Source: Gluconacetobacter diazotrophicus PA1 5 (GTDB taxonomy: Bacteria; Pseudomonadota; Alphaproteobacteria; Acetobacterales; Acetobacteraceae). Taken from it: a stretch of 64,000 bases of DNA. Below, piece by piece: positions 1 through 64,000 of this stretch. The notes below the pieces were generated by a model. That model searched no databases, was not told where the DNA came from, and saw nothing but the letters and a program-made list of their open reading frames with translations. Position 1 is the stretch's first letter. Each line of letters starts with the position of its first letter. The stretch is taken from the NCBI RefSeq assembly GCF_000021325.1, contig NC_011365.1, positions 2,260,001 to 2,324,000 of the forward strand, written 5' to 3'. Made by a program: the position numbers and the translations under genes.

Positions 1-494
1 CGCTGCGCCGGGCGCTGGACAGCCTGACGACGGCGGAAATCGTGCGCTGCGGCCGCACCGCCGCCGCTGCCCTGCGCCGCGATTTCGGGATCGCGGCGCC
101 GCGCGTGGCCGTCGCCGGCCTGAACCCGCATGCCGGCGAGGGCGGGGTGATGGGGGACGAGGAACGGACGATCATCGCCCCCGCGCTGGACGCATTGCGC
201 GCCGACGGGATCGCGGTCAGCGGCCCCTGGCCGCCGGATACGATGTTCACCCCCCTGGCCCGCGCCCGATACGATGTGGCGCTGTGCATGTATCACGACC
301 AGGCGCTGATCCCGCTGAAGACGATCGACATGGCGGGCGGGGTCAACGTCACGCTGGGCCTGCCCATCATCCGCACCTCGCCCGACCACGGCACCGCCTT
401 CGACATCGCGGGACAGGGCCTGGCCGACCCGTCCAGCCTGCTGGCCGCCCTGCGCCTGGCCGACGAAATGACCCGCAACCAGAGGGCCGCATGA
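1..494 (+). CDS. pdxA: 4-hydroxythreonine-4-phosphate dehydrogenase, C-terminal part
   Basis: The C-terminal 163 residues of PdxA are visible; the reading frame enters the window at base 3 and the start lies upstream. PdxA oxidises 4-phosphohydroxy-L-threonine with NAD, and the product decarboxylates to the amine that PdxJ consumes in pyridoxine 5'-phosphate synthesis in the cytosol. Family motifs are clear: LNPHAGEGG (metal-binding His), [20 protein letters not shown] and [10 protein letters not shown]. The stop codon overlaps the pdxJ start in an ATGA, so the two genes are translationally coupled and make consecutive-step enzymes. Identity is certain; only the missing N-terminus is unknown. 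Confidence 0.96.
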
Positions 495-1219
495 CGGATT
501 CCCGTACCCAGGCCCTGCGCCTGGGCGTCAATATCGACCACGTCGCCACCGTGCGGAACGCGCGCGGCGGCGCCCACCCGGACCCGGTCGCCGCCGCGCA
601 CCTCGCCGCCGCCGCCGGGGCCGACGGCATCACCGCCCACCTGCGCGAGGACCGACGCCATATCCGCGACGCCGACCTGGCCCGCCTGCGCGCCGAACTG
701 GCGGTGCCGCTGAACATGGAAATGGCCGCGACGGACGAAATGGTGGGCATCGCGCTGGCGCTGAAGCCGCACGCCTGCTGCATCGTCCCCGAACGCAGGG
801 CGGAGGTCACGACCGAAGGCGGCCTGGATGTCGCCGGGCAGGCCGACGCGCTGGCCCCGCGCGTGCGTGCGCTGCGCGAGGCGGGTATTCGCGTGTCGAT
901 GTTCATCGACCCCGACCCGGCGCAGATCGCGTCCTCGGCCGCCATCGGCGCCGCCGTGGTGGAACTGCATACCGGTGCCTATGCCGAAAACCGGGCGGGG
1001 GAACTGGCGCGGTTGCGGCAGGGGGCGATCCTGGCGGCGCAGGCCGGGCTGGAAGTCCACGCCGGCCACGGCCTGACCTACGACAATGTCGGACCGATCG
1101 CGGCGCTGCCGCAGGTGGTCGAACTGAATATCGGCCATTTCCTGATCGGCCAGGCGATCTTCGACGGGCTGCCCGCGGTCATTGCCAGGATGCGGGAGGC
1201 GATGGAGAGGGGGGCCTAA
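491..1219 (+). CDS. pdxJ: Pyridoxine 5'-phosphate synthase
   Basis: This is a 242-residue TIM-barrel enzyme that condenses 1-deoxy-xylulose 5-phosphate with the aminoacetone phosphate derived from the PdxA product to give pyridoxine 5'-phosphate. Near the start it carries [17 protein letters not shown], followed by [12 protein letters not shown], then [13 protein letters not shown] and [10 protein letters not shown] near the end, all PdxJ hallmarks. The ATG at 491 sits in the ATGA overlap with pdxA, and the length matches the family. The open frame continues upstream inside pdxA but has no support there. The gene ends tail to tail with the next gene, sharing 4 bp across the two stop codons. 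Confidence 0.97.
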
Positions 1220-2391
1220 CCCAGGGCCTTCTCGTACACCCGATGCCGCTTGCAGGGCTCGGGCACGATGCGCTCGATCAGCCGGCGCATCGGCATGTTG
1301 GTTTCCAGGATCCAGCCCAGTTCGATCATGCGATAGGGCAGCGTGCGCCCCCGGCGCATCAGTTCGCCGATGATCAGCGCGGGCAGGATGGCGCCCAGCG
1401 CCGTGCCTTCCAGGTCCTTGCTGACGCCCAGCAGGATGACGCGGGCGGAATGGAAGCGGTGGCGCAGCAGCCGCGTGACCAGCCGGACCCAGCCCAGCGG
1501 CGACGGCGCGCCGCCTAGGTCGCCCACGATGTCGTAGACGTTGGGCACCACCAGGGCCACGGCCACGGGCTCGCCCTTCTGCTCGATCAGCACGTAATGT
1601 TCGGGCCGCAGCAGGGGCTTCATCTGCGCGACCATGGTGCTGATATCCTCGCGCGTCAGGTCGACGGCGCCCCAGCTCCGGCGCCAGGCGTCGTTGTACA
1701 GGCGGCGCAGGATCTCGGCATCCTCGGCCAGATGGCCCTTGCGCAGGCCGCGCGTGGTGACGGTGCCCAGCCGGCCCTCGCCCAGGCGCAGGCCGGACGG
1801 CAGGGGCAGCGCCGCCTCGGCCTCGGGCCCCACCTGCATCTGGTAGGCCACCACGTCCATCGCCTTGGCGAAGCCGCAGGCCTCGACCAGCTTCGGCAGC
1901 CAGTGCGAGTGCCACGGCATGGCGATCATGGGGGGCATCTGGTGGCCTTCCACCATCAGCCCGTATTCGCCGTTATAGTTCAGCAGGAACGGGCCGCGTG
2001 CCACCTCCGCCCCCTGCTCGCGCAGCCACGCGCAGGCCGCGTCCAGCAGGGCGGCCACCACTGCGGCGTCGTCGATCGCGTCCAGCGCGCCGAAAAAGCC
2101 GACAGCCCGGCCCTCGCGCGGGGCCACCAGGTCGTCGATCTGCGCCGAGACGCGGCCGACCGGCCGGCCGTCGCGCATCGCCAGGAACAGGCGGGCACGG
2201 CCGTGCCGGAAGAATGCGTTCTTCTTCGGTTCGACCAGGTCGCGCTGCTCCATGTCCAGCGGCGGGACATAGCCCGGCTGGCCCGCGTAAAGGCGGCGCG
2301 GCAGGGCGACGAACACCGAAAGCAGGCGCCTGCCCTCGACGGGCACGATCGTGACCGGGGCCGCCATGGCAGAAGAACGTTCAGTCGGCAT
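1216..2391 (-). CDS. GNAT-fold hypothetical protein
   Basis: This roughly 391-residue cytosolic protein has no signal peptide. The central region ([21 protein letters not shown]) resembles the acetyl-CoA-binding strands of GNAT acyltransferases. The motif [17 protein letters not shown] and a closing [10 protein letters not shown] segment resemble a conserved, poorly characterised alphaproteobacterial family. No substrate can be assigned. Possible starts are a TTG at 2397, ATG at 2391 and ATG at 2367; none has a convincing ribosome site, so 2391 is a compromise. The gene overlaps the pdxJ stop by 4 bp, convergently. About 140 bp of upstream DNA (2398-2534) separates it from tldD, and I see no clear promoter or terminator there. 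Confidence 0.6.
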
Positions 2392-2534
2392 GTACAAGTT
2401 CTGCAGCTATCCCGTTATCGCCCACTATTCCGGGCACTGGACATAAAAAGACAGCTCAGAACACACAGGTCGAGAGGGTGTAAAGTTAAGATTTATTTCA
2501 GTTCGTATCCTGGAACGAGCGCCGGGGCCGCCGG

Positions 2535-3995
2535 CTATTTCCCGGTTCCCCCCACCGTCAGGCCGGTCATCTTCAGCGTCGGCTGGCCCACGCCGACCGG
2601 CACGCCCTGCCCGCTCTTGCCGCAGGTGCCGATGCCGGGGTCCAGCGCCATGTCGCCGCCGATCATCGACACCCGGGTCATCGCGTCGGCACCGTTGCCG
2701 ATCAGGGTGGCGCCGCGCACCGGGGCGGTGATCTTCCCGTCCTCGATCAGATAGGCTTCCGACGCCGCGAAGACGAATTTGCCGGACGTGATGTCCACCT
2801 GGCCGCCGCCGAAATTGACCGCGTACAGCCCGCGCCGGGTGGAGCGGATCATGTCCTCGGTCGAGGCGTCGCCGCCCAGCATGATGGTGTTGGTCATGCG
2901 CGGCAGCGGCGCGTGGGCATAGGACTGGCGCCGCCCGTTGCCGGTAGGGCGCACGCCCATCAGCCGCGCGTTCATCCGGTCCTGGATGTAGCCGGTCAGG
3001 ATGCCGTCCTCGATCATCACCGTGCGGCCCGACGGCGTGCCCTCGTCGTCGATGGTCAGGCTGCCGCGCCGGTCGGGCAGGGTGCCGTCATCGACCACGG
3101 TGACGCCCGGGGCGGCCACGCGCTGGCCCATCAGCCCGGCGAAGGCCGACGTGCCCTTGCGGTTGAAATCGCCCTCCAGCCCATGGCCCACGGCCTCGTG
3201 CAGCAGGATGCCGGGCCAGCCGGCGCCCAGCACGACCTCCATCTCGCCCGCCGGGGCCGGTACCGCGTCCAGGTTGACCAGCGCCATGCGCAGGGCCTCG
3301 TCCACCGCGCCCTTCCAGACGGCCTCGTCCAGCAGGCGGGTATAGGAATAGCGGCCGCCCAGGCCGTGGCCGCCGCTTTCGCGCCGCCCGTCCTTTTCCA
3401 CCACCACCGACACGTTCAGCCGCACCAGGGGCCGCAGGTCGGCCACGCGCGCGCCGTCGGCGCGGATGATCTGCACCGCCTGCCATTCGGCGGCCAGCGA
3501 GGCCGAAACCTGCACCACCCGGGAATCGCGCCCCCGCGCGTAGGCGTCCAGCGCCGACAGCAGGGCGGCGCGCGACGCGAAATCGGTCTCGCCCAGCGGG
3601 TTGGTGTCGCCGTACAGATGCCGGTTGGTGGCATGGGGTGCCGCGGCCATGGTGCCCGACCGGCCGGCGCGCACCTGCGTCACCGTGTCGGCCGCGCGCT
3701 TCAGGGCGGATTCGCTCAGTTCGTCGGCATGGGCGAAGCCGGTTTCCTCGCCCAGGATCGCCCGCAGCCCGAACCCCGACGACGTGTCGAACGTGGCCGA
3801 CCGGATGACCCCGTCATCCAGCGAGATCATCTCGCTCTCGCGGTATTCCAGGAACAGCTCGCCGTCATCCATGCCCTCCAGCGTGCGGCGCACCAGCGCC
3901 TCGGCCTCGGCCCGGCCCAGGGTCGCCCCCGCACGGTCGAAGAACAGCCGGTCGGTCGCGGTCAGCGGGTTCAGGATCGGGGTGGTGGTGGGCAT
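2535..3995 (-). CDS. tldD: TldD metalloprotease subunit
   Basis: This 486-residue protein belongs to the TldD/PmbA (U62) family; E. coli TldD is about 481 residues. TldD and TldE form a heterodimeric zinc protease that trims unfolded peptides such as microcin precursors and CcdA. The zinc motif HEAVGHGLEGD is present, and the C-terminal GTCGKSGQGVPVGVGQP block is typical. The ATG at 3995 gives an N-terminus (MPTTTPILNPL) of the expected length; the open frame runs further upstream, but that part looks like non-coding shadow. The partner TldE/PmbA is not in the window. Confidence 0.95.
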   Translation of the reverse strand: MPTTTPILNPLTATDRLFFDRAGATLGRAEAEALVRRTLEGMDDGELFLEYRESEMISLDDGVIRSATFDTSSGFGLRAILGEETGFAHADELSESALKRAADTVTQVRAGRSGTMAAAPHATNRHLYGDTNPLGETDFASRAALLSALDAYARGRDSRVVQVSASLAAEWQAVQIIRADGARVADLRPLVRLNVSVVVEKDGRRESGGHGLGGRYSYTRLLDEAVWKGAVDEALRMALVNLDAVPAPAGEMEVVLGAGWPGILLHEAVGHGLEGDFNRKGTSAFAGLMGQRVAAPGVTVVDDGTLPDRRGSLTIDDEGTPSGRTVMIEDGILTGYIQDRMNARLMGVRPTGNGRRQSYAHAPLPRMTNTIMLGGDASTEDMIRSTRRGLYAVNFGGGQVDITSGKFVFAASEAYLIEDGKITAPVRGATLIGNGADAMTRVSMIGGDMALDPGIGTCGKSGQGVPVGVGQPTLKMTGLTVGGTGK

Positions 3996-4190
3996 GGGGC
4001 ACAAACTCCGGATGACGGCGTGGCCGGGTGGGCGTCGCCATCTTTTCATAATCGGATTCCGATGTGGGGCGAAACCGCCCGATTGACCAGTGCCCCTTCC
4101 ACGGCGGTGTCTGCCTGGTCCTTTCCATCGGGCGGTGGGAAGCCGCAATCCCCGATTGACACGCTGTTACACTCTCGTTACGTGCTTGTT

Positions 4191-4209
4191 GAGAATGATT
4201 ATCATTCGT
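4191..4209. promoter_or_regulatory. Fur box upstream of siderophore receptor
   Basis: The 19-mer GAGAATGATTATCATTCGT is a near-perfect palindrome close to the Fur consensus GATAATGATAATCATTATC. A TTGACA-like hexamer lies at 4156-4161. The box lies immediately upstream of a TonB-dependent siderophore receptor, so iron-dependent repression is the natural reading. It ends only 8 bases before the first possible ATG (4218). Confidence 0.85.
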
Positions 4210-4244
4210 GACAAATTATGTCAAATTTTGCGGGGCACGCCAGA

Positions 4245-6575
4245 ATGATTGTCCACAGGAAATATCGCGTCGAAAAAATCCGGGGGACCGTTTCCAATCT
4301 TACCCTCTGCGGTACCACCCTGCTGCTGGGGGCCCAGTCCGTCGCCCATGCTGCCGACACGCTGAAGCGCGACGAGAAAAAGAAGAAGACGCACGACCCC
4401 GCGATCCACCAGCAGGGTCGTCCGCTTCCGGCGCACGAGGAAATCGACGTCGTCGGGCAGTGGCAGCACCGGTCGCCCAAATTCACCGCCCCGCTGCTGG
4501 ACACGCCCAAGAGCGTGAAGATCATTTCACGCGAATTGCTGGACCAGACCGCATCCCACACGCTGGTCGACGCCCTGCGCAACGTCCCGGGCATCACGAT
4601 GGGGGCGGGCGAAGGCGGGAACCCGGTCGGCGACCGGCCGTTCCTGCGCGGTTTCGATGCGCAGTCCAGCACGTTCGTCGACGGCCTTCGCGACGTCGGC
4701 GCGCAATCGCGCGAGACGTTCAACGTCGAGGCCGTGGAGGTCATCAAGGGCGATTCCGGCGCGATCAGCGGGCGGGCGGGTGCCGGCGGGTCCATCGTGA
4801 TCGACAGCAAGATGCCCAGGCTGAAGAACTCGCTCGATGCCAGCCTGGGCTTCGGCAATGCCGGTTACAAGCGCGGGACGCTGGACGGCAACTGGCAGTT
4901 TTCGCGGACCGGCGCCTTCCGCCTGAACCTGATGGGCGACGACGAAAACAAGGCTGGTCGGGGACCCACAGAATTCAAGCGGTATGGGGTGGCGCCCTCG
5001 GTCTCGCTGGGGCTGGGCACGCCCGACCGGGTCACCCTGATGTATTACCACATGCAGAACGACGACCTGCCCGATGTCGGCATTCCCTACGACAATCCCA
5101 CCTTCAACGCCCGCACCGACGGCGCCCCGCGCCTGATGACGGCCGGCAACGGCGCGCCCGTCAAGGTCCCGTTCGACACCTGGTACGGCCTGGTCAACCG
5201 CGATTCCGACCAGGATTCGATCGATATGGGCACGCTGCGGCTGGAGCACGATTTCAACAGCCACCTGCATATCCGCAACACGACGCGCTATTCCGAGACC
5301 AGCCAGAACGACCTGTGGACCATGCCGGACGACAGCCAGGGCAACATCTATTACGGCTATGTCTACCGGCGTCTCAACAGCCGCGTCTCGACGTTCGATA
5401 CGGCCATAAACCAGACCGACTTCTATGGAACGGTGTCCCTCCTGGGGTTCCGCAACCAGTTTTCGACCGGCATGGAATTCACGCGCGAACAGGGCAAGAA
5501 CGATACCGACACGGCTTATGTGAACGGCGTCAACGTCGCGTCCGGCACGAATTTCACGCATTGCGCCACGGCGCTCGCCTTCACGTCCCATACCTGTACA
5601 ACGCTTTCCAATCCCAATCCCAACGATATGTGGACCGGCGATATCCGCCGGACGGGAAACCCCAACAGCACGCGCATGGATACCAAGGCGGTCTACCTGA
5701 CCGACACGGTCACCTTCATGCCGCAGCTTCTGGGAAATTTCGGCGTCCGGCTGGACAATGTCCAAAGCACGTACCGCGCGCAGGCGGGGGAATACGGGCG
5801 CGGGGACAACCTGTTCACCTACCAGGGCGGCCTGGTCTACAAGCCCGCCCGCAACGGATCGATCTATGCGTCCTACGCGACGTCGGCGATTCCGCCGGGC
5901 AACTCGGTGGGACAGGGGGCGGACGACATCAGCCTCGGCGCGGACCGGACCGGCAATATCGGCAGCGTGCTGAAGCCGGAACGCGACCGCACGATCGAGG
6001 TCGGCACCAAATGGAACGTCCTGCATGACAGGGTGACCCTGACGGGCGCGCTGTTCCAGATCGATACGACGAATTTCAAGATCGCCACCGCCTCGGGCGG
6101 GATCTCGAACGGCGGCAGCAAGCGCACGCGCGGGGGCGAGGTCGGCGTTTCGGGCCACATCACCCGCGACTGGTCCATGACGGCGGGCTACAGCTATCTG
6201 GACGCGCGCCTGGTGCAGGCGGGCGGCAGCGGTGCCGCCGCCGGCCTGATGAACGGACGCCGCGCGCCGAACACGCCGGAAAACAGCCTGGCATTGTGGA
6301 ACACCTACGACATCACCCCGGGGTTCAAGGTCGGTTCAGGCGTCTATTACATGGGCAAGGTCTATGGCGCGGATTCGCCCACGGCGCCGAAATACGTGCC
6401 CGGCTACTGGCGGTTCGACATCATGGCCAGCTACCGCTTCCTGAAGCACTACACGCTTCAGCTCAACATCCAGAACCTGACGAACAAGCGGTATTTCACC
6501 CAGGCCTACGTGACCCATTACGCGCTGCAGGCCGCGGGCCGCACGGCCTTCGTCACGCTGAATGCGCATTTCTGA
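4245..6575 (+). CDS. TonB-dependent catecholate-type siderophore receptor
   Basis: This outer-membrane receptor of about 776 residues has a Sec signal peptide ending ...QSVAHA, then the plug (LLDTPKSVKIISRELL, VDALRNVPGITMGAGEGG, FNVEAVEVIKG) and a 22-strand-type barrel closing with a terminal phenylalanine (TLNAHF), as outer-membrane barrels do. The plug sequence with FLRGFDAQSSTFVDGLRD is most like the Fiu/PiuA group for monomeric catechol-iron. ATG 4245 has a GGGG element 8 bases upstream and leaves room for a transcript start downstream of the Fur box; ATG 4218 is the alternative and has no ribosome site. The stop overlaps the Sel1 gene. Energy would come from TonB/ExbB/ExbD, such as the set at 57.9-60.7 kb. 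The ligand is inference. Confidence 0.9.
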   Translation: MIVHRKYRVEKIRGTVSNLTLCGTTLLLGAQSVAHAADTLKRDEKKKKTHDPAIHQQGRPLPAHEEIDVVGQWQHRSPKFTAPLLDTPKSVKIISRELLDQTASHTLVDALRNVPGITMGAGEGGNPVGDRPFLRGFDAQSSTFVDGLRDVGAQSRETFNVEAVEVIKGDSGAISGRAGAGGSIVIDSKMPRLKNSLDASLGFGNAGYKRGTLDGNWQFSRTGAFRLNLMGDDENKAGRGPTEFKRYGVAPSVSLGLGTPDRVTLMYYHMQNDDLPDVGIPYDNPTFNARTDGAPRLMTAGNGAPVKVPFDTWYGLVNRDSDQDSIDMGTLRLEHDFNSHLHIRNTTRYSETSQNDLWTMPDDSQGNIYYGYVYRRLNSRVSTFDTAINQTDFYGTVSLLGFRNQFSTGMEFTREQGKNDTDTAYVNGVNVASGTNFTHCATALAFTSHTCTTLSNPNPNDMWTGDIRRTGNPNSTRMDTKAVYLTDTVTFMPQLLGNFGVRLDNVQSTYRAQAGEYGRGDNLFTYQGGLVYKPARNGSIYASYATSAIPPGNSVGQGADDISLGADRTGNIGSVLKPERDRTIEVGTKWNVLHDRVTLTGALFQIDTTNFKIATASGGISNGGSKRTRGGEVGVSGHITRDWSMTAGYSYLDARLVQAGGSGAAAGLMNGRRAPNTPENSLALWNTYDITPGFKVGSGVYYMGKVYGADSPTAPKYVPGYWRFDIMASYRFLKHYTLQLNIQNLTNKRYFTQAYVTHYALQAAGRTAFVTLNAHF

Positions 6576-7263
6576 TTCCTCCGCTGCCGCGCCTGAACAG
6601 GTACCGGAACAGGTGTTCGCCACCGTTACCGGCCTGGCGCGGTCGGGCGATCCGGCCGCCCAGCTCGCGCTGGGGCAGATGCTCCTGAACGGGATCGGCA
6701 CCGCGCCGGCCCCGGCGGCGGCGCTGCAATGGTTCCTGGCCAGCGCGGCCCGGGGCGTCCCCATGGCGTGCAACATGGTCGGCCGATGCTGCGAACTGGG
6801 ATGGGGCGTCCCGCCCAGCCCCGCCGACGCGATGCAATGGTATGAAAGGGCGGCCCGCGCCGGCCTCGACTGGGGCATGTACAATTACGCGACGGGCCTC
6901 GCCCTGGGCTGGACCGCCCCGCCCGACCTGGCGCGGGCGCTGGAATGGTTCAGGCGGGCCGCGTCCCTCGGGCATTGCAAATCCTTCAACATCATCGGCG
7001 GCTTCTACGAGGATGGCTGGGCCGTCCCGCGCGACCCGCGCCGGGCCCGCGCCTGTTACGCCCGCGCGGCGCGCGGCGGCGATTTTCGGGGCTGCTTCAA
7101 TCTGGGCCGCTTTCTGCTGCGGGAAGGCAGGCAGGAGGACGCGATGCGGTATTTCGCCATCGCCCGCGCCACCGGTACCCCGAACTTCGTGGCGAACATG
7201 GACGCGTTCCTGGCGTGTCCCGGCGGGCAGGGCGCGCCGGCCGGGGCGGGCCTGACGGCGTGA
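6562..7263 (+). CDS. Sel1-repeat protein
   Basis: This 233-residue protein is built of Sel1-like helical repeats: A-x-LGQMLLNG, A-MQWYERAARAG, ALEWFRRAASLGH and ARACYARAARGGD blocks recur about every 36 residues. It has no signal peptide or membrane segment, so it is likely a cytosolic scaffold. The ATG lies 14 bases inside the receptor gene, so the two are co-transcribed and probably translationally coupled. Small Sel1 proteins next to Fiu/PiuA receptors are known in other proteobacteria; their role in iron uptake is not settled. Regulation by the shared Fur box is inferred. Confidence 0.8.
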   Translation: MRISDSSAAAPEQVPEQVFATVTGLARSGDPAAQLALGQMLLNGIGTAPAPAAALQWFLASAARGVPMACNMVGRCCELGWGVPPSPADAMQWYERAARAGLDWGMYNYATGLALGWTAPPDLARALEWFRRAASLGHCKSFNIIGGFYEDGWAVPRDPRRARACYARAARGGDFRGCFNLGRFLLREGRQEDAMRYFAIARATGTPNFVANMDAFLACPGGQGAPAGAGLTA

Positions 7264-7360
7264 TGAACTTCGCTTCATCGGGGCCGTTTTCCTTTTCCTG
7301 ACCGGCGCGGCAGGGCATGCTACCCGGCAAGTCCCTGACCGACCGAGGAATCCGCGCCCA

Positions 7361-9562
7361 GTGACCCCCGTTCATGTGACTTCAGCCCGTCTTTCTCTCC
7401 GCGCAGGATCGTGCCTCGCGGCCGCTCTGGGGGCGTCGCTGGCGCTGTCCGCTCCGCTGGCCGCCTTCGCCGATACGCCGCCTTCCGCGCCGGATTCCCT
7501 GGCCGCCGCCATGGCGGCGATGCAGCCGCCGCCGGCCATGCCGGCGGACGGGGCGGCCGACCTGTCGGCCGCCGACCTGCCGCCGGTGGTCCTCTTCCTT
7601 CCGCTGTCCCCGGTGCCCGCCGGCCCCACGGTCGCGGTGCCCACCGCCGACCAGCAGGACCTGCGGCCGCCTTCGATCGCGCTGGCCGGCCTGTTCGCCG
7701 CCATGGGGGCGGCCCATGTCTTCGCCGATGCCAAGACGGCGGCCGACGCCATCCCGGACGAGGCCTCGGACGCGCTGCTGGCGGATTACGAACGGCAGAA
7801 GGTCCGTCCCGGATTCGACCTGAAGGATTTCGTGGCGCAGCATTTCGCGATCGCCCCGCGCCGGACCGTTTCCTATCGCCGCCGCCCGAACGAAAGCGTG
7901 CGTGACTATATCAGCGGCATGTGGGAGGTCCTCAGCCGTCCGCCCGACACGCTGGTTGCGCATTCGTCGCTGCTGCCGCTGCCCGAAACCTATGTCGTCC
8001 CAGGCGGCCGGTTCAGCGAGCTGTATTACTGGGACACCTATTTCACGATGATCGGGCTGTACGAGGACGGCCGGATCGACCTGATGCGCGGCATGGTGCG
8101 CGACATCGCCTCGCTGATCGACCGGTACGGGCACATGCCCAACGGCAGCCGCACCTATTACCTCAGCCGGTCCGAACCGCCGTTCTTCGCGCTGATGATC
8201 GACCTGCTGGCGATGCATGACGGGCAGGTCGCCTACACGACGTTCCTGCCGGAACTGCAGCGGGAATACGATTACTGGATGGACGGGGCCGATAGCGTGG
8301 CCCCCGGCGCCGCCTGGCGGCATGTCGTGCGCCTGCCCGACGGCACGCTGATGAACCGCCACTGGGACGACATGGACACCCCCCGGGACGAAAGCTTCCC
8401 GCAGGATATCGCCACCGCCGCCCAGTCGTCGCGTCCGGCGGCCCAGACCTACCGCGACCTGCGCGCCGGGGCGGAAACCGGGTGGGACTATTCCTCGCGC
8501 TGGCTGGCCGACGGGCACAGCATGGCCACGATCCACACCACCGACCTGCTGACGATCGAACTCAACTGCCTGATCGCGCACCTGGAACAGACCCTGTCCC
8601 ACGCCTATGACCTGCGGGGGAACAAGGCGCAGGCCGACCGGTACGCCACGCTGGCCACCGCGCGGATCGATGCCATCCGCCGGGTCCTGTGGGACCCGAA
8701 GCGCGGGGCGTTCTTCGATTACGACTGGAAGACGCGCACCCTGTCGCCCGTCCTGTCGGCGGCCACCGCCATGCCGCTGTTCCTGCAGATGGCGACACCC
8801 GAGCAGGCCCGCGCGGTGGCCGAGACCATGCGGACGAAGCTGCTGAAAGTCGGCGGCCTGACCGCCACCGACCATGTCAGCGGGCAGCAATGGGATTCGC
8901 CGAACGGCTGGGCGCCGGAACAATGGATGGCGATCAAGGGGCTGAACCAGTACGGCCTGGACGACCTGGCGCAGCAGATCGCCTCGCGCTGGATGGAGCG
9001 CGTGATCGGCACCTACGAGAAATCGGGCGTGTTGCTGGAAAAATACGACGTGGTGAACCCGTCCATCAGCCCCACCGGCGGCAAGGGCGGCGGCGAATAT
9101 CCGATGCAGGTCGGGTTCGGCTGGACCAACGGCACGTTGCTGGGCCTGATGAACCGCTATCCGCAGGACACCCGCGTGGTCCTGGACCGCAATCCACGCG
9201 CCGAACAGCCCTTCGCCCAGCCCCTGCCGCCGGTCGATGCCTACCGGGTCCAGGGGCCGACGACGGCGCCGGCCCCGGTTCCGCTGCACCCCACGCCGCC
9301 GCCGGCCGCCACGGTGCAGGACAAGCCGGTCCCGTCCGGGGCGCCGGTTCCAGCCGTGTCGGGCCCGGCCCCCCCTGCGCCGGCGCCTGTGGCCGCCGGA
9401 TCAGACGCGGCCGACGCCGCGAAGCCGGTGCAGGGTCACGATGGCGATGGTCAGAAGGACGGCGGCCCAGGTCTGGTGCACGGTTCCGGCCCAGGCGGGA
9501 ACGACCAGAAGCAGGGTGGTGATGCCCAGCGCGTACTGAATCAGGACCGCCCAGCCCATTAG
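7361..9562 (+). CDS. treA: Periplasmic trehalase (GH37)
   Basis: This 733-residue enzyme hydrolyses trehalose to two glucoses. It has a Sec signal peptide ending about APLAAFA. Both family signatures are present: [14 protein letters not shown] (about residues 214-227) and [11 protein letters not shown] (about 509-519). The catalytic regions [11 protein letters not shown] (acid Asp) and [15 protein letters not shown] (base Glu) are intact. The GTG start at 7361 has GAGGAA 10 bases upstream. The N-terminal region before the catalytic domain is longer than in E. coli TreA. The C-terminal roughly 110 residues are a Pro/Ala/Gly-rich tail, and the last 54 codons lie antisense to the 3' end of ctaA. 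Confidence 0.94.
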
Positions 9563-10501
9563 CATCAGCGCGTCCTGCGCCGGCTTGCCCAGTTGCGGCG
9601 TGCGCAGGCCCGCGAACAGGCAGGCCCCGATGGCCAGCGCGGTCACGGTCGCCAGCAGCCGGTGGTCGAACTGGACGGCCGGCACGTTCTCGAACCAGTT
9701 CAGCCAGAACGGCGACAGCCGGGCGTAGCCATGGGGAATCAGGCGCCCGTCCATCAGCGGAAAGGTGTTGTAGGAAAAACCCGCGTGGGTCCCGGCGGTA
9801 AAGCCGCCAGCGGTGATGGTGATGCCGATCAGGATCGTGGCGCACCACACCAGCCGCTTCGTCCGCACCACCGCCGCCGTGGCGGGGATGAAGGCGGCGC
9901 GGGGCGTGCGGACCGACAGCGCGGTCCACAGGATGGCGATATACAGCGCGAAGGCGCAGCCCAGATGCAGGACCAGCCGCACCGGCTCGACCGCCGTGCT
10001 GTTCTGGTCGAAGCCCGATGCGACCATGAACCAGCCGATCGCCCCCTGCAGCCCGCCCAGCACGAAATACAGCAGCAGCCGCGCGATCAGTCCCCGCGTC
10101 AGCGCGCCGGTCACGGCGAACCAGATCAGCGGCGCCAGCAGCGCCAGGCTCATGACCCGGGCCCAGAACCGATGGGTCCATTCCGCCCAGAAGATCTTCT
10201 GGAACCCGGCCAGCCCGAATCCGTCATGCAGGATCTTGTACTGCGGAATGGTCTGGTACAGCGCGAACTGCCGCTCCCATTCCGCGTGGGACAAGGGCGG
10301 GATGATGCCGGTGACCGGCCGCCAGTCCATGATCGACAGGCCCGAACCGGTCAGCCGGGTGTATCCGCCCAGCGCGATCTGGCCGATCAGCATGAAGCAG
10401 ATGACGAACAGCCAGGTCGAGATACGCCTGCGGTCGCGAAGCGCGATGGGCGAGGCATCGTCGCGGCTGCCGGCCGGACGCAGGGACATGTGTGCGGACA
10501 T
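9401..10501 (-). CDS. ctaA: Heme A synthase
   Basis: This 366-residue inner-membrane protein of the CtaA/COX15 family oxidises heme O to heme A for aa3-type oxidases. It shows eight predicted membrane spans, [13 protein letters not shown] followed by [12 protein letters not shown], the heme-ligand region [11 protein letters not shown], and a second His in the [10 protein letters not shown] and LHLGCAF region. The alphaproteobacterial long form is matched. ATG at 10501 gives a short basic N-terminus. The 3' end overlaps the trehalase tail convergently by 162 bases. No other cytochrome oxidase gene lies in the window. Confidence 0.95.
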
Positions 10502-10639
10502 GATCGGGATTTAGACCGGCCTTGCGACGGACGGCAAGCGGATGCTAGAGCGGGCCATCCCCCACCAATCGATAAACGAGCCGGTTTCCAATAAGGGTTT
10601 CGCCCTTTGGCGGACACCAGGCAGATCGACAAGGACGGC

Positions 10640-11338
10640 ATGACCGACGGCAATCACACCATGGACGCCCGCCCGGCGGCCCTGGCGCGCCCCGCCCTGA
10701 TGGTGGCCGCGTGCGTCGCCGCCGGGCTGGTGCTGCGTTTCGCCCCCGGGCTGCACGGGGTGATGGCCGATACCGCGCTGCTGCGCGGCGGGGCGTGGGG
10801 CCGGGTGGTGTTCCTGCTGGCGGGGTCGGTGATCTGCGCCGTGGGACTGCCGCGCCAGCTTGTCTGCTTTGCCGCCGGGGTGGCGTACGGCCCGCTGGAC
10901 GGCATCGTGCTGGCCACGCTGGCCACGCTGGCCGGGGCGGTCACCGGCTTTGCCTGGGCGCGCGGGGTCGGGCGGGCCGCGCTGCGGCGGCGGCTGTCGG
11001 GGCGGCTGGCCCGGCTGGACGGGTTCGTCTCGGCCCATCCGTTCACCGCGATCCTGACGCTGCGCCTGCTGCCGGTCGGCTCGGCGCTGATGCTGAACCT
11101 GCTGGCGGGGGTGTCCGGGGCGGGGCTGCGCCCCTTCCTTCTGGCCACCCTGGCCGGCAGCCTGCCGCAGACGGTCGTCTTCGTGCTGCTGGGCAGCGGG
11201 GCGCGGATCGGCCATGGCTGGCAGGTGGCGCTGGCGGCGGTGCTGTTCGCGGGGTCGGCGGCGCTGGGCCTGTGGCTGATGCGCCGCCTGGCGAATGGGG
11301 ACACCGTGCCCCTCGCCACCGCCACCGACAGAACGTGA
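10640..11338 (+). CDS. TVP38/TMEM64 (VTT-domain) membrane protein
   Basis: This 232-residue integral membrane protein has about six hydrophobic segments and the VTT/SNARE-associated domain pattern: GLPRQLVCFAAGVAYGPLDG, GAVTGFAWARGVGR, then AILTLRLLPVGSALMLNLLAG and LPQTVVFVLLGSG. This DedA-like family is linked to lipid scrambling and membrane homeostasis, but the role of bacterial TVP38 proteins is not firmly established. ATG 10640 has AAGGA just upstream; TTG 10607 and ATG 10661 are alternatives. It stands alone, divergent from ctaA. Confidence 0.82.
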   Translation: MTDGNHTMDARPAALARPALMVAACVAAGLVLRFAPGLHGVMADTALLRGGAWGRVVFLLAGSVICAVGLPRQLVCFAAGVAYGPLDGIVLATLATLAGAVTGFAWARGVGRAALRRRLSGRLARLDGFVSAHPFTAILTLRLLPVGSALMLNLLAGVSGAGLRPFLLATLAGSLPQTVVFVLLGSGARIGHGWQVALAAVLFAGSAALGLWLMRRLANGDTVPLATATDRT

Positions 11339-11509
11339 AAGTGCCATCTTGCCGCCGGCTTTGCCCGGTCCGATGTCTTCGCGGGACCCGGGCATGCTGT
11401 TGCGGGGATGCACCGCGTACGACGAATTGCAGCCTTACTGTAATTATATGATGAAAAAGGACAGGCCGCTGCGATAGTACGGCCTGACGATCTCTAACGG
11501 AGTGCCGCC

Positions 11510-12817
11510 ATGGCGTCTTCCGCGACAGCCGCGAGATCCGACGATGCCCCTGTTTCCGCCGTCGCCGCCGGGTCCATGAGCTGGATAGCCATCCTGCTGG
11601 GGTTCCTCACGGCCGTGGGGCCGGTATCGACGGATATCTACCTTCCCGCCTTTCCGGCGCTGGAAGCGTCACTGCACGCGCCTGCCGGCTCGGCGGAAAT
11701 GACGCTGGCCGTCTGGTTCGTCGGGCTGGCGGTCGGGCAGATCACGATGGGCCCGGTGTCGGACCGGTTCGGCCGGCGCATGCCCATGCTGGTGGGCACG
11801 CTGGTCTATACCCTGGCCTCGGTCGGCTGCGCCGTGGCGCCCGATATCTGGACGTTTTCCAGCTTCCGCCTGCTGGCGTCGCTGGGGGCGTCGGCCAGCC
11901 TGGTGATCCCCAGCGCCTGCGTGCGCGACCTGTCCCACGGGAACGAGGCCGCGCGCCTGATGTCGCGGCTGGTGCTGGTCATGGGTGTGGTGCCGATCCT
12001 GGCGCCGACCCTGGGCGGCTTCGTGCTGTCCTTCACCACATGGCGGTCGATCTTCTGGGCGTCGGCGGTCTACGGGCTGATCTGCACGTTCCTGATCGCG
12101 CGGGTCCTGCCGGAAACCCTGGCCCCCGACGACCGCAGCGTGATGCCCCCGGTGGCGCTGGCCGGCCGCTACCTGACGCTGGTGCGGGACCGGGGCTTCA
12201 TCACCAATGCCCTGGTGGCGGGCTTCGGGGCGTTCATGTCGTTCACCTACCTGTCGGCGGCGCCGTCGGTCTTCATCCATCTGTTCGGGTTCTCGCCCGC
12301 GCAGTTCGGCATGCTGTTCGGGGTGTTCGCCGTCTGCATGATCGGGGCGTCGCAACTGAACGGCGTGCTGGTCGGGCGGATCGACGCCACGCGCATCCTG
12401 GGCATTTCGGTCGGGACCGCCGTGCTGGGAACGGTGGCGATGACGGTGGTGTCGATCGTCATGGCCTTCGCGATGAAGGGGGGCGTCATGCTGCACGGCC
12501 TGGCGCTGGTGCCGCTGGTCCTGACGATGATGGTGGCGCTCGGCACCACCGGCATCATCGGGCCGAACGCCACGGTGGGGGCCATGGCCGACCATCCGCG
12601 CCTGGCCGGCAGCGCCTCGGCGTTCGTCGGCACGCTGCAATACGTGCTGGGCGCCGTCGCGGGCGCCATCGTGGGCATGCTGCCCGCCACCACCCCGGTG
12701 CCGATGTCCGGCGTCATGCTGACGGGCGCCGTCATCATGCTGCTGATGGTGCTGCTGCGGCCCGCCCGCCGGCCGGGCGAGGCCACCGTCCCGGCCGACC
12801 TTCCGATGATGCACTGA
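11510..12817 (+). CDS. Bcr/CflA-family multidrug efflux MFS transporter
   Basis: This 435-residue inner-membrane proton antiporter has twelve predicted spans. The start of helix 1 reads [13 protein letters not shown], the signature of the Bcr/CflA drug-resistance group, and the loop 2-3 motif [16 protein letters not shown] is intact. The ATG has GGAG 7-8 bases upstream. It is monocistronic. Substrate (bicyclomycin, chloramphenicol or other) cannot be told from sequence. The preceding 170 bp (11339-11509) are a little AT-richer and probably hold its promoter, though I could not fix one. Confidence 0.88.
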
Positions 12818-12853
12818 CGCTTGCCTCGGCGCTTGCCTCGACGATTGCCTCCC
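12818..12853 (+). repeat. Three tandem 12-bp repeats
   Basis: Immediately after the MFS stop codon the unit CGCTTGCCTCGG occurs three times head to tail, the third copy diverged (CGATTGCCTCCC). It lies outside coding sequence. No function is evident; replication slippage is the simplest origin. Confidence 0.75.
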
Positions 12854-12965
12854 TGGCGGCGGCAGGTTACAGCAGGGCACGTTTTTCACGGTCCGGACGG
12901 CAGGTCCGGCCCGGTTCCTGTCATGGAATGACGAGTTTGGGGTGGATTGGGATTTGGGCACGGAC

Positions 12966-13496
12966 ATGACGACCGCCACGATGGACCTGAAGCAGCATAT
13001 TCGCGGCATCCCGGATTTTCCGAAGCCGGGCATCCTGTTCTACGATATCTCCACCCTGATGCGGAACGCGGATGCGTGGCAGGTGGCGATGGGCCGGCTG
13101 ACGCACGCTGTCGCCCCGTGGGCACCGGACATGCTGGCGGCGATCGAATCGCGCGGCTTCCTGACCGCCGCCCCGCTGGCCAGCAACCTGGGCTGCGGGC
13201 TGGTCATGCTGCGCAAGCCGGGCAAGCTGCCGGGTGAAACCGTGTCCCACACCTATGACCTGGAATATGGCAGCGACACGCTGCACATCCAGGCCGACGC
13301 CATCCGCCCCGGCCAGCGCGTGGTGGTGATGGACGACCTGCTGGCCACCGGCGGCACCCTCGCCGCCTCGGTGGCGCTGCTGCGCAAGGTCGGGGCGGAT
13401 GTCGTCGGCGCGTCGGTCCTGGTGGAACTGCGCGCCCTGGGCGGCCGCCAGCGGCTGGACGTGCCGGTCCAGGCCCTGATCTCCTACGACGACTGA
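12966..13496 (+). CDS. apt: Adenine phosphoribosyltransferase
   Basis: This 176-residue cytosolic purine-salvage enzyme makes AMP from adenine and PRPP. It opens with the typical [18 protein letters not shown], carries the PRPP-binding loop [13 protein letters not shown] and a conserved ESRGF segment. Of the possible starts (GTG 12942, ATG 12966, ATG 12981) I chose 12966; the last would give the minimal family N-terminus. No strong ribosome site separates them. A strong hairpin terminator follows within 10 bases. Confidence 0.95.
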
Positions 13497-13502
13497 CGTC
13501 GA

Positions 13503-13549
13503 TATCCCGCCGCCGGCCGGTCGTCCGGCCGCGCGGTGGGATACGTTTT
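13503..13549 (+). terminator. Intrinsic terminator of apt
   Basis: A long stem pairs 13503-13520 with 13525-13543 (outer TATCCC with GGGATA, inner CCGGCCGG; one G-T pair and one bulge) around a TCGT loop, followed by TTTT at 13546-13549. It lies 7 bases after the apt stop. Confidence 0.8.
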
Positions 13550-13661
13550 GGTGGCCTCTGCTATTCGGTTCGCTCCCTGTCGGCCGGCGGCGAGGTGATC
13601 TAGAAGGAAGAAAGAACCGCGCCAGGCGGGCCGGTCACAGCGTAGGAGCATCGATGCCGGG

Positions 13662-15920
13662 ATGAGAAGCCTCGTGCCGGCGCTGACCTTGGCGTTGACC
13701 CATGTAACGACCCTGACCCAGACGCGCCTGCGCGACCTGTGGTCGTGCCTGTGGTCGGGCAAGCCGCGCCGGCAGGACCATCTGCGCTGGCTCTACGCCC
13801 CCGACCTGGTGACGTTCGGCTACGCGCTGCGCACCACCATCACCTCGCTGATCGCGCTGGGCATCGCGCTGTGGTGGGAACTGGGCAGCCCGCAATGGGC
13901 GGCGCTGACGGTCTGGATGGTCGCCCAGGGCACGCGGGGCAAAAGCGTGGCCAAGGCGCGCTGGCACATGTTCGGCATGGTCGTCGGCACGATCTGCGCC
14001 GTGGCGCTGGTGGCGGCGTTCCCGCAGGCGCCGGTGCTGTTCATCGTGGCGCTGGCGGTCGGGATCGGCCTGTTCTGCTTCGTCGGCACGCTGCTGCCCG
14101 GCCCGGCGACGATGACCAACTACCGTATCCACGGCATGCGGGCCAGCGGCTTCACCTACGCCATCATCGCCCTGGACGGCATCGCGGACCCCGAGCACAT
14201 CTTCCAGATCGCCATGGCCCGCGCGACCTATATCGTGCTGGGCATCGTGCTGGAATCCACGGTCTCGTCGCTGTTCCAGTTCCGTCTGGGGGAACGGGCG
14301 CGCGACCGGCTGACGCATAATTTCCTGACCGCCATCGACGGCGCGGCGCGGGCGCTGGCGGCGCTGCTGGCCGGTGACGCGCAGGTCCTGTCGAAGGCGC
14401 GCGGCCTGTTTTCCACCATCACCTCGCTCAGCGACCAGATCGAGTTCGCCGAGGTCGAGATGGGCCGCCATCACGGGCACGAGGGCGATCACGCCCGCGC
14501 GGCGCTGGCACGCGTGGCGGTGCTGCTGTCGCGCGGGCTGGACATGGCGGCGCTGATGCACATGCCCGACTGCGTGCCGGGCGACGCCTTCCACGCGACG
14601 GCCGACCGGGTGCGCGCCTTCCTGCTCGACCTCCCCGCCCGGCTCGAGGAACGCGACATCGGCCCGAGCCTGCAGCGGCTGGCCGCCCTGCGCGCCGACT
14701 GCCGGCAGGCGGTCGCGGAATCGCTCGGCACGGAAATGGGCAGCGACACGCTTCCGCCCGTCGCGACCGACGACGCCGCGACGCTGCATCACCAGCACCA
14801 GCGCATTCTGCATCACGGGCTGGACGCGATGCTGGAGGACCTGGAACAGGCGATCATCCAGTTCGAGGCCAGCCTGCACCCCCTGCCGCACGACCATTTC
14901 CACTATCGCATCAAGACCTTCCGCGACTGGCAGCAGGCGGTGGCCAACAGCCTGCGTGCCTCGGTCACGATCTTCGGTGCCGGCGTGATCTGGATCACCA
15001 CCGGCTGGTCCGACGGGCTGCTGTTCCTGATGTTCGTCTCCATCGTCTGCAGCCTGTTCTCGACCCTGGAAAAACCGGCCCTGGCGACCCAGGCCTTCCT
15101 GACCGGGGCGTTCTGGGCGGTCGGCGCGGCGGGCGTGCTGGTGCTGTGGGCCCTGGCGAAGCCCACGACGTACGAAATCATGGCCCTGTGCTTCAGCCTG
15201 CCGATGCTGGCGGGCGGGCTGGCCTTCGCCTACCCGACCATCGTCCTGGCGGCGGTCTCGTACAACCTGTTCCTGCCCATCCTCGTCGGGCCGGGAAACC
15301 AGTCGCGGCTGGACGAAATCGCGTTCTTCAACACCGCCATGCCTCTGATCCTGGCGCTGTGGTACGCGATGTGGACGTTCCGGCTGGTGCTGCCGTTCGA
15401 CACCAACGCCATGCGCTGGCAGATGCGCACCGGCATCCTGAAGGGGCTGCGGCTGCTGGCACGTTCGCGCACCCTGCCGACCACGCTCTATGTCGTCGAA
15501 CGGAACGTGGACCGCTTCGTCCGCCTGCTGACCAATACGGAGGCGACGCCCGAACCGGTGGTCGACGCGTATCTGAAGGGCATATTGTCGGCAATGTCGA
15601 TCGGGCTGAACGTCATCCGCCTGCGCGCCATCCTGGCCCGCAACGTGCTGCCGGCCTGCTCGCACCAGGTGATCGAGGAAGTGATGGGCCGCATGGCCCA
15701 GTTCAGCGGCCGCTATGGCGGCCATTACGGCCGCACCGCCCGGTCGGCGAAACTGGCGATAAACCGCATCGTGGGCGAAGCGGGGCGCGAATCCAACCTG
15801 GCGGTGCGCATGGAAATGGACCGCGCCCTGGCCAGCCTGACGGTGATTTCCTACGAACTCGACACCAACCAGATGTTCTTCGACGCCTCCAGCCCCTACC
15901 TGGACGCGGTATTCGGCTAG
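13662..15920 (+). CDS. FUSC-family aromatic-acid/efflux membrane protein
   Basis: This 752-residue inner-membrane protein has the duplicated FUSC architecture: an N-terminal bundle of about five or six hydrophobic helices (from about residue 50: TSLIALGIALWWELGSPQWAALTVWMV, then GLFCFVGTLLPGP), a long cytoplasmic helical region (about 200-420), a second helix bundle (about 440-560) and a cytoplasmic tail. FUSC proteins include AaeB (aromatic carboxylate efflux) and MdtO. No partner membrane-fusion protein is adjacent, so the substrate is unknown. It ends convergently with accC; about 57 bases between them contain a GC hairpin. Confidence 0.85.
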   Translation: MRSLVPALTLALTHVTTLTQTRLRDLWSCLWSGKPRRQDHLRWLYAPDLVTFGYALRTTITSLIALGIALWWELGSPQWAALTVWMVAQGTRGKSVAKARWHMFGMVVGTICAVALVAAFPQAPVLFIVALAVGIGLFCFVGTLLPGPATMTNYRIHGMRASGFTYAIIALDGIADPEHIFQIAMARATYIVLGIVLESTVSSLFQFRLGERARDRLTHNFLTAIDGAARALAALLAGDAQVLSKARGLFSTITSLSDQIEFAEVEMGRHHGHEGDHARAALARVAVLLSRGLDMAALMHMPDCVPGDAFHATADRVRAFLLDLPARLEERDIGPSLQRLAALRADCRQAVAESLGTEMGSDTLPPVATDDAATLHHQHQRILHHGLDAMLEDLEQAIIQFEASLHPLPHDHFHYRIKTFRDWQQAVANSLRASVTIFGAGVIWITTGWSDGLLFLMFVSIVCSLFSTLEKPALATQAFLTGAFWAVGAAGVLVLWALAKPTTYEIMALCFSLPMLAGGLAFAYPTIVLAAVSYNLFLPILVGPGNQSRLDEIAFFNTAMPLILALWYAMWTFRLVLPFDTNAMRWQMRTGILKGLRLLARSRTLPTTLYVVERNVDRFVRLLTNTEATPEPVVDAYLKGILSAMSIGLNVIRLRAILARNVLPACSHQVIEEVMGRMAQFSGRYGGHYGRTARSAKLAINRIVGEAGRESNLAVRMEMDRALASLTVISYELDTNQMFFDASSPYLDAVFG

Positions 15921-15930
15921 ATGGGAAGGC

Positions 15931-15958
15931 GGGCCGGGTCCTGCCCGGACCCCGGCCC
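15931..15958. terminator. GC hairpin between convergent FUSC gene and accC
   Basis: GGGCCGGGTCC (15931-15941) pairs with GGACCCCGGCCC (15947-15958, one bulged C). No T-tract follows on either side, so it is a weak candidate for bidirectional termination or 3'-end protection. Confidence 0.4.
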
Positions 15959-15977
15959 CTCCCCTGGCCGTTCCATC

Positions 15978-17320
<1,343 letters not shown>

Positions 17321-17321
<1 letters not shown>

Positions 17322-17764
17322 TACTCGATGATGGCCAGGGCTTCGCCGAATTCCACCGGATCGCCCGACGCGACCAGCAGCGTCTTCAGCGTGCCCGCGC
17401 GGGGGGCCTTGATCTGGTTGAACGTCTTCATCGCCTCGATCAGCATCAGGGTCTGCCCGGCGGTAACGCTCTGCCCCTCGGTCACGAAGGGGGGCGAACC
17501 CGGATCGGGCGTCAGGTAGGCGACGCCCACCATCGGGCTGGTCACCGCGCCCGGATGCTTGGCGGGATCGACCGGCATCGCGGCGGTCGGGGCGGCCGCG
17601 GTCGCGACGGGGGCGGCCGGTACGGCATGCAGCGCGCCGGCGGCGGCGCGGACCACGCGGATGCGATTGTCCTTCTCCGCGATCTCGATCTCGGTCAGGC
17701 CGGTTTCGGTCAGGATTTCTGCCAATGCCCGAATGGCATCCGCGTCCACGAGCAGTCGGCTCAT
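17321..17764 (-). CDS. accB: Acetyl-CoA carboxylase biotin carboxyl carrier protein
   Basis: This 147-residue carrier carries biotin between AccC and the carboxyltransferase. After an N-terminal helix region (residues 1-40) comes an Ala/Pro-rich linker and the biotinyl domain [20 protein letters not shown] with [16 protein letters not shown]; the biotinylated Lys is in EAMKT, where many relatives have EAMKM or EAMKL. The ATG at 17764 lies in an ATGA overlap with the aroQ stop; the open frame continues upstream inside aroQ but is not supported there. Confidence 0.97.
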
Positions 17765-18216
17765 CGATCGTCCTCGTCCAGAATCATGTCTGTCATCGCC
17801 TGAAGCGCCAAAGCATAGCCGCGTACTCCCAGGCCGCAGATGACGCCCACGGCGGCACGGGAGCAATAGGTATGGTGGCGGAATTCCTCACGTCGATGAA
17901 TGTTGGAAATATGGATTTCGACCACCGGCAGATCGACCGCCAGCAGCGCGTCGAGCAGGGCGATGGAGGTGTGGCCGTAGGCGGCCGGATTGATCACGAT
18001 CCCCCGCGCGCGGTTGCGGCATTCCTGAACCCACGACACCAGTTCGCCCTCGCCGTTGGTCTGGCGGAAGTCGATGGCGACATCCAGGCGCTCGGCGGCC
18101 TGGATGCAGATCTGCTCCACGTCGTCCAGGGTCGCGCGACCATAGACTTCGGGCTGGCGCAGTCCGAGCATGTTGAGGTTGGGTCCGTTCAGGACGGCGA
18201 TCAGGGGGCGCACCAT
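17761..18216 (-). CDS. aroQ: 3-dehydroquinate dehydratase, type II
   Basis: This 151-residue enzyme catalyses the third step of the shikimate pathway. Type II hallmarks are present: [21 protein letters not shown] (catalytic Tyr in the loop), [12 protein letters not shown] and [19 protein letters not shown] 18216 is the only start that gives a normal N-terminus; the frame stays open further upstream but without family similarity. First gene of the aroQ-accB-accC operon, an arrangement common in proteobacteria. Confidence 0.97.
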
Positions 18217-18534
18217 GGTGACAGGCGCCGTAGCACGACCGTCAATCCGTTCCAAGAGAATGATCGTCGGCCCGCCCACCCACCCACGCGTCCGGCGGGG
18301 TGTAAGGAGGGGACCGGGGCGGCAGGAACGCCGGGGCACCGGGATAATAATGATGACCCAAAATTGCCACATTCTCCCCCACAGGATTGAATCAGCGGCG
18401 AAAGCACCGGCAACATCGCGGCATCGTCCGGTCCTGCGGGGGGACGTGCGGTGAAAAAGCCTTGAGTTCCGGGGAACGGGACTGTTGTATGCCCGTTGTT
18501 ACTGGCCGATTGGCCCAGCAGGATTGGGGACGCA
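18217..18534. other. Intergenic region between divergent aroQ and rlpA-like genes
   Basis: This stretch of about 320 bp must hold the promoters of the aroQ-accBC operon and of the RlpA-like gene. A weak candidate for the latter is TTGAGT (18462-18467), 17-base spacer, TTGTAT (18485-18490). An AT-rich patch at 18345-18375 may belong to the aroQ promoter. I see no RNA gene or convincing small ORF. Confidence 0.4.
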
Positions 18535-19191
18535 TTGAAACAGGACCGGAATGAGCGACGGATACGATCCGGCAGCCAGGCGCTGATGGCGCTGGCCTGC
18601 CTGTTCGCCTTCGCCTCGACCGCCTGTGGCCGCGAAGTGACAGCGGGCGCGGAAACGGTGCCGGCCCCCGCGTCCCCCGATATCTCCTCCGCCGTGGGTG
18701 ACGACGGCCATCCGCCCACCGCCTGGGCGGCCTCGGTCCGCGCGGCGCTGGCGCGGCGGTCGCAGCACCTGATGCATGTCGGCCGTTCCGCCCTGTCCTG
18801 GTCCGAACAGGGGGTGGCCAGCTGGTACGGCCACCTGCGCAGGGTCCGTCCCACCTCGTCGGGCCGTGCGTTCGACCCCCGGGCGCTGACGGCGGCGCAT
18901 CCCACCCTGCCGATGGGCACGCGCGTGCTGGTCCGCTCGGAGGATACCGGTCGTTCGGTGGTGGTGACGGTGAATGATCGCGGCCCCTTCCTGGGCAGCC
19001 GCATCATCGACCTCTCGCCCGCCGCCGCGGCGCGGCTGGGCATGCTGAATGCGGGCACCGCCCATGTCGTGCTGCAGCCCGCCCCGGTCACCGAAGTGGC
19101 GCAGGCCGAATCCACGGACACCAGCGCCGACGCAATCGCCGCCGCCGCGCCGGGCGCGCCCCGTCGCGTCGCGCATCACGCCGGGCGCTGA
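18535..19191 (+). CDS. RlpA-like septal/lytic transglycosylase domain protein
   Basis: This exported protein of about 218 residues contains an RlpA double-psi beta-barrel: GVASWYGHLRRVRPTSSGRA, ALTAAHPTLPMGTRVLV and VTVNDRGPFLGSRIIDLS. RlpA proteins are outer-membrane lipoproteins that cut naked glycan strands at septa. The hydrophobic N-terminus ends in FASTACG, an imperfect lipobox (Ser at -3), so lipidation is uncertain. There is no SPOR domain, which canonical RlpA has. The start is unclear: TTG 18535 has GGGGA just upstream, TTG 18496 and ATG 18586 are alternatives. It ends close to the convergent BrkB-type gene. Confidence 0.8.
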   Translation: MKQDRNERRIRSGSQALMALACLFAFASTACGREVTAGAETVPAPASPDISSAVGDDGHPPTAWAASVRAALARRSQHLMHVGRSALSWSEQGVASWYGHLRRVRPTSSGRAFDPRALTAAHPTLPMGTRVLVRSEDTGRSVVVTVNDRGPFLGSRIIDLSPAAAARLGMLNAGTAHVVLQPAPVTEVAQAESTDTSADAIAAAAPGAPRRVAHHAGR

Positions 19192-19209
19192 CCGACCGGC
19201 TTCAGCCTC

Positions 19210-20175
19210 TTACTCGCCTGGCCTGGGGCGCTGCCCGGCATCGCCCTCGCTCGGGCGCAGTTCCATCTCCGCCTCCAGCCCGGCATTCAGTTCGGCGCCC
19301 AGCAGGATGACGTAGGCGGTGACGAAGAACCACATCATCGTCGCGACCACCGCGCCCAGCGGGCCATAGGTGGCGTTGTAGCTGGCGATCGTGCTGACAT
19401 AGTACGAGAACCCGATGGACGAGACGATCCAGATCAGCGTGGCGGTGCAGGACCCCGGCAGGATGCAGATCCAGTGCACGATCCTGCGATTGGGGCTGAA
19501 ACGGTAGAGCAGCGAGCACGCGGCCAGCACGAACAGCAGCATCAGCGCCGGGCCGCCCGTCTGCACCAGCAGTTCTACCGACCAGGGCGGCGGGGCCAGG
19601 CCCAGCCGCGCCGGGACGAAATCGATCAGGACCGGCAGCGCCACCAGCACGCTCAGCGTCAGGACGGCGCCGCAGATCGCGCACAGGGTCATGCCCAGCG
19701 CCATCAGGTGGAACTGCACGAACCCGCGTGTCTCGCGCGTGTCATAGGCGATATTGACGGCCGAGATGATCGACCGCGTCGCCGCCGACGCCGACCACAG
19801 CGTGATGGTGGTGGACAGGATCAGGTTCAGCGTCAGCGACGAATGCGGCTCGGCCACCAGGGTATGGATGCGCTCGTCGATCAGGGTGAAGGCCGAGGGC
19901 GGCAGCAGATGGCGCAGCACGTCCATCTGCGGCTCGACCGTATCGGGGTCGAACATCAGGCCGTAGATCGAAATCAGGGTGCTGATCGCCGGAAACAGTG
20001 ACAGGGTGGCATAGAAGGCGCATCCTGCCGCCGCCAGGGTGATCTGGTCGGACGACAGATTGCGCGCCATCCGGCCCAGAACCGGCTTCCACATCTGCCG
20101 CAACATGGGCCGCGAGGGAAAGGGGCCCGGGGTGGGGCCGTCACCGGCCGGGGAAACGTGGCTGTTGGCCTGCAT
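19210..20175 (-). CDS. YihY/BrkB-family inner-membrane protein
   Basis: This 321-residue integral membrane protein has about six spans and the family pattern AAAGCAFYATLSLFPAIS, then YGPLGAVVATMMWFFVTAY and ILLGAELNAGLE. The family was once called ribonuclease BN in error; its real role is unknown (exporter-like fold). The C-terminal tail is charged. It is monocistronic and divergent from the ornithine decarboxylase gene, with about 250 bp between the two starts. Confidence 0.88.
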   Translation of the reverse strand: MQANSHVSPAGDGPTPGPFPSRPMLRQMWKPVLGRMARNLSSDQITLAAAGCAFYATLSLFPAISTLISIYGLMFDPDTVEPQMDVLRHLLPPSAFTLIDERIHTLVAEPHSSLTLNLILSTTITLWSASAATRSIISAVNIAYDTRETRGFVQFHLMALGMTLCAICGAVLTLSVLVALPVLIDFVPARLGLAPPPWSVELLVQTGGPALMLLFVLAACSLLYRFSPNRRIVHWICILPGSCTATLIWIVSSIGFSYYVSTIASYNATYGPLGAVVATMMWFFVTAYVILLGAELNAGLEAEMELRPSEGDAGQRPRPGE

Positions 20176-20196
20176 GACCCCTACCTAACGAAAAAC

Positions 20197-20361
20197 ATGC
20201 GCATGGGTCGATTTTTCTGTTGCGCCCAAAGTGGTTTGCCCTCATATGCGCTCTCCACGCAACAACGCACGTGCCACTGGCCCTCTGAGGTTACGCAACG
20301 ACGTCAAGCGTTCTGGCAATCGGGACCCTTCGCCGGGCCCACTTGGTCGCTGGTCCGTTAG
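20197..20361 (+). promoter_or_regulatory. Leader of ornithine decarboxylase with possible leader ORF
   Basis: Between the divergent starts at 20175 and 20426 lies a leader that contains a 54-codon open frame (ATG 20197, TAG 20359-20361; ends PTWSLVR). Near its end GGACC (20323-20327) can pair with GGTCC (20352-20356), while GGTC (20352-20355) can alternatively pair with GACC (20361-20364), giving two mutually exclusive hairpins around the stop codon. Leaders of alphaproteobacterial ornithine decarboxylase genes are known as the speF RNA family; membership here is inferred from position only. Confidence 0.4.
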
Positions 20362-20425
20362 ACCGTTTCGCAACTCCCTGTCCGGCATCGATCCGGACGG
20401 ACGATACAGAAGGGAATTGGGTGCG

Positions 20426-21556
20426 ATGACTCCCAAAATCGCCCGTTTTCTGGCCGAACAGGCCCCTGCTACGCCTTGCCTCGTCGTCGACGTCGATCGC
20501 GTCGAGGCCCGTTATCAGTCGCTGCGCGCGGTGCTGCCGCTGGCGCGCATCTATTATGCCGTGAAGGCCAATCCTGCGCCGGCTATCCTGCGCCGGCTGG
20601 TGTCCCTCGGCTCGGCGTTCGACGCCGCGTCGTGGGAGGAAATCCGCCTCTGCCTCGCGGCCGGGGCCGCCGGGGCGGACATCTCGTTCGGCAACACGGT
20701 CAAGAAGGCATCCGCGATCGCCCAGGCCCACCAGGCCGGGGTGACCATGTTCGCCTTCGACAGCATCGAGGAACTGGAAAAGCTGGCGCGCCACGCCCCC
20801 GGTTCGCGCGTCTATTGCCGCCTGATCGTCGAGAACGAGGGCGCGGAATGGCCGCTGTCGCGCAAGTTCGGCACCACGCTGGACAGCGCGCGCGACCTGA
20901 TGCTGCGCGCCCGCGACATGGGGCTGGACCCGTACGGCCTGTCGTTCCATGTCGGCAGCCAGCAGACCAGCACCGATGCGTACGAGGCCGCGATTGCGCG
21001 GGTGGGCATGCTGTTCACCGACCTGGCCGCGGCCGGGCTGAACCTGCGCATGGTCAATCTGGGCGGCGGCTTCCCGATCCGCTACCGCGAGGACGTGCCC
21101 GAGATCGACCGGTTCGCGGTGGCGATCAGCCACGCGATGACCGAGCATTTCGGCAATGACCTGCCGGAAATGATCGTCGAGCCCGGGCGCTTCATCGTCG
21201 GCGATGCCGGCGTGGTGTCGTCGGAGGTCGTGCTGGTCACGCGGCGCGGGCAGCAGGACGGGCCACGCTGGGTCTATCTGGATATCGGCCGCTTCGGCGG
21301 GCTGGCGGAGACCGAGGGCGAATCCATCCGCTACGGCATCCGCACGCCCCATGACGGATCGCCCGCCGGGCGGGTGGCCATCGCCGGCCCGACCTGCGAC
21401 GGCGCCGACATCATGTATGAAAAGGCGCCCTACGCCCTGCCGCTGGACCTGGCCTGCGGCGACCGGATCGAATTGCTGTCGACCGGGGCCTATGTCTCGA
21501 CCTACTGCTCGACCAGCTTCAACGGCTTCGCCCCGCTGACCGAACATTATATCTGA
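20426..21556 (+). CDS. Ornithine/lysine decarboxylase (fold III, PLP)
   Basis: This 376-residue alanine-racemase-fold decarboxylase is of the alphaproteobacterial ODC type; it makes putrescine and/or cadaverine. The PLP lysine is in YYAVKANP (K47), followed by FDAASWEEI, SFHVGSQQ, LGGGFP, EPGRFIVGDAG and the active-site Cys in GPTCDGAD. It lacks the extra domain of arginine decarboxylase, and diaminopimelate decarboxylase is less likely from the motifs. ATG 20426 has AGGGA about 10 bases upstream; the frame is open further upstream but sits in the leader. Ornithine versus lysine preference cannot be read from sequence with certainty. Confidence 0.9.
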   Translation: MTPKIARFLAEQAPATPCLVVDVDRVEARYQSLRAVLPLARIYYAVKANPAPAILRRLVSLGSAFDAASWEEIRLCLAAGAAGADISFGNTVKKASAIAQAHQAGVTMFAFDSIEELEKLARHAPGSRVYCRLIVENEGAEWPLSRKFGTTLDSARDLMLRARDMGLDPYGLSFHVGSQQTSTDAYEAAIARVGMLFTDLAAAGLNLRMVNLGGGFPIRYREDVPEIDRFAVAISHAMTEHFGNDLPEMIVEPGRFIVGDAGVVSSEVVLVTRRGQQDGPRWVYLDIGRFGGLAETEGESIRYGIRTPHDGSPAGRVAIAGPTCDGADIMYEKAPYALPLDLACGDRIELLSTGAYVSTYCSTSFNGFAPLTEHYI

Positions 21557-21613
21557 TGGACGGTGCAGGGGCGTGATGCCCCGCACCCCGATCGGATCAT
21601 AACGAATCGGTTT

Positions 21614-21634
21614 CCAAAGGCCGCCGGCCTTTGG
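21614..21634. terminator. Perfect 9-bp hairpin between convergent genes
   Basis: CCAAAGGCC (21614-21622) pairs exactly with GGCCTTTGG (21626-21634) across a GCC loop. It lies between the stops of the decarboxylase and ccmB. A second imperfect hairpin (GTGC...GCAC with GGGGC/GCCCC) precedes it at about 21563-21590. Neither has a T-tract, so termination is plausible but unproven. Confidence 0.45.
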
Positions 21635-21648
21635 CTCCAGATCGCCCC

Positions 21649-22329
21649 CTACTCGACCGCCGCGCGCAACCCGGCCCCCGCCGCCAGCGGGCACAGCGGC
21701 AGCGCCCCGGCCAGGAAGGCACCCAGCAATTCCAGGTCCGGCGTCCAGGACAGGCCGGTCTGCGCCGCGTCCAGCGCCGCCGCGCCGAAGATCAGCGCGG
21801 GGGTTGCCAGCGGCAGCACCAGCAGCGGCAGCAGCACGCCGCCGCGCCGTGCGCCCAGCACCACGGATGCCGCCATGCCGCCGATCAGCGACAGCACGAT
21901 CGTGCCCAGCGCCAGCCCCCCCAGCAGGATCGGCAGGACCGGCAGCGGCAGTCCCAGCATGATGGCCAGCGGCCCCGCCGCGACCAGAAGCGGCAGGCCG
22001 GTGGTCAGCCAGTGCGCCACCATCTTGGCCAGCGCGACCAGGGCGGGCGGCAGGCCCGACAGCATCAGCTGGTCCAGCGACCCGTCTTCCAGTTCGGACC
22101 CGAACAGGCGGTCCAGCGGCAGCAGGGCGGCCAGCAGGGCGCAGACCCAGACGATGCCCGGCGCCATCCGGCGCAGCAGTTCGGGCGACGGGCCCAGCGC
22201 CAGGGGAAACAGCGCCCCCGCCAGGATGAAGAACAGCACGGCACCCAGCGTGTCGGCCCCGTGACGCAGCGCCAGCCGCAGGTCGCGCCCGATGACGGCG
22301 GCCAGCAGGGCGGGCATCGACGCGTTCAT
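21649..22329 (-). CDS. ccmB: Heme exporter membrane subunit CcmB
   Basis: This 226-residue membrane protein has six spans and the family sequence LRLALRHGADTLGAVLFFILAGALFPLALGP at the start. With CcmA and CcmC it forms the ABC complex that releases holo-CcmE during c-type cytochrome maturation. The ATG at 22329 lies in an ATGA overlap with the ccmA stop. The usual next genes ccmC and ccmD do not follow; the next gene is convergent. Confidence 0.95.
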   Translation of the reverse strand: MNASMPALLAAVIGRDLRLALRHGADTLGAVLFFILAGALFPLALGPSPELLRRMAPGIVWVCALLAALLPLDRLFGSELEDGSLDQLMLSGLPPALVALAKMVAHWLTTGLPLLVAAGPLAIMLGLPLPVLPILLGGLALGTIVLSLIGGMAASVVLGARRGGVLLPLLVLPLATPALIFGAAALDAAQTGLSWTPDLELLGAFLAGALPLCPLAAGAGLRAAVE

Positions 22330-23015
22330 GCCCAGTGGTCCGCGTGGGAGTGGTCCGCGTGGGAATTGAATCCTGATTCCATCCCAAAATCCAGCGCCGG
22401 TTCGGTCGCGCCGGGCAGGATCAGGGTTTTCGCGTCCGGCAGCGGCAGGGGAACATGGGTGGTTGCAATCACGATTCCGCCAGCCTCCCGATGGGTCTGA
22501 AACAGCGTCTCCAGCAGGCCGATCGCCATGCTGTCCAGCCCCAGGCTGGGTTCGTCCAGCAGCCATAGCGGCGCCTGCGCCAGCACCACCCGCGCCAGCG
22601 CGGCCCGCCGTTTCTGCCCGGCGGACAGCAGGCGGGCGGGCAGGTCGGCCAAACCCGAAAGATCCAGCGCCGCCATGGCCCGATCGGGATCGGACCCGCC
22701 CGCCCGCGCGGCCAGGAACAGGTTTTCGCGCAGGGTCAGGCCGGGTTTCAGCGCGTCCTGATGGCCCAGATACGCGATGCGCGCGGCATGGGCCGTCCGG
22801 TCCGACAGCGCATCGATCCCTGCCCACAGCACATGGCCGCCTTCCGGTTTGCGCAGCCCTGCCAGCACGCGCAGCAACGTGGACTTTCCAGCCCCGTTCG
22901 GCCCCGTCAGCAGAAGCGCGTCACCCGCGTCCAGCCGCAGCCCGACGCCGTCGAGAACCAGCCGTTCCCCGCGGAAAACCGAGATATTTTCGACATCCAG
23001 CAGCGGGCTGGCCAA
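22326..23015 (-). CDS. ccmA: Heme exporter ATP-binding subunit CcmA
   Basis: This 229-residue ABC ATPase has Walker A GPNGAGKST, Q-loop region YLGHQDALKPGLT, signature LSAGQKRRAALARV (the CcmA variant of LSGGQ) and Walker B LWLLDEPSLGLD, followed by the H-loop ATTHVPL. It powers holo-CcmE release in cytochrome c maturation. The C-terminus ends in a duplicated SHADH motif from a 15-bp tandem repeat, which is not typical of the family. The gene is divergent from acnA with about 240 bp between them. Confidence 0.95.
   Translation of the reverse strand: MASPLLDVENISVFRGERLVLDGVGLRLDAGDALLLTGPNGAGKSTLLRVLAGLRKPEGGHVLWAGIDALSDRTAHAARIAYLGHQDALKPGLTLRENLFLAARAGGSDPDRAMAALDLSGLADLPARLLSAGQKRRAALARVVLAQAPLWLLDEPSLGLDSMAIGLLETLFQTHREAGGIVIATTHVPLPLPDAKTLILPGATEPALDFGMESGFNSHADHSHADHWA
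22334..22363 (-). repeat. Exact 15-bp tandem duplication in ccmA 3' end
   Basis: AGTGGTCCGCGTGGG occurs twice in direct succession on the + strand. It is in frame with ccmA and encodes SHADH twice, giving a His/Asp-rich tail four residues before the stop. Confidence 0.9.
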
Positions 23016-23253
23016 GGCGGGAAAGGCAGGGATGGCGATGCTCCTGGGCTCGTGGTCGGGGGTGGCGGCCCCGGGTCCGCCACGGTGTTTTCCCGCGTTC
23101 TTGTTACCGGGGCTGCCTTGTGTCGCAACCGCGTCCGGGTATGTTCTACGACCGTTGGGAGATCAAGCCGGTTGTCCAGAGGGATCACACCGCCAGCGCG
23201 GAAGTCGTGCTTCAGTTGGATAATCCGTTGCTGACGCCTCGGAGGAAAAACCA

Positions 23254-25947
<2,694 letters not shown>

Positions 25948-25977
25948 GCCGCTTTTTTCTCTATCTGAAATGTCTGG

Positions 25978-26011
25978 CGCCGGCCCGGGTTCTCCCGGGC
26001 CGGCGTTTTTT
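25978..26011 (+). terminator. Strong intrinsic terminator after acnA
   Basis: CGCCGGCCCGGG (25978-25989) and CCCGGGCCGGCG (25994-26005) form a perfect 12-bp stem with a TTCT loop and six Ts (26006-26011). It overlaps the most upstream possible start (ATG 25970) of the following transporter gene. Confidence 0.92.
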
Positions 26012-26023
26012 GCCGACCCGGTC

Positions 26024-26767
26024 GTGCGGGCCGAGCGCATCCGCAAGGTCTTCGACGGGCAGGATGTCCTGCGCGGCATTTCGCTCAGCGTGACGCGCGG
26101 CGAACTGGTGTCGATCATCGGGCCGTCCGGCTGCGGCAAATCGACCTTCCTGCGCTGCCTCAATTTTCTTGAAATTCCCGATTCCGGTTCGGTCTCGATC
26201 GCGGACGTGACCATCGCGCGCACCAGCCCCCGCTGGACCCGCGCGGACGAGGACGCGGCCCATCGCCTGCGGGCGCATGTTGGCATGGTGTTCCAGTCCT
26301 TCAACCTGTTTCCCCACCGCACCGTGCTGGACAACGTCATGCTGGCGCCCGTCCGCGTGAAGCACGTGAAGCCCGACATCGCCCGGGCCGATGCCCTGGC
26401 CCTGCTGGACAAGGTCGGCCTGGCCGCGATCGCCACCCGTTACCCGGACACGCTCTCGGGCGGCCAGCAGCAGCGCGCCGCCATCGCCCGCGCGCTGGCG
26501 ATGCGCCCCGACGTGATGCTGTATGACGAACCGACCTCGGCCCTCGATCCCGAACTGGCCGAGGAAGTCCTGTCGGTGATGCGCGCCCTGGACGCGGAAG
26601 GCATGACCCAGATCGTGGTGACGCACGACATGCGCTTCGCCCGGGCGGCGTCCGACCGCGTCGTGTTCATGGATGGCGGCGAAATCGTCGAAATCGACGA
26701 TCCCGACACGCTCTATGTCGCCCCGAAGGATGCGCGCACCCGCCGGTTTCTCAGGTCCATGTTATGA
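26024..26767 (+). CDS. Polar amino-acid ABC transporter, ATP-binding protein
   Basis: This GlnQ/HisP-type ATPase is about 247 residues from GTG 26024. Motifs: Walker A GPSGCGKST, Q-loop MVFQSFNLFPH, signature LSGGQQQRAAIARAL, Walker B VMLYDEPTSALDPEL, H-loop VVTHDM. It energises the fused binding-protein/permease encoded next, whose ATG overlaps its stop (ATGA). The frame is open to ATG 25970, but that segment is the acnA terminator (its T-run would encode FF), so a start at GTG 26024, just before the conserved ERIRKVFDG, seems more sensible. Neither start has a good ribosome site. The substrate is an amino acid of unknown type. Confidence 0.9.
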   Translation: MRAERIRKVFDGQDVLRGISLSVTRGELVSIIGPSGCGKSTFLRCLNFLEIPDSGSVSIADVTIARTSPRWTRADEDAAHRLRAHVGMVFQSFNLFPHRTVLDNVMLAPVRVKHVKPDIARADALALLDKVGLAAIATRYPDTLSGGQQQRAAIARALAMRPDVMLYDEPTSALDPELAEEVLSVMRALDAEGMTQIVVTHDMRFARAASDRVVFMDGGEIVEIDDPDTLYVAPKDARTRRFLRSML

Positions 26768-28263
26768 GGCTGTTTGTCGCATTGCTGCTGCTGGCGGCGG
26801 TCATGGTGGGACATGCCCATGCCGCGCCGCTGCGCTGGGCGTCGGATGCCGAGGCGAACGTGCCGTTCGTCTTCCACGACCCCGCCGACCAGTCCCGCCT
26901 GACCGGTTACGAATACGACATCGCCCAGGCCATCGCCCGCCGTCTCGGCCGTCCGACCCAATTCGTGCAGAACGACTGGGACGGGCTGATTCCCGGCCTG
27001 CAGCGCGGGCTGTACGACATGGTCATCGACGGGATCGAGATCACGCCCGAGCATGAACAGGGCGTGCTGTTCAGCCATCCCTATTACGTCACGTCGGAAC
27101 GCATCACCGTCCGCCGCGACCAGCAGGGGCTCGATACGCTGGCGGCGCTGCGCGGGCATGTCGTCGGCACGCTGAAGGACACCACGGCCGAACGCATGCT
27201 GCAGGCCGACCCCACGATTCGCATCCGATCGTACGAGGAAGAAACCAACGCCTACACCGACCTGAAGAACGGCCGGCTGGATGCGGTGCTGCTGGACGGC
27301 ACCATCGCGCTCTATTACGGCGCGCCCGATCCGGGGCTGAAGCTGGTGGGGGACCCGATCGGCCGGGTGGCCTACGGCGTCGCCTTCGCCCAGGGGAACA
27401 CCACGCTGCGCGACCAGGTGAATACGGCGCTGGACGGCATGATCCGCGACGGCGAACTGCACCGGATCCTCGCGCGCTGGAACCTGTGGACGCCTGCCAT
27501 GGCGGACCTGACCATGGATGCGACCACGCCCGATATCGCGCCGGACGCATGGCGGCATTACATGGCGGCCACTGCCCCCGCCACGGGCTGGCGCGCGCGG
27601 GTGGACCGGTATGTCAGCTTCCTGCCGCTGCTGCTGCATGGCGCGGTACTGACGCTCGCGGTGTCGGCCTGCGCCATGGTGGTGGCGGTCGGGCTGGGGC
27701 TGGCCCTGGCGCTGCTGCGGCGGTATGGGCCGCGCTGGCTGGGGGCGCTGGCGACGCTGTATGTCGAAATCGTGCGCGGCACCCCGCTGCTGATCCAGAT
27801 CCTGTTCATCTTCTATGCCCTGCCGGGCATCGGGCTGCGCCTGTCGCCCTTCGTGGCCGGCGTCGTGGCCCTGGGCATGAATTACGCGGCCTACGAGGCC
27901 GAGAATTACCGCGCCGGCCTGCAATCCGTCGCACGCGGCCAGGTCGAGGCCGCGCTGGCCCTGAACATGACCCACATGCAGGCCCTGCGCTTCGTGGTGG
28001 TGCCGCAGGCGGTGCGCATGGTCATCCCGGTGATGACCAACGATTTCATCTCGCTGCTGAAGGACTCGTCGCTGGTCAGCGTGATCACGCTGACCGAACT
28101 CAGCCAGACCTATGTGCGGTTGTCCTCGACCTATTACGATTATTTCGGCACCGGCCTGCTGATCGGTACCGCCTACCTGCTGCTGGGCCTGCCCTTCGTG
28201 CGCTTGGCCCGCATGGCCGAAGCCCGGTTCCAGGCCGGGCAGCGCCGCCGGGGCCATATTTGA
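26764..28263 (+). CDS. Amino-acid ABC transporter, fused substrate-binding protein and permease
   Basis: This 499-residue fusion has a signal-like hydrophobic N-terminus (ending about HAHA), an SBP_bac_3 domain at about residues 20-250 (LRWASDAEANVPFVF, GYEYDIAQAIARRLG, GLYDMVIDGIEITPE) and a HisM/GlnP-type permease at about 280-490 with the ATPase-contact motif ALNMTHMQALRFVVVPQAVR. The binding domain is therefore tethered to the membrane on the periplasmic side rather than free. Overlaps the ATPase gene by 4 bp, forming a two-gene transporter. Confidence 0.9.
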   Translation: MRLFVALLLLAAVMVGHAHAAPLRWASDAEANVPFVFHDPADQSRLTGYEYDIAQAIARRLGRPTQFVQNDWDGLIPGLQRGLYDMVIDGIEITPEHEQGVLFSHPYYVTSERITVRRDQQGLDTLAALRGHVVGTLKDTTAERMLQADPTIRIRSYEEETNAYTDLKNGRLDAVLLDGTIALYYGAPDPGLKLVGDPIGRVAYGVAFAQGNTTLRDQVNTALDGMIRDGELHRILARWNLWTPAMADLTMDATTPDIAPDAWRHYMAATAPATGWRARVDRYVSFLPLLLHGAVLTLAVSACAMVVAVGLGLALALLRRYGPRWLGALATLYVEIVRGTPLLIQILFIFYALPGIGLRLSPFVAGVVALGMNYAAYEAENYRAGLQSVARGQVEAALALNMTHMQALRFVVVPQAVRMVIPVMTNDFISLLKDSSLVSVITLTELSQTYVRLSSTYYDYFGTGLLIGTAYLLLGLPFVRLARMAEARFQAGQRRRGHI

Positions 28264-28324
28264 AGCGGCCCCTGATCGCAAAGGGTTGATGCGCTTGATG
28301 CGTCAGGCACATGACGGCGCTGTT

Positions 28325-28344
28325 TTATGCTAGATTGTGCATAA
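28325..28344. promoter_or_regulatory. Dyad upstream of LysR gene, possible LysR-type binding site
   Basis: TTATGC and GCATAA form an exact inverted repeat separated by 8 bases, in a locally AT-rich stretch 52 bases before the LysR start. It contains T-N11-A spacing as in LysR boxes. Autoregulation is the usual arrangement; binding is inferred. Confidence 0.5.
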
Positions 28345-28395
28345 ATAGTCCGAGGCATAGAAAGGTGTTCGAACAAATTCCGAGCATCGGTGGCC

Positions 28396-29283
28396 ATGGA
28401 TCTGCTTTCTGCCCTTCATAGCTTCGTTCGCGTCGCGGCGACGGGGTCGTTTTCCGCTGTTTCGCGCGAAACCGGTGCCAGCCAGCCGACGATTTCGCGG
28501 CACATCGCGCTGCTGGAGGCGCATTACGGCGCGACCCTGTTCGCGCGTACCACCCGCAGCCTGATGATGACCGAGGATGGGCGCAGCCTGCTGCCCCACG
28601 CCTACGAAGTGCTGGAAATTCTGGAAACCGCCGAAACCGCCCTCGGCCGCCGCCGGGCCTCGGTGTCCGGCCTGGTGCGGCTGGGCGTGACCACCGCGTT
28701 CGGCCTCTATACCACCGGCCGGCTGGGGGAATTGCTGGAACAGCACCCCGATCTTTCGGTCGAACTGATCATGCGCGACGGCTTCGGCGACCTGGTCGAG
28801 GAAGGGCTGGACCTGGCGGTGCGTGTCGGTGAAATCGCCGAGGGCTCGCTGATCGCGCGGCGGCTGGGCACGGTCAAGCGCATCGCCGTGGCCACGCCGG
28901 CCTATCTGGACCGGCGCGGCACGCCGCAGCATCCGCGCGACCTGCTGAACCATCCCTGCATTGCCTATACCTATGGCGGCACGCGTCATGACTGGCATTT
29001 CGAAGGCAATGGCGAGGAAAGCGTCGTCGCCGCCAGCGGCCCCTTCCGCGCCAACAGCAGCGAGGCCGTGCTGCAGGCCACGCTGGCCGGCATGGGCATC
29101 GGGCTGCTGCCGTCCTTCCAGGTGGACGAAGACGTCGCATCCGGCCGGCTGGTGCGGCTGTTTCCCGACTGGACGGTGCCGGAGCTGCCCTTCTACGCCG
29201 TGCATACCGGGCCGCGTACCCTGCCGTTGCGGACGCGGACGGTGCTGGATTTCCTGATCGATATTTCGGATGTGCTGCGGTAG
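28396..29283 (+). CDS. LysR-family transcriptional regulator
   Basis: This 295-residue regulator has an N-terminal winged HTH (LSALHSFVRVAATGSFSAVS, then SQPTISRHIALLEAHYGATL) and a substrate-binding domain (SGLVRLGVTTAFGLYTTGRL, VRVGEIAEGSLIARRLGT). The sequence style is of the group often annotated as DsdC/AaeR-like or CrgA-like. ATG 28396 was chosen over GTG 28390. It stands after the amino-acid ABC transporter in the same direction with 130 bp between, and converges on the AAA+ operon. Target genes are unknown. Confidence 0.88.
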   Translation: MDLLSALHSFVRVAATGSFSAVSRETGASQPTISRHIALLEAHYGATLFARTTRSLMMTEDGRSLLPHAYEVLEILETAETALGRRRASVSGLVRLGVTTAFGLYTTGRLGELLEQHPDLSVELIMRDGFGDLVEEGLDLAVRVGEIAEGSLIARRLGTVKRIAVATPAYLDRRGTPQHPRDLLNHPCIAYTYGGTRHDWHFEGNGEESVVAASGPFRANSSEAVLQATLAGMGIGLLPSFQVDEDVASGRLVRLFPDWTVPELPFYAVHTGPRTLPLRTRTVLDFLIDISDVLR

Positions 29284-29305
29284 TTCTTTTTCTGAAGAAA
29301 AAGAA
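29284..29305. terminator. Bidirectional A/T hairpin between LysR gene and AAA+ operon
   Basis: TTCTTTTTC (29284-29292) pairs with GAAAAAGAA (29297-29305) around TGAA, filling the 26-bp space between convergent stops. The T-rich and A-rich arms give terminator character both ways. A closely similar sequence occurs at 52371-52393. Confidence 0.65.
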
Positions 29306-29309
29306 GACC

Positions 29310-30320
29310 TTACTCCACCGGCAACACCGACGCCGGGTCCCGGCTGGCCCGCACCAGATCCGGCGACCCCGCCACCAGTTCGCCATGGAAACCGCGCCGC
29401 AGCATGCCGGTCCAGCCGTTCATCCAGTCATTGGCTTCGCGGACGAAGCGCTCGGCGGCCGGGCTCTGCGGCAGCGTCTGCTTCAGCCACTGCTCGGGCG
29501 GGGCGGGCAGGTTCATCGTGCCCTTGCGCGCGGGGCTGAGCAGGATGGTCACGTTCTCGATATTCGCGCCGCGATCGGCCGAGGCCTCGGCGTAATTCCA
29601 GGTCGCGACCAGCATGACATAGGGAATCGGGAAGCCCATGACATGCAGCCGGTTGAACGCGGTCAGGATATCCACACTGTCGCTCAGCGGCTGGCCGGCG
29701 ATCTGGACGTGGCTGGTGAACCAGCATTCCATGACCTTGGGGTCGGTCGTGATCAGCTTCGACAGATAGTTCCGGTCGTCATGGCAGCCATTGTTCATGG
29801 CATCGACGGTCGAAAGCGGCAGGGATTGCGTGCTGCCGCGCGCGATCACCACCCCCGTCACCATCCCGTCTTCCGCGCGCACCAGCACGTTGCTCTGCAA
29901 TTCGCCATGCGGGCCGCTCGTGGTCGTCAGGACCGGATGCCATACGCCCGCCGGCAGCGGCAGTACGCGGCCGGCGAACGGGATCGCACCCGTCAGGTCG
30001 GACGTGATCGGGGGGGCCGCGACCTGCGTGCCGCCCGGCGGCTGGGCCGCGCCCTGGGCCGCCCCTTGGGGCGGCCCGCCGTCGGCCTGCTGCGCGGGGG
30101 GCGCCCCCGCGTCGGGGGCGGCACCGTTGTCGGCCTGGGCGGCGGGGGCATCGCGTCCCAGCGTCCGGTTGATCCGGTCGATGACCGGATGCAGCGCCGG
30201 AATCGCCCGCATCAGATAGGGCGGGGGATACAGCAGGGCCAGCACCACGAAGATCGGGATACCGAAGACGCAGCTCCGCCACAGCGGCGCGCGATTCCAG
30301 AGGCGGGAGGCAGCGGACAT
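29310..30320 (-). CDS. Uncharacterised single-pass envelope protein of AAA+ operon
   Basis: I do not recognise this 336-residue protein. One membrane segment (about residues 17-35, CVFGIPIFVVLALLYPP) is followed by a Pro/Ala/Gly/Gln-rich linker (about 55-105) and a folded domain (about 110-336). The domain has few cysteines (one in NNGCHDDR, one in MECWF), segments such as LPLPAGVWHPVLTTTSGPHG and VDILTAFNRLHVMGF, and reads as an extracytoplasmic domain. It is the last gene of a three-gene operon, 32 bases after the AAA+ gene, so it may be a periplasmic partner. The Cys pair might form a disulfide. Confidence 0.72.
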   Translation of the reverse strand: MSAASRLWNRAPLWRSCVFGIPIFVVLALLYPPPYLMRAIPALHPVIDRINRTLGRDAPAAQADNGAAPDAGAPPAQQADGGPPQGAAQGAAQPPGGTQVAAPPITSDLTGAIPFAGRVLPLPAGVWHPVLTTTSGPHGELQSNVLVRAEDGMVTGVVIARGSTQSLPLSTVDAMNNGCHDDRNYLSKLITTDPKVMECWFTSHVQIAGQPLSDSVDILTAFNRLHVMGFPIPYVMLVATWNYAEASADRGANIENVTILLSPARKGTMNLPAPPEQWLKQTLPQSPAAERFVREANDWMNGWTGMLRRGFHGELVAGSPDLVRASRDPASVLPVE

Positions 30321-30352
30321 TCAGACGGACCGTGACGAAGGGATGGAGCGGA

Positions 30353-31621
30353 TCAGCGCAGCACGCGTGCCCGCTGCGCGTCGGCGTCGTTCGCGATTTC
30401 CGCGGTGACGCCGTTCTCGCCCGATACGACGCGGACCAGCTTGGCCCCCTGCTGCCGCGCGGAAATCAGCGAATCGCTCATCATGTCCTCGATCGAACGG
30501 ACCAGGTCGCGGGCGCTGGCCGAGGCCCCCATGCGATCCTGCCGCCGCATGACCTCGAACAGCAGCGACGCATCGATGCCGCCGGTTTCCACCCTCAACC
30601 CGTAACTCTCGATCATCGCCTCGATTTCCAGCGCGGCGACGCGGGCGACATCCAGCCCGGTCAGCGCACGGAAGACGAAGATCCGGTCCAGCCGGTTCAG
30701 CACCTCGGGCGCGAATCCGGCCTGGCGCAGGGCCTCGACCGATTCGGCGCGCATGCGGTCGGGTTCGTCGGCCAGGCGGTCGGCGATTTCCGACAGGGCA
30801 TCGGTCGCGATGTTGGACGTCAGGACGAAGATCGCGCGGACGGTCGAAACCTGCTGGCCGGTCGAGGCCTCGGTGACATGCCCGTCGTTCCACGCGGTCA
30901 GGAACTTCTTGAAGACGTCGGGATGCGCTTTCTCGATCTCGTCCAGCAGCACGACGGCGTCGGGCTTTTCCTTCAGCCCGCCGGTCAGCTTGCCGAACGT
31001 GTCGGACCCGACATAGCCCTTGGGCGATCCGAACAACTGGGTCGCGGCGTGGGGCGAGCTCATCTGCGTCATGTCGAAATGCAGCAGCGGCCGGTCCAGT
31101 TGCCGGGCCATCTGCTTGGCCAGATAGGTCTTGCCGGTGCCCGGCGGCCCGGCCAGCAGGAAGATGCCCACCGGCTTGCCGCGCACCTGCAGCGCCATGC
31201 GGCGGCGCAACTGGGCGGCGATATCCTCGCACACCTGATCCTGCCCGATCACCCGGGCCCGCAGGCTCGCCGCCAGTTCCTCGGCGTCGATGACCGTTTC
31301 CTTCTGCTCGCGCGCCATCATTTCTTCCAGCGCGGTGCGGTTGGTCAGCCTGGCCAGTACATCCATCATCCACCCCCGTCGGCGTCGCAGCCCCTTGCGC
31401 GCCAGCCGTTCGGCGCGGGTCTCGAACATCAGACCCGCCAGGACCAGCAGGCTGCTCCCGGCCGTCAGCACGGGAAAGGCCGGCGCACACCATTCCATGA
31501 AATGTGTCAGACTGGCGAGAGAAAGATGCAGCGACGCCGCCGCCTGCAAGCTCGCCAGGATCAGGAAAATGACCATCATCACCGGCATCAGCCGGTTCAG
31601 GGCGGGCAGAAGAGCCTTCAT
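30353..31621 (-). CDS. Membrane-anchored ClpB/ClpA-type AAA+ ATPase
   Basis: This 422-residue protein has two N-terminal membrane segments (about residues 13-31 and 48-65), a short basic linker, then a single AAA+ module like the second ATPase domain of ClpA/ClpB. It shows Walker A GPPGTGKT (158-165), Walker B AVVLLDE (222-228), sensor 1 Asn270 in LTSN, arginine-finger region PEVLNRLDR (306-313) and sensor 2 SARDLVRSIED (Arg371). An aromatic pore loop is visible as GYVG (202-205). There is no N-domain, no first ATPase domain and no ClpP-docking IGF/IGL loop. A membrane-tethered unfoldase or remodeller is inferred. It overlaps the preceding gene by ATGA. Confidence 0.85.
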   Translation of the reverse strand: MKALLPALNRLMPVMMVIFLILASLQAAASLHLSLASLTHFMEWCAPAFPVLTAGSSLLVLAGLMFETRAERLARKGLRRRRGWMMDVLARLTNRTALEEMMAREQKETVIDAEELAASLRARVIGQDQVCEDIAAQLRRRMALQVRGKPVGIFLLAGPPGTGKTYLAKQMARQLDRPLLHFDMTQMSSPHAATQLFGSPKGYVGSDTFGKLTGGLKEKPDAVVLLDEIEKAHPDVFKKFLTAWNDGHVTEASTGQQVSTVRAIFVLTSNIATDALSEIADRLADEPDRMRAESVEALRQAGFAPEVLNRLDRIFVFRALTGLDVARVAALEIEAMIESYGLRVETGGIDASLLFEVMRRQDRMGASASARDLVRSIEDMMSDSLISARQQGAKLVRVVSGENGVTAEIANDADAQRARVLR

Positions 31622-32217
31622 TGGACGATCACATCCAGAACAAGCATCTCGTCCCGATGGATAATGGGCAGCGGCGTCGGCCCCAGGACGGTGATGGCCC
31701 CGGGCGCCAGCCCGGCGACGCCGGGATCGGAGACGGGGACGATATCGACTTCGCCGGAAATGCGGATGGGCAGCAGGACGGTGCGCGGCTGCGCGGTCAG
31801 CGGCACGGTCTGCGTGATGCCGCCCGAGCTGAGGGTGACGACCCCGCCGGTCCCGCCCTGGTCGTAGATCGGCATGCGCACCAGCCGGTATTCGCGCTTG
31901 CGGATGCCGGCCAGGATGCGCGCCTGCTGGTCGGGCGTCAGCCCCGACTGCTGCAGCGCGCGCGGCGCATTGTCGGGCGAGATCATGGCGAATTGCTGCG
32001 TGCTGTTCAGCACATGGGCGCTTCCGGCGGCGCCTGCCGCGCCATCGGCGCTGATCGCGGGGGCGGGGGCCGGCTGGGCCTGTTCATGGGCCATGCGGGC
32101 GCTGAAGCCGGCAATGACGATCACGCCGGCCGCCAGTCCGTACCACAGCGGCCGGGCCTTGCCGGGGCCGGCTTCGTCGGGGGTTGCGCGGGGCTCGGGA
32201 TCGGGCGTCGGCCTCAT
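31618..32217 (-). CDS. Uncharacterised single-pass envelope protein, first gene of AAA+ operon
   Basis: I do not recognise this 199-residue protein. A short charged cytoplasmic tail is followed by one membrane segment (about residues 23-40, PLWYGLAAGVIVIAGF), a low-complexity Ala/Pro stretch, then a domain of about 120 residues rich in beta-type sequence (VVTLSSGGITQTVPL, RTVLLPIRISGEVDIVPVSD, IIHRDEMLVLDVIVQ). The orientation suggests a periplasmic beta domain. ATG 32217 was chosen; the TTG at 32253 would add 12 residues. Its stop overlaps the AAA+ start, so the two are made together. Confidence 0.7.
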   Translation of the reverse strand: MRPTPDPEPRATPDEAGPGKARPLWYGLAAGVIVIAGFSARMAHEQAQPAPAPAISADGAAGAAGSAHVLNSTQQFAMISPDNAPRALQQSGLTPDQQARILAGIRKREYRLVRMPIYDQGGTGGVVTLSSGGITQTVPLTAQPRTVLLPIRISGEVDIVPVSDPGVAGLAPGAITVLGPTPLPIIHRDEMLVLDVIVQ

Positions 32218-32337
32218 TCCGGCATCATGCGTTTGGCCCGTGCCACGGTGCAAGTATCGAAACGGCGATGTGATTGTAATGTAATGTACCGCGCCGCCAC
32301 GCCGCCCGCGCGCCCGGCGGGGGGATGTACGGGCACC

Positions 32338-32366
32338 TTGCGAAACCTTCCGTTGTGTCCTATATC
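32338..32366 (+). promoter_or_regulatory. Candidate promoter of rimP-nusA-infB operon
   Basis: TTGCGA (32338-32343), a 17-base spacer and TATATC (32361-32366) fit a vegetative promoter with four of six matches in each box. Transcription would start near 32373, leaving a leader of about 55 bases that contains the hairpin at 32400-32424. Confidence 0.5.
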
Positions 32367-32399
32367 GACCTCATTCCTTCATCTTCCGCTTTTTTGGGG

Positions 32400-32429
32400 G
32401 GTGGCCTGACCGGCCGCCTTTTTTGTTTT
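32400..32429 (+). terminator. Intrinsic terminator abutting rimP start codon (candidate attenuator)
   Basis: GGTGGCC (32400-32406) pairs with GGCCGCC (32412-32418; one G-U pair) around TGACC, followed by six Ts, a G and four Ts. The T-tract runs into the TTG start of rimP at 32428. It lies downstream of the candidate rimP promoter, so it may control read-through into the nusA operon rather than end an upstream gene; the nearest upstream gene points the other way. Confidence 0.7.
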
Positions 32430-33051
32430 GGACGCAGACCTTCCCTACCTGACCGGCCTGGACGCCAAGGTGGCCGCCATCGTGGCGCCCGTCCTGGCCG
32501 ACATGGGATTCGAACTGGTCCGGGTGGCGATCCTGGGCCGGGAAAGCCCGACCGTGCAGATCATGGCCGACCGTGCCGACGGCACGCTGATCGCGATCGA
32601 GGATTGCGAGCAGATCAGCCACGCGGTGGGCGCGGTGCTGGATGTCGAGGACCCGCTGCCCGGCGCCTGGACGCTCGAGGTCTCGTCGGCGGGAATCGAC
32701 CGTCCCCTGACGCGGGCGAAGGACTGGACGCGCTTCGCGGGCCACCTGGCGAAGGCCGAGGTGAATATCCCGATCGACGGCCGCAAGCGGTTTTCCGGCA
32801 TCCTGCTGGGGGCCGAGGACGGGTTCGGGCGCCTGCGCCTGGAAGACGGGACCGAGGTGGCGCTGCCGCTGTCGGACATGCGCCGCGCGCGGCTGGTCCT
32901 GACCGATGAATTGATCGCGGCCAGTGCCCATATGATGCGCGCGCCCGGTGGGGCCCCGGAAGAGGGCGAGGAAGATACTACGGAAGCGGCCCCCGAAGGG
33001 GCCGGAAAATCCCCGAAGCCCGGCCGGCGGCCGGCGCGCAAGACTCACTGA
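32428..33051 (+). CDS. rimP: Ribosome maturation factor RimP
   Basis: This 207-residue 30S maturation factor has the N-terminal domain ([19 protein letters not shown], then [20 protein letters not shown] and [12 protein letters not shown]) and a C-terminal SH3-like domain ([20 protein letters not shown]). The last about 35 residues are a charged extension. The TTG start at 32428 has no ribosome site because the terminator T-run precedes it; GTG 32470 would cut into the first conserved helix, so TTG is preferred but uncertain. First gene of rimP-nusA-ylxR-infB-rbfA. Confidence 0.94.
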
Positions 33052-33069
33052 GACGTCCTGGAGGCTCTG

Positions 33070-34641
33070 ATGGATACGTCCGTTTCCCGTCCCGAACTGC
33101 TGCTGGTGGCCGATGCCGTCGCGCGTGAGAAGGCGATCGACCGGGAGGAGGTTCTGGAGGCGATGGAACAGGCCATCCAGAAGGCCGGCCGCGCCAAGTA
33201 CGGGCACGAAAAGGATATCCGCGCGACCATCGACCGCAAGACCGGCGACGTCCGCCTGTCCCGCTGGACCGAGGCCGTCGAGGAGGTGGAGAACGAGGAA
33301 ACCCAGATCCCGCTCCACATCGCCCGCAAGTTCAAGCCCGAGATCCAGCTGGGCGAACATCTGGTCGATCCGCTGCCGCCGATCGATTTCGGCCGCATCG
33401 CGGCGCAGACCGCCAAGCAGGTGATCGTCCAGCGCGTGCGCGAATACGAGCGCAAGCGCCAGTATGACGAATTCAAGGACCGCGTGGGCGAGATCGTGAA
33501 CGGCACGGTCAAGCGCACCGAATACGGAAACCTGATGGTCGAGATCGGCAGTTCCGAGGCGCTGCTGCGCCGGGACGAGCTGATCCCCCGCGAAAGCTTC
33601 CGCAATTCGGACCGCGTGCGCGCCTATATCTATGATGTGCGTGACGAGCCGCGCGGGCCGCAGATCTTCCTGTCGCGCACCCATCCCGCCTTCCTGGCGA
33701 AGCTGTTCGCTCAGGAAGTGCCGGAAATCTACGACGGCATCATCGAAATCAAGGCCGTCGCCCGCGACCCGGGATCGCGCGCCAAGATGGCGGTGATTTC
33801 CCGCGACGCGTCGATCGACCCGGTGGGCGCCTGCGTGGGCATGCGCGGATCGCGCGTCCAGGCGGTGGTGCAGGAACTGCAGGGCGAGAAGATCGACATC
33901 ATTCCCTGGAGCCCGCAGGCCGCGACCTTCGTGGTCAACGCGCTGGCGCCGGCGGAAGTGACCAAGGTCGTGATGGACGAGGAAGCTGGCCGGGTCGAGG
34001 TCGTGGTGCCTGACGAGCAGCTCAGCCTGGCGATCGGCCGGCGCGGGCAGAATGTCCGCCTGGCCAGCCAGCTCACCCGCTGGGACATCGACATCCTGAC
34101 CGAGGCCGAGGAATCGGAACGCCGGCAGGAAGAATTCCGCCGTCGCAGCGGCCTGTTCGTCGAGGCGCTGGACGTGGACGACGTCATCGCCGGCCTGCTG
34201 GTGACCGAAGGCTTCCATTCGATCGAGGAACTGGCCTATGCCGACCCCGACGAACTGGCCGAGATCGAGGGCTTCGACGAGGACGTGGCCGGCGAACTGG
34301 TCCGCCGGGCCGAGGGCTTCCTGGCCCGGCGCGAGGACGAGCTGGACGAGAAGCGGCGCGGCCTCGGGGTGTCGGACGATGTCGCGGCGCTGGGCGTGTT
34401 CTCGAACCAGATGCTGGTGACGCTGGGCGAGAAGGGTGTGAAGTCGCTGGACGACCTGGCCGACCTGGCGGGCGACGAACTGGTCGAGATCCTGGGCGGC
34501 GAGGTCATCGACGAGGAAGCGGCGAACGAGATCATCATGGCCGCCCGCGCGCACTGGTTCGAAGGCGAGGAAGCCGCCGGGGAAGCCGCCCGAGAAGCTT
34601 CTGGGGAGACGGCCGAAGGCCGGGAGGCGTCGGACGTCTGA
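33070..34641 (+). CDS. nusA: Transcription termination/antitermination factor NusA
   Basis: This 523-residue RNA polymerase-binding factor has the NusA N-terminal domain (about residues 1-130), the S1 domain (about 135-200, GEIVNGTVKRTEYGNLMVEIG), KH1 and KH2 (about 230-345, including DPVGACVGMRGSRVQAVVQE and LAIGRRGQNVRLASQL), and C-terminal helix-hairpin-helix repeats (GFHSIEELAYADPDELAEIE). It follows rimP by 18 bases with GGAGG just upstream. In E. coli NusA represses its own operon, which makes the leader terminator notable. Confidence 0.98.
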   Translation: MDTSVSRPELLLVADAVAREKAIDREEVLEAMEQAIQKAGRAKYGHEKDIRATIDRKTGDVRLSRWTEAVEEVENEETQIPLHIARKFKPEIQLGEHLVDPLPPIDFGRIAAQTAKQVIVQRVREYERKRQYDEFKDRVGEIVNGTVKRTEYGNLMVEIGSSEALLRRDELIPRESFRNSDRVRAYIYDVRDEPRGPQIFLSRTHPAFLAKLFAQEVPEIYDGIIEIKAVARDPGSRAKMAVISRDASIDPVGACVGMRGSRVQAVVQELQGEKIDIIPWSPQAATFVVNALAPAEVTKVVMDEEAGRVEVVVPDEQLSLAIGRRGQNVRLASQLTRWDIDILTEAEESERRQEEFRRRSGLFVEALDVDDVIAGLLVTEGFHSIEELAYADPDELAEIEGFDEDVAGELVRRAEGFLARREDELDEKRRGLGVSDDVAALGVFSNQMLVTLGEKGVKSLDDLADLAGDELVEILGGEVIDEEAANEIIMAARAHWFEGEEAAGEAAREASGETAEGREASDV

Positions 34642-34666
34642 TCACGAAGCCGCACCCGACCGGGCG

Positions 34667-35314
34667 ATGCGAGACATGGAAACGGATGCCGACCAGGACA
34701 GGGATGACGAACGCGGGCCGCTGCGGCGCTGCATCGTCACCCGCGACCGGGCGGCGCCCGAGACGATGCTGCGTTTCGTGCTGTCACCTGACCGGATTGT
34801 GACGCCCGATCTTTCCGCGCGTCTGCCCGGACGGGGAATCTGGTTGAGCGCGCGGCGGGATGTGCTAGAAACGGCGCGGACACGGGGGGCATTCGCACGC
34901 GCCGCCCGTGGGCAGGTCGTCGTTCCGCCCGACCTGGACAAGATCCTGGAAGCCGGACTGGTGCGCCGGATGCTGGAAACGGTGGGACTCGCACGGCGGG
35001 CCGGTCAGGTGACCTACGGCTTCGCCAAGGTGCGGGAATGGATAACGGGCGGTCGCGCCGGTCTGATCATTCAGGCCGAGGACGGCAGCCCGGACGAGAG
35101 GACGAGGTTGTTGTCCGGCGCACGGGACCTTCCGATAGCGGTTGTTCCTACGGCGGCGGGTCTGGGGGCGGCATTCGGCCGTGACCATGTCGTGCACGCG
35201 GCGATGTCGTGTGGCGAACTGGCACGTCGTGTCCGCGTCGATAATGAACGTTATGCGGGGCTGTCCGGCAGGGCGGTCCCGGGTTCGGCGGACCGATCCA
35301 CCGAACTTGGGTGA
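34667..35314 (+). CDS. YlxR RNA-binding protein with L7Ae-like C-terminal half
   Basis: This 215-residue protein combines an N-terminal YlxR (DUF448) domain (about residues 18-95: GPLRRCIVTRDRAAPETMLR, LPGRGIWLSARRDVLE) with a C-terminal domain like the ribosomal L7Ae/YlxQ type (from about residue 100: GLARRAGQVTYGFAKVREWI, then HVVHAAMS). In Bacillus the two are separate genes between nusA and infB; here they are fused, as in many alphaproteobacteria. Both are nucleic-acid-binding; the exact target is unknown. Start at ATG 34667; ATG 34676 is possible. Confidence 0.88.
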   Translation: MRDMETDADQDRDDERGPLRRCIVTRDRAAPETMLRFVLSPDRIVTPDLSARLPGRGIWLSARRDVLETARTRGAFARAARGQVVVPPDLDKILEAGLVRRMLETVGLARRAGQVTYGFAKVREWITGGRAGLIIQAEDGSPDERTRLLSGARDLPIAVVPTAAGLGAAFGRDHVVHAAMSCGELARRVRVDNERYAGLSGRAVPGSADRSTELG

Positions 35315-35326
35315 ACAGGCGGGTAC

Positions 35327-38050
35327 ATGAGCGAAGGCAACGATCAGGATCAGGGTAAGGGACGCTTGTCCTTGCGGCCGGCGGGCCGGAAGGATGTCGG
35401 ACGGACGGTTGATGCCGGTTCCGTGCGGCAGAGTTTCAGCCATGGTCGTTCGAAGGTGGTGCAGGTCGAGGTGCGCAAGAAGCGCGGCCCCGGTCCGGCC
35501 CCCGCGGGCAGCGGCTCCGGTTCGTCCGGTGGCGGGCGCGCCGGCGGGCGGGGCGGCAGTGGTGGCCGGGCGCTGACGGCGTCCGAACTGGCCACCCGCC
35601 AGCGCGTGCTGGAAGAACAGCGGGCCGAGGCCGTCCGGCGCGAGCAGGAACGGCGCGAACAGGAAAAGATCATGATCCTGTCCGCGGCCGAGGAAGCGCG
35701 CCGGCGGGACGAGGAAGCGCGCCGCGCGGCCGAGGACGAGGTCCGCGAGAAGGAAGAGGCCGCCGCCCGCGCCCGTGAGGAAGAGGCCGAGCGCCGCGCC
35801 AGCGCGCAGGCCCACGGCCAGGCGGGGACCCCGTCCCGGGCCGAGCCCGAGCCCGAAAGCAGCGGACCGGTCGTGTCGGCGGTGCCGATTCCCGGCGCGG
35901 TCACGCTGGCCCCGCCGATGGAGCGCCTGCGCCCGCTGGCCGAACGCGCCATCATGCCGGCCCGCCCGGTCACGCCCAGCCGTCCGGCGACGCCGGCCGC
36001 GACCCCGCAGGCCCCGGGCGAGACCCTGCGCCTGCGCACCGGCCGCGTTGGAGAGGCAGAGGACGATCGCCGTCCGGCGCGCCGTCCCGGCGGCGGCATC
36101 GCCCCGGGGCGCAAGCCGTCCGGCGCGTCGCCCAAGAAGGGTGGCGACAGCCGCCGTTCGGGCCGCATCGACGTGCAGGCCGCGATCGAGGGTGACGACG
36201 ACAAGACGCGTTCGCTGGCCTCGGTCCGGCGCCAGCGCGAACGCGAACGCCGCCAGGCGGAACTGGAGCGCCTGCGCGCCGACCAGGTCCGCGTGGTGCG
36301 TGACGTCATCCTGCCCGAGACGATCACGGTGCAGGAACTGGCGAACCGCATGGCCGCCCGCCAGGGCGAGGTCATCAAGGCCCTGATGAAGATGGGCGTG
36401 ATGGCGACCGTGACCCAGTCGCTGGATGCCGATACCGCCGAACTGGTGGTCCAGGAATTCGGCCACCGTGTCCGCCGCGTCGCCGACAGCGACGTCGAAA
36501 TCGGCATCGAGGGGATCGAGGACCAGCCGGAAGACCTGCTGCCGCGTCCGCCGGTCGTCACCGTCATGGGCCATGTCGACCACGGCAAGACGTCGCTGCT
36601 GGACGCGCTGCGCACGACCGACGTCGCGGCGGCCGAAGCCGGCGGCATCACGCAGCATATCGGCGCCTATCAGGTGACGTTGCCCTCCGGGTCGAAGATC
36701 ACCTTCATCGACACTCCGGGTCACGAGGCGTTCACCGCCATGCGTGCCCGCGGCGCCTCGGTGACGGACGTGGTCGTGCTGGTCGTGGCGGCGGATGACG
36801 GCGTGATGCCGCAGACGATCGAGGCGATCCGGCATGCCAAGGCCGCGAACGCCCCGATCATCGTCGCCATCAACAAGTGCGACAAGCCGGGTGCGAACCC
36901 CGAGCGCGTGCGCCAGGAACTGCTGTCGCACGAGATCGTGGTCGAATCGATGGGCGGCGACACCCAGGATGTCGAGGTCTCGGCGCTGAAGCGCACCGGG
37001 TTGGACAAGCTGGAAGAAGCGATCCTGCTGCAGGCGGAAATGCTCGACCTGCGGGCCAATCCGGACCGCGTGGCCGAGGGCTCGGTGATCGAAAGCCGTC
37101 TGGATCGCGGTCGCGGTCCGGTGGCGACCGTGCTGGTCCAGAAGGGCACGCTGCGGCGTGGCGACATCGTGGTGGCCGGCGCCGAATGGGGCCGCGTCCG
37201 TGCGATGCTGGACGATCGCGGCCGGCAGATCCAGGAAGCGGCGCCCGCCATGCCGGTGGAAATCCTCGGCATCGCCGGGGTGCCGGGTGCCGGCGAGCCG
37301 TTCGTGGTGGTGGATAACGAGAATCGCGCCCGCGAAATCTCGGAATTCCGCCAGCGCGTGATCCGCGACCGCACGGCGGCCGGCCAGACCGCCGCCCGCG
37401 GCACGCTGGACCAGATGCTGGCCCGCATCCAGGCCGGCGCGCAGAAGGAAGTCGCCGTCCTGATCAAGGCCGACGTCCAGGGTTCGGCCGAGGCGCTGCA
37501 GGCCACGGTGCTGAAGCTGGAGCATGAGGAGGTCAAGGTCCGCGTGCTGACGGCCGGCGTCGGCCAGATCACCGAAAGCGACGTGCAGCTCGCCAAGGCG
37601 TCGGATGCGGTCATCATCGCGTTCAACGTCCGCGCCACGACGCAGGCCCGCGAACTGGCCCAGCGCGAAGGCGTGGATATCCGCTACTACTCGATCATCT
37701 ATCAGGTCGCGGACGACGTCGAACAACTGGTCAAGGGCAAGGTGGCGCCGAAGCACCGCGAGAAGTTCCTCGGCTATGCCGAGATCCGCAAGGTGTTCGA
37801 CATCACCAAGGTCGGCAAGGTCGCCGGCTGCTACGTCACCGAGGGCGTGGTCAAGCGCGGCTGCGGCGTGCGCCTGCTGCGTGACAACGTCGTCGTTCAT
37901 GAAGGCGAGCTCAGCCAGCTCAAGCGCTTCAAGGACGATGTCAAGGAAGTGGCGCGCGGCTACGAGTGCGGCCTGTCCTTCGCGGGTTACAACGACCTGC
38001 GCGAAGGCGACATGGTCGAGTGCTACGAGATGGAACTGGTTCCCGCATGA
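35327..38050 (+). CDS. infB: Translation initiation factor IF-2
   Basis: This 907-residue GTPase places fMet-tRNA on the ribosome. The first about 400 residues hold a basic start, a Gly-rich patch, a long Arg/Glu/Ala coiled-coil-like stretch and the IF2 N domain repeat ([20 protein letters not shown]). The GTPase motifs are G1 [14 protein letters not shown] (about residue 415), G3 DTPGHEAF and G4 NKCDKPG, followed by domains II to IV. The ATGA at its end overlaps rbfA. It follows the YlxR gene by 12 bases. Confidence 0.98.
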
Positions 38051-38484
38051 GCCGTAACGCCTCACGCGGCAAGGTGAACACGGCGGGGCCGGCGGGGAAA
38101 CTCGCCGGCCATGCTGCTTCCGGGCCCACGCAACGCCAGTTGCGCGTGGGCGAGGAAGTGCGCCGCATGCTGGCCGACCTGTTCGCCCGCACGGAATTCC
38201 GCGATCCCGAGCTGGTCGATGTCCGCATCACGGTGACCGAGGTCCGGATCTCGCCCGACCTGAAGCACGCCACCGCCTTCGTCGCCCGGCTGGGCCGCAG
38301 CGACGTCGAAACCCTGCTGCCGGCGCTCAAGCGCGTGGCGCCGTTCCTGCGCTCGCGCCTGTCCACCGGCCTGCGCCTGCGGGGGGTGCCGGAAATCCAT
38401 TTCCAGCCGGACACCGCGCTGGATTACGCGATGGAAGTCGATGCGCTGCTGCGGCAGCCGGACGTCGCGCGGGATCTGGATTGA
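38047..38484 (+). CDS. rbfA: Ribosome-binding factor A
   Basis: This 145-residue KH-like factor helps mature the 5' end of 16S rRNA. Conserved parts are [62 protein letters not shown] and [10 protein letters not shown]. The ATG lies in the ATGA overlap with infB. The usual next gene truB is about 1.1 kb further on because an inverted MCE gene is inserted. Confidence 0.96.
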
Positions 38485-38517
38485 GCCTGAGCGGGCCTCG
38501 ACTTACCCCGGCACCGA

Positions 38518-39492
38518 CTACTTCCCCTCCCCGACCAGCAGAACCCCCGGCGTCCGACGCACGGTCCGGGCCGCGTCATGCAGCGCCGCGCCGGCGGCCG
38601 CGATGTCGCGCCCGGTCGTGGCCAGGTCTGTGCGCGCGGTATCGGCGTCCAGCGCGCGCAGATCGGCCTGTACCTGCCGCGCCTCCACTATCACGGCATG
38701 CGCTCCCCGGGCGACGGCGGACATGTCCGCACCCCGATCATGGACCTGACGCCGGGCGGTTGCCTGCAGGTGATCGATATCGGTGTGGGTGACGGCCCAG
38801 GCGCGGCCGGTCTGCGTCTCCGCCCGGTTCAGGGCGGCAGCGGTGGCGTGTGCCCGGTCGCGCACGTCCAGAAAGCCGGCGCGCATGGGTGGCAGGGTGG
38901 CATCCATCCGGGTGGCGATGTTCCGGCCGTCCGCCCGTGCCTGCTGCCATTGTGCCGCCATGGCGTGGATCGGCAGGGTGGCCAGAGTGCGGCGCAGCAC
39001 CTGCCAGTGGGATTCGCGGGCTGGGATTTCAATCAGATGTGACAGGCCGGGATGCGGCGGCGGGGACGGTCCGGGGGCGAAATCCAGGTCGATCCCGCTG
39101 CGTCCGACAACCAGGCTCTGGGAATGCAGGTGCGCCTGCAATCCGTCCCGCACCAGGTCGGCCAGGGCGATACGGCGCGGCCGGGACGTGCCGGGTGGCG
39201 GGATGACGCGGATCAGGTCGGGCCGGACGCGGATCGTGACCGGAATGATGGTCCGGCCCCGCGCGGGATCGGGCAGGACGTTCACCTGTTCGACCCGGCC
39301 CAGCGCCACGCCGCGGAATGTGACCGGCGCGCCGGCGCTCAGTCCCGGGACCGGGGTGTCGAAGACGACCAGCGCCCGTTCGGTCCGGGTCAGCAGGCCG
39401 AACCGCCCGAACGATCCCAGGATCGCGATCCCCGTTCCGATCCCGCACAAAATAAAGAGCAGGACGGCCAGTGCTGTCGGTTGCCGTGTCAT
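38518..39492 (-). CDS. MCE/MlaD-domain membrane protein
   Basis: This 324-residue protein has one N-terminal membrane anchor (TALAVLLFILCGIGTGIAILG) and a single MCE domain (ERALVVFDTPVPGLSAGAPVTFRGVALGRVEQV in the first 85 residues), then a helical periplasmic region. MCE proteins form hexameric rings that carry lipids between inner and outer membranes. No MlaE permease, MlaF ATPase or PqiA partner lies in the window, and the gene points against the surrounding rbfA-truB cluster. ATG 39492 was preferred to TTG 39543. Lipid transport is inferred from the domain. Confidence 0.8.
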   Translation of the reverse strand: MTRQPTALAVLLFILCGIGTGIAILGSFGRFGLLTRTERALVVFDTPVPGLSAGAPVTFRGVALGRVEQVNVLPDPARGRTIIPVTIRVRPDLIRVIPPPGTSRPRRIALADLVRDGLQAHLHSQSLVVGRSGIDLDFAPGPSPPPHPGLSHLIEIPARESHWQVLRRTLATLPIHAMAAQWQQARADGRNIATRMDATLPPMRAGFLDVRDRAHATAAALNRAETQTGRAWAVTHTDIDHLQATARRQVHDRGADMSAVARGAHAVIVEARQVQADLRALDADTARTDLATTGRDIAAAGAALHDAARTVRRTPGVLLVGEGK

Positions 39493-39617
39493 CCGGTCTG
39501 TTTTGATTACCCGTTCCGCCAAGGGAAACCTGGCATGGCACAATCCGGCATTGCTCCCTAGTCAGGGCTCGTCTACACGCACGCCTCTTCCGAGGTTCTG
39601 AAAAAAGGTTCTGCCCC

Positions 39618-40538
39618 ATGCGACGCAAGCGCGGACGCCCGATCGACGGCTGGCTGGTCATCGACAAGCCGTCGGGCATGACATCGACCGATGTCGTCAA
39701 CCGGGTGAAGCGCCTGTTCGACGCCCGCAAGGCGGGGCACGGCGGCACGCTGGACCCGCTGGCGACGGGGCTGCTGCCCATCGCCTTCGGCGCGGCCACC
39801 AAGACCGTGCCCTACATCATGGACGGCACCAAGCGCTATGAATTCACCCTGCGCCTGGGCGAGGCCCGCGACACCGACGACGCCGAGGGCGCGGTGATCG
39901 AAACGTCCGACGTCCGCCCGACCGACGATGCGTTCCGCGCGGCGCTGCCGGCCTTTCGCGGCGACATCATGCAGGTGCCCCCCATCTATTCCGCGATCAA
40001 GGTGGCGGGCGAGCGCGCCTATGACATGGCGCGCGAGGGCCGGGCCCCCGACCTGCCGCCCCGCCCGGCGCGGGTCGACCGGTTCGACCTGGTGGCGCGC
40101 CCGGACGCCGACACCGCGATCTTCGCCGTCGAATCCGGCAAGGGCGTCTATATGCGCTCGCTGGCGCGCGACATCGCGCGGGCATGCGGTACCGTGGGGC
40201 ACGTGGCGGCGCTGCGCCGGCTGCGGGTCGGCCCGTTTTCCGAGGCGGATGCAATTCTTCTGGACAAAATTGTCCCAAGCGACGACAACGCGCCTGCCTC
40301 ACCGGATCTGCTGCTTCCGGTCGCGACCGCGCTGGCCGACATCCCGGCGCTGGCCTTGACCCATGAAGAAGCGGATGCCCTGTCACACGGGCGGGCGGTC
40401 AGCCTGCTCGACCTGATGGGACGGATACCGGACGCCGTCGATCCCGCATGCGGGATCGTGCGGGGAATGGACGGGGCGCGCGTGATCGGGCTCTGCCGGC
40501 TGGAAGATGGCTGGCTGCGTCCGGACCGCATGCTTTAA
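39618..40538 (+). CDS. truB: tRNA pseudouridine-55 synthase
   Basis: This 306-residue enzyme makes psi-55 in the T-loop of tRNAs. The catalytic Asp lies in [18 protein letters not shown]; the opening [20 protein letters not shown] and the [17 protein letters not shown] block are standard, as is [16 protein letters not shown]. The C-terminal part ends with a PUA-like segment. It is followed by rpsO after 23 bases, as in E. coli. Confidence 0.97.
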
Positions 40539-40561
40539 CCGAATCTGATATGGAGAACACG

Positions 40562-40831
40562 ATGTCGATTACCGCAGAGCGCCGTACGGCGCTGATCGGC
40601 GAATACCAGACTGCCGCCACGGATACCGGCTCGCCGGAAGTCCAGGTCGCGCTGCTGAGCGAACGGATCACCAACCTGACCGAGCACCTGAAGACCCACG
40701 CGAAGGATTTCCATTCGCGTCGCGGCCTGCTGGTGATGGTCGGCAAGCGCCGTGGCCTGCTGGACTACCTGAAGCGCAAGGATCAGGCCCGGTACCAGAC
40801 CCTGATCGGCCGCCTGGGCCTGCGCCGCTGA
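40562..40831 (+). CDS. rpsO: 30S ribosomal protein S15
   Basis: This 89-residue primary 16S rRNA-binding protein has [43 protein letters not shown] and the terminal [13 protein letters not shown]. Length is exact for the family. ATG 40562 has GGAG 7 bases upstream; the open frame reaches upstream into truB but is not real there. Confidence 0.98.
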
Positions 40832-41140
40832 TCTGTCGCGCGATCGGGCGGGGCCGTGCGGTGCATGGCCGTGTGTGATCGCGCCGGTCCGTCCCGCCGG
40901 CGGGGTGGCTCGGCCGCCCCGCACCGGCTGGACGGCCACACCCGCCGCCCAATCGTGGGCCGGGCAACATGCTGCCGCCATGTCGGTGGAGACATCCGGA
41001 CCGGGTCGCAGCGTTTCAGGCCACATGGTGTATTGATGGGCAACCGTCATCGCTCCATGCCGTCCGAGACGCTGTCATTCCTCCCGTCGTCCGGGGACCT
41101 CCGACCCGCCTGGGCCGGCCGCCGGACAGGGAATGTCTGA
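40832..41140 (+). other. rpsO-pnp intergenic region with hairpin
   Basis: In this 309-bp leader, GCGGGGTGGC (40900-40909) pairs with GCCGCCCCGC (40913-40922; one G-U pair) around TCG. No T-tract follows, so it is not an intrinsic terminator. In E. coli an RNase III-cut stem lies in the pnp leader and mediates PNPase autocontrol; a similar role is possible here. AGGGA at 41124-41128 is the likely pnp ribosome site. I see no gene in this stretch. Confidence 0.5.
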
Positions 41141-43279
41141 ATGTTCAATTACTACCGCAAGGAAATCGAGTGGGGCGGCCGTCCGCTGGTGCTGGAAACG
41201 GGCAAGATCGCCCGCCAGGCCGACGGCGCCGTGGTCGTGACCTATGGCGACACGGTCGTGCTGTGCACCGCCGTCGGCGCCCGCAGCGTCAAGCCGGGCC
41301 AGGATTTCTTCCCGCTGACCGTCAACTACCAGGAAAAGGCCTTCGCGGCCGGCAAGATCCCGGGTGGGTTCTTCAAGCGCGAGGGCCGTCCGTCCGAGAT
41401 CGAGGTCCTGAATTCCCGCCTGATCGACCGTCCGATCCGCCCCCTGTTCCCCGAGAACTTCCGCAACGAGGTGCAGGTCGTCGCCACGGTGCTGAGCCAC
41501 GACCTGGAGAACGATCCCGCGATCGCGGCGCTGATCGGCTGCTCGGCCGCGCTGACGCTGTCGGGCATCCCGTTCTTCGGTCCGGTGGCGGCCTGCCGCG
41601 TCGGTTACGCGGACGGGGCCTATATCCTGAACCCGACCCTGCCCGAAATGAAGGAAAGCGCGCTGGACCTGGTCGTCGCCGGTACGTCCGAAGGCGTGCT
41701 GATGGTCGAGTCCGAGGCGAGCGAACTGAGCGAAGACGTCATGCTGGGCGCCGTGACCTTCGGGCATGAAGCGTTCCAGGCCGTCATCGACGCCATCATC
41801 TCGCTGGCCGAGCATGCGGCCAAGGCACCGTGGGACCTGGCCGAGCCGTCGGCCGAGGAAATCGCGCTGAAGCAGCGGATCGACACGCTGGGCCGCGCCG
41901 CGATCGCCGAGGCGTATCAGGAGCGCGTGAAGCAGCAGCGCTACAAGAAGGTCGGCGCCGCCAAGGAAGCCGTGCTGGCGGCCCTGGCCACCGAAGGGCT
42001 GGACGTCACCGCGGCCAAGCCGATCCTGAAGGATCTGGAAGCCGACGTGGTGCGCAGCGCGGTGCTGGATACCGGCTACCGCATTGACGGCCGCGACCTG
42101 AAGACGGTCCGCCCGATCGTCTCCGAGGTCGGCATCCTGCCGCGCGCCCATGGTTCGGCCCTGTTCACCCGTGGCGAGACCCAGGCCCTGGTCGTCGCCA
42201 CCCTGGGCACCGCCCAGGACGAGCAGGTGATCGACGCGCTGGAAGGCGAATACCGCACCAACTTCATGCTGCACTACAACTTCCCCCCCTATTCGGTGGG
42301 TGAATGCGGCCGCATGGGCTCGCCCGGCCGGCGCGAGATCGGGCATGGCAAGCTGGCCTGGCGCGCGATCCATCCGCTGCTGCCCGGCAAGGACACCTTC
42401 CCGTACACGATGCGCATCGTGTCCGAGATCACCGAGAGCAACGGATCGTCCTCGATGGCCACGGTCTGCGGCACCTCGCTGGCGCTGATGGATGCGGGCG
42501 TGCCGCTGAAGCGTCCGGTGGCGGGCATCGCCATGGGCCTGATCAAGGAAGATCGCGGCTTCGCCGTGCTGTCCGACATCCTGGGTGACGAGGATCACCT
42601 GGGCGACATGGACTTCAAGGTCGCGGGCACCGAATCCGGCATCACCGCGCTGCAGATGGACATCAAGATCACGTCCATCACGCCCGAGATCATGAAGATC
42701 GCCCTGGGCCAGGCGCGCGACGGCCGCCTGCACATCCTGGGCGAGATGTCCAAGGCGCTGACCGAAGGCCGTTCGGACGTGTCCTCCACCGCGCCGAAGA
42801 TCACCACGATCTCGGTGCCGAAGGAAAAGATCCGTGACGTGATCGGCCAGGGCGGCAAGGTGATCCGCGAGATCGTTGAATATTCGGGTGCCAAGATCGA
42901 TATCAACGATGACGGCACGATCATGATCGCGGCCTCGTCCGAAGATCAGGCCACCCGCGCGATCGAACGGATCCGCGGCATCGTGGCTGAGCCCGAGCTG
43001 GGCGCGATCTACACCGGCAAGGTGGTCAAGACCGCCGATTTCGGTGCGTTCGTGAACTTCCTGGGCGCGCGCGACGGCCTGGTCCATATCTCGGAACTGG
43101 CGCAGGGCCGGGTGGCGAAGACCACGGACGTCGTCAACCAGGGCGACGTGGTGAAGGTCAAGGTCCTGGGCTTCGACGATCGCGGCAAGGTCAAGCTGTC
43201 GATGCGGGTCGTCGACCAGCAGACCGGCGCGGACATCACCGAGTCCGTCGGCGAGCGCCCGGGCCGTCCGGCACGCTGA
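41141..43279 (+). CDS. pnp: Polyribonucleotide nucleotidyltransferase (PNPase)
   Basis: This 712-residue phosphorolytic 3'-5' exoribonuclease is a core of the degradosome. It has two RNase PH-like domains (starting [20 protein letters not shown] and [20 protein letters not shown]), the catalytic-core block [16 protein letters not shown], a KH domain ([20 protein letters not shown], about residues 565-620) and an S1 domain ([20 protein letters not shown], about 620-690). Length is normal. It has its own leader after rpsO. Confidence 0.98.
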
Positions 43280-43404
43280 GGCCGGGCGCCAAGGCCGGGT
43301 GGCGGCGCGGGGCCCGGGTTCCGCACCGCCGCTTCCCGCCCGTCCGGGCGGGGCACACGCAGTAAAGTCCCGGCCCAGCGGGCCGGGGCGATGACGATAG
43401 GGTG

Positions 43405-44826
43405 ATGATGAAGGCGATCAATGCGATCCGCATGGGCGGGGTGGATGTCCTGCCGCTGATCGAAGGTGGAAAGGGCGTGTCGGTTTCGACCGGCATATCG
43501 TCCGGACATTGGGCGGCGGCAGGTGGCGCCGGCACCGTGTCGATCGTCAACGCCGATTCGTACGACGAACAGGGTCGTCCGGTTCCGCAGGTCTATCACG
43601 GCCGGACCCGGCGGGAACGGCACGAGGAACTGATCCGCTACGCCATCCGGGGCGGCGTCGCCCAGGCCCGCATCGCCCACGACCTTTCGGGTGGCCGGGG
43701 CCGCGTCCACGCCAACATCCTGTGGGAAATGGGCGGGGCCGAGGACGTGATCACCGGCGTGCTGGAAGAAGCACCCGGCCTGATCCACGGCCTGACCTGC
43801 GGGGCGGGCATGCCCTATCGCCTGTCGGGCATCGCGATGCGGTTCGGCATCCATTATTATCCCATCGTGTCGTCCGCCCGGGCCTTCAATGCCCTGTGGA
43901 AGCGCTCGTTCCACAAGAGCGCCGACCTGCTGGGCGGCGTGGTGTACGAGGACCCGTGGCGGGCCGGCGGCCATAACGGCCTGTCGAACACCGAGGACCC
44001 GGGCAGCCCCGAGGACCCGTTTCCGCGCGTCCTGGCGCTGCGCAAGCTGATGCGCACCTTCGGCCTGGACGACACCCCGATCATCATGGCCGGCGGCGTA
44101 TGGTGGCTGGAGGAATGGCAGGACTGGATCGACAGTCCCGAACTGGGGCCGATCGCCTTCCAGTTCGGCACCCGCCCGCTGCTGACGCAGGAAAGCCCGA
44201 TCCCCGACGCGTGGAAGCGCAAGCTGCTGACGCTGAAGAAGGGCGACGTGTTCCTGAACCGGTTCTCGCCCACCGGCTTCTATTCCTCGGCGGTGAACAA
44301 CCCGTTCCTGCGGGAACTGCAGGGGCGGTCGGAACGCCAGGTCGCCTATTCCACCGAACCGGTGGGCGAGCATACCGCGTCCTACGGCGTGGGCGCCCGC
44401 GCCCGGCAGGTCTTCATGACCGAGGCCGACCGCGAGCATGTCCGCCTGTGGGAACTGGAAGGCTATACCGAGGCGATGCGCACGCCGGATTCCACCCTGA
44501 TCTTCGTCACGAAGGACAAGGCGCAGGAAATCCTGACCGACCAGGTGGACTGCATGGGCTGCCTGTCGGAATGCCGCTTCTCGAACTGGAGCCAGCGGGG
44601 CCCGAACTATACCAACGGCCACAAGGCCGATCCGCGTTCCTTCTGCATCCAGAAGACGCTGCAGGCCGTCGCCCATGCCCACGGGGACACGGGCGATGCG
44701 GCGATGGACAACAACCTGATGTTCGGTGGCACGAACGCGTGGCGGTTCGGAACCGATCCGTTCTATGCCAACGGGTTCGTGCCGACGGTGGGGCAACTGG
44801 TGGACCGGATTCTCACCGGCCGCTGA
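43405..44826 (+). CDS. Nitronate monooxygenase/NPD-family flavin oxidoreductase
   Basis: This protein of about 473 residues has a 2-nitropropane-dioxygenase-like TIM barrel: GGKGVSVSTGISSGHWAAAG near the start, HANILWEMGG, PIIMAGGVWWLEEW and IAFQFGTRPLLTQES (flavin phosphate region). The family binds FMN and oxidises nitronates or reduces related substrates. A C-terminal extension carries C383-x2-C386-x3-C390 (CMGCLSEC) and Cys414, which could hold a metal or iron-sulfur cluster; short nitronate monooxygenases lack this. Start: the run GTG-ATG-ATG at 43402-43410; I took the first ATG. Substrate unknown. Confidence 0.78.
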   Translation: MMKAINAIRMGGVDVLPLIEGGKGVSVSTGISSGHWAAAGGAGTVSIVNADSYDEQGRPVPQVYHGRTRRERHEELIRYAIRGGVAQARIAHDLSGGRGRVHANILWEMGGAEDVITGVLEEAPGLIHGLTCGAGMPYRLSGIAMRFGIHYYPIVSSARAFNALWKRSFHKSADLLGGVVYEDPWRAGGHNGLSNTEDPGSPEDPFPRVLALRKLMRTFGLDDTPIIMAGGVWWLEEWQDWIDSPELGPIAFQFGTRPLLTQESPIPDAWKRKLLTLKKGDVFLNRFSPTGFYSSAVNNPFLRELQGRSERQVAYSTEPVGEHTASYGVGARARQVFMTEADREHVRLWELEGYTEAMRTPDSTLIFVTKDKAQEILTDQVDCMGCLSECRFSNWSQRGPNYTNGHKADPRSFCIQKTLQAVAHAHGDTGDAAMDNNLMFGGTNAWRFGTDPFYANGFVPTVGQLVDRILTGR

Positions 44827-44891
44827 GGGAAGGCGAAGGTCGGGCCTTCCCCGAACCCGGCGAGGGCAAAACCCTGCCCTCGCCCCCCGGT

Positions 44892-45821
44892 TCAGGCGAA
44901 CCGGATATCCAGCGACCGCAGATAGGTCTGCAGCCCGGCATCCTGGATCGGCATCAGGAACGCCTCTTCGTCGCTTTCATTGTAATGGGCGTGCCACAGG
45001 CCCGGCGGGGTGATGAAGGCCATGCCCGACTGCCAGTCCTGGCGGATCGGGTTGATGATCTGGCCCTGCGCGTCCAGTGCTTCCCCGATCAGCGTGTAGC
45101 AGCCGTCGGGGCAGGACACGATATAGTCCAGCGCCACCGACTGGTGCCGATGGGGCTTCTGCACCGATTGCGCGGGCAGCAGGCCGAACATCGTCCAGAT
45201 GACATGGGTGATGGTGCGCGTGGCGGGGAACCGGGCATTGCCCAGCAGGACGGATACGCGGCTGCGCGACCGGGCCTCGGGGCTGGCGGCGACGGCGCGC
45301 AGTTCGTCCATCGTCCGTTCGGCCGGATACAGCGTGGGCTCGAACCGCGCCTGGTCCGGGCGTACGCCCAGGTAGGCCAGCAACGGCGCGTCATGCACCA
45401 GGTACAGCGTCGCGTCGTCACTGGCGGCGTGCGCATAGTCCGTGCCGCCGGGCAGGGCGACGATGTCGCCGCGCTGCCAGTCGACCGACGGCAGGTGCCC
45501 GGCATCCGGCACCGTGCGCCCCGCCCCGCGAACGACGTAGAAGACCTGCGACGTTGCGGCGATCTCCGGGCGCAGCGTGTCGCCGGCATCAATCCGCACG
45601 AAGGCGGCGCACAGTCCGGGCGACGTCGCCGGCCCGGGGCAGCGCAATTGTTCGGACAGGTCCAGCGGGATGACCCGGCTGGGTCCCTCGGCCCAGGTTT
45701 CGGGCCCCCAGGACATGAAGGGCAGCCGGGGCGTCAGCCCGGGCCGGATCGGGTTCGCCGCGCGGCTGTATTCAAACCATTCGGCATCGCGCGTGACGGG
45801 CATGGTGGCACGGTCGAGCAT
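44892..45821 (-). CDS. Gentisate-dioxygenase-like two-cupin protein
   Basis: This 309-residue bicupin resembles gentisate 1,2-dioxygenase/1-hydroxy-2-naphthoate dioxygenase proteins. The N-terminal cupin (about residues 65-135, FYVVRGAGRTVPDAG...) lacks the HxH metal motif. The C-terminal cupin has PHRHQSVALDYI and GLWHAHYN, giving three His ligands for iron. Ring-cleaving gentisate dioxygenase normally uses the N-terminal cupin, so the substrate may differ. ATG 45821 has GAGGAA nearby (strong); upstream in-frame ATGs are less likely. Divergent from a LysR gene 146 bp away, its probable regulator. Confidence 0.75.
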   Translation of the reverse strand: MLDRATMPVTRDAEWFEYSRAANPIRPGLTPRLPFMSWGPETWAEGPSRVIPLDLSEQLRCPGPATSPGLCAAFVRIDAGDTLRPEIAATSQVFYVVRGAGRTVPDAGHLPSVDWQRGDIVALPGGTDYAHAASDDATLYLVHDAPLLAYLGVRPDQARFEPTLYPAERTMDELRAVAASPEARSRSRVSVLLGNARFPATRTITHVIWTMFGLLPAQSVQKPHRHQSVALDYIVSCPDGCYTLIGEALDAQGQIINPIRQDWQSGMAFITPPGLWHAHYNESDEEAFLMPIQDAGLQTYLRSLDIRFA

Positions 45822-45967
45822 CTGCGTTCCTCTTCTCTTTGCCATCCGGTTCTGTGATTTGCCGGACTGGACGCGGACTGTAGGGTACGGGCTCCGCCAG
45901 GCGGAACGGCCGGTTCGGGAAAAGAGTTTTGCGCGGTCCGGCACGCGGCGCAGAGACAGGAGGGGAT

Positions 45968-46894
45968 GTGGACTACGTGACCTGCCTGCGCGTGCTGGTC
46001 GCCACCGCCGACGGCGGCAGCCTGTCGCGGGCGGCGGGGGTGCTGCATATGACCGTCTCCTCGGTGTCGCGGGCGATCACCGTGCTGGAACAGGACCTGG
46101 GCGCCGCCGTCTTCAACCGTTCGACCCGGGGATTGCACCTGACGGAAATCGGCGGCCGGTTCCTGGCCCGGGCGCGCGACATCCTGGCCGAACTGGATGA
46201 TGCCCGGGCCGAGGCCGCGTCGCTGAACGCCGCCCCCCGGGGCCGCCTGCGGGTGCTGGCCTCGCCATCGGTCGGCCGGGCGGTGATCGCGCCGCTGCTG
46301 CCGGGGTTCCTGAAGGCCTATCCCGATATCGACCTCGACCTGCGCAGCGGGCCGGCCGGCGGGGACCTGTCGCACATCCTGATCGAAAGCGGGGCGGATA
46401 TCGCGGTCGTCACCGGGCGGCCGCCGGATTCCGGCCTGCTGTTCCGGCCGGTGCTGACGGGATCATGGTGGCTGATGGCGCCGCCGGGGCGGGTGCCTGC
46501 CGATGCCGGGCCCGATGACCTGTCCGGCTTGCCCTGCCTGGCCCCGTCGGGCCAGGAGGCGGAATGGCGCTGCCATCGTGGCGGCCGGACGGTCGTCCTG
46601 CCCACGACAGGGCGGATTACGGCGGATTCGCCGGACATGCTGCGCGCCCTGGCGGCCGCCGGGGCCGGGCTGGCGCTGCTGCCGGACTGGATGTTCCTGC
46701 ATGCCGCGCCGGGCGAGGCAGGGTTGGAGCGGGTTCTGGCCGACTGGCGCATCACGCCGGCCGCGGATGAATCCTGCGACCTGTCGGCGCTCTATCCCCG
46801 CAAGAAGGTGGTGCCGCCCAAGACCCGGGCCTTCGTGACCGCGCTGGGCGCCGCCGGCCGGGCCTTCGATGCGCGGATGATCTGTCTTAAATGA
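45968..46894 (+). CDS. LysR-family transcriptional regulator
   Basis: This 308-residue regulator has an HTH (DYVTCLRVLVATADGGSLSR, MTVSSVSRAITVLEQDLG, STRGLHLTEIG) and an effector domain (GRLRVLASPSVGRAVIAPLL). GTG 45968 is preceded by AGGAGGGG and is a better start than anything upstream. It is divergent from the cupin dioxygenase gene, the classic LysR layout, so it likely controls that gene in response to an aromatic acid. Its 3' end overlaps the next convergent gene by 8 bases. Confidence 0.88.
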   Translation: MDYVTCLRVLVATADGGSLSRAAGVLHMTVSSVSRAITVLEQDLGAAVFNRSTRGLHLTEIGGRFLARARDILAELDDARAEAASLNAAPRGRLRVLASPSVGRAVIAPLLPGFLKAYPDIDLDLRSGPAGGDLSHILIESGADIAVVTGRPPDSGLLFRPVLTGSWWLMAPPGRVPADAGPDDLSGLPCLAPSGQEAEWRCHRGGRTVVLPTTGRITADSPDMLRALAAAGAGLALLPDWMFLHAAPGEAGLERVLADWRITPAADESCDLSALYPRKKVVPPKTRAFVTALGAAGRAFDARMICLK

Positions 46895-48761
46895 TATTCC
46901 GCAGGACGATCCGGACGTGTTTTTCACCATGTGCCGTGCTGATGGCGAAGTCCAGCGTGCTTCCGGTCGGCCCTGTCAGAAGCGACCAGATATCTTCGGG
47001 CCGCAACGACGCGGCGGTGTGGCCATTGAGGGTATCGACGGTGTCTCCCACATGGATGCCGGCGGTATCGGCCGGGCCACCAGCATACACGACCGATACC
47101 GTCCATGCGTGTCCGTCTTCCGTCAGGCGCAGCCCTGCCCGGTTGAAAACATCCTTTTTGCCGTAAAGATGGTTGGGTTCCAGGATGATGCGCTGACGTG
47201 CATAGTCGAATGTCAGGTTGAACTGTCTGAGAATACCCAGGCCGATATTGCCCGATACGTCGCGGTTGGCATCAAACCCTGAATGCTGAAGGGAAATTCG
47301 TGTGACTGGGTCGTGGACGTCCGCGACGGGGCGTCCGTCCGGTCCGTCGAAGGCCACGGTGTGGACGCGCCTGCGGGCCCAGACCCCGTGCGTCGTGCTG
47401 ACGGCCGATCCCGAATAGGGAAGGTTCGCCTGGTAGCGTTCTGCAAGATGATAGCGTCGGGCGAAGGGAGCGATCAGCAGCAGCGATCCGTTATCACCCG
47501 TATCGACCGCGAATCGCCCGGCTATACCGTCTATGGATCCGAAAATTTCCGGTTGATTATCCTGAAAATGAAAGGGCACGATCATCCCGCCGCCACGATG
47601 GACAAAACGATCAGGTTTCGTAAGTGTCATGACCTGTCGGTCGAAGTCGAAATGGACAACGAACCTCTGCAATGTCTCCAGCCCGATGAGCATGCGGTCC
47701 GGGTGATTCCTTTCGAACGCATATGTATGAAAGCCGGGGCGGTTCATGACGGCACCCCCGATCGACAGTGTTGCGAGCCTGCCCAGGCTCGTCGTCGAAA
47801 ATCCTTCTCCGCCACCTGACATTTTCAAATGTCCTGTCGTGTCGGCATGCAGTGCCGCAACAATGGAAGGCTGCAGAAGCAGGCTTCCTCCGCTGTCGAA
47901 CTCGGCTTCCGCGTTCAGCGTCCCGTTCAGGGTCACTGGTACGATGATCCGGTTGTCCGCGGTCAGGCGGAACGGAACGTCGATCCTGTCCATGCCTTCC
48001 GGCATCGCGATGTCCGATCGGGGGCGTCGGGGTATGGAATAACAGTCGTCCGGAACGGACGGATTGATGTCCACCCGATCGATTGTCGTCACGCTGTCGA
48101 ATGTCGGATCGGACCCGTCGCCGACCCGGATGGAAAATGGAATCGTCAGGCCCGATACGCGGCGATAGTCGCCATAGGTCGTGACCACTCGGTCCTCGGC
48201 CTGCTGTTCGTCGATGCGGTACAGCAGGTGGGTCGTCCCGTCTATCCAGGCATCGAATGTCCGCCCACCCTCGGGCGTGGCGGTTATGACGTCATATGCA
48301 TGCCCGTTCTCGGATCGGGTGCCGGTGCGGGCGATCGTCGCGGGGTGGCGATCAGGGTACCACCATGCCTGTGCGACGCGGAAGGCCTCGCTTTCGGCAT
48401 CCAGGATGGCGTCTGTGTCCCCCAGCGTGTACGCGATCCCGCTGCGGGGCATGATCCAGGGCGTGACGCCGTCGAATCCCAGCCCACGCGGCGTGGGAAA
48501 GGCCGATGTCAATGTCACGGTGCGCCCCGTCATGACATCATCCTCGCGGCTGCCCGGCACGTCCATGCCGCCCGAACGGGTCGTCGTGCGGTAAGCGAGT
48601 GTCCTGACGCCGTCCCAGCGATCGCCGCCCGACGCGGCCTTCATCTGCCGCAGGATGCCGATGGCGGGGTCGCTGGTGTCCAACGGGTCCGACGCGATCG
48701 CGATCGGCGTTGAAAACGCGACGGACAGCAGGATGGCGGCAGGAAGGGAATATCGGATCAT
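46887..48761 (-). CDS. Exported retropepsin-like aspartic protease with PDZ domain
   Basis: This protein of about 624 residues has a signal peptide (MIRYSLPAAILLSVAFST...) and an N-terminal lipoprotein-localisation-like region. Two pepsin-type segments follow, one with DSGG (AEFDSGGSLLLQ, Asp about 289) and one with DTGD (FAVDTGDNGSLLL, Asp about 420), and a C-terminal PDZ domain (VVYAGGPADTAGIHVGDTVD, about 530-620). The two aspartates could form one active site within one chain. ATG 48761 was chosen for the signal peptide; ATG 48812 is possible. It sits in a locally lower-GC stretch and follows the AraC gene, so it may be its target. Substrate unknown. Confidence 0.7.
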   Translation of the reverse strand: MIRYSLPAAILLSVAFSTPIAIASDPLDTSDPAIGILRQMKAASGGDRWDGVRTLAYRTTTRSGGMDVPGSREDDVMTGRTVTLTSAFPTPRGLGFDGVTPWIMPRSGIAYTLGDTDAILDAESEAFRVAQAWWYPDRHPATIARTGTRSENGHAYDVITATPEGGRTFDAWIDGTTHLLYRIDEQQAEDRVVTTYGDYRRVSGLTIPFSIRVGDGSDPTFDSVTTIDRVDINPSVPDDCYSIPRRPRSDIAMPEGMDRIDVPFRLTADNRIIVPVTLNGTLNAEAEFDSGGSLLLQPSIVAALHADTTGHLKMSGGGEGFSTTSLGRLATLSIGGAVMNRPGFHTYAFERNHPDRMLIGLETLQRFVVHFDFDRQVMTLTKPDRFVHRGGGMIVPFHFQDNQPEIFGSIDGIAGRFAVDTGDNGSLLLIAPFARRYHLAERYQANLPYSGSAVSTTHGVWARRRVHTVAFDGPDGRPVADVHDPVTRISLQHSGFDANRDVSGNIGLGILRQFNLTFDYARQRIILEPNHLYGKKDVFNRAGLRLTEDGHAWTVSVVYAGGPADTAGIHVGDTVDTLNGHTAASLRPEDIWSLLTGPTGSTLDFAISTAHGEKHVRIVLRNII

Positions 48762-48836
48762 GGGGCGCAGATAACGCGATCCGCGGGCAGGCGTCTTGAA
48801 CAGGACAAACATTCCACCGGCCCGCGTGCGCGACGG

Positions 48837-49652
48837 TCAGAACATTCGGTCCCCGCGCAATCTACCGGGCGATTGTCCCGTCGACGCCTTGACCAGACGG
48901 GTCATATGGCTCTGGTCACTGAAACCGGCCAGGTCGGCGACATCCGCCAGGCCGGACTCGCCGTCGTGCAGAAGGGACAAGGCCACTCCGACGCGCAGCC
49001 GGCGCATGTAGCGGCCGATGCTACAGCCGAATATGGTGCGAAAGGCGCGCGCCAGATGAATGGGATGCACGTTCGCCAGGGCGGCGAGTTCCCGCATCGA
49101 GGTCTGGCGGCCCGGATGGGCGTGAAGATAATCCCTGACGGCCAGAAGCCATTTCGCGCCGCGCGCGTCGGCCTGAACCGATAGACAGGCGTGATCCAGT
49201 ATGTCGGATACGATGCTTTCCGTTTCGCATGCGTCCTTTGTGGACTTGTCGCGGATGGCACGGGCAAGCCGCATGCCCAGTCCGACAATGCCCGGATCAT
49301 GGCGATCCATGGCGTCGCTGAACAATCCTGTTCCCTGCCGGTAATGATCGAGCGCGTGTGCGGCGATTTCGATAGTCAGGATCCGTGTGGGAGATGGTGC
49401 GTGCCGGTCGGCGTGATGCTCGCCCGGCGGGTGAACGATCAGCATGCCGGGGGTCGCCGTGCGGGCGCGCTGCCCGAAAACTTCCTGATAGCCGCCACTC
49501 AGGACAAGACACAGGCTGGCCAGTTCGTGATCGTGCCGGGCGATCCGCAGCGAGGGGGCATAAAGACTGTCCGAGACGACGAAATCCGACAGGACCACCT
49601 GCCGGCGTCGTGCGTCGTGCAGGTTGCCTGCACCGCGTGATGTGCTGCCCAT
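48837..49652 (-). CDS. AraC-family transcriptional regulator
   Basis: This 271-residue regulator has an N-terminal cupin-like sensor part (LRIARHDHELASLCLVLSGG, HPPGEHHADRH) and a C-terminal AraC double HTH (MRELAALANVHPIHLARAFR, then FSDQSHMTRLVKASTGQSPG). ATG 49652 has AAGGA 7 bases upstream. It lies 75 bp upstream of the protease gene on the same strand, suggesting regulation or an operon. About 97 bp separate it from rdgB. Confidence 0.86.
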   Translation of the reverse strand: MGSTSRGAGNLHDARRRQVVLSDFVVSDSLYAPSLRIARHDHELASLCLVLSGGYQEVFGQRARTATPGMLIVHPPGEHHADRHAPSPTRILTIEIAAHALDHYRQGTGLFSDAMDRHDPGIVGLGMRLARAIRDKSTKDACETESIVSDILDHACLSVQADARGAKWLLAVRDYLHAHPGRQTSMRELAALANVHPIHLARAFRTIFGCSIGRYMRRLRVGVALSLLHDGESGLADVADLAGFSDQSHMTRLVKASTGQSPGRLRGDRMF

Positions 49653-49749
49653 CGGATGTCCTTCAATGAGGCTCGGCGTGCCGTATCGAACCGGGTGCGG
49701 TCGCGCGTGCCGGCGGGACGATCCCGCCGGGGGTACGGTGGATGCGTAT

Positions 49750-50367
49750 TCAGTCCCCGGGCAGGCAGGCGTCACGGAACAGGGCGAAGGCCCGGGCGCG
49801 GTGGCTGATGGTGTTTTTCTCGGCCTCGGGCATTTCGGCGAAGGTCCGGTCGCGGCCCTCGGGGGTGAAGACCGGGTCGTAGCCGTGGCCGTGGGTGCCC
49901 CGCGGCGGCCAGGTGATCCGGCCGTCGATCCGGCCCTCGAAGCTGCGGATCGTGCCGTCGGGCCAGGCCAGGCACAGCACCGAGACGAACCAGGCCGACC
50001 GGTCGGGATCGTCGCCGATGCCCTCGTGGATACGGGCCATGGCGCCCGGAAAATCCTTCTCCGGTCCGGCCCAGCGGGCGGAATAGATCCCGGGCGCGCC
50101 GCCCAGGGCCGCGACGCACAGGCCGGAATCATCCGCCAGCGCCGGCAGGCCGCTGGCCTGCGCCGCGGCATGGGCCTTCAGGGCCGCATTGCCGACGAAG
50201 GTCTCGGCGGTTTCCTCGGGTTCGGGCAGGCCGAGCTGGCCGGCCGAGAGGACGGTGATGCCGTATCCGTCCAGCAGGGCGGAAAATTCCACCAGCTTTC
50301 CCGCATTGTGGCTGGCCAGGACCAGCCGGTCGCCGCGCGCCAGGCGGCGTGTCGCCTGCCCGCTCAC
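49750..50367 (-). CDS. rdgB: dITP/XTP pyrophosphatase
   Basis: This 205-residue house-cleaning enzyme hydrolyses non-canonical purine triphosphates such as dITP and XTP. Conserved motifs: [18 protein letters not shown], the active-site [24 protein letters not shown] and [12 protein letters not shown], and the closing [11 protein letters not shown]. It overlaps rph by ATGA, a pairing common in proteobacteria. Confidence 0.97.
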
Positions 50368-51110
50368 GGTGCGGTCCGCGCGGTCAGGGCGGCGTCCACG
50401 GCCTGGCGCTGGGCGATGAAAAGCTGCGCGGTGCCGGTTCGCGCCAGACGCAGCAGCGTGTCGAACTGGTCCTGCGCGAACGGGGCGTGTTCGGCGGTCG
50501 CCTGGATTTCGACGATGCCGCCGGTTTCGGTCAGCACGAAGTTGGCGTCGGCGGCGGCGGCGCTGTCCTCGTCATAATCCAGGTCCAGCACCGCGCCGGC
50601 CCCGGTCAGGCCGCAGGATACGGCGGCGACCTGCGCCGTCAGCGGCAGGCGGGCCAGCACGCGGTTGCGCACCAGGGTTTCCAGCGCCAGGCGCAATGCG
50701 ACCCAGGCGCCGGTGATCGACGCGCAGCGGGTACCGCCATCGGCGTTCAGCACGTCGCAATCGACGGTGATCGACATCTCGCCCAGCGCCTCCAGATCGA
50801 CGACGGCACGCAGCGAGCGGCCGATCAGGCGCTGGATTTCCTGGGTGCGGCCCGACTGCTTGCCCTTCGCGGCCTCGCGGCCGCCACGGGTATGGGTGGC
50901 GCGGGGCAGCATGCCGTATTCGGCCGTCACCCAGCCCTTGCCCTGGCCGCGCAGGAACGGCGGCACCCGGCTTTCGACGGTGGCGGCGCACAGCACCTCG
51001 GTCCCGCCCATGCGGATCAGGGCCGAACCCTCGGCATGGTGGGCGAAGCCCGGTTCGATGGAAATGGCGCGCAGCGCATCAGGTGCGCGGCCCGAGGGGC
51101 GGGTGGTCAT
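50364..51110 (-). CDS. rph: Ribonuclease PH
   Basis: This 248-residue phosphorolytic exonuclease trims tRNA 3' ends. Motifs: [91 protein letters not shown] and [23 protein letters not shown] 51110 gives the standard start; the frame runs 81 bases further upstream without similarity. It is divergent from hrcA. Confidence 0.97.
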
Positions 51111-51276
51111 GAAGGCGGTACTCCGATCGGCAGGCCGAGGGGCCGGGCATAGCCCGAGCGGGGAACGGATTTCCAGTCCCGTGCTTGTCATGGCCCGCTT
51201 CCGGTTCCAGATTTAGGCTGGTCGTTTTTTCGGGCTGGCGTTTCCTGGCCGGTCGAACAGGGAGGAACCAAGGCCG

Positions 51277-52344
51277 ATGGACCCCGCCACGCTGTCCCCC
51301 CGTCCTGCCCTGCCGCCCGGGCTGGACGCAAGATCCGCGGCGATCCTGCGTGAAATCGTCGAACAGTACGTGGAAACCGGCGAACCGGTCGGCTCGCGCA
51401 CGCTCTCGCGCCGCCTGCCGCTGTCGCTGTCCCCGGCCACGATCCGCAACGTCATGGCGGACCTGACCGAGGCCGGACTGCTGTTTTCGCCCCACGCCTC
51501 GGCCGGCCGCCTGCCCACCGAAAAGGGCGTGCGGCTGTTCGTCGACGGCCTGCTGCAGTTCGGCAGCCTGACCGAGGACGAGCGCGAGACGATCACCCGC
51601 TCGCTGGAAATGCGCGGCCGGTCGCTGCAGGACATGCTGTCCGAGGCCTCGTCTATGCTCTCGGGCCTGTCCTCGGCGGCGGGTCTGGTCCTGGCGCCCA
51701 AGAGCGACGGTGCGGTGAAGCATATCGAATTCGTGGCCCTAGGGCCGCGCCGCGCGCTGGTCATCCTGGTGGGGGCGGACGGGCAGGTGGAAAACCGGGT
51801 GATCGAAACCCCGATCGGCCTGCCGCCCTCGGCTCTGGTCGAGGCGGGGAACTACCTGAATGCCCACCTGACCGGTCGCACGCTGGAGGGCCTGCGCGAG
51901 CATGTCAGCGCCAACATGGCCGCCAATCGCAATGAACTGCATCATCTGACGGCCGAAGTGGTGGCCAGCGGCCTGGCGACGTGGAGCGAGCTGGATCGCG
52001 GCGGCACGCTGTTCGTGCGCGGCCAGGCGCGGCTGCTGGCCGACGTGACGGAGATCGAGCGCCTGTCCACCATCCAGATGCTGTTCGAACGGCTAGAAAC
52101 GCAGGAAACGATGCTGCGCCTGCTGGACCTGGCGCAGGAATCCGAGGGGGTGCGGATCTTCATCGGGGCCGAAAGCGGCGTGTTCGGCCTGTCGGGCATG
52201 TCGGCGGTGGTGGCCCCGGCGCGGACCGACAGCAACCGCATCGTGGGTGCGATCGGCGTGATCGGGCCGACGCGCATCAATTATGGCCGCATTATCCCGG
52301 TGGTGGATTACACCGCGCGGGTTATCGGCCGGATGCTGGGGTGA
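51277..52344 (+). CDS. hrcA: Heat-inducible transcription repressor HrcA
   Basis: This 355-residue repressor binds CIRCE elements and controls groE and dnaK-type genes. The winged HTH ([38 protein letters not shown], then [20 protein letters not shown]) and the GAF-like core ending [20 protein letters not shown] are typical. No CIRCE inverted repeat is visible in its 5' region. Its usual neighbour grpE does not follow; an aldo/keto reductase does. Confidence 0.96.
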
Positions 52345-52370
52345 CTGCCTCGCCAGTGCCATATTGTTTC

Positions 52371-52393
52371 GTTCTTTTTTGAAGAAAGAAGAA
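52371..52393. repeat. A/T-rich hairpin similar to the one at 29284
   Basis: TTCTTT (52372-52377) pairs with AAAGAA (52385-52390) within GTTCTTTTTTGAAGAAAGAA. It closely matches the sequence between the LysR and AAA+ genes (GTTCTTTTTCTGAAGAAAAA) and lies between hrcA and the aldo/keto reductase gene. It may be a hrcA terminator of a dispersed type. Confidence 0.55.
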
Positions 52394-52417
52394 ATCTTCT
52401 TCATGCAGGAGGCCCGA

Positions 52418-53305
52418 ATGTCCCACCCAGACGCCCGCCAGGCGGGACTCTTCTCCATCGGCGGTGACATCCCGGTCGCCCGGATGGGTTTCGGCGCCAT
52501 GCGCATCACCGGGCGCGGCATCTGGGGCGACCCGCCGGACCGCGATCGTTCCCTGGCCACCCTGCGGCGCGCGGCGGCGTGCGGCGTCACGCTGATCGAC
52601 ACCGCCGACAGCTACGGCCCTTGTGTCAGCGAGGACCTGATCCGCGCCGCGCTGCATCCCTATGATGGGCTGACGATCGCGACCAAGGGCGGCCACACGC
52701 GGCATGGTCCCGATATCTGGCGCCCGGTCGGCAACCCCAATTACCTGCGCCAGTGTGTGCTGATGAGCATGCGCCGCCTGGGCGTGGCGCGGATCGACCT
52801 GTGGCAGTTGCATCGCGTGGGGCCCGACTGCCCGCCCGAGGCGCAGTTCGAGGTGATCGCCGCGATGCGCCAGGAAGGGCTGATCCGCCATGTCGGCCTG
52901 TCCGAGGTCTCGGTGGACATGATCGAACGCGCGGCGCGCTTCTTCCCGGTCGCCACGGTGCAGAACCGCTACAACCTGGTGAACCGCGCGTCCGAGGACG
53001 TGCTGGAATACTGCATCGCGCACGGGATCGGCTTCATTCCCTGGGCGCCGCTGGCGGCGGGCGGGCTGACGCAGGGCCATACCGCGCTGGCCCGGACGGC
53101 GGCCGACCTGCAAGCCACGCCGGGGCAGGTGGCGCTGGCCTGGCTGCTGCGCCGCGCTCCGGTCATGCTGCCGATCCCCGGCACCGGCAGCCCCGACCAT
53201 GTGGATGAAAACACCGCCGCCGCCGGGCTGGTGCTGGACGACGCCACGTTCGCGCAACTGGACAGGGAAGGGCGCGAGGAATGGCACCGGCTGTCGGGTT
53301 CCTGA
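52418..53305 (+). CDS. Aldo/keto reductase
   Basis: This 295-residue NADPH-dependent TIM-barrel oxidoreductase carries the catalytic tetrad: Asp and Tyr in LIDTADSYG, Lys in TIATKGGHT and His in WQLHRVG. The opening is [13 protein letters not shown], and the C-terminal [14 protein letters not shown] is the cofactor-phosphate region. AGGAGG 5 bases before ATG 52418 fixes the start; the open frame runs into hrcA upstream. It may be co-transcribed with hrcA. Substrate unknown. Confidence 0.9.
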
Positions 53306-53411
53306 GCGCGGGACGAGACGCGGGCGCGCGACAATGCTAGGACACCGCCTATCGTGATGGACCCTCTTGTGCTGGACATTGCTCCCTTGGACCTCGCCTG
53401 TTGGACCCCGG

Positions 53412-56126
53412 ATGATTTTTCCTAACGGATCGGACCGCGACGGCCGGATGCTCGTCACCTCGCGCGTGGGCGGGAACGGCCCGTCGGACGGCGGGGCGCC
53501 CCCGGGCCGTACCGGCGGCTTCGGCCTGACCGGTCCGGGGGGCGGCCCGCGCCGGCCGCGCTTTCGCCTGGTGCGTCGCATCGCCGGGGGCGGGATGGCG
53601 CTGCTGATACTGGCGACGGCCGCCGGCGGCCTGGTCGCATGGACGAAATACGAACAACTGGTGTCCGACCTGCCGACGGTGGACGGCCTGCGGACCTACC
53701 AGCCCCCGGTCATGAGCCGGCTTTATTCCGGCGACGACCGCGTGATGGCCGAACTGGCGGCGGAACGGCGCGTCTTCGTGCCCTACAGCGCCATTCCCGA
53801 CCGGGTGAAGAACGCCATCATCGCGGCCGAGGACCAGAAATTCTATACCCATGGCGGCGTCGATCCGTTCGCGATCATCCGCGCGGGCCTGACCGACCTG
53901 ACCATGCAGAAGGGCCATCGGCCGCTGGGCGCCTCGACGATCACCCAGCAGGTGGCGCGCATCATGCTGCTGGGCACCAACGCCGTGTCGCTGCAACGCA
54001 AGGCCAAGGAGGCCCTGCTGGCAATCCGGATCGAGCAGACCCTGCCGAAGGACAGGATCCTCGAAATCTACCTGAACGAGATCTATCTGGGCGCGGGTGC
54101 CTATGGCGTCGCCGCCGCCGCGCAGACCTATTTCAACAAGCCGCTGGACCAGCTGGACAATGCCGAGGCCGCGTTCCTCGGCGCGCTGCCCAAATCGCCG
54201 ACCAACTACAACCCCTATCGCTTTCCCGAGGCGGCGCGCGGGCGGCGCGACTGGGTGCTGCAGCGCATGGCCGAACTGGGCGCCATCACCGAGGACGAGG
54301 CCCGCATGGCGCAGGCCGAGCCGCTGGTGCCGCAGGCCTTCGTCCGCCCCGGCCCGGTCCCCGGGTCCGAATGGTTCGCCGAGGACGTGCGGCGCGCGCT
54401 GATCGAACGCTACGGGCTGGACACCACCATGCAGGGCGGCCTGCTGGTCCATACCAGCCTCGACCCCCATCTGCAGCAGATCGCGACCGGCGCGGTGCGT
54501 GACGGGCTGATGGCCTATGACCACGACCATGGCGGCTGGCGCGGGCCGGTCGGCCATCTGGACGGCGTTACGGCCGCCGCGAGCGTGCCCGACGCATGGC
54601 AGCCCGCGCTGGCGGCGGTGGCGAAGCCCGCCGGCATGCTGGAATCCTGGCGCCTGGGCGTGGTCCTGTCCCCCACGACGGGCGAGGTCGGATGGCTGGA
54701 AGGGCCGGCCTCGCACGGCGTGCCGCACACCGGACGGCTGCTGGCGCGTGACATGGCGTGGATGCGGCGCTGGCGCCTGCCGCGCGCGGGCGACCTGGTC
54801 ATGATCGAACCCCAGGCCACGGGCGGCGGCGCCGCGCTGCGGCAGATCCCCCGCGTCGAAGGTGCGCTGGTCACGATGGACGTGCGCACCGGCCGCGTGC
54901 TGGCCATGGTCGGCGGCTGGTCGTTCGCCCAGTCGCAGTTCAACCGCGCGACCCAGGCGTTCCGCCAGCCCGGATCGTCCTTCAAGCCGTTCGTCTACCT
55001 GACGGCGATGGAACAGGGGATTTCGCCGTCGCAGAAATTCGACGATTCGCCGGTGTCCTACGGAACCTGGCACCCGAACAATTACGAAAAGGATTTCTGG
55101 GGCCCCACCACGCTGCATGACGCGCTGCGGGAATCGCGCAACCTGGTGACGATCCGCCTGGCGGCCCATATCGGCATGAAGTCGGTGGCGGCCATGGCCG
55201 CCAACCTGCATCTGGTCGATGCCATGCCGCATGTCCTGCCCGCCGCCCTGGGCGCGGTGGAAACCACCGTGCTGCGCGAGGCCGGGGCCTATGCCACCAT
55301 AGCCTCCGGCGGCCGTCTGGTCACGCCCAGCCTGATCGACGACGTGCAGGATCGCGACGGCCACGTGCTGTGGCGGCCCACGGGCATGGATCTGCAGGCC
55401 GCGCCCGCCGCCCCGCCTGCCCAGGCGCCCACCGCTTCCGCCTCCCTTCCGGCGCTTCCCACCGTGCCGGCCGACGGGCCCGCGATCATCGATACCCGGC
55501 CGCAGGTCGTCTCGCCCGCCAGCGCGTTCCAGATCACCACGATGATGCGCGATGTGATCCTGCGCGGCACCGGCGTGCAGGCGGGGGCGGGCATCGACCG
55601 TCCCATCGTGGGCAAGACCGGCACCAGCCAGAACTTCAACGATGCCTGGTTCGCGGGCTTCTCGCCTGAAATCGTGACGGTCGTGTGGGTCGGCTTCGAT
55701 ACGCCGGCGACCCTGGGCAAGGCCGAAACGGGTGCCGCCATCGCCGGACCGATATGGAACCGGGTGATGAAGGCGGTGCTGGCCGACCGGCCGAAGCTGG
55801 ATTTCCCGGTGCCCGAGGGGATCACGCTGGCACGCTACGACACCGGCATGGGCATGGCGGTGGACGCGTTCAAGCCGGACCAGGTGCCGGGTATCAGTTC
55901 CGACCTGTTCGCCAATGCGACGGGCGCGCTGACCGCCGCCGATACCGGGGCCGAGACCATGCCCGACTCCGAAAGCGACATGGCGGCCTCTCCCTCGGTC
56001 GGCACGCCCGAAGGCGGCGCGCCCGGCGTGGGTTCCGGCACCGGTCCCGCGCCGCAGGCGGGGCCGTCCGGACCCCCCGCGGCGCCTGCCGGCGGGGGTG
56101 ACATCGGCATGGGCGGCCTGTATTGA
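53412..56126 (+). CDS. mrcA: Penicillin-binding protein 1A (bifunctional)
   Basis: This class A enzyme of about 904 residues polymerises and cross-links peptidoglycan. It has a Gly/Pro-rich cytoplasmic tail, one membrane anchor (about residues 60-85), a glycosyltransferase domain (AEDQKFYTHGGVDP about 139, LGASTITQQVARIML, EIYLNEIYLGAGAYG) and a transpeptidase domain with SSFK (about 523), SRN and KTGTS (about 735). The C-terminus is a Pro/Gly/Ala-rich tail. No strong ribosome site marks the start; ATG 53412 was chosen over TTG 53367 and ATG 53448. prfB follows after 51 bases. Confidence 0.96.
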   Translation: MIFPNGSDRDGRMLVTSRVGGNGPSDGGAPPGRTGGFGLTGPGGGPRRPRFRLVRRIAGGGMALLILATAAGGLVAWTKYEQLVSDLPTVDGLRTYQPPVMSRLYSGDDRVMAELAAERRVFVPYSAIPDRVKNAIIAAEDQKFYTHGGVDPFAIIRAGLTDLTMQKGHRPLGASTITQQVARIMLLGTNAVSLQRKAKEALLAIRIEQTLPKDRILEIYLNEIYLGAGAYGVAAAAQTYFNKPLDQLDNAEAAFLGALPKSPTNYNPYRFPEAARGRRDWVLQRMAELGAITEDEARMAQAEPLVPQAFVRPGPVPGSEWFAEDVRRALIERYGLDTTMQGGLLVHTSLDPHLQQIATGAVRDGLMAYDHDHGGWRGPVGHLDGVTAAASVPDAWQPALAAVAKPAGMLESWRLGVVLSPTTGEVGWLEGPASHGVPHTGRLLARDMAWMRRWRLPRAGDLVMIEPQATGGGAALRQIPRVEGALVTMDVRTGRVLAMVGGWSFAQSQFNRATQAFRQPGSSFKPFVYLTAMEQGISPSQKFDDSPVSYGTWHPNNYEKDFWGPTTLHDALRESRNLVTIRLAAHIGMKSVAAMAANLHLVDAMPHVLPAALGAVETTVLREAGAYATIASGGRLVTPSLIDDVQDRDGHVLWRPTGMDLQAAPAAPPAQAPTASASLPALPTVPADGPAIIDTRPQVVSPASAFQITTMMRDVILRGTGVQAGAGIDRPIVGKTGTSQNFNDAWFAGFSPEIVTVVWVGFDTPATLGKAETGAAIAGPIWNRVMKAVLADRPKLDFPVPEGITLARYDTGMGMAVDAFKPDQVPGISSDLFANATGALTAADTGAETMPDSESDMAASPSVGTPEGGAPGVGSGTGPAPQAGPSGPPAAPAGGGDIGMGGLY

Positions 56127-56177
56127 CGCCGTGCGCCCGCTGCGGCGGGCCCCCTTTTCCTGACGGAGACCTGTTTC

Positions 56178-57309
56178 ATGTCTGCCGAGACCGATTCCCT
56201 CAACGAACAGATCAAGCAGTCGGTGGCGCTGCTGAGGAGGCATCTTTGACTGGGATGTCGCACTTGGCCGTCTCGCGGAACTGAACAACCGGGCGGAGGA
56301 TCCGGATCTGTGGAACGATCCCGACACCGCCCAGAAACTGATGCGCGAGCGCACCCTGCTGGCCGGGCAGGTCGAGGGCGTGCAGCGCCTGGAAGCCGAC
56401 GTCCGCGACACGCTGGACCTGGTCGAACTGGCCGAAATGGAGGGCGATGACGCTGTCCTGAAGGACGCGGTGCAGATGCTGCGCGCCCTGGCCGAGGAGG
56501 CCAAGCGCCGCGAGACCGAAAGCCTGCTGTCCGGCGAGGCCGACAGCAACGACTGCTATCTGGAAGTCAATGCCGGCGCCGGCGGGACCGAAGCCCAGGA
56601 CTGGGCCGAAATGCTGCTGCGCATGTACACCCGCTGGGCCGAGCAGCACGGTTACAAGGTCGCGCTGATGGAAAGTTCGGAAGGCGAGCAGGCGGGGCTG
56701 AAATCGGCGACGATCCAGGTCACCGGCCCCAACGCCTATGGCTGGCTGAAGACCGAGGCCGGAGTGCATCGCCTGGTGCGCATTTCGCCCTTCGACGCGG
56801 CGGCGCGGCGACAGACCTCGTTCGCCTCGGTCTGGGTCTATCCGGTGGTGGATGATTCGATCGAGATCGAGATCAACGAAGCCGACCTGAAGGTCGATAC
56901 GTTCCGTGCCTCGGGTGCCGGCGGCCAGCACGTCAACAAGACGGAATCGGCCATCCGCATCACTCATATCCCCACCGGGATCATCGTCGCCTGCCAGACC
57001 GACCGTTCGCAGCATCGCAACCGCGCCACGGCGATGACGATGCTGAAGGCGCGGATGTACGAGCAGGAACTGCAGCGGCGCGAGGCCGCGGCGGCGCAGA
57101 CCGAGGCGGCGAAGACCGATATCGGCTGGGGACACCAGATCCGTTCCTACGTCCTGGCGCCCTATCAGCTGGTCAAGGACCTGCGTACGAGTGTCGAGCG
57201 CGGCAATCCCGACGCCGTGCTGGACGGCGACCTGGACGACTTCATGGCCGCGGCCCTGGCCGCCCGGGTGGGCGCCACCCGGTCGGAGGCGAGCGCTTCC
57301 GCCCAGTAA
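56178..57309 (+). CDS. prfB: Peptide chain release factor 2 (programmed +1 frameshift)
   Basis: RF2 ends translation at UGA and UAA. The first 23 codons (ATG 56178) end at an in-frame UGA (56247-56249); a +1 shift joins them to the long second frame from GAC 56248, giving 376 residues. The recognition motif SPF ([16 protein letters not shown]) and the hydrolysis motif [16 protein letters not shown] are intact. The frameshift makes RF2 synthesis depend on RF2 level. The gene follows mrcA and ends 38 bases before a strong terminator. Not a broken gene: all frameshift elements are conserved. Confidence 0.97.
56235..56250 (+). promoter_or_regulatory. prfB +1 frameshift site
   Basis: AGGAGG (internal Shine-Dalgarno, 56235-56240), then CAT, then the slippery CTT TGA C. 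The 3-base spacing to CTT equals that of E. coli prfB (AGGGGG TAT CTT TGA C). The ribosome slips one base forward at CTT and skips the TGA. Confidence 0.95.
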
Positions 57310-57347
57310 CGGTGCCGCAGCAATGCCGCGAGGTCGCGCCGGATCGG

Positions 57348-57380
57348 GGCGGGGATGGCGGAGCCATCCCCGCCTTTTTT
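57348..57380 (+). terminator. Intrinsic terminator of prfB
   Basis: GGCGGGGATGGC (57348-57359) pairs perfectly with GCCATCCCCGCC (57363-57374), loop GGA, followed by six Ts (57375-57380). Confidence 0.95.
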
Positions 57381-57906
57381 ATGGCACGTCCGCACGCGCA
57401 TCCCGGGCGGATTCGAACCGGACGGTGCCGCGCACGTTACACGAGATTGCGCTCCCGGTGCCCGTGGGTCGGGCCGGCACCGTTTTCGTATCGCCCCTGC
57501 ACAGACAGGCGGCACGGCGCGAAAAATGGCAGAATTGATGGCCCGTGCTTAAAAATCGCCGGTTTTTGGCCATTTATGACAGGCGGTTAATATGGCCAAT
57601 TTTTAGGCCAGTGATGACAAAATGCTCGTTTCGGATTGAGTAAATATCTTGCTTGACATGAGGGGGGGGCAATAGCCCAATTCAATGGCTTGGCGGCATT
57701 TCGATGGCTGTCCGGCCAGGTCGGAACGCAGGGGATCGTTGGGTCTCCGATGCTGTTTTCGTGTGTCCTGAATGCCTCAGCGGTCCGCGCCGCGATGCAT
57801 GGTCCCGGTCTTCCGGGACGGGAGCCGAAGCTGCCTCAGTGGTGCTGATTTGTCGTGGGTTTGAGTGCCGAAACCGGCGCGGACGAGAGGTTAAGGAGGT
57901 TTCGAC
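57381..57906 (+). other. Intergenic region before tonB with hairpin and repeats
   Basis: About 525 bp without a convincing gene. A second hairpin, CGGTGCC (57456-57462) with GGCACCG (57476-57482) then TTTT, may back up the prfB terminator. An AT-rich core (57540-57660) holds TTGGCCAT (57566-57573) inverted to ATGGCCAA (57592-57599) and an imperfect direct repeat (57563-57581 and 57600-57619, shared TTTTT, GGCCA and ATGACA). TTGACA at 57653-57658 could be a -35 box; no good -10 follows. A 68-codon open frame at 57704-57910 looks unconvincing. Confidence 0.6.
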
Positions 57907-58566
57907 ATGAACTACGCGGAACAACAACGCAGTCCGATGAAGCATATCGTCGGGATTACTGTCGTTGTTCTCCTGCACGTGGTTCTGATCTGGGCGTTGA
58001 TGAACGGCCTCGGGGCGAAGATCGTCCAGGAGTTGCACCCGCCCATCCAGACCAAGATTATCACCGAGCCCAAGCCGCCGCCGCCGCCCCCGCCGCCGCC
58101 GCCGCCGCCGGTGATGACGCAGCCGCCGCCGCCGTACATTCCGCCGCCGAAGATCCAGATCCAGCCGCCGCCGCAGCAGGTGATCCGCCAGGTGACGCAC
58201 ACGCCGCCGCCCAAGCCGATGCCGCCCGCGGCCAGCGTGGCGCCGCCCGCGCCAAACGCGCCGGTCGGTCCGCCGGTTCCGGATCATCTGGCGGGCGCGC
58301 GCCCGGTGAACAACGTCAAGCTCGAATATCCCGAGGAGGCGCTCGAGGAAAATCGCGAGGGACGCGTGACCGTGCTGTGCGACGTGGAAGCGACCGGCGA
58401 GACGACCAACTGTGCCGTCACCAGCGTGCAGGGCGGGCAGGAATTCGCCCAGGCCGCGCTGGATTACGTCCGCCGCGCCAGGTATCAGCCTGCGGTCAAG
58501 AATGGTGTTCCCATCAAGGAATTCCACCATCCGTATACGATTACCTTCAGGCTCAGCAACGACTGA
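57907..58566 (+). CDS. tonB: TonB energy transducer
   Basis: This 219-residue protein has an N-terminal membrane helix (about residues 13-36, KHIVGITVVVLLHVVLIWAL), a long proline-rich spacer (about 54-130, including twelve consecutive prolines) and the C-terminal TonB domain (LEYPEEALEENREGRVTVLC, YVRRARYQPAVKNGVPI). It spans the periplasm to open TonB-dependent receptors such as the siderophore receptor at 4.2 kb. AAGGAGG 9 bases upstream is an excellent ribosome site. First gene of a five-gene cluster with exbB, two exbD and a TPR gene. Confidence 0.95.
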   Translation: MNYAEQQRSPMKHIVGITVVVLLHVVLIWALMNGLGAKIVQELHPPIQTKIITEPKPPPPPPPPPPPPVMTQPPPPYIPPPKIQIQPPPQQVIRQVTHTPPPKPMPPAASVAPPAPNAPVGPPVPDHLAGARPVNNVKLEYPEEALEENREGRVTVLCDVEATGETTNCAVTSVQGGQEFAQAALDYVRRARYQPAVKNGVPIKEFHHPYTITFRLSND

Positions 58567-58657
58567 AGGTTACCGAAGTTGCCGGAGCCGGCCGGGTGAA
58601 CCCGACGGCTCCGGGGTTCCGGAAAACGGGCCATCTACCACAAAGGATTTGGAGTAC

Positions 58658-59725
58658 ATGACCAGACTGCACCGTGTTCCTGTCGTTGCCGCGTCGGCCC
58701 TGGCGGCCGTTCTGAGCGTCTCGTCGCCCGTCATTGCGGTCGCGCAGGATGCACAGTCCGCCGCTCCGGCCGCCGCTCCTGCTCCTGACGCGTCCGCTCC
58801 CGCCGCCCCCGCTCCGGGTGCGCCGGCTGCCGCCGCTCCGGCCGCGCCCGACGCTTCGGCTCCGGCTGCCCCGGCCGCCGGCGCTCCCGCCCCGGATGCC
58901 TCGGCTCCGGCCGCGACCCCCGCTCCGGACGCGTCCGCGCCGGCCGCGCCCGCGGTGACCCCGCCGGCCGAAGACGCCGCCGCGGCCAAGCCCGCCGGCA
59001 ACCCGTACGGCCTCGATGCCCTGTGGCGGAACGGCGACATCATCGCGCGCGGCGTTCTGCTGATCATGGTCGCCATGTCGCTGGGCACGTGGTACATCAT
59101 GGTCACGAAGTTCTTCGAACAGGCCCGCATGTTCTCGGCCGCCAAGGAGGCTTCGAGCGTGTTCTGGACGAAGTCCTCGATCCAGGAAGGCGCCGCGGCG
59201 CTGAAGCCGACCTCGCCGTTCCGCTACATCGCCGATACCGGCATCGTCGCGGCCGAGCATCATGAGGGCACGATGCAGGAATCGATCGACCTGCATAGCT
59301 GGACGTCCATGTCCATCCAGCGCGCGGTCGATACCATCCAGTCGCGCCTGCAGGGCGGCCTGGCCTTCCTGGGCACCGTCGGTTCCACCTCGCCGTTCGT
59401 CGGTCTGTTCGGCACCGTCTGGGGTATCTATCACGCCCTGACCGCCATCGGCATCGCCGGCCAGGCGTCGATCGACAAGGTTGCCGGCCCGGTCGGTGAA
59501 TCGCTGATCATGACCGCCATCGGTCTGGGCACCGCCGTTCCGGCCGTGCTGGGCTACAACCTGCTGGTTCGCCGCAACAAGGGCGCGATGGACAAGGTCC
59601 GCAACTTCGCCGCCGACCTGCAGTCGATCCTGCTGGGTGGCTTCCGTCACGGCGTGACGCCGGACATCGTGGTGCGCCCCGATGACTCGCCGACCACCAC
59701 GACGACCTCCAACCGGGTTGCCTGA
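58658..59725 (+). CDS. exbB: ExbB-family proton-channel protein with repetitive N-terminal extension
   Basis: This 355-residue MotA/TolQ/ExbB-type protein has a signal peptide (to about residue 29), an Ala/Pro-rich repetitive stretch (about 30-115) with PDASAPAA-type units occurring about five times, then the ExbB core with membrane helices near about 128-150, 235-265 and 280-305 (LQGGLAFLGTVGSTSPFVGL, GTVWGIYHAL, GPVGESLIMTAIGLGTAVPA). Canonical E. coli ExbB is much shorter and lacks the Ala/Pro stretch, though extended forms are known in other Gram-negatives. The extension would lie in the periplasm. AAGGA 11 bases upstream supports ATG 58658. Confidence 0.93.
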   Translation: MTRLHRVPVVAASALAAVLSVSSPVIAVAQDAQSAAPAAAPAPDASAPAAPAPGAPAAAAPAAPDASAPAAPAAGAPAPDASAPAATPAPDASAPAAPAVTPPAEDAAAAKPAGNPYGLDALWRNGDIIARGVLLIMVAMSLGTWYIMVTKFFEQARMFSAAKEASSVFWTKSSIQEGAAALKPTSPFRYIADTGIVAAEHHEGTMQESIDLHSWTSMSIQRAVDTIQSRLQGGLAFLGTVGSTSPFVGLFGTVWGIYHALTAIGIAGQASIDKVAGPVGESLIMTAIGLGTAVPAVLGYNLLVRRNKGAMDKVRNFAADLQSILLGGFRHGVTPDIVVRPDDSPTTTTTSNRVA

Positions 59726-59727
59726 AC

Positions 59728-60153
59728 ATGGCGATGCAAGTCGGAGGCGGCGGCGATGAAGACGAGGTGGTGTCCGCCATCAACACCACTCCGCTTGTCG
59801 ACGTCATGCTGGTGCTGCTGATCATCTTCCTGATCACCATCCCGGTCGCAACGCATACCATCAAGGTGACCCTGCCCAAGGACGCCAACCAGCCCACCCA
59901 GACCAGGCCCGGAAACGTGGTCCTGGCGGTGACGGAAAACGGCCAGATCTACTGGAACGAAGTCGCGGTCAAAAGCCGCGCCGACCTTCTGGACAGGCTG
60001 GAAAAGGTGGCCGTCATCAAGCCGCAGCCGCAGATCCAGATCCGCGGCGACGCCAAGGCGCGGTACGAATCCGTGGGACGGGCGATCGCGACCTGCCAGG
60101 AGGCCGGGATCTACCACGTGGATTTCATTACCGAGCAGCCGCACTCGGACTGA
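59728..60153 (+). CDS. exbD: ExbD-family protein, first copy
   Basis: This 141-residue single-pass protein has the family pattern around the proton-carrying Asp: SAINTTPLVDVMLVLLIIFLITIPV. A periplasmic domain follows (VVLAVTENGQIYWNE, then QIQIRGDAKARYESVGRAIA). It starts 2 bases after the exbB stop, so it is tightly coupled. With ExbB it powers TonB. Confidence 0.95.
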   Translation: MAMQVGGGGDEDEVVSAINTTPLVDVMLVLLIIFLITIPVATHTIKVTLPKDANQPTQTRPGNVVLAVTENGQIYWNEVAVKSRADLLDRLEKVAVIKPQPQIQIRGDAKARYESVGRAIATCQEAGIYHVDFITEQPHSD

Positions 60154-60165
60154 CGGACGGCGTGA

Positions 60166-60191
60166 CCCGGTTCCGGCCTGCCGGAACCGGG
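60166..60191 (+). repeat. Perfect 11-bp hairpin between the two exbD genes
   Basis: CCCGGTTCCGG (60166-60176) pairs with CCGGAACCGGG (60181-60191), loop CCTG. There is no T-tract, so it is more likely an mRNA stability or processing element, dividing the exbB-exbD1 and exbD2-TPR parts of the transcript. Confidence 0.6.
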
Positions 60192-60247
60192 GACACCGGG
60201 GGATTCACATCCGGGCACTGGCCCGCGTATTTAGAGAGTACACCGCC

Positions 60248-60682
60248 ATGGGCATGAATGTCGGCGCTGAAAGCACCACCGAAGACGAAGGCATCGTCGA
60301 TATCAACACGACGCCGCTGATCGACGTCATGCTGGTGCTGCTGATCATGCTGATCATCACCATTCCGCTGCAGACCCATTCGGTCGCGCTGGACCTGCCG
60401 CAGGGCAATCCGCCGCCCTCGACCGAGGTGCCGAAGGTCGTGACCGTTGCCATCGATTTCGATAACAGCATTTCGTGGAATGGCGAGCCGATCACCGACG
60501 AGGGCTCGTTGCAGGCGCATTTCGTCGCGGCGGCGGCGCAGCCCGACCAGCCGGAAATGCACATCCACCCGAATCGCCTGGCCGATTACAAGACGGTGGC
60601 GCATGTCCTCGCGGATGCCCAGAGGCTTGGCATGACCAAGCTGGGTATCGTAGGTCAGGATCAGTTCATGGAAGGACAGTGA
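60248..60682 (+). CDS. exbD: ExbD-family protein, second copy
   Basis: This 144-residue protein has the ExbD pattern DINTTPLIDVMLVLLIMLIITIPLQT and a periplasmic domain (VVTVAIDFDNSISWNGEPIT, QPEMHIHPNRLADYKTVAHV). It is a paralogue of the preceding gene rather than a recent copy: the two agree around the membrane Asp but diverge in the periplasmic part. Two ExbD proteins beside one ExbB is known from TonB systems in Xanthomonas and relatives. It precedes the TPR gene by 4 bases. Confidence 0.94.
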   Translation: MGMNVGAESTTEDEGIVDINTTPLIDVMLVLLIMLIITIPLQTHSVALDLPQGNPPPSTEVPKVVTVAIDFDNSISWNGEPITDEGSLQAHFVAAAAQPDQPEMHIHPNRLADYKTVAHVLADAQRLGMTKLGIVGQDQFMEGQ

Positions 60683-60686
60683 GCTG

Positions 60687-61934
60687 ATGTCATCGAGTCT
60701 GTTCCGCGCCGGCCTTCTCGCCGGTGCGATCGTTGCACTTCCCTTTTCGATGTCCGTCGCCGGGTCTGCCCAGGCCGCGGATACATTGAGCATGAAGGTC
60801 GGCAAGCCGCTGCAGCAGGCGCAGACCGCCCTGGCCGCGCACAAATATGCCGCGGCGATGAGCGCCGTCGACACCGCCGAGGCGGTGCCGGGCAAGACCG
60901 ACTACGAAGAATACACCATCGCGCAGATGCGCGCCGCCGTCGCGGCGCAGTCGGGTGACGTGGCGGCCGCCACCGCCGCCTATGACAAGCTGATCGCCTC
61001 CAGCCGCACCCCCAAGGATGCCAAGCTGCAGATGATGATGGCCGAGGCCACGATGGCCTACACCGCCAAGGACTATCCGCGCGCGGTGACAGGGATCGAG
61101 CGGTACCTGCACGCGGCGGGCAGCAATCCGGCGATGGAAACGCTGCTGATCCAGTCCTACTACCTGCAGCGGGACTATGCGAACGCCGCCCGGGTGCAGC
61201 AGGCGCAGATCGACGCGGAAGTGAAGGGCGGCAAGGTCCCGACCGAATCCCAGCTTCAGCTTCTGGCGGCCTGTCAGACGCAGCTCAAGGACCTGTCGGG
61301 CCTGAACCGCACTTATGTCACGCTGGCGTCCTATTATCCCAAGCCGGAATACTGGGCGCTGATCCTGCATGGGCTGATGGTCAACCCCAAGGTTCCGCCG
61401 GGGCTGCAACTCGACATCTATCGCATCCGTCAGGCGGCGGGCGTGCTGACCGCGCCGGCCGACTACATGGACATGACCGAACTGGCCATGCAGGCCGGGT
61501 TGCCGCAACTGGCGCTGGACCTGATGAATGCCGGCTATGCCAGCGGCGCCCTGGGCAAGGACGCGGGCGCCGCGCGCGAAGCCCGGCTGAAGGCCATGGT
61601 CGTGAAGGCGGTTGCGGACAAGAAGGCTACGATCGCGGCGGACGAAGCCGCCGCCGTCAACGCCCCGACCGGGAACGCCCTGCTGACCGCAGGCTACAAC
61701 TATGTGACCTTCGGCCAGGTGGACAAGGGACTGGCGGTGATGCGCCAGGGGCTGGCGAAGGGCCCGCTGGACCCGAACATCGGCAAGCTGCATCTGGGCC
61801 TGGCCCAGGTGGCGGCCGGCCGTACCGCCGACGGGATCGCGACGTTGAAGACCGTGGACGGCGACAATGGCGCGCGCGACATCGCGCAATTGTGGATCCT
61901 GAAACTGACCCCCGCTGCGGCGGCTCATCACTGA
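60687..61934 (+). CDS. Exported tetratricopeptide-repeat protein of the TonB cluster
   Basis: This 415-residue protein has a signal peptide ending AGSAQA and helical repeats of TPR type, e.g. PLQQAQTALAAHKYAAAMSA, AAATAAYDKLIASS, AKDYPRAVTGIERYL and FGQVDKGLAVMRQGLAKG. It should be periplasmic. TPR proteins encoded with exbD2 have been described in other TonB clusters as accessory periplasmic components; a stabilising role for the TonB complex is inference. The cluster ends with a strong terminator about 50 bases on. Confidence 0.85.
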   Translation: MSSSLFRAGLLAGAIVALPFSMSVAGSAQAADTLSMKVGKPLQQAQTALAAHKYAAAMSAVDTAEAVPGKTDYEEYTIAQMRAAVAAQSGDVAAATAAYDKLIASSRTPKDAKLQMMMAEATMAYTAKDYPRAVTGIERYLHAAGSNPAMETLLIQSYYLQRDYANAARVQQAQIDAEVKGGKVPTESQLQLLAACQTQLKDLSGLNRTYVTLASYYPKPEYWALILHGLMVNPKVPPGLQLDIYRIRQAAGVLTAPADYMDMTELAMQAGLPQLALDLMNAGYASGALGKDAGAAREARLKAMVVKAVADKKATIAADEAAAVNAPTGNALLTAGYNYVTFGQVDKGLAVMRQGLAKGPLDPNIGKLHLGLAQVAAGRTADGIATLKTVDGDNGARDIAQLWILKLTPAAAAHH

Positions 61935-61981
61935 CAGGGCGCCGTCAGGGCTCCGGACGGCAGACCCACGACGCGGATCGG

Positions 61982-62022
61982 CAGGGCCGGGCGGAATACT
62001 CCGCCCGGCCCTGCTGTTGTTA
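61982..62022 (+). terminator. Intrinsic terminator of tonB cluster
   Basis: GCAGGGCCGGGCGGA (61982-61996) pairs perfectly over 15 bp with TCCGCCCGGCCCTGC (62001-62015), loop ATAC, followed by a T-rich TGTTGTT. Confidence 0.9.
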
Positions 62023-62052
62023 TGATATTCTTCCTGTCCCATTCTCTTCAGG

Positions 62053-62844
62053 ATGATGAATACAACCGTGACGATGTCCCAGACCGCTTCCGACGGCGAC
62101 CTGCCTGCCCGTATCCTCGTTGTGGAAGATGATCCCGGCATGCGCACCCTGCTGGTCAGGGTGCTGCAGGGCGATGGCTACCGCGTGCGCGGCGTGCAGG
62201 ATGGGCGTGAAATGTGGTCGGCGCTGGCGACCTCGCCGGCCGATCTGATCGTGCTGGACGTGATGCTGCCCGGCACCAACGGGCTGGATCTGTGCCGGTC
62301 GCTGCGGCGGGGTGGGGTGCCGGTCGACGGTGTCGTACCCGACCCCCAGATTCCCGTCATCATGGTATCGGCCCGGGGTGAGGAACTGGACCGGGTCGTC
62401 GGCCTGGAACTGGGCGCCGACGATTACGTCGCCAAACCCTTCGGCCAGAAGGAACTGCTGGCCCGGGTCCGTGCCGTGCTGCGGCGCGGGACGGGCGGCG
62501 CGCCCAATGGGCTTGCGGGGGCGCCCCGGCGGGAAACCCTGAAATTCGCGGGCTGGACGCTGGACCTGCGCCGGCGGGAACTGACCGATCCGTCCGGCAC
62601 CATCGTCGAGATTTCCGGGGCGGAGCACGACCTGCTGGCCAGCTTCCTGGACAATCCGCAGCGGGTGATCGGCCGCGACCGGCTGCTGGAACTGTCGCGC
62701 ACGCGCCTGGGCGACGTGTCGGACCGCAGCGTCGACGTGCTGGTCAGCCGCCTGCGCCGCAAGCTGGGCAATGAATCGGAAACCCTGATCCGCACCGTGC
62801 GGGGCCTGGGTTACATCTTCACCGCGCCGGTGGACCGAACCTGA
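62053..62844 (+). CDS. OmpR-family response regulator
   Basis: This 263-residue regulator has a receiver domain (about residues 18-138; acidic pair EDD, phospho-acceptor Asp69 in LIVLDVMLPG, Lys128 in VAKPFG) and an OmpR/PhoB-type winged helix (about 160-258, SDRSVDVLVSRLRRKLG then LIRTVRGLGYIF). An insertion of about ten residues (RRGGVPVDGVVPDPQ) sits before the IPVIMVSA strand. CAGGA touches the ATG at 62053; ATG 62074 is a possible alternative. Its kinase follows after 4 bases. Target genes unknown. Confidence 0.94.
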   Translation: MMNTTVTMSQTASDGDLPARILVVEDDPGMRTLLVRVLQGDGYRVRGVQDGREMWSALATSPADLIVLDVMLPGTNGLDLCRSLRRGGVPVDGVVPDPQIPVIMVSARGEELDRVVGLELGADDYVAKPFGQKELLARVRAVLRRGTGGAPNGLAGAPRRETLKFAGWTLDLRRRELTDPSGTIVEISGAEHDLLASFLDNPQRVIGRDRLLELSRTRLGDVSDRSVDVLVSRLRRKLGNESETLIRTVRGLGYIFTAPVDRT

Positions 62845-62848
62845 ACCC

Positions 62849-64000
62849 ATGGCGGGCCCTGCTTCCCAGAACGCGCCGCCCGGTGTCCGGCGGATCACGC
62901 TCTGGCCGCGCGGGCTGGTGGGGCGGGTCACGGTCGTGCTGCTGGCCGCCGTCGCCCTGGTGTTCATCGGCAGTTCCGTCTTCTACGAGGAAGCCGAGAC
63001 CTATACCGTCGACGACGCCCAACTGGACCAGATCGGCGAACGGCTGACGATCGACGCGCGGGTGCTGCTGGCCACGCCTGTGTCGCAGCGGCCCATCCTG
63101 GCCACCATGCTGTCGACCGGCGACCTGACGCTGGACTGGAGTGCGCCGGAACCCGTCGCGCCGCCGCGTGCGGAACCGCCGGCCCTGCGCGACCTGCACG
63201 GCCGGCTGGCGGCGAACCATGATTTTCTGCGCGGCCCGGCGCTGAACCTGGCGCCGACCAAGATCGGGACGGCCGATATTCGCGGCATCCTGCGCCTGCC
63301 CGACGGCAGCCGGATCGGCTTCGTCGCCCCCGATATCCTGCAGCCGCACCACACGACCCGGGGCGTCGCCTCGGCCGCGGTGCTGGCCGGGGCGGTGCTG
63401 ATGGCGGCGGCGATGCTGGTCCATACGCTCAGCATGCCGCTGCGGGCGCTGGCGGATGTGGCGGACGGCGTGGGATCGGGCCAATGGATTCCGGTCGAGG
63501 AAAAGGGCCCCCGGGAAGTGCGCTACCTGGCGCGGGCGATCAACGCCATGCAGGACCGCATCCGGCGGTTGATCGCGGACCGGACCGAGGCCCTGGCCGC
63601 CGTGTCGCACGACCTGCGCACGCCGCTGGCGCGCCTGCGCCTGCGGGCCGGCTTTCTGGACGACCCGGAGGTGCAGGGCGCGATCGAGAGCGACGTGGCC
63701 GAGATGGAGGCGATGGTCGGCGGGGTCCTGGCCTATCTGTCCGGCGAGAACGATCCCGAATCCGCCCGTCCGGTCGACCTGGCCTCGATCCTGATGACGC
63801 TGGCCGACGACGCCGCCGACCAGGGGCGGGACGTCAGCTATGATGGGCCGCCGCAATGGCAGGCCCGGGTGCGGCCGCTGGCGATGAAGCGGGTCTTCGG
63901 CAACCTGATCGACAATGCCGTCAATTACGGCCGCCGGGCGCGGATCAGGCTGTCGGTGGAACCCAGGCAGTTGCGGATCCGCATCGACGATGACGGGCCG
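62849..64000 (+). CDS. Sensor histidine kinase, 3' end outside window
   Basis: The first 384 codons are visible and open to the last base. An N-terminal membrane helix (about residues 24-44), a periplasmic domain of about 130 residues, a second helix (about 173-192), a HAMP-like segment (MPLRALADVADGVGSGQWIP), the phospho-acceptor His254 in AAVSHDLRTPLARLRLRAGF, and the ATP domain N-box FGNLIDNAVNYG are seen; the G1 box begins at DDDGP where the window ends. EnvZ-like layout; stimulus unknown. It forms a pair with the response regulator 4 bases upstream. Confidence 0.93.
   Translation, partial: MAGPASQNAPPGVRRITLWPRGLVGRVTVVLLAAVALVFIGSSVFYEEAETYTVDDAQLDQIGERLTIDARVLLATPVSQRPILATMLSTGDLTLDWSAPEPVAPPRAEPPALRDLHGRLAANHDFLRGPALNLAPTKIGTADIRGILRLPDGSRIGFVAPDILQPHHTTRGVASAAVLAGAVLMAAAMLVHTLSMPLRALADVADGVGSGQWIPVEEKGPREVRYLARAINAMQDRIRRLIADRTEALAAVSHDLRTPLARLRLRAGFLDDPEVQGAIESDVAEMEAMVGGVLAYLSGENDPESARPVDLASILMTLADDAADQGRDVSYDGPPQWQARVRPLAMKRVFGNLIDNAVNYGRRARIRLSVEPRQLRIRIDDDGP

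Follow-up and report, generated by a model that had tools for sequence, protein, structure and literature searches.

A candidate membrane-anchored AAA+ machine of acetic acid bacteria and the linked loss of one partner and its motor

Most of what is known about membrane-anchored AAA+ unfoldases in bacteria concerns proteases such as FtsH. The locus described here raises the question of what a membrane-anchored AAA+ motor might do when it carries no protease domain and is encoded together with two envelope proteins. The locus lies in the window, that is, the whole stretch of 64,000 nucleotides that was analysed, and the host genome measures 3.9 Mb in two contigs. A first-pass annotation, made from the letters of the window, had described a membrane unfoldase with two envelope partners and could name no system that it matched. 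This description stands with two qualifications: the three genes are a family trait rather than a mobile cassette, and a relative of the ATPase occurs in Microvirga without the two partners.

The locus and its three proteins

The genes, here called A, B and C, had been read as three tightly spaced minus-strand genes for products of 199, 422 and 336 aa, the first two overlapping by ATGA. Open reading frame calls and the sequence itself agree with this reading, as follows.

Gene A, 31618..32217, minus strand: envelope protein of 199 aa, an open reading frame call
Gene B, 30353..31621, minus strand: AAA+ ATPase of 422 aa, an open reading frame call, with ATGA overlap with A
Gene C, 29310..30320, minus strand: single-pass protein of 336 aa, an open reading frame call
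rimP-nusA-(rnpM-like)-infB, 32428..38050, plus strand: divergent neighbour that marks the chromosomal site in most acetic acid bacteria

The ATGA joins the stop of A to the start of B, and 32 nt separate the stop of B from the start of C. On its two sides the unit is flanked by a LysR-type regulator gene and by the divergent rimP-nusA-infB cluster, whose members (rimP, nusA, rnpM-like, infB) we name from sequence recognition. At the locus itself, an Rfam search found no RNA and a consensus scan found no sigma-70-like promoter.

Gene B encodes the two-TM-anchored, single-module AAA+ ATPase of ClpB D2 type that had been predicted. Hydropathy places its transmembrane helices at residues 11-29 and 48-66; the protein matches AAA_2 (PF07724) at 5e-37, with 128 bits against a cut-off of 27; and residues 87-404 align with residues 535-849 of the 853 of ClpB, which make up its second module and small domain. 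The small-domain part of this alignment spans residues 320-404, after which 18 residues are left. Walker A (GPPGTGKT), the pore loop (GYVG), Walker B (LLDE), the sensor-1 asparagine, the arginine finger R310 and the sensor-2 arginine R371 are all in place, and a juxtamembrane stretch, MDVLARLTNR.ALE, is conserved. The [LIV]G[FL] ClpP-docking loop is absent between sensor-1 and the arginine finger in all aligned B proteins, and no M41, Lon or ClpP-loop features were found in B. The motif check thus upholds the complete nucleotide motifs, the aromatic pore loop and the missing docking loop of the first-pass annotation, and the nucleotide motifs and pore loop are kept in the 31 loci with intact B. 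The motor core is the most conserved part of the protein, with ~90% identity between genera; in the homologue alignments, column identity is ~76% for B and ~35% for A and C. Only two further B-like proteins occur in the host genome; with frames 801 and 863 residues long, they are presumably the ordinary ClpA and ClpB, so that B does not stand in for them.

The AAA+ kind of B is itself known, and several known systems resemble B in part. The D2 modules of ClpB, ClpC and ClpE share with it the large and small subdomains, the GYVG pore loop, the arginine finger and the sensors, and those of ClpE and ClpC are its closest solved relatives; however, B lacks the first ring, the N-domain, the M-domain and the ClpP loop, and carries two N-terminal TMs instead. 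On the ClpB disaggregase model B reaches 175 bits where 1232 are required, with D2 alone aligned, as expected from the earlier claim that an N-domain and a first ATPase ring are missing. A ClpP-partner unfoldase (ClpA, ClpC, ClpE or ClpX) was rejected on the missing docking loop. FtsH and the m-/i-AAA proteases have two N-terminal TMs and a single cytosolic AAA+ ring at the inner membrane, and their likeness to B is one of layout only, as B lacks the metalloprotease domain and falls in the ClpB-D2 branch instead of among the classical AAA proteins; the FtsH profile gives 17.8 bits against a cut-off of 600, with no room for M41. Msp1/ATAD1 and Bcs1 are membrane-anchored AAA rings without a protease that extract or translocate membrane proteins. 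Their working mode is alike, whereas they are eukaryotic, belong to another AAA clade and have no operon partners. Torsin, with LAP1/LULL1, combines a single ClpB-D2-like module with single-pass membrane partners in the ER lumen; Torsins lack the pore loop and the arginine finger, whereas B has both, and B stays under the Torsin cut-off (PF06309, 23.6 bits, 5.9e-5, cut-off 27). The type VI secretion ATPase TssH/ClpV was likewise rejected (141 bits against 885), and so were the anti-phage Clp-like ATPases, where DolB (84 bits) and PDC-M37B (74 bits) fall below the 175 bits of ClpB and the locus of B is fixed and vertically inherited.

Protein A was expected to be a single-pass, beta-rich envelope protein. 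The beta-rich part agrees with the AlphaFold model, in which a compact domain at residues 68-199 has a pLDDT above 90; the TM is weak by hydropathy in the A of the window, below the 1.6 cut-off, and a hydrophobic N-terminal stretch (~24-41 here) is seen across an alignment of 20 homologues. The protein ends in a conserved strand (...VIVQ). A V-x-Q ending is common to nearly all A homologues, an unusually conserved C-terminus for a fast-evolving protein. Protein C has the predicted layout of a single-pass protein with a Pro-rich linker and a large outer domain: a TM at 13-31 by hydropathy, a disordered Pro/Ala-rich linker at ~55-95 and a folded outer domain at 99-315, with two invariant cysteines (179 and 199). 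Mean pLDDT is 83 for A and 86 for C. Neither protein matches a family in Pfam, NCBIfam or PADLOC, a Pfam search with 20 A and 25 C homologues gave no match for any of them, and a sequence-profile search of solved structures returned nothing credible. For A, the fold search returned generic beta-sandwiches alone, with Z at most 5.5. For C it returned Mog1 (Z 8.3, rmsd 4.2 over 152 residues), PsbP (6.7) and DcrB (6.1), at 4-8% identity and with Z within the range of models that have no true relative, so a Mog1/PsbP/DcrB-like fold of the modelled outer domain is suggestive only. These matches between predicted models and solved folds are too weak to give a function to A or C. The profile searches proposed for the 199- and 336-aa proteins matched neither to a conjugation or type IV secretion component, and the weak fold matches leave room for such a kinship. 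Remote, mostly secreted relatives of the C outer domain occur in large-genome members of the family with no B nearby, often as adjacent pairs and sometimes as DUF2061 fusions (L092, L094, L096, L097, L098, L099, L101, L102, L103).

Distribution of the unit

With presence set at E <= 1e-55, B is found in 130 of the 299 genomes of the order. Gene A occurs in 126, one of them a spurious weak match without B, and C in 142, remote paralogues included. A profile-detected A accompanies B in 125 of the 130 B genomes; the other five are G070, G144, G180, G215 and G238, and in G144 a divergent A adjoins B. Where B is found, the arrangement is nearly always A-B-C. In acetic acid bacteria the unit mostly adjoins rimP-nusA-infB, and in deeper lineages the order is the same, the site is different and the neighbours are unrelated. 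Because the same order recurs across loci and the genes co-occur genome-wide, the association is more than chance; and as the flanks differ each time in deeper lineages, there is no fourth partner and the conserved unit is exactly three genes. The three genes are adjacent and co-occur across the family, which the first-pass annotation had named as support for a system, and inside the family a B that lacks A or C is rare.

Outside the family, the same threshold gave no B in two partly overlapping samples, one of 385 genomes from the class and one of 398 from the phylum. We take the carrier lineages, from sequence recognition, to be acetic acid bacteria and some relatives (Acetobacteraceae). The unit is a vertically inherited trait of part of one bacterial family, not a mobile cassette, and we found no description of it in the open-access literature. 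In phage and plasmid collections there is one clear relative of B only, on plasmid pMVF16-3 of Microvirga sp. VF16 (NZ_CP069357.1, L196:14887-16125), outside the Acetobacteraceae. It has 46.5% identity, two TMs and a D2-only AAA+ module; a gene for a 125-aa soluble protein precedes it, hypothetical genes surround it, and neither A nor C is present. This type of ATPase thus predates the A-B-C unit or extends beyond it, and dependence on an adjacent A and C is not universal for it.

Linked loss of A and the motor

Motifs and partners were checked at 37 loci. In six of them (G061, G070, G116, G180, G215 and G238) the pore loop of B and its Walker B pair are gone, in many cases together with sensor-1 and the arginine finger, whereas every one of the six keeps the Walker A lysine. 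Gene A is absent in exactly these six genomes, neither beside B nor detected by a genome-wide profile match, and the gap between rimP and B has shrunk to ~300-400 bp, whereas C is kept in 6/6. Were the loci independent, such a coincidence would have a probability of 1 in 2.3 million (37 choose 6); they are, however, related. All six genomes are of 1.9-2.4 Mb. The motor-dead B genes still read as long frames that no internal stop interrupts. Their motor core has 26-52% identity, against ~90% between intact B proteins, and the parts before Walker A and at the C-terminus are mostly better kept than the core.

A species tree of NusA and InfB places three of the events within genera that hold an intact relative, with 100% support: G116 beside intact G029, G180 beside G118 and G032, and G215 with G238 beside G101. 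The losses in G061 and G070 are probably independent events, and the tree supports at least three independent co-losses of A and the motor. In G101, the sister of G215 and G238, A is split between two frames (L048:11300-11772), likely a recent loss of A, with B and C intact, which suggests that A is lost first. The pair G215-G238 is the sole one close enough for dN/dS on motor-dead B, which gives 0.057 at a dS of 0.29, with 0.07 for C; both values resemble those of normal functional genes of the same region, and motor-dead B is thus maintained by strong purifying selection in that pair.

At L114, in the one-contig genome G124, B is frameshifted in the TM region and C lies in three frames, by decay or sequencing error; the unit is intact in G046, a congener.

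A proposed machine and its alternatives

We propose that A, B and C form a three-part inner-membrane machine, in which B would thread clients, A would depend on the motor, and C with the membrane part of B would have a motor-independent role; we hold this with confidence just short of even. In this model six copies of B would assemble into an AAA+ ring beneath the inner membrane, with two TMs for each subunit and, by analogy with FtsH, with the pore entrance facing the membrane. The aromatic pore loop would thread membrane or envelope clients at the expense of ATP, and, as B has neither a protease domain nor a ClpP-docking loop, the clients would be extracted or remodelled without being degraded. 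A and C would be bitopic partners with their folded domains in the periplasm. A may act only via the motor, in client presentation or gating, such that the loss of one would free the other to decay. A second, structural role, kept after the motor is lost, may belong to C and to those parts of B that make up its membrane anchor and small domain. We infer the hexamer, the topology, the interaction of the three proteins, the direction of threading and the clients. A dedication to PQQ alcohol dehydrogenase was considered and rejected, since that enzyme family is missing from several genomes in which the unit is intact; it is therefore not a required client.

The co-loss is seen in six genomes (three to five events), all of them reduced, and part of the pattern could therefore reflect the general erosion of a system that the cells can do without. 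At the extreme, motor-dead B would be a decaying relic of reduced genomes and its association with the loss of A mechanistically uninformative. The small size of all six genomes and the frameshifts in both B and C of G124 would agree with this; however, the six frames remain long and free of internal stops, their Walker A lysine is invariant, B and C of G215-G238 have low dN/dS, and A has been deleted cleanly where B and C have not, and we regard pure decay as unlikely. Envelope-stress signalling, in which A and C act as periplasmic sensors that set B to unfold or release a cytosolic regulator rather than a membrane client, would account for bitopic partners with periplasmic domains above a cytosolic motor, and fast divergence of A and C beside a conserved B is expected if they face changing surroundings. 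The domain of RseB/MucB, which are periplasmic stress sensors, also matches the C fold weakly (Z 5.5), but it is tied with unrelated folds, and the neighbours of the unit include no recurrent regulator or sigma factor; this too seems an improbable explanation.

Two further readings find less room. That B serves ClpP, or some other soluble protease, by handing over membrane proteins is suggested by its closest solved relatives, the D2 modules in ClpE and ClpC, but the docking tripeptide is missing in all aligned B proteins and no protease gene is linked to the unit, which makes this very unlikely. An ATPase and two envelope proteins in one operon resemble minimal secretion layouts, and B could then feed unfolded proteins outward through A and C. 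Against such an export motor, the deeper lineages, where the site differs, show no recurrent neighbour of a secretion kind (outer-membrane, pilin, effector or other), no secretion component matches A or C by profile, B has two TMs only and no predicted channel, and an FtsH-like arrangement would be expected to pull towards the cytosol; we give it very little credence indeed.

Returning to the three-part machine, we tentatively describe the unit as a previously undescribed protein dislocase of acetic acid bacteria, with three parts at the inner membrane, in which periplasmic A and the motor would work as one unit and which would repeatedly have become a motor-dead, still-selected B-C scaffold; this fuller description falls somewhat short of an even chance. 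What would be new here is that a machine of the membrane-anchored AAA+ kind rests on a ClpB-D2 ring and has two envelope partners of its own, and the pattern of loss hints at how A, B and C depend on each other. If true, it would be a second, non-degrading design beside the membrane-anchored proteases, with a ClpB-D2 ring at the inner membrane and two dedicated periplasmic partners. The carriers matter to industry and ecology, and genetic tools exist for them. Since A and the motor have been lost together more than once, with a dead motor under selection, the division of labour between force generation and scaffolding is directly testable, and, if the model is true, evolution would have supplied in these bacteria a set of separation-of-function mutants of such a machine.
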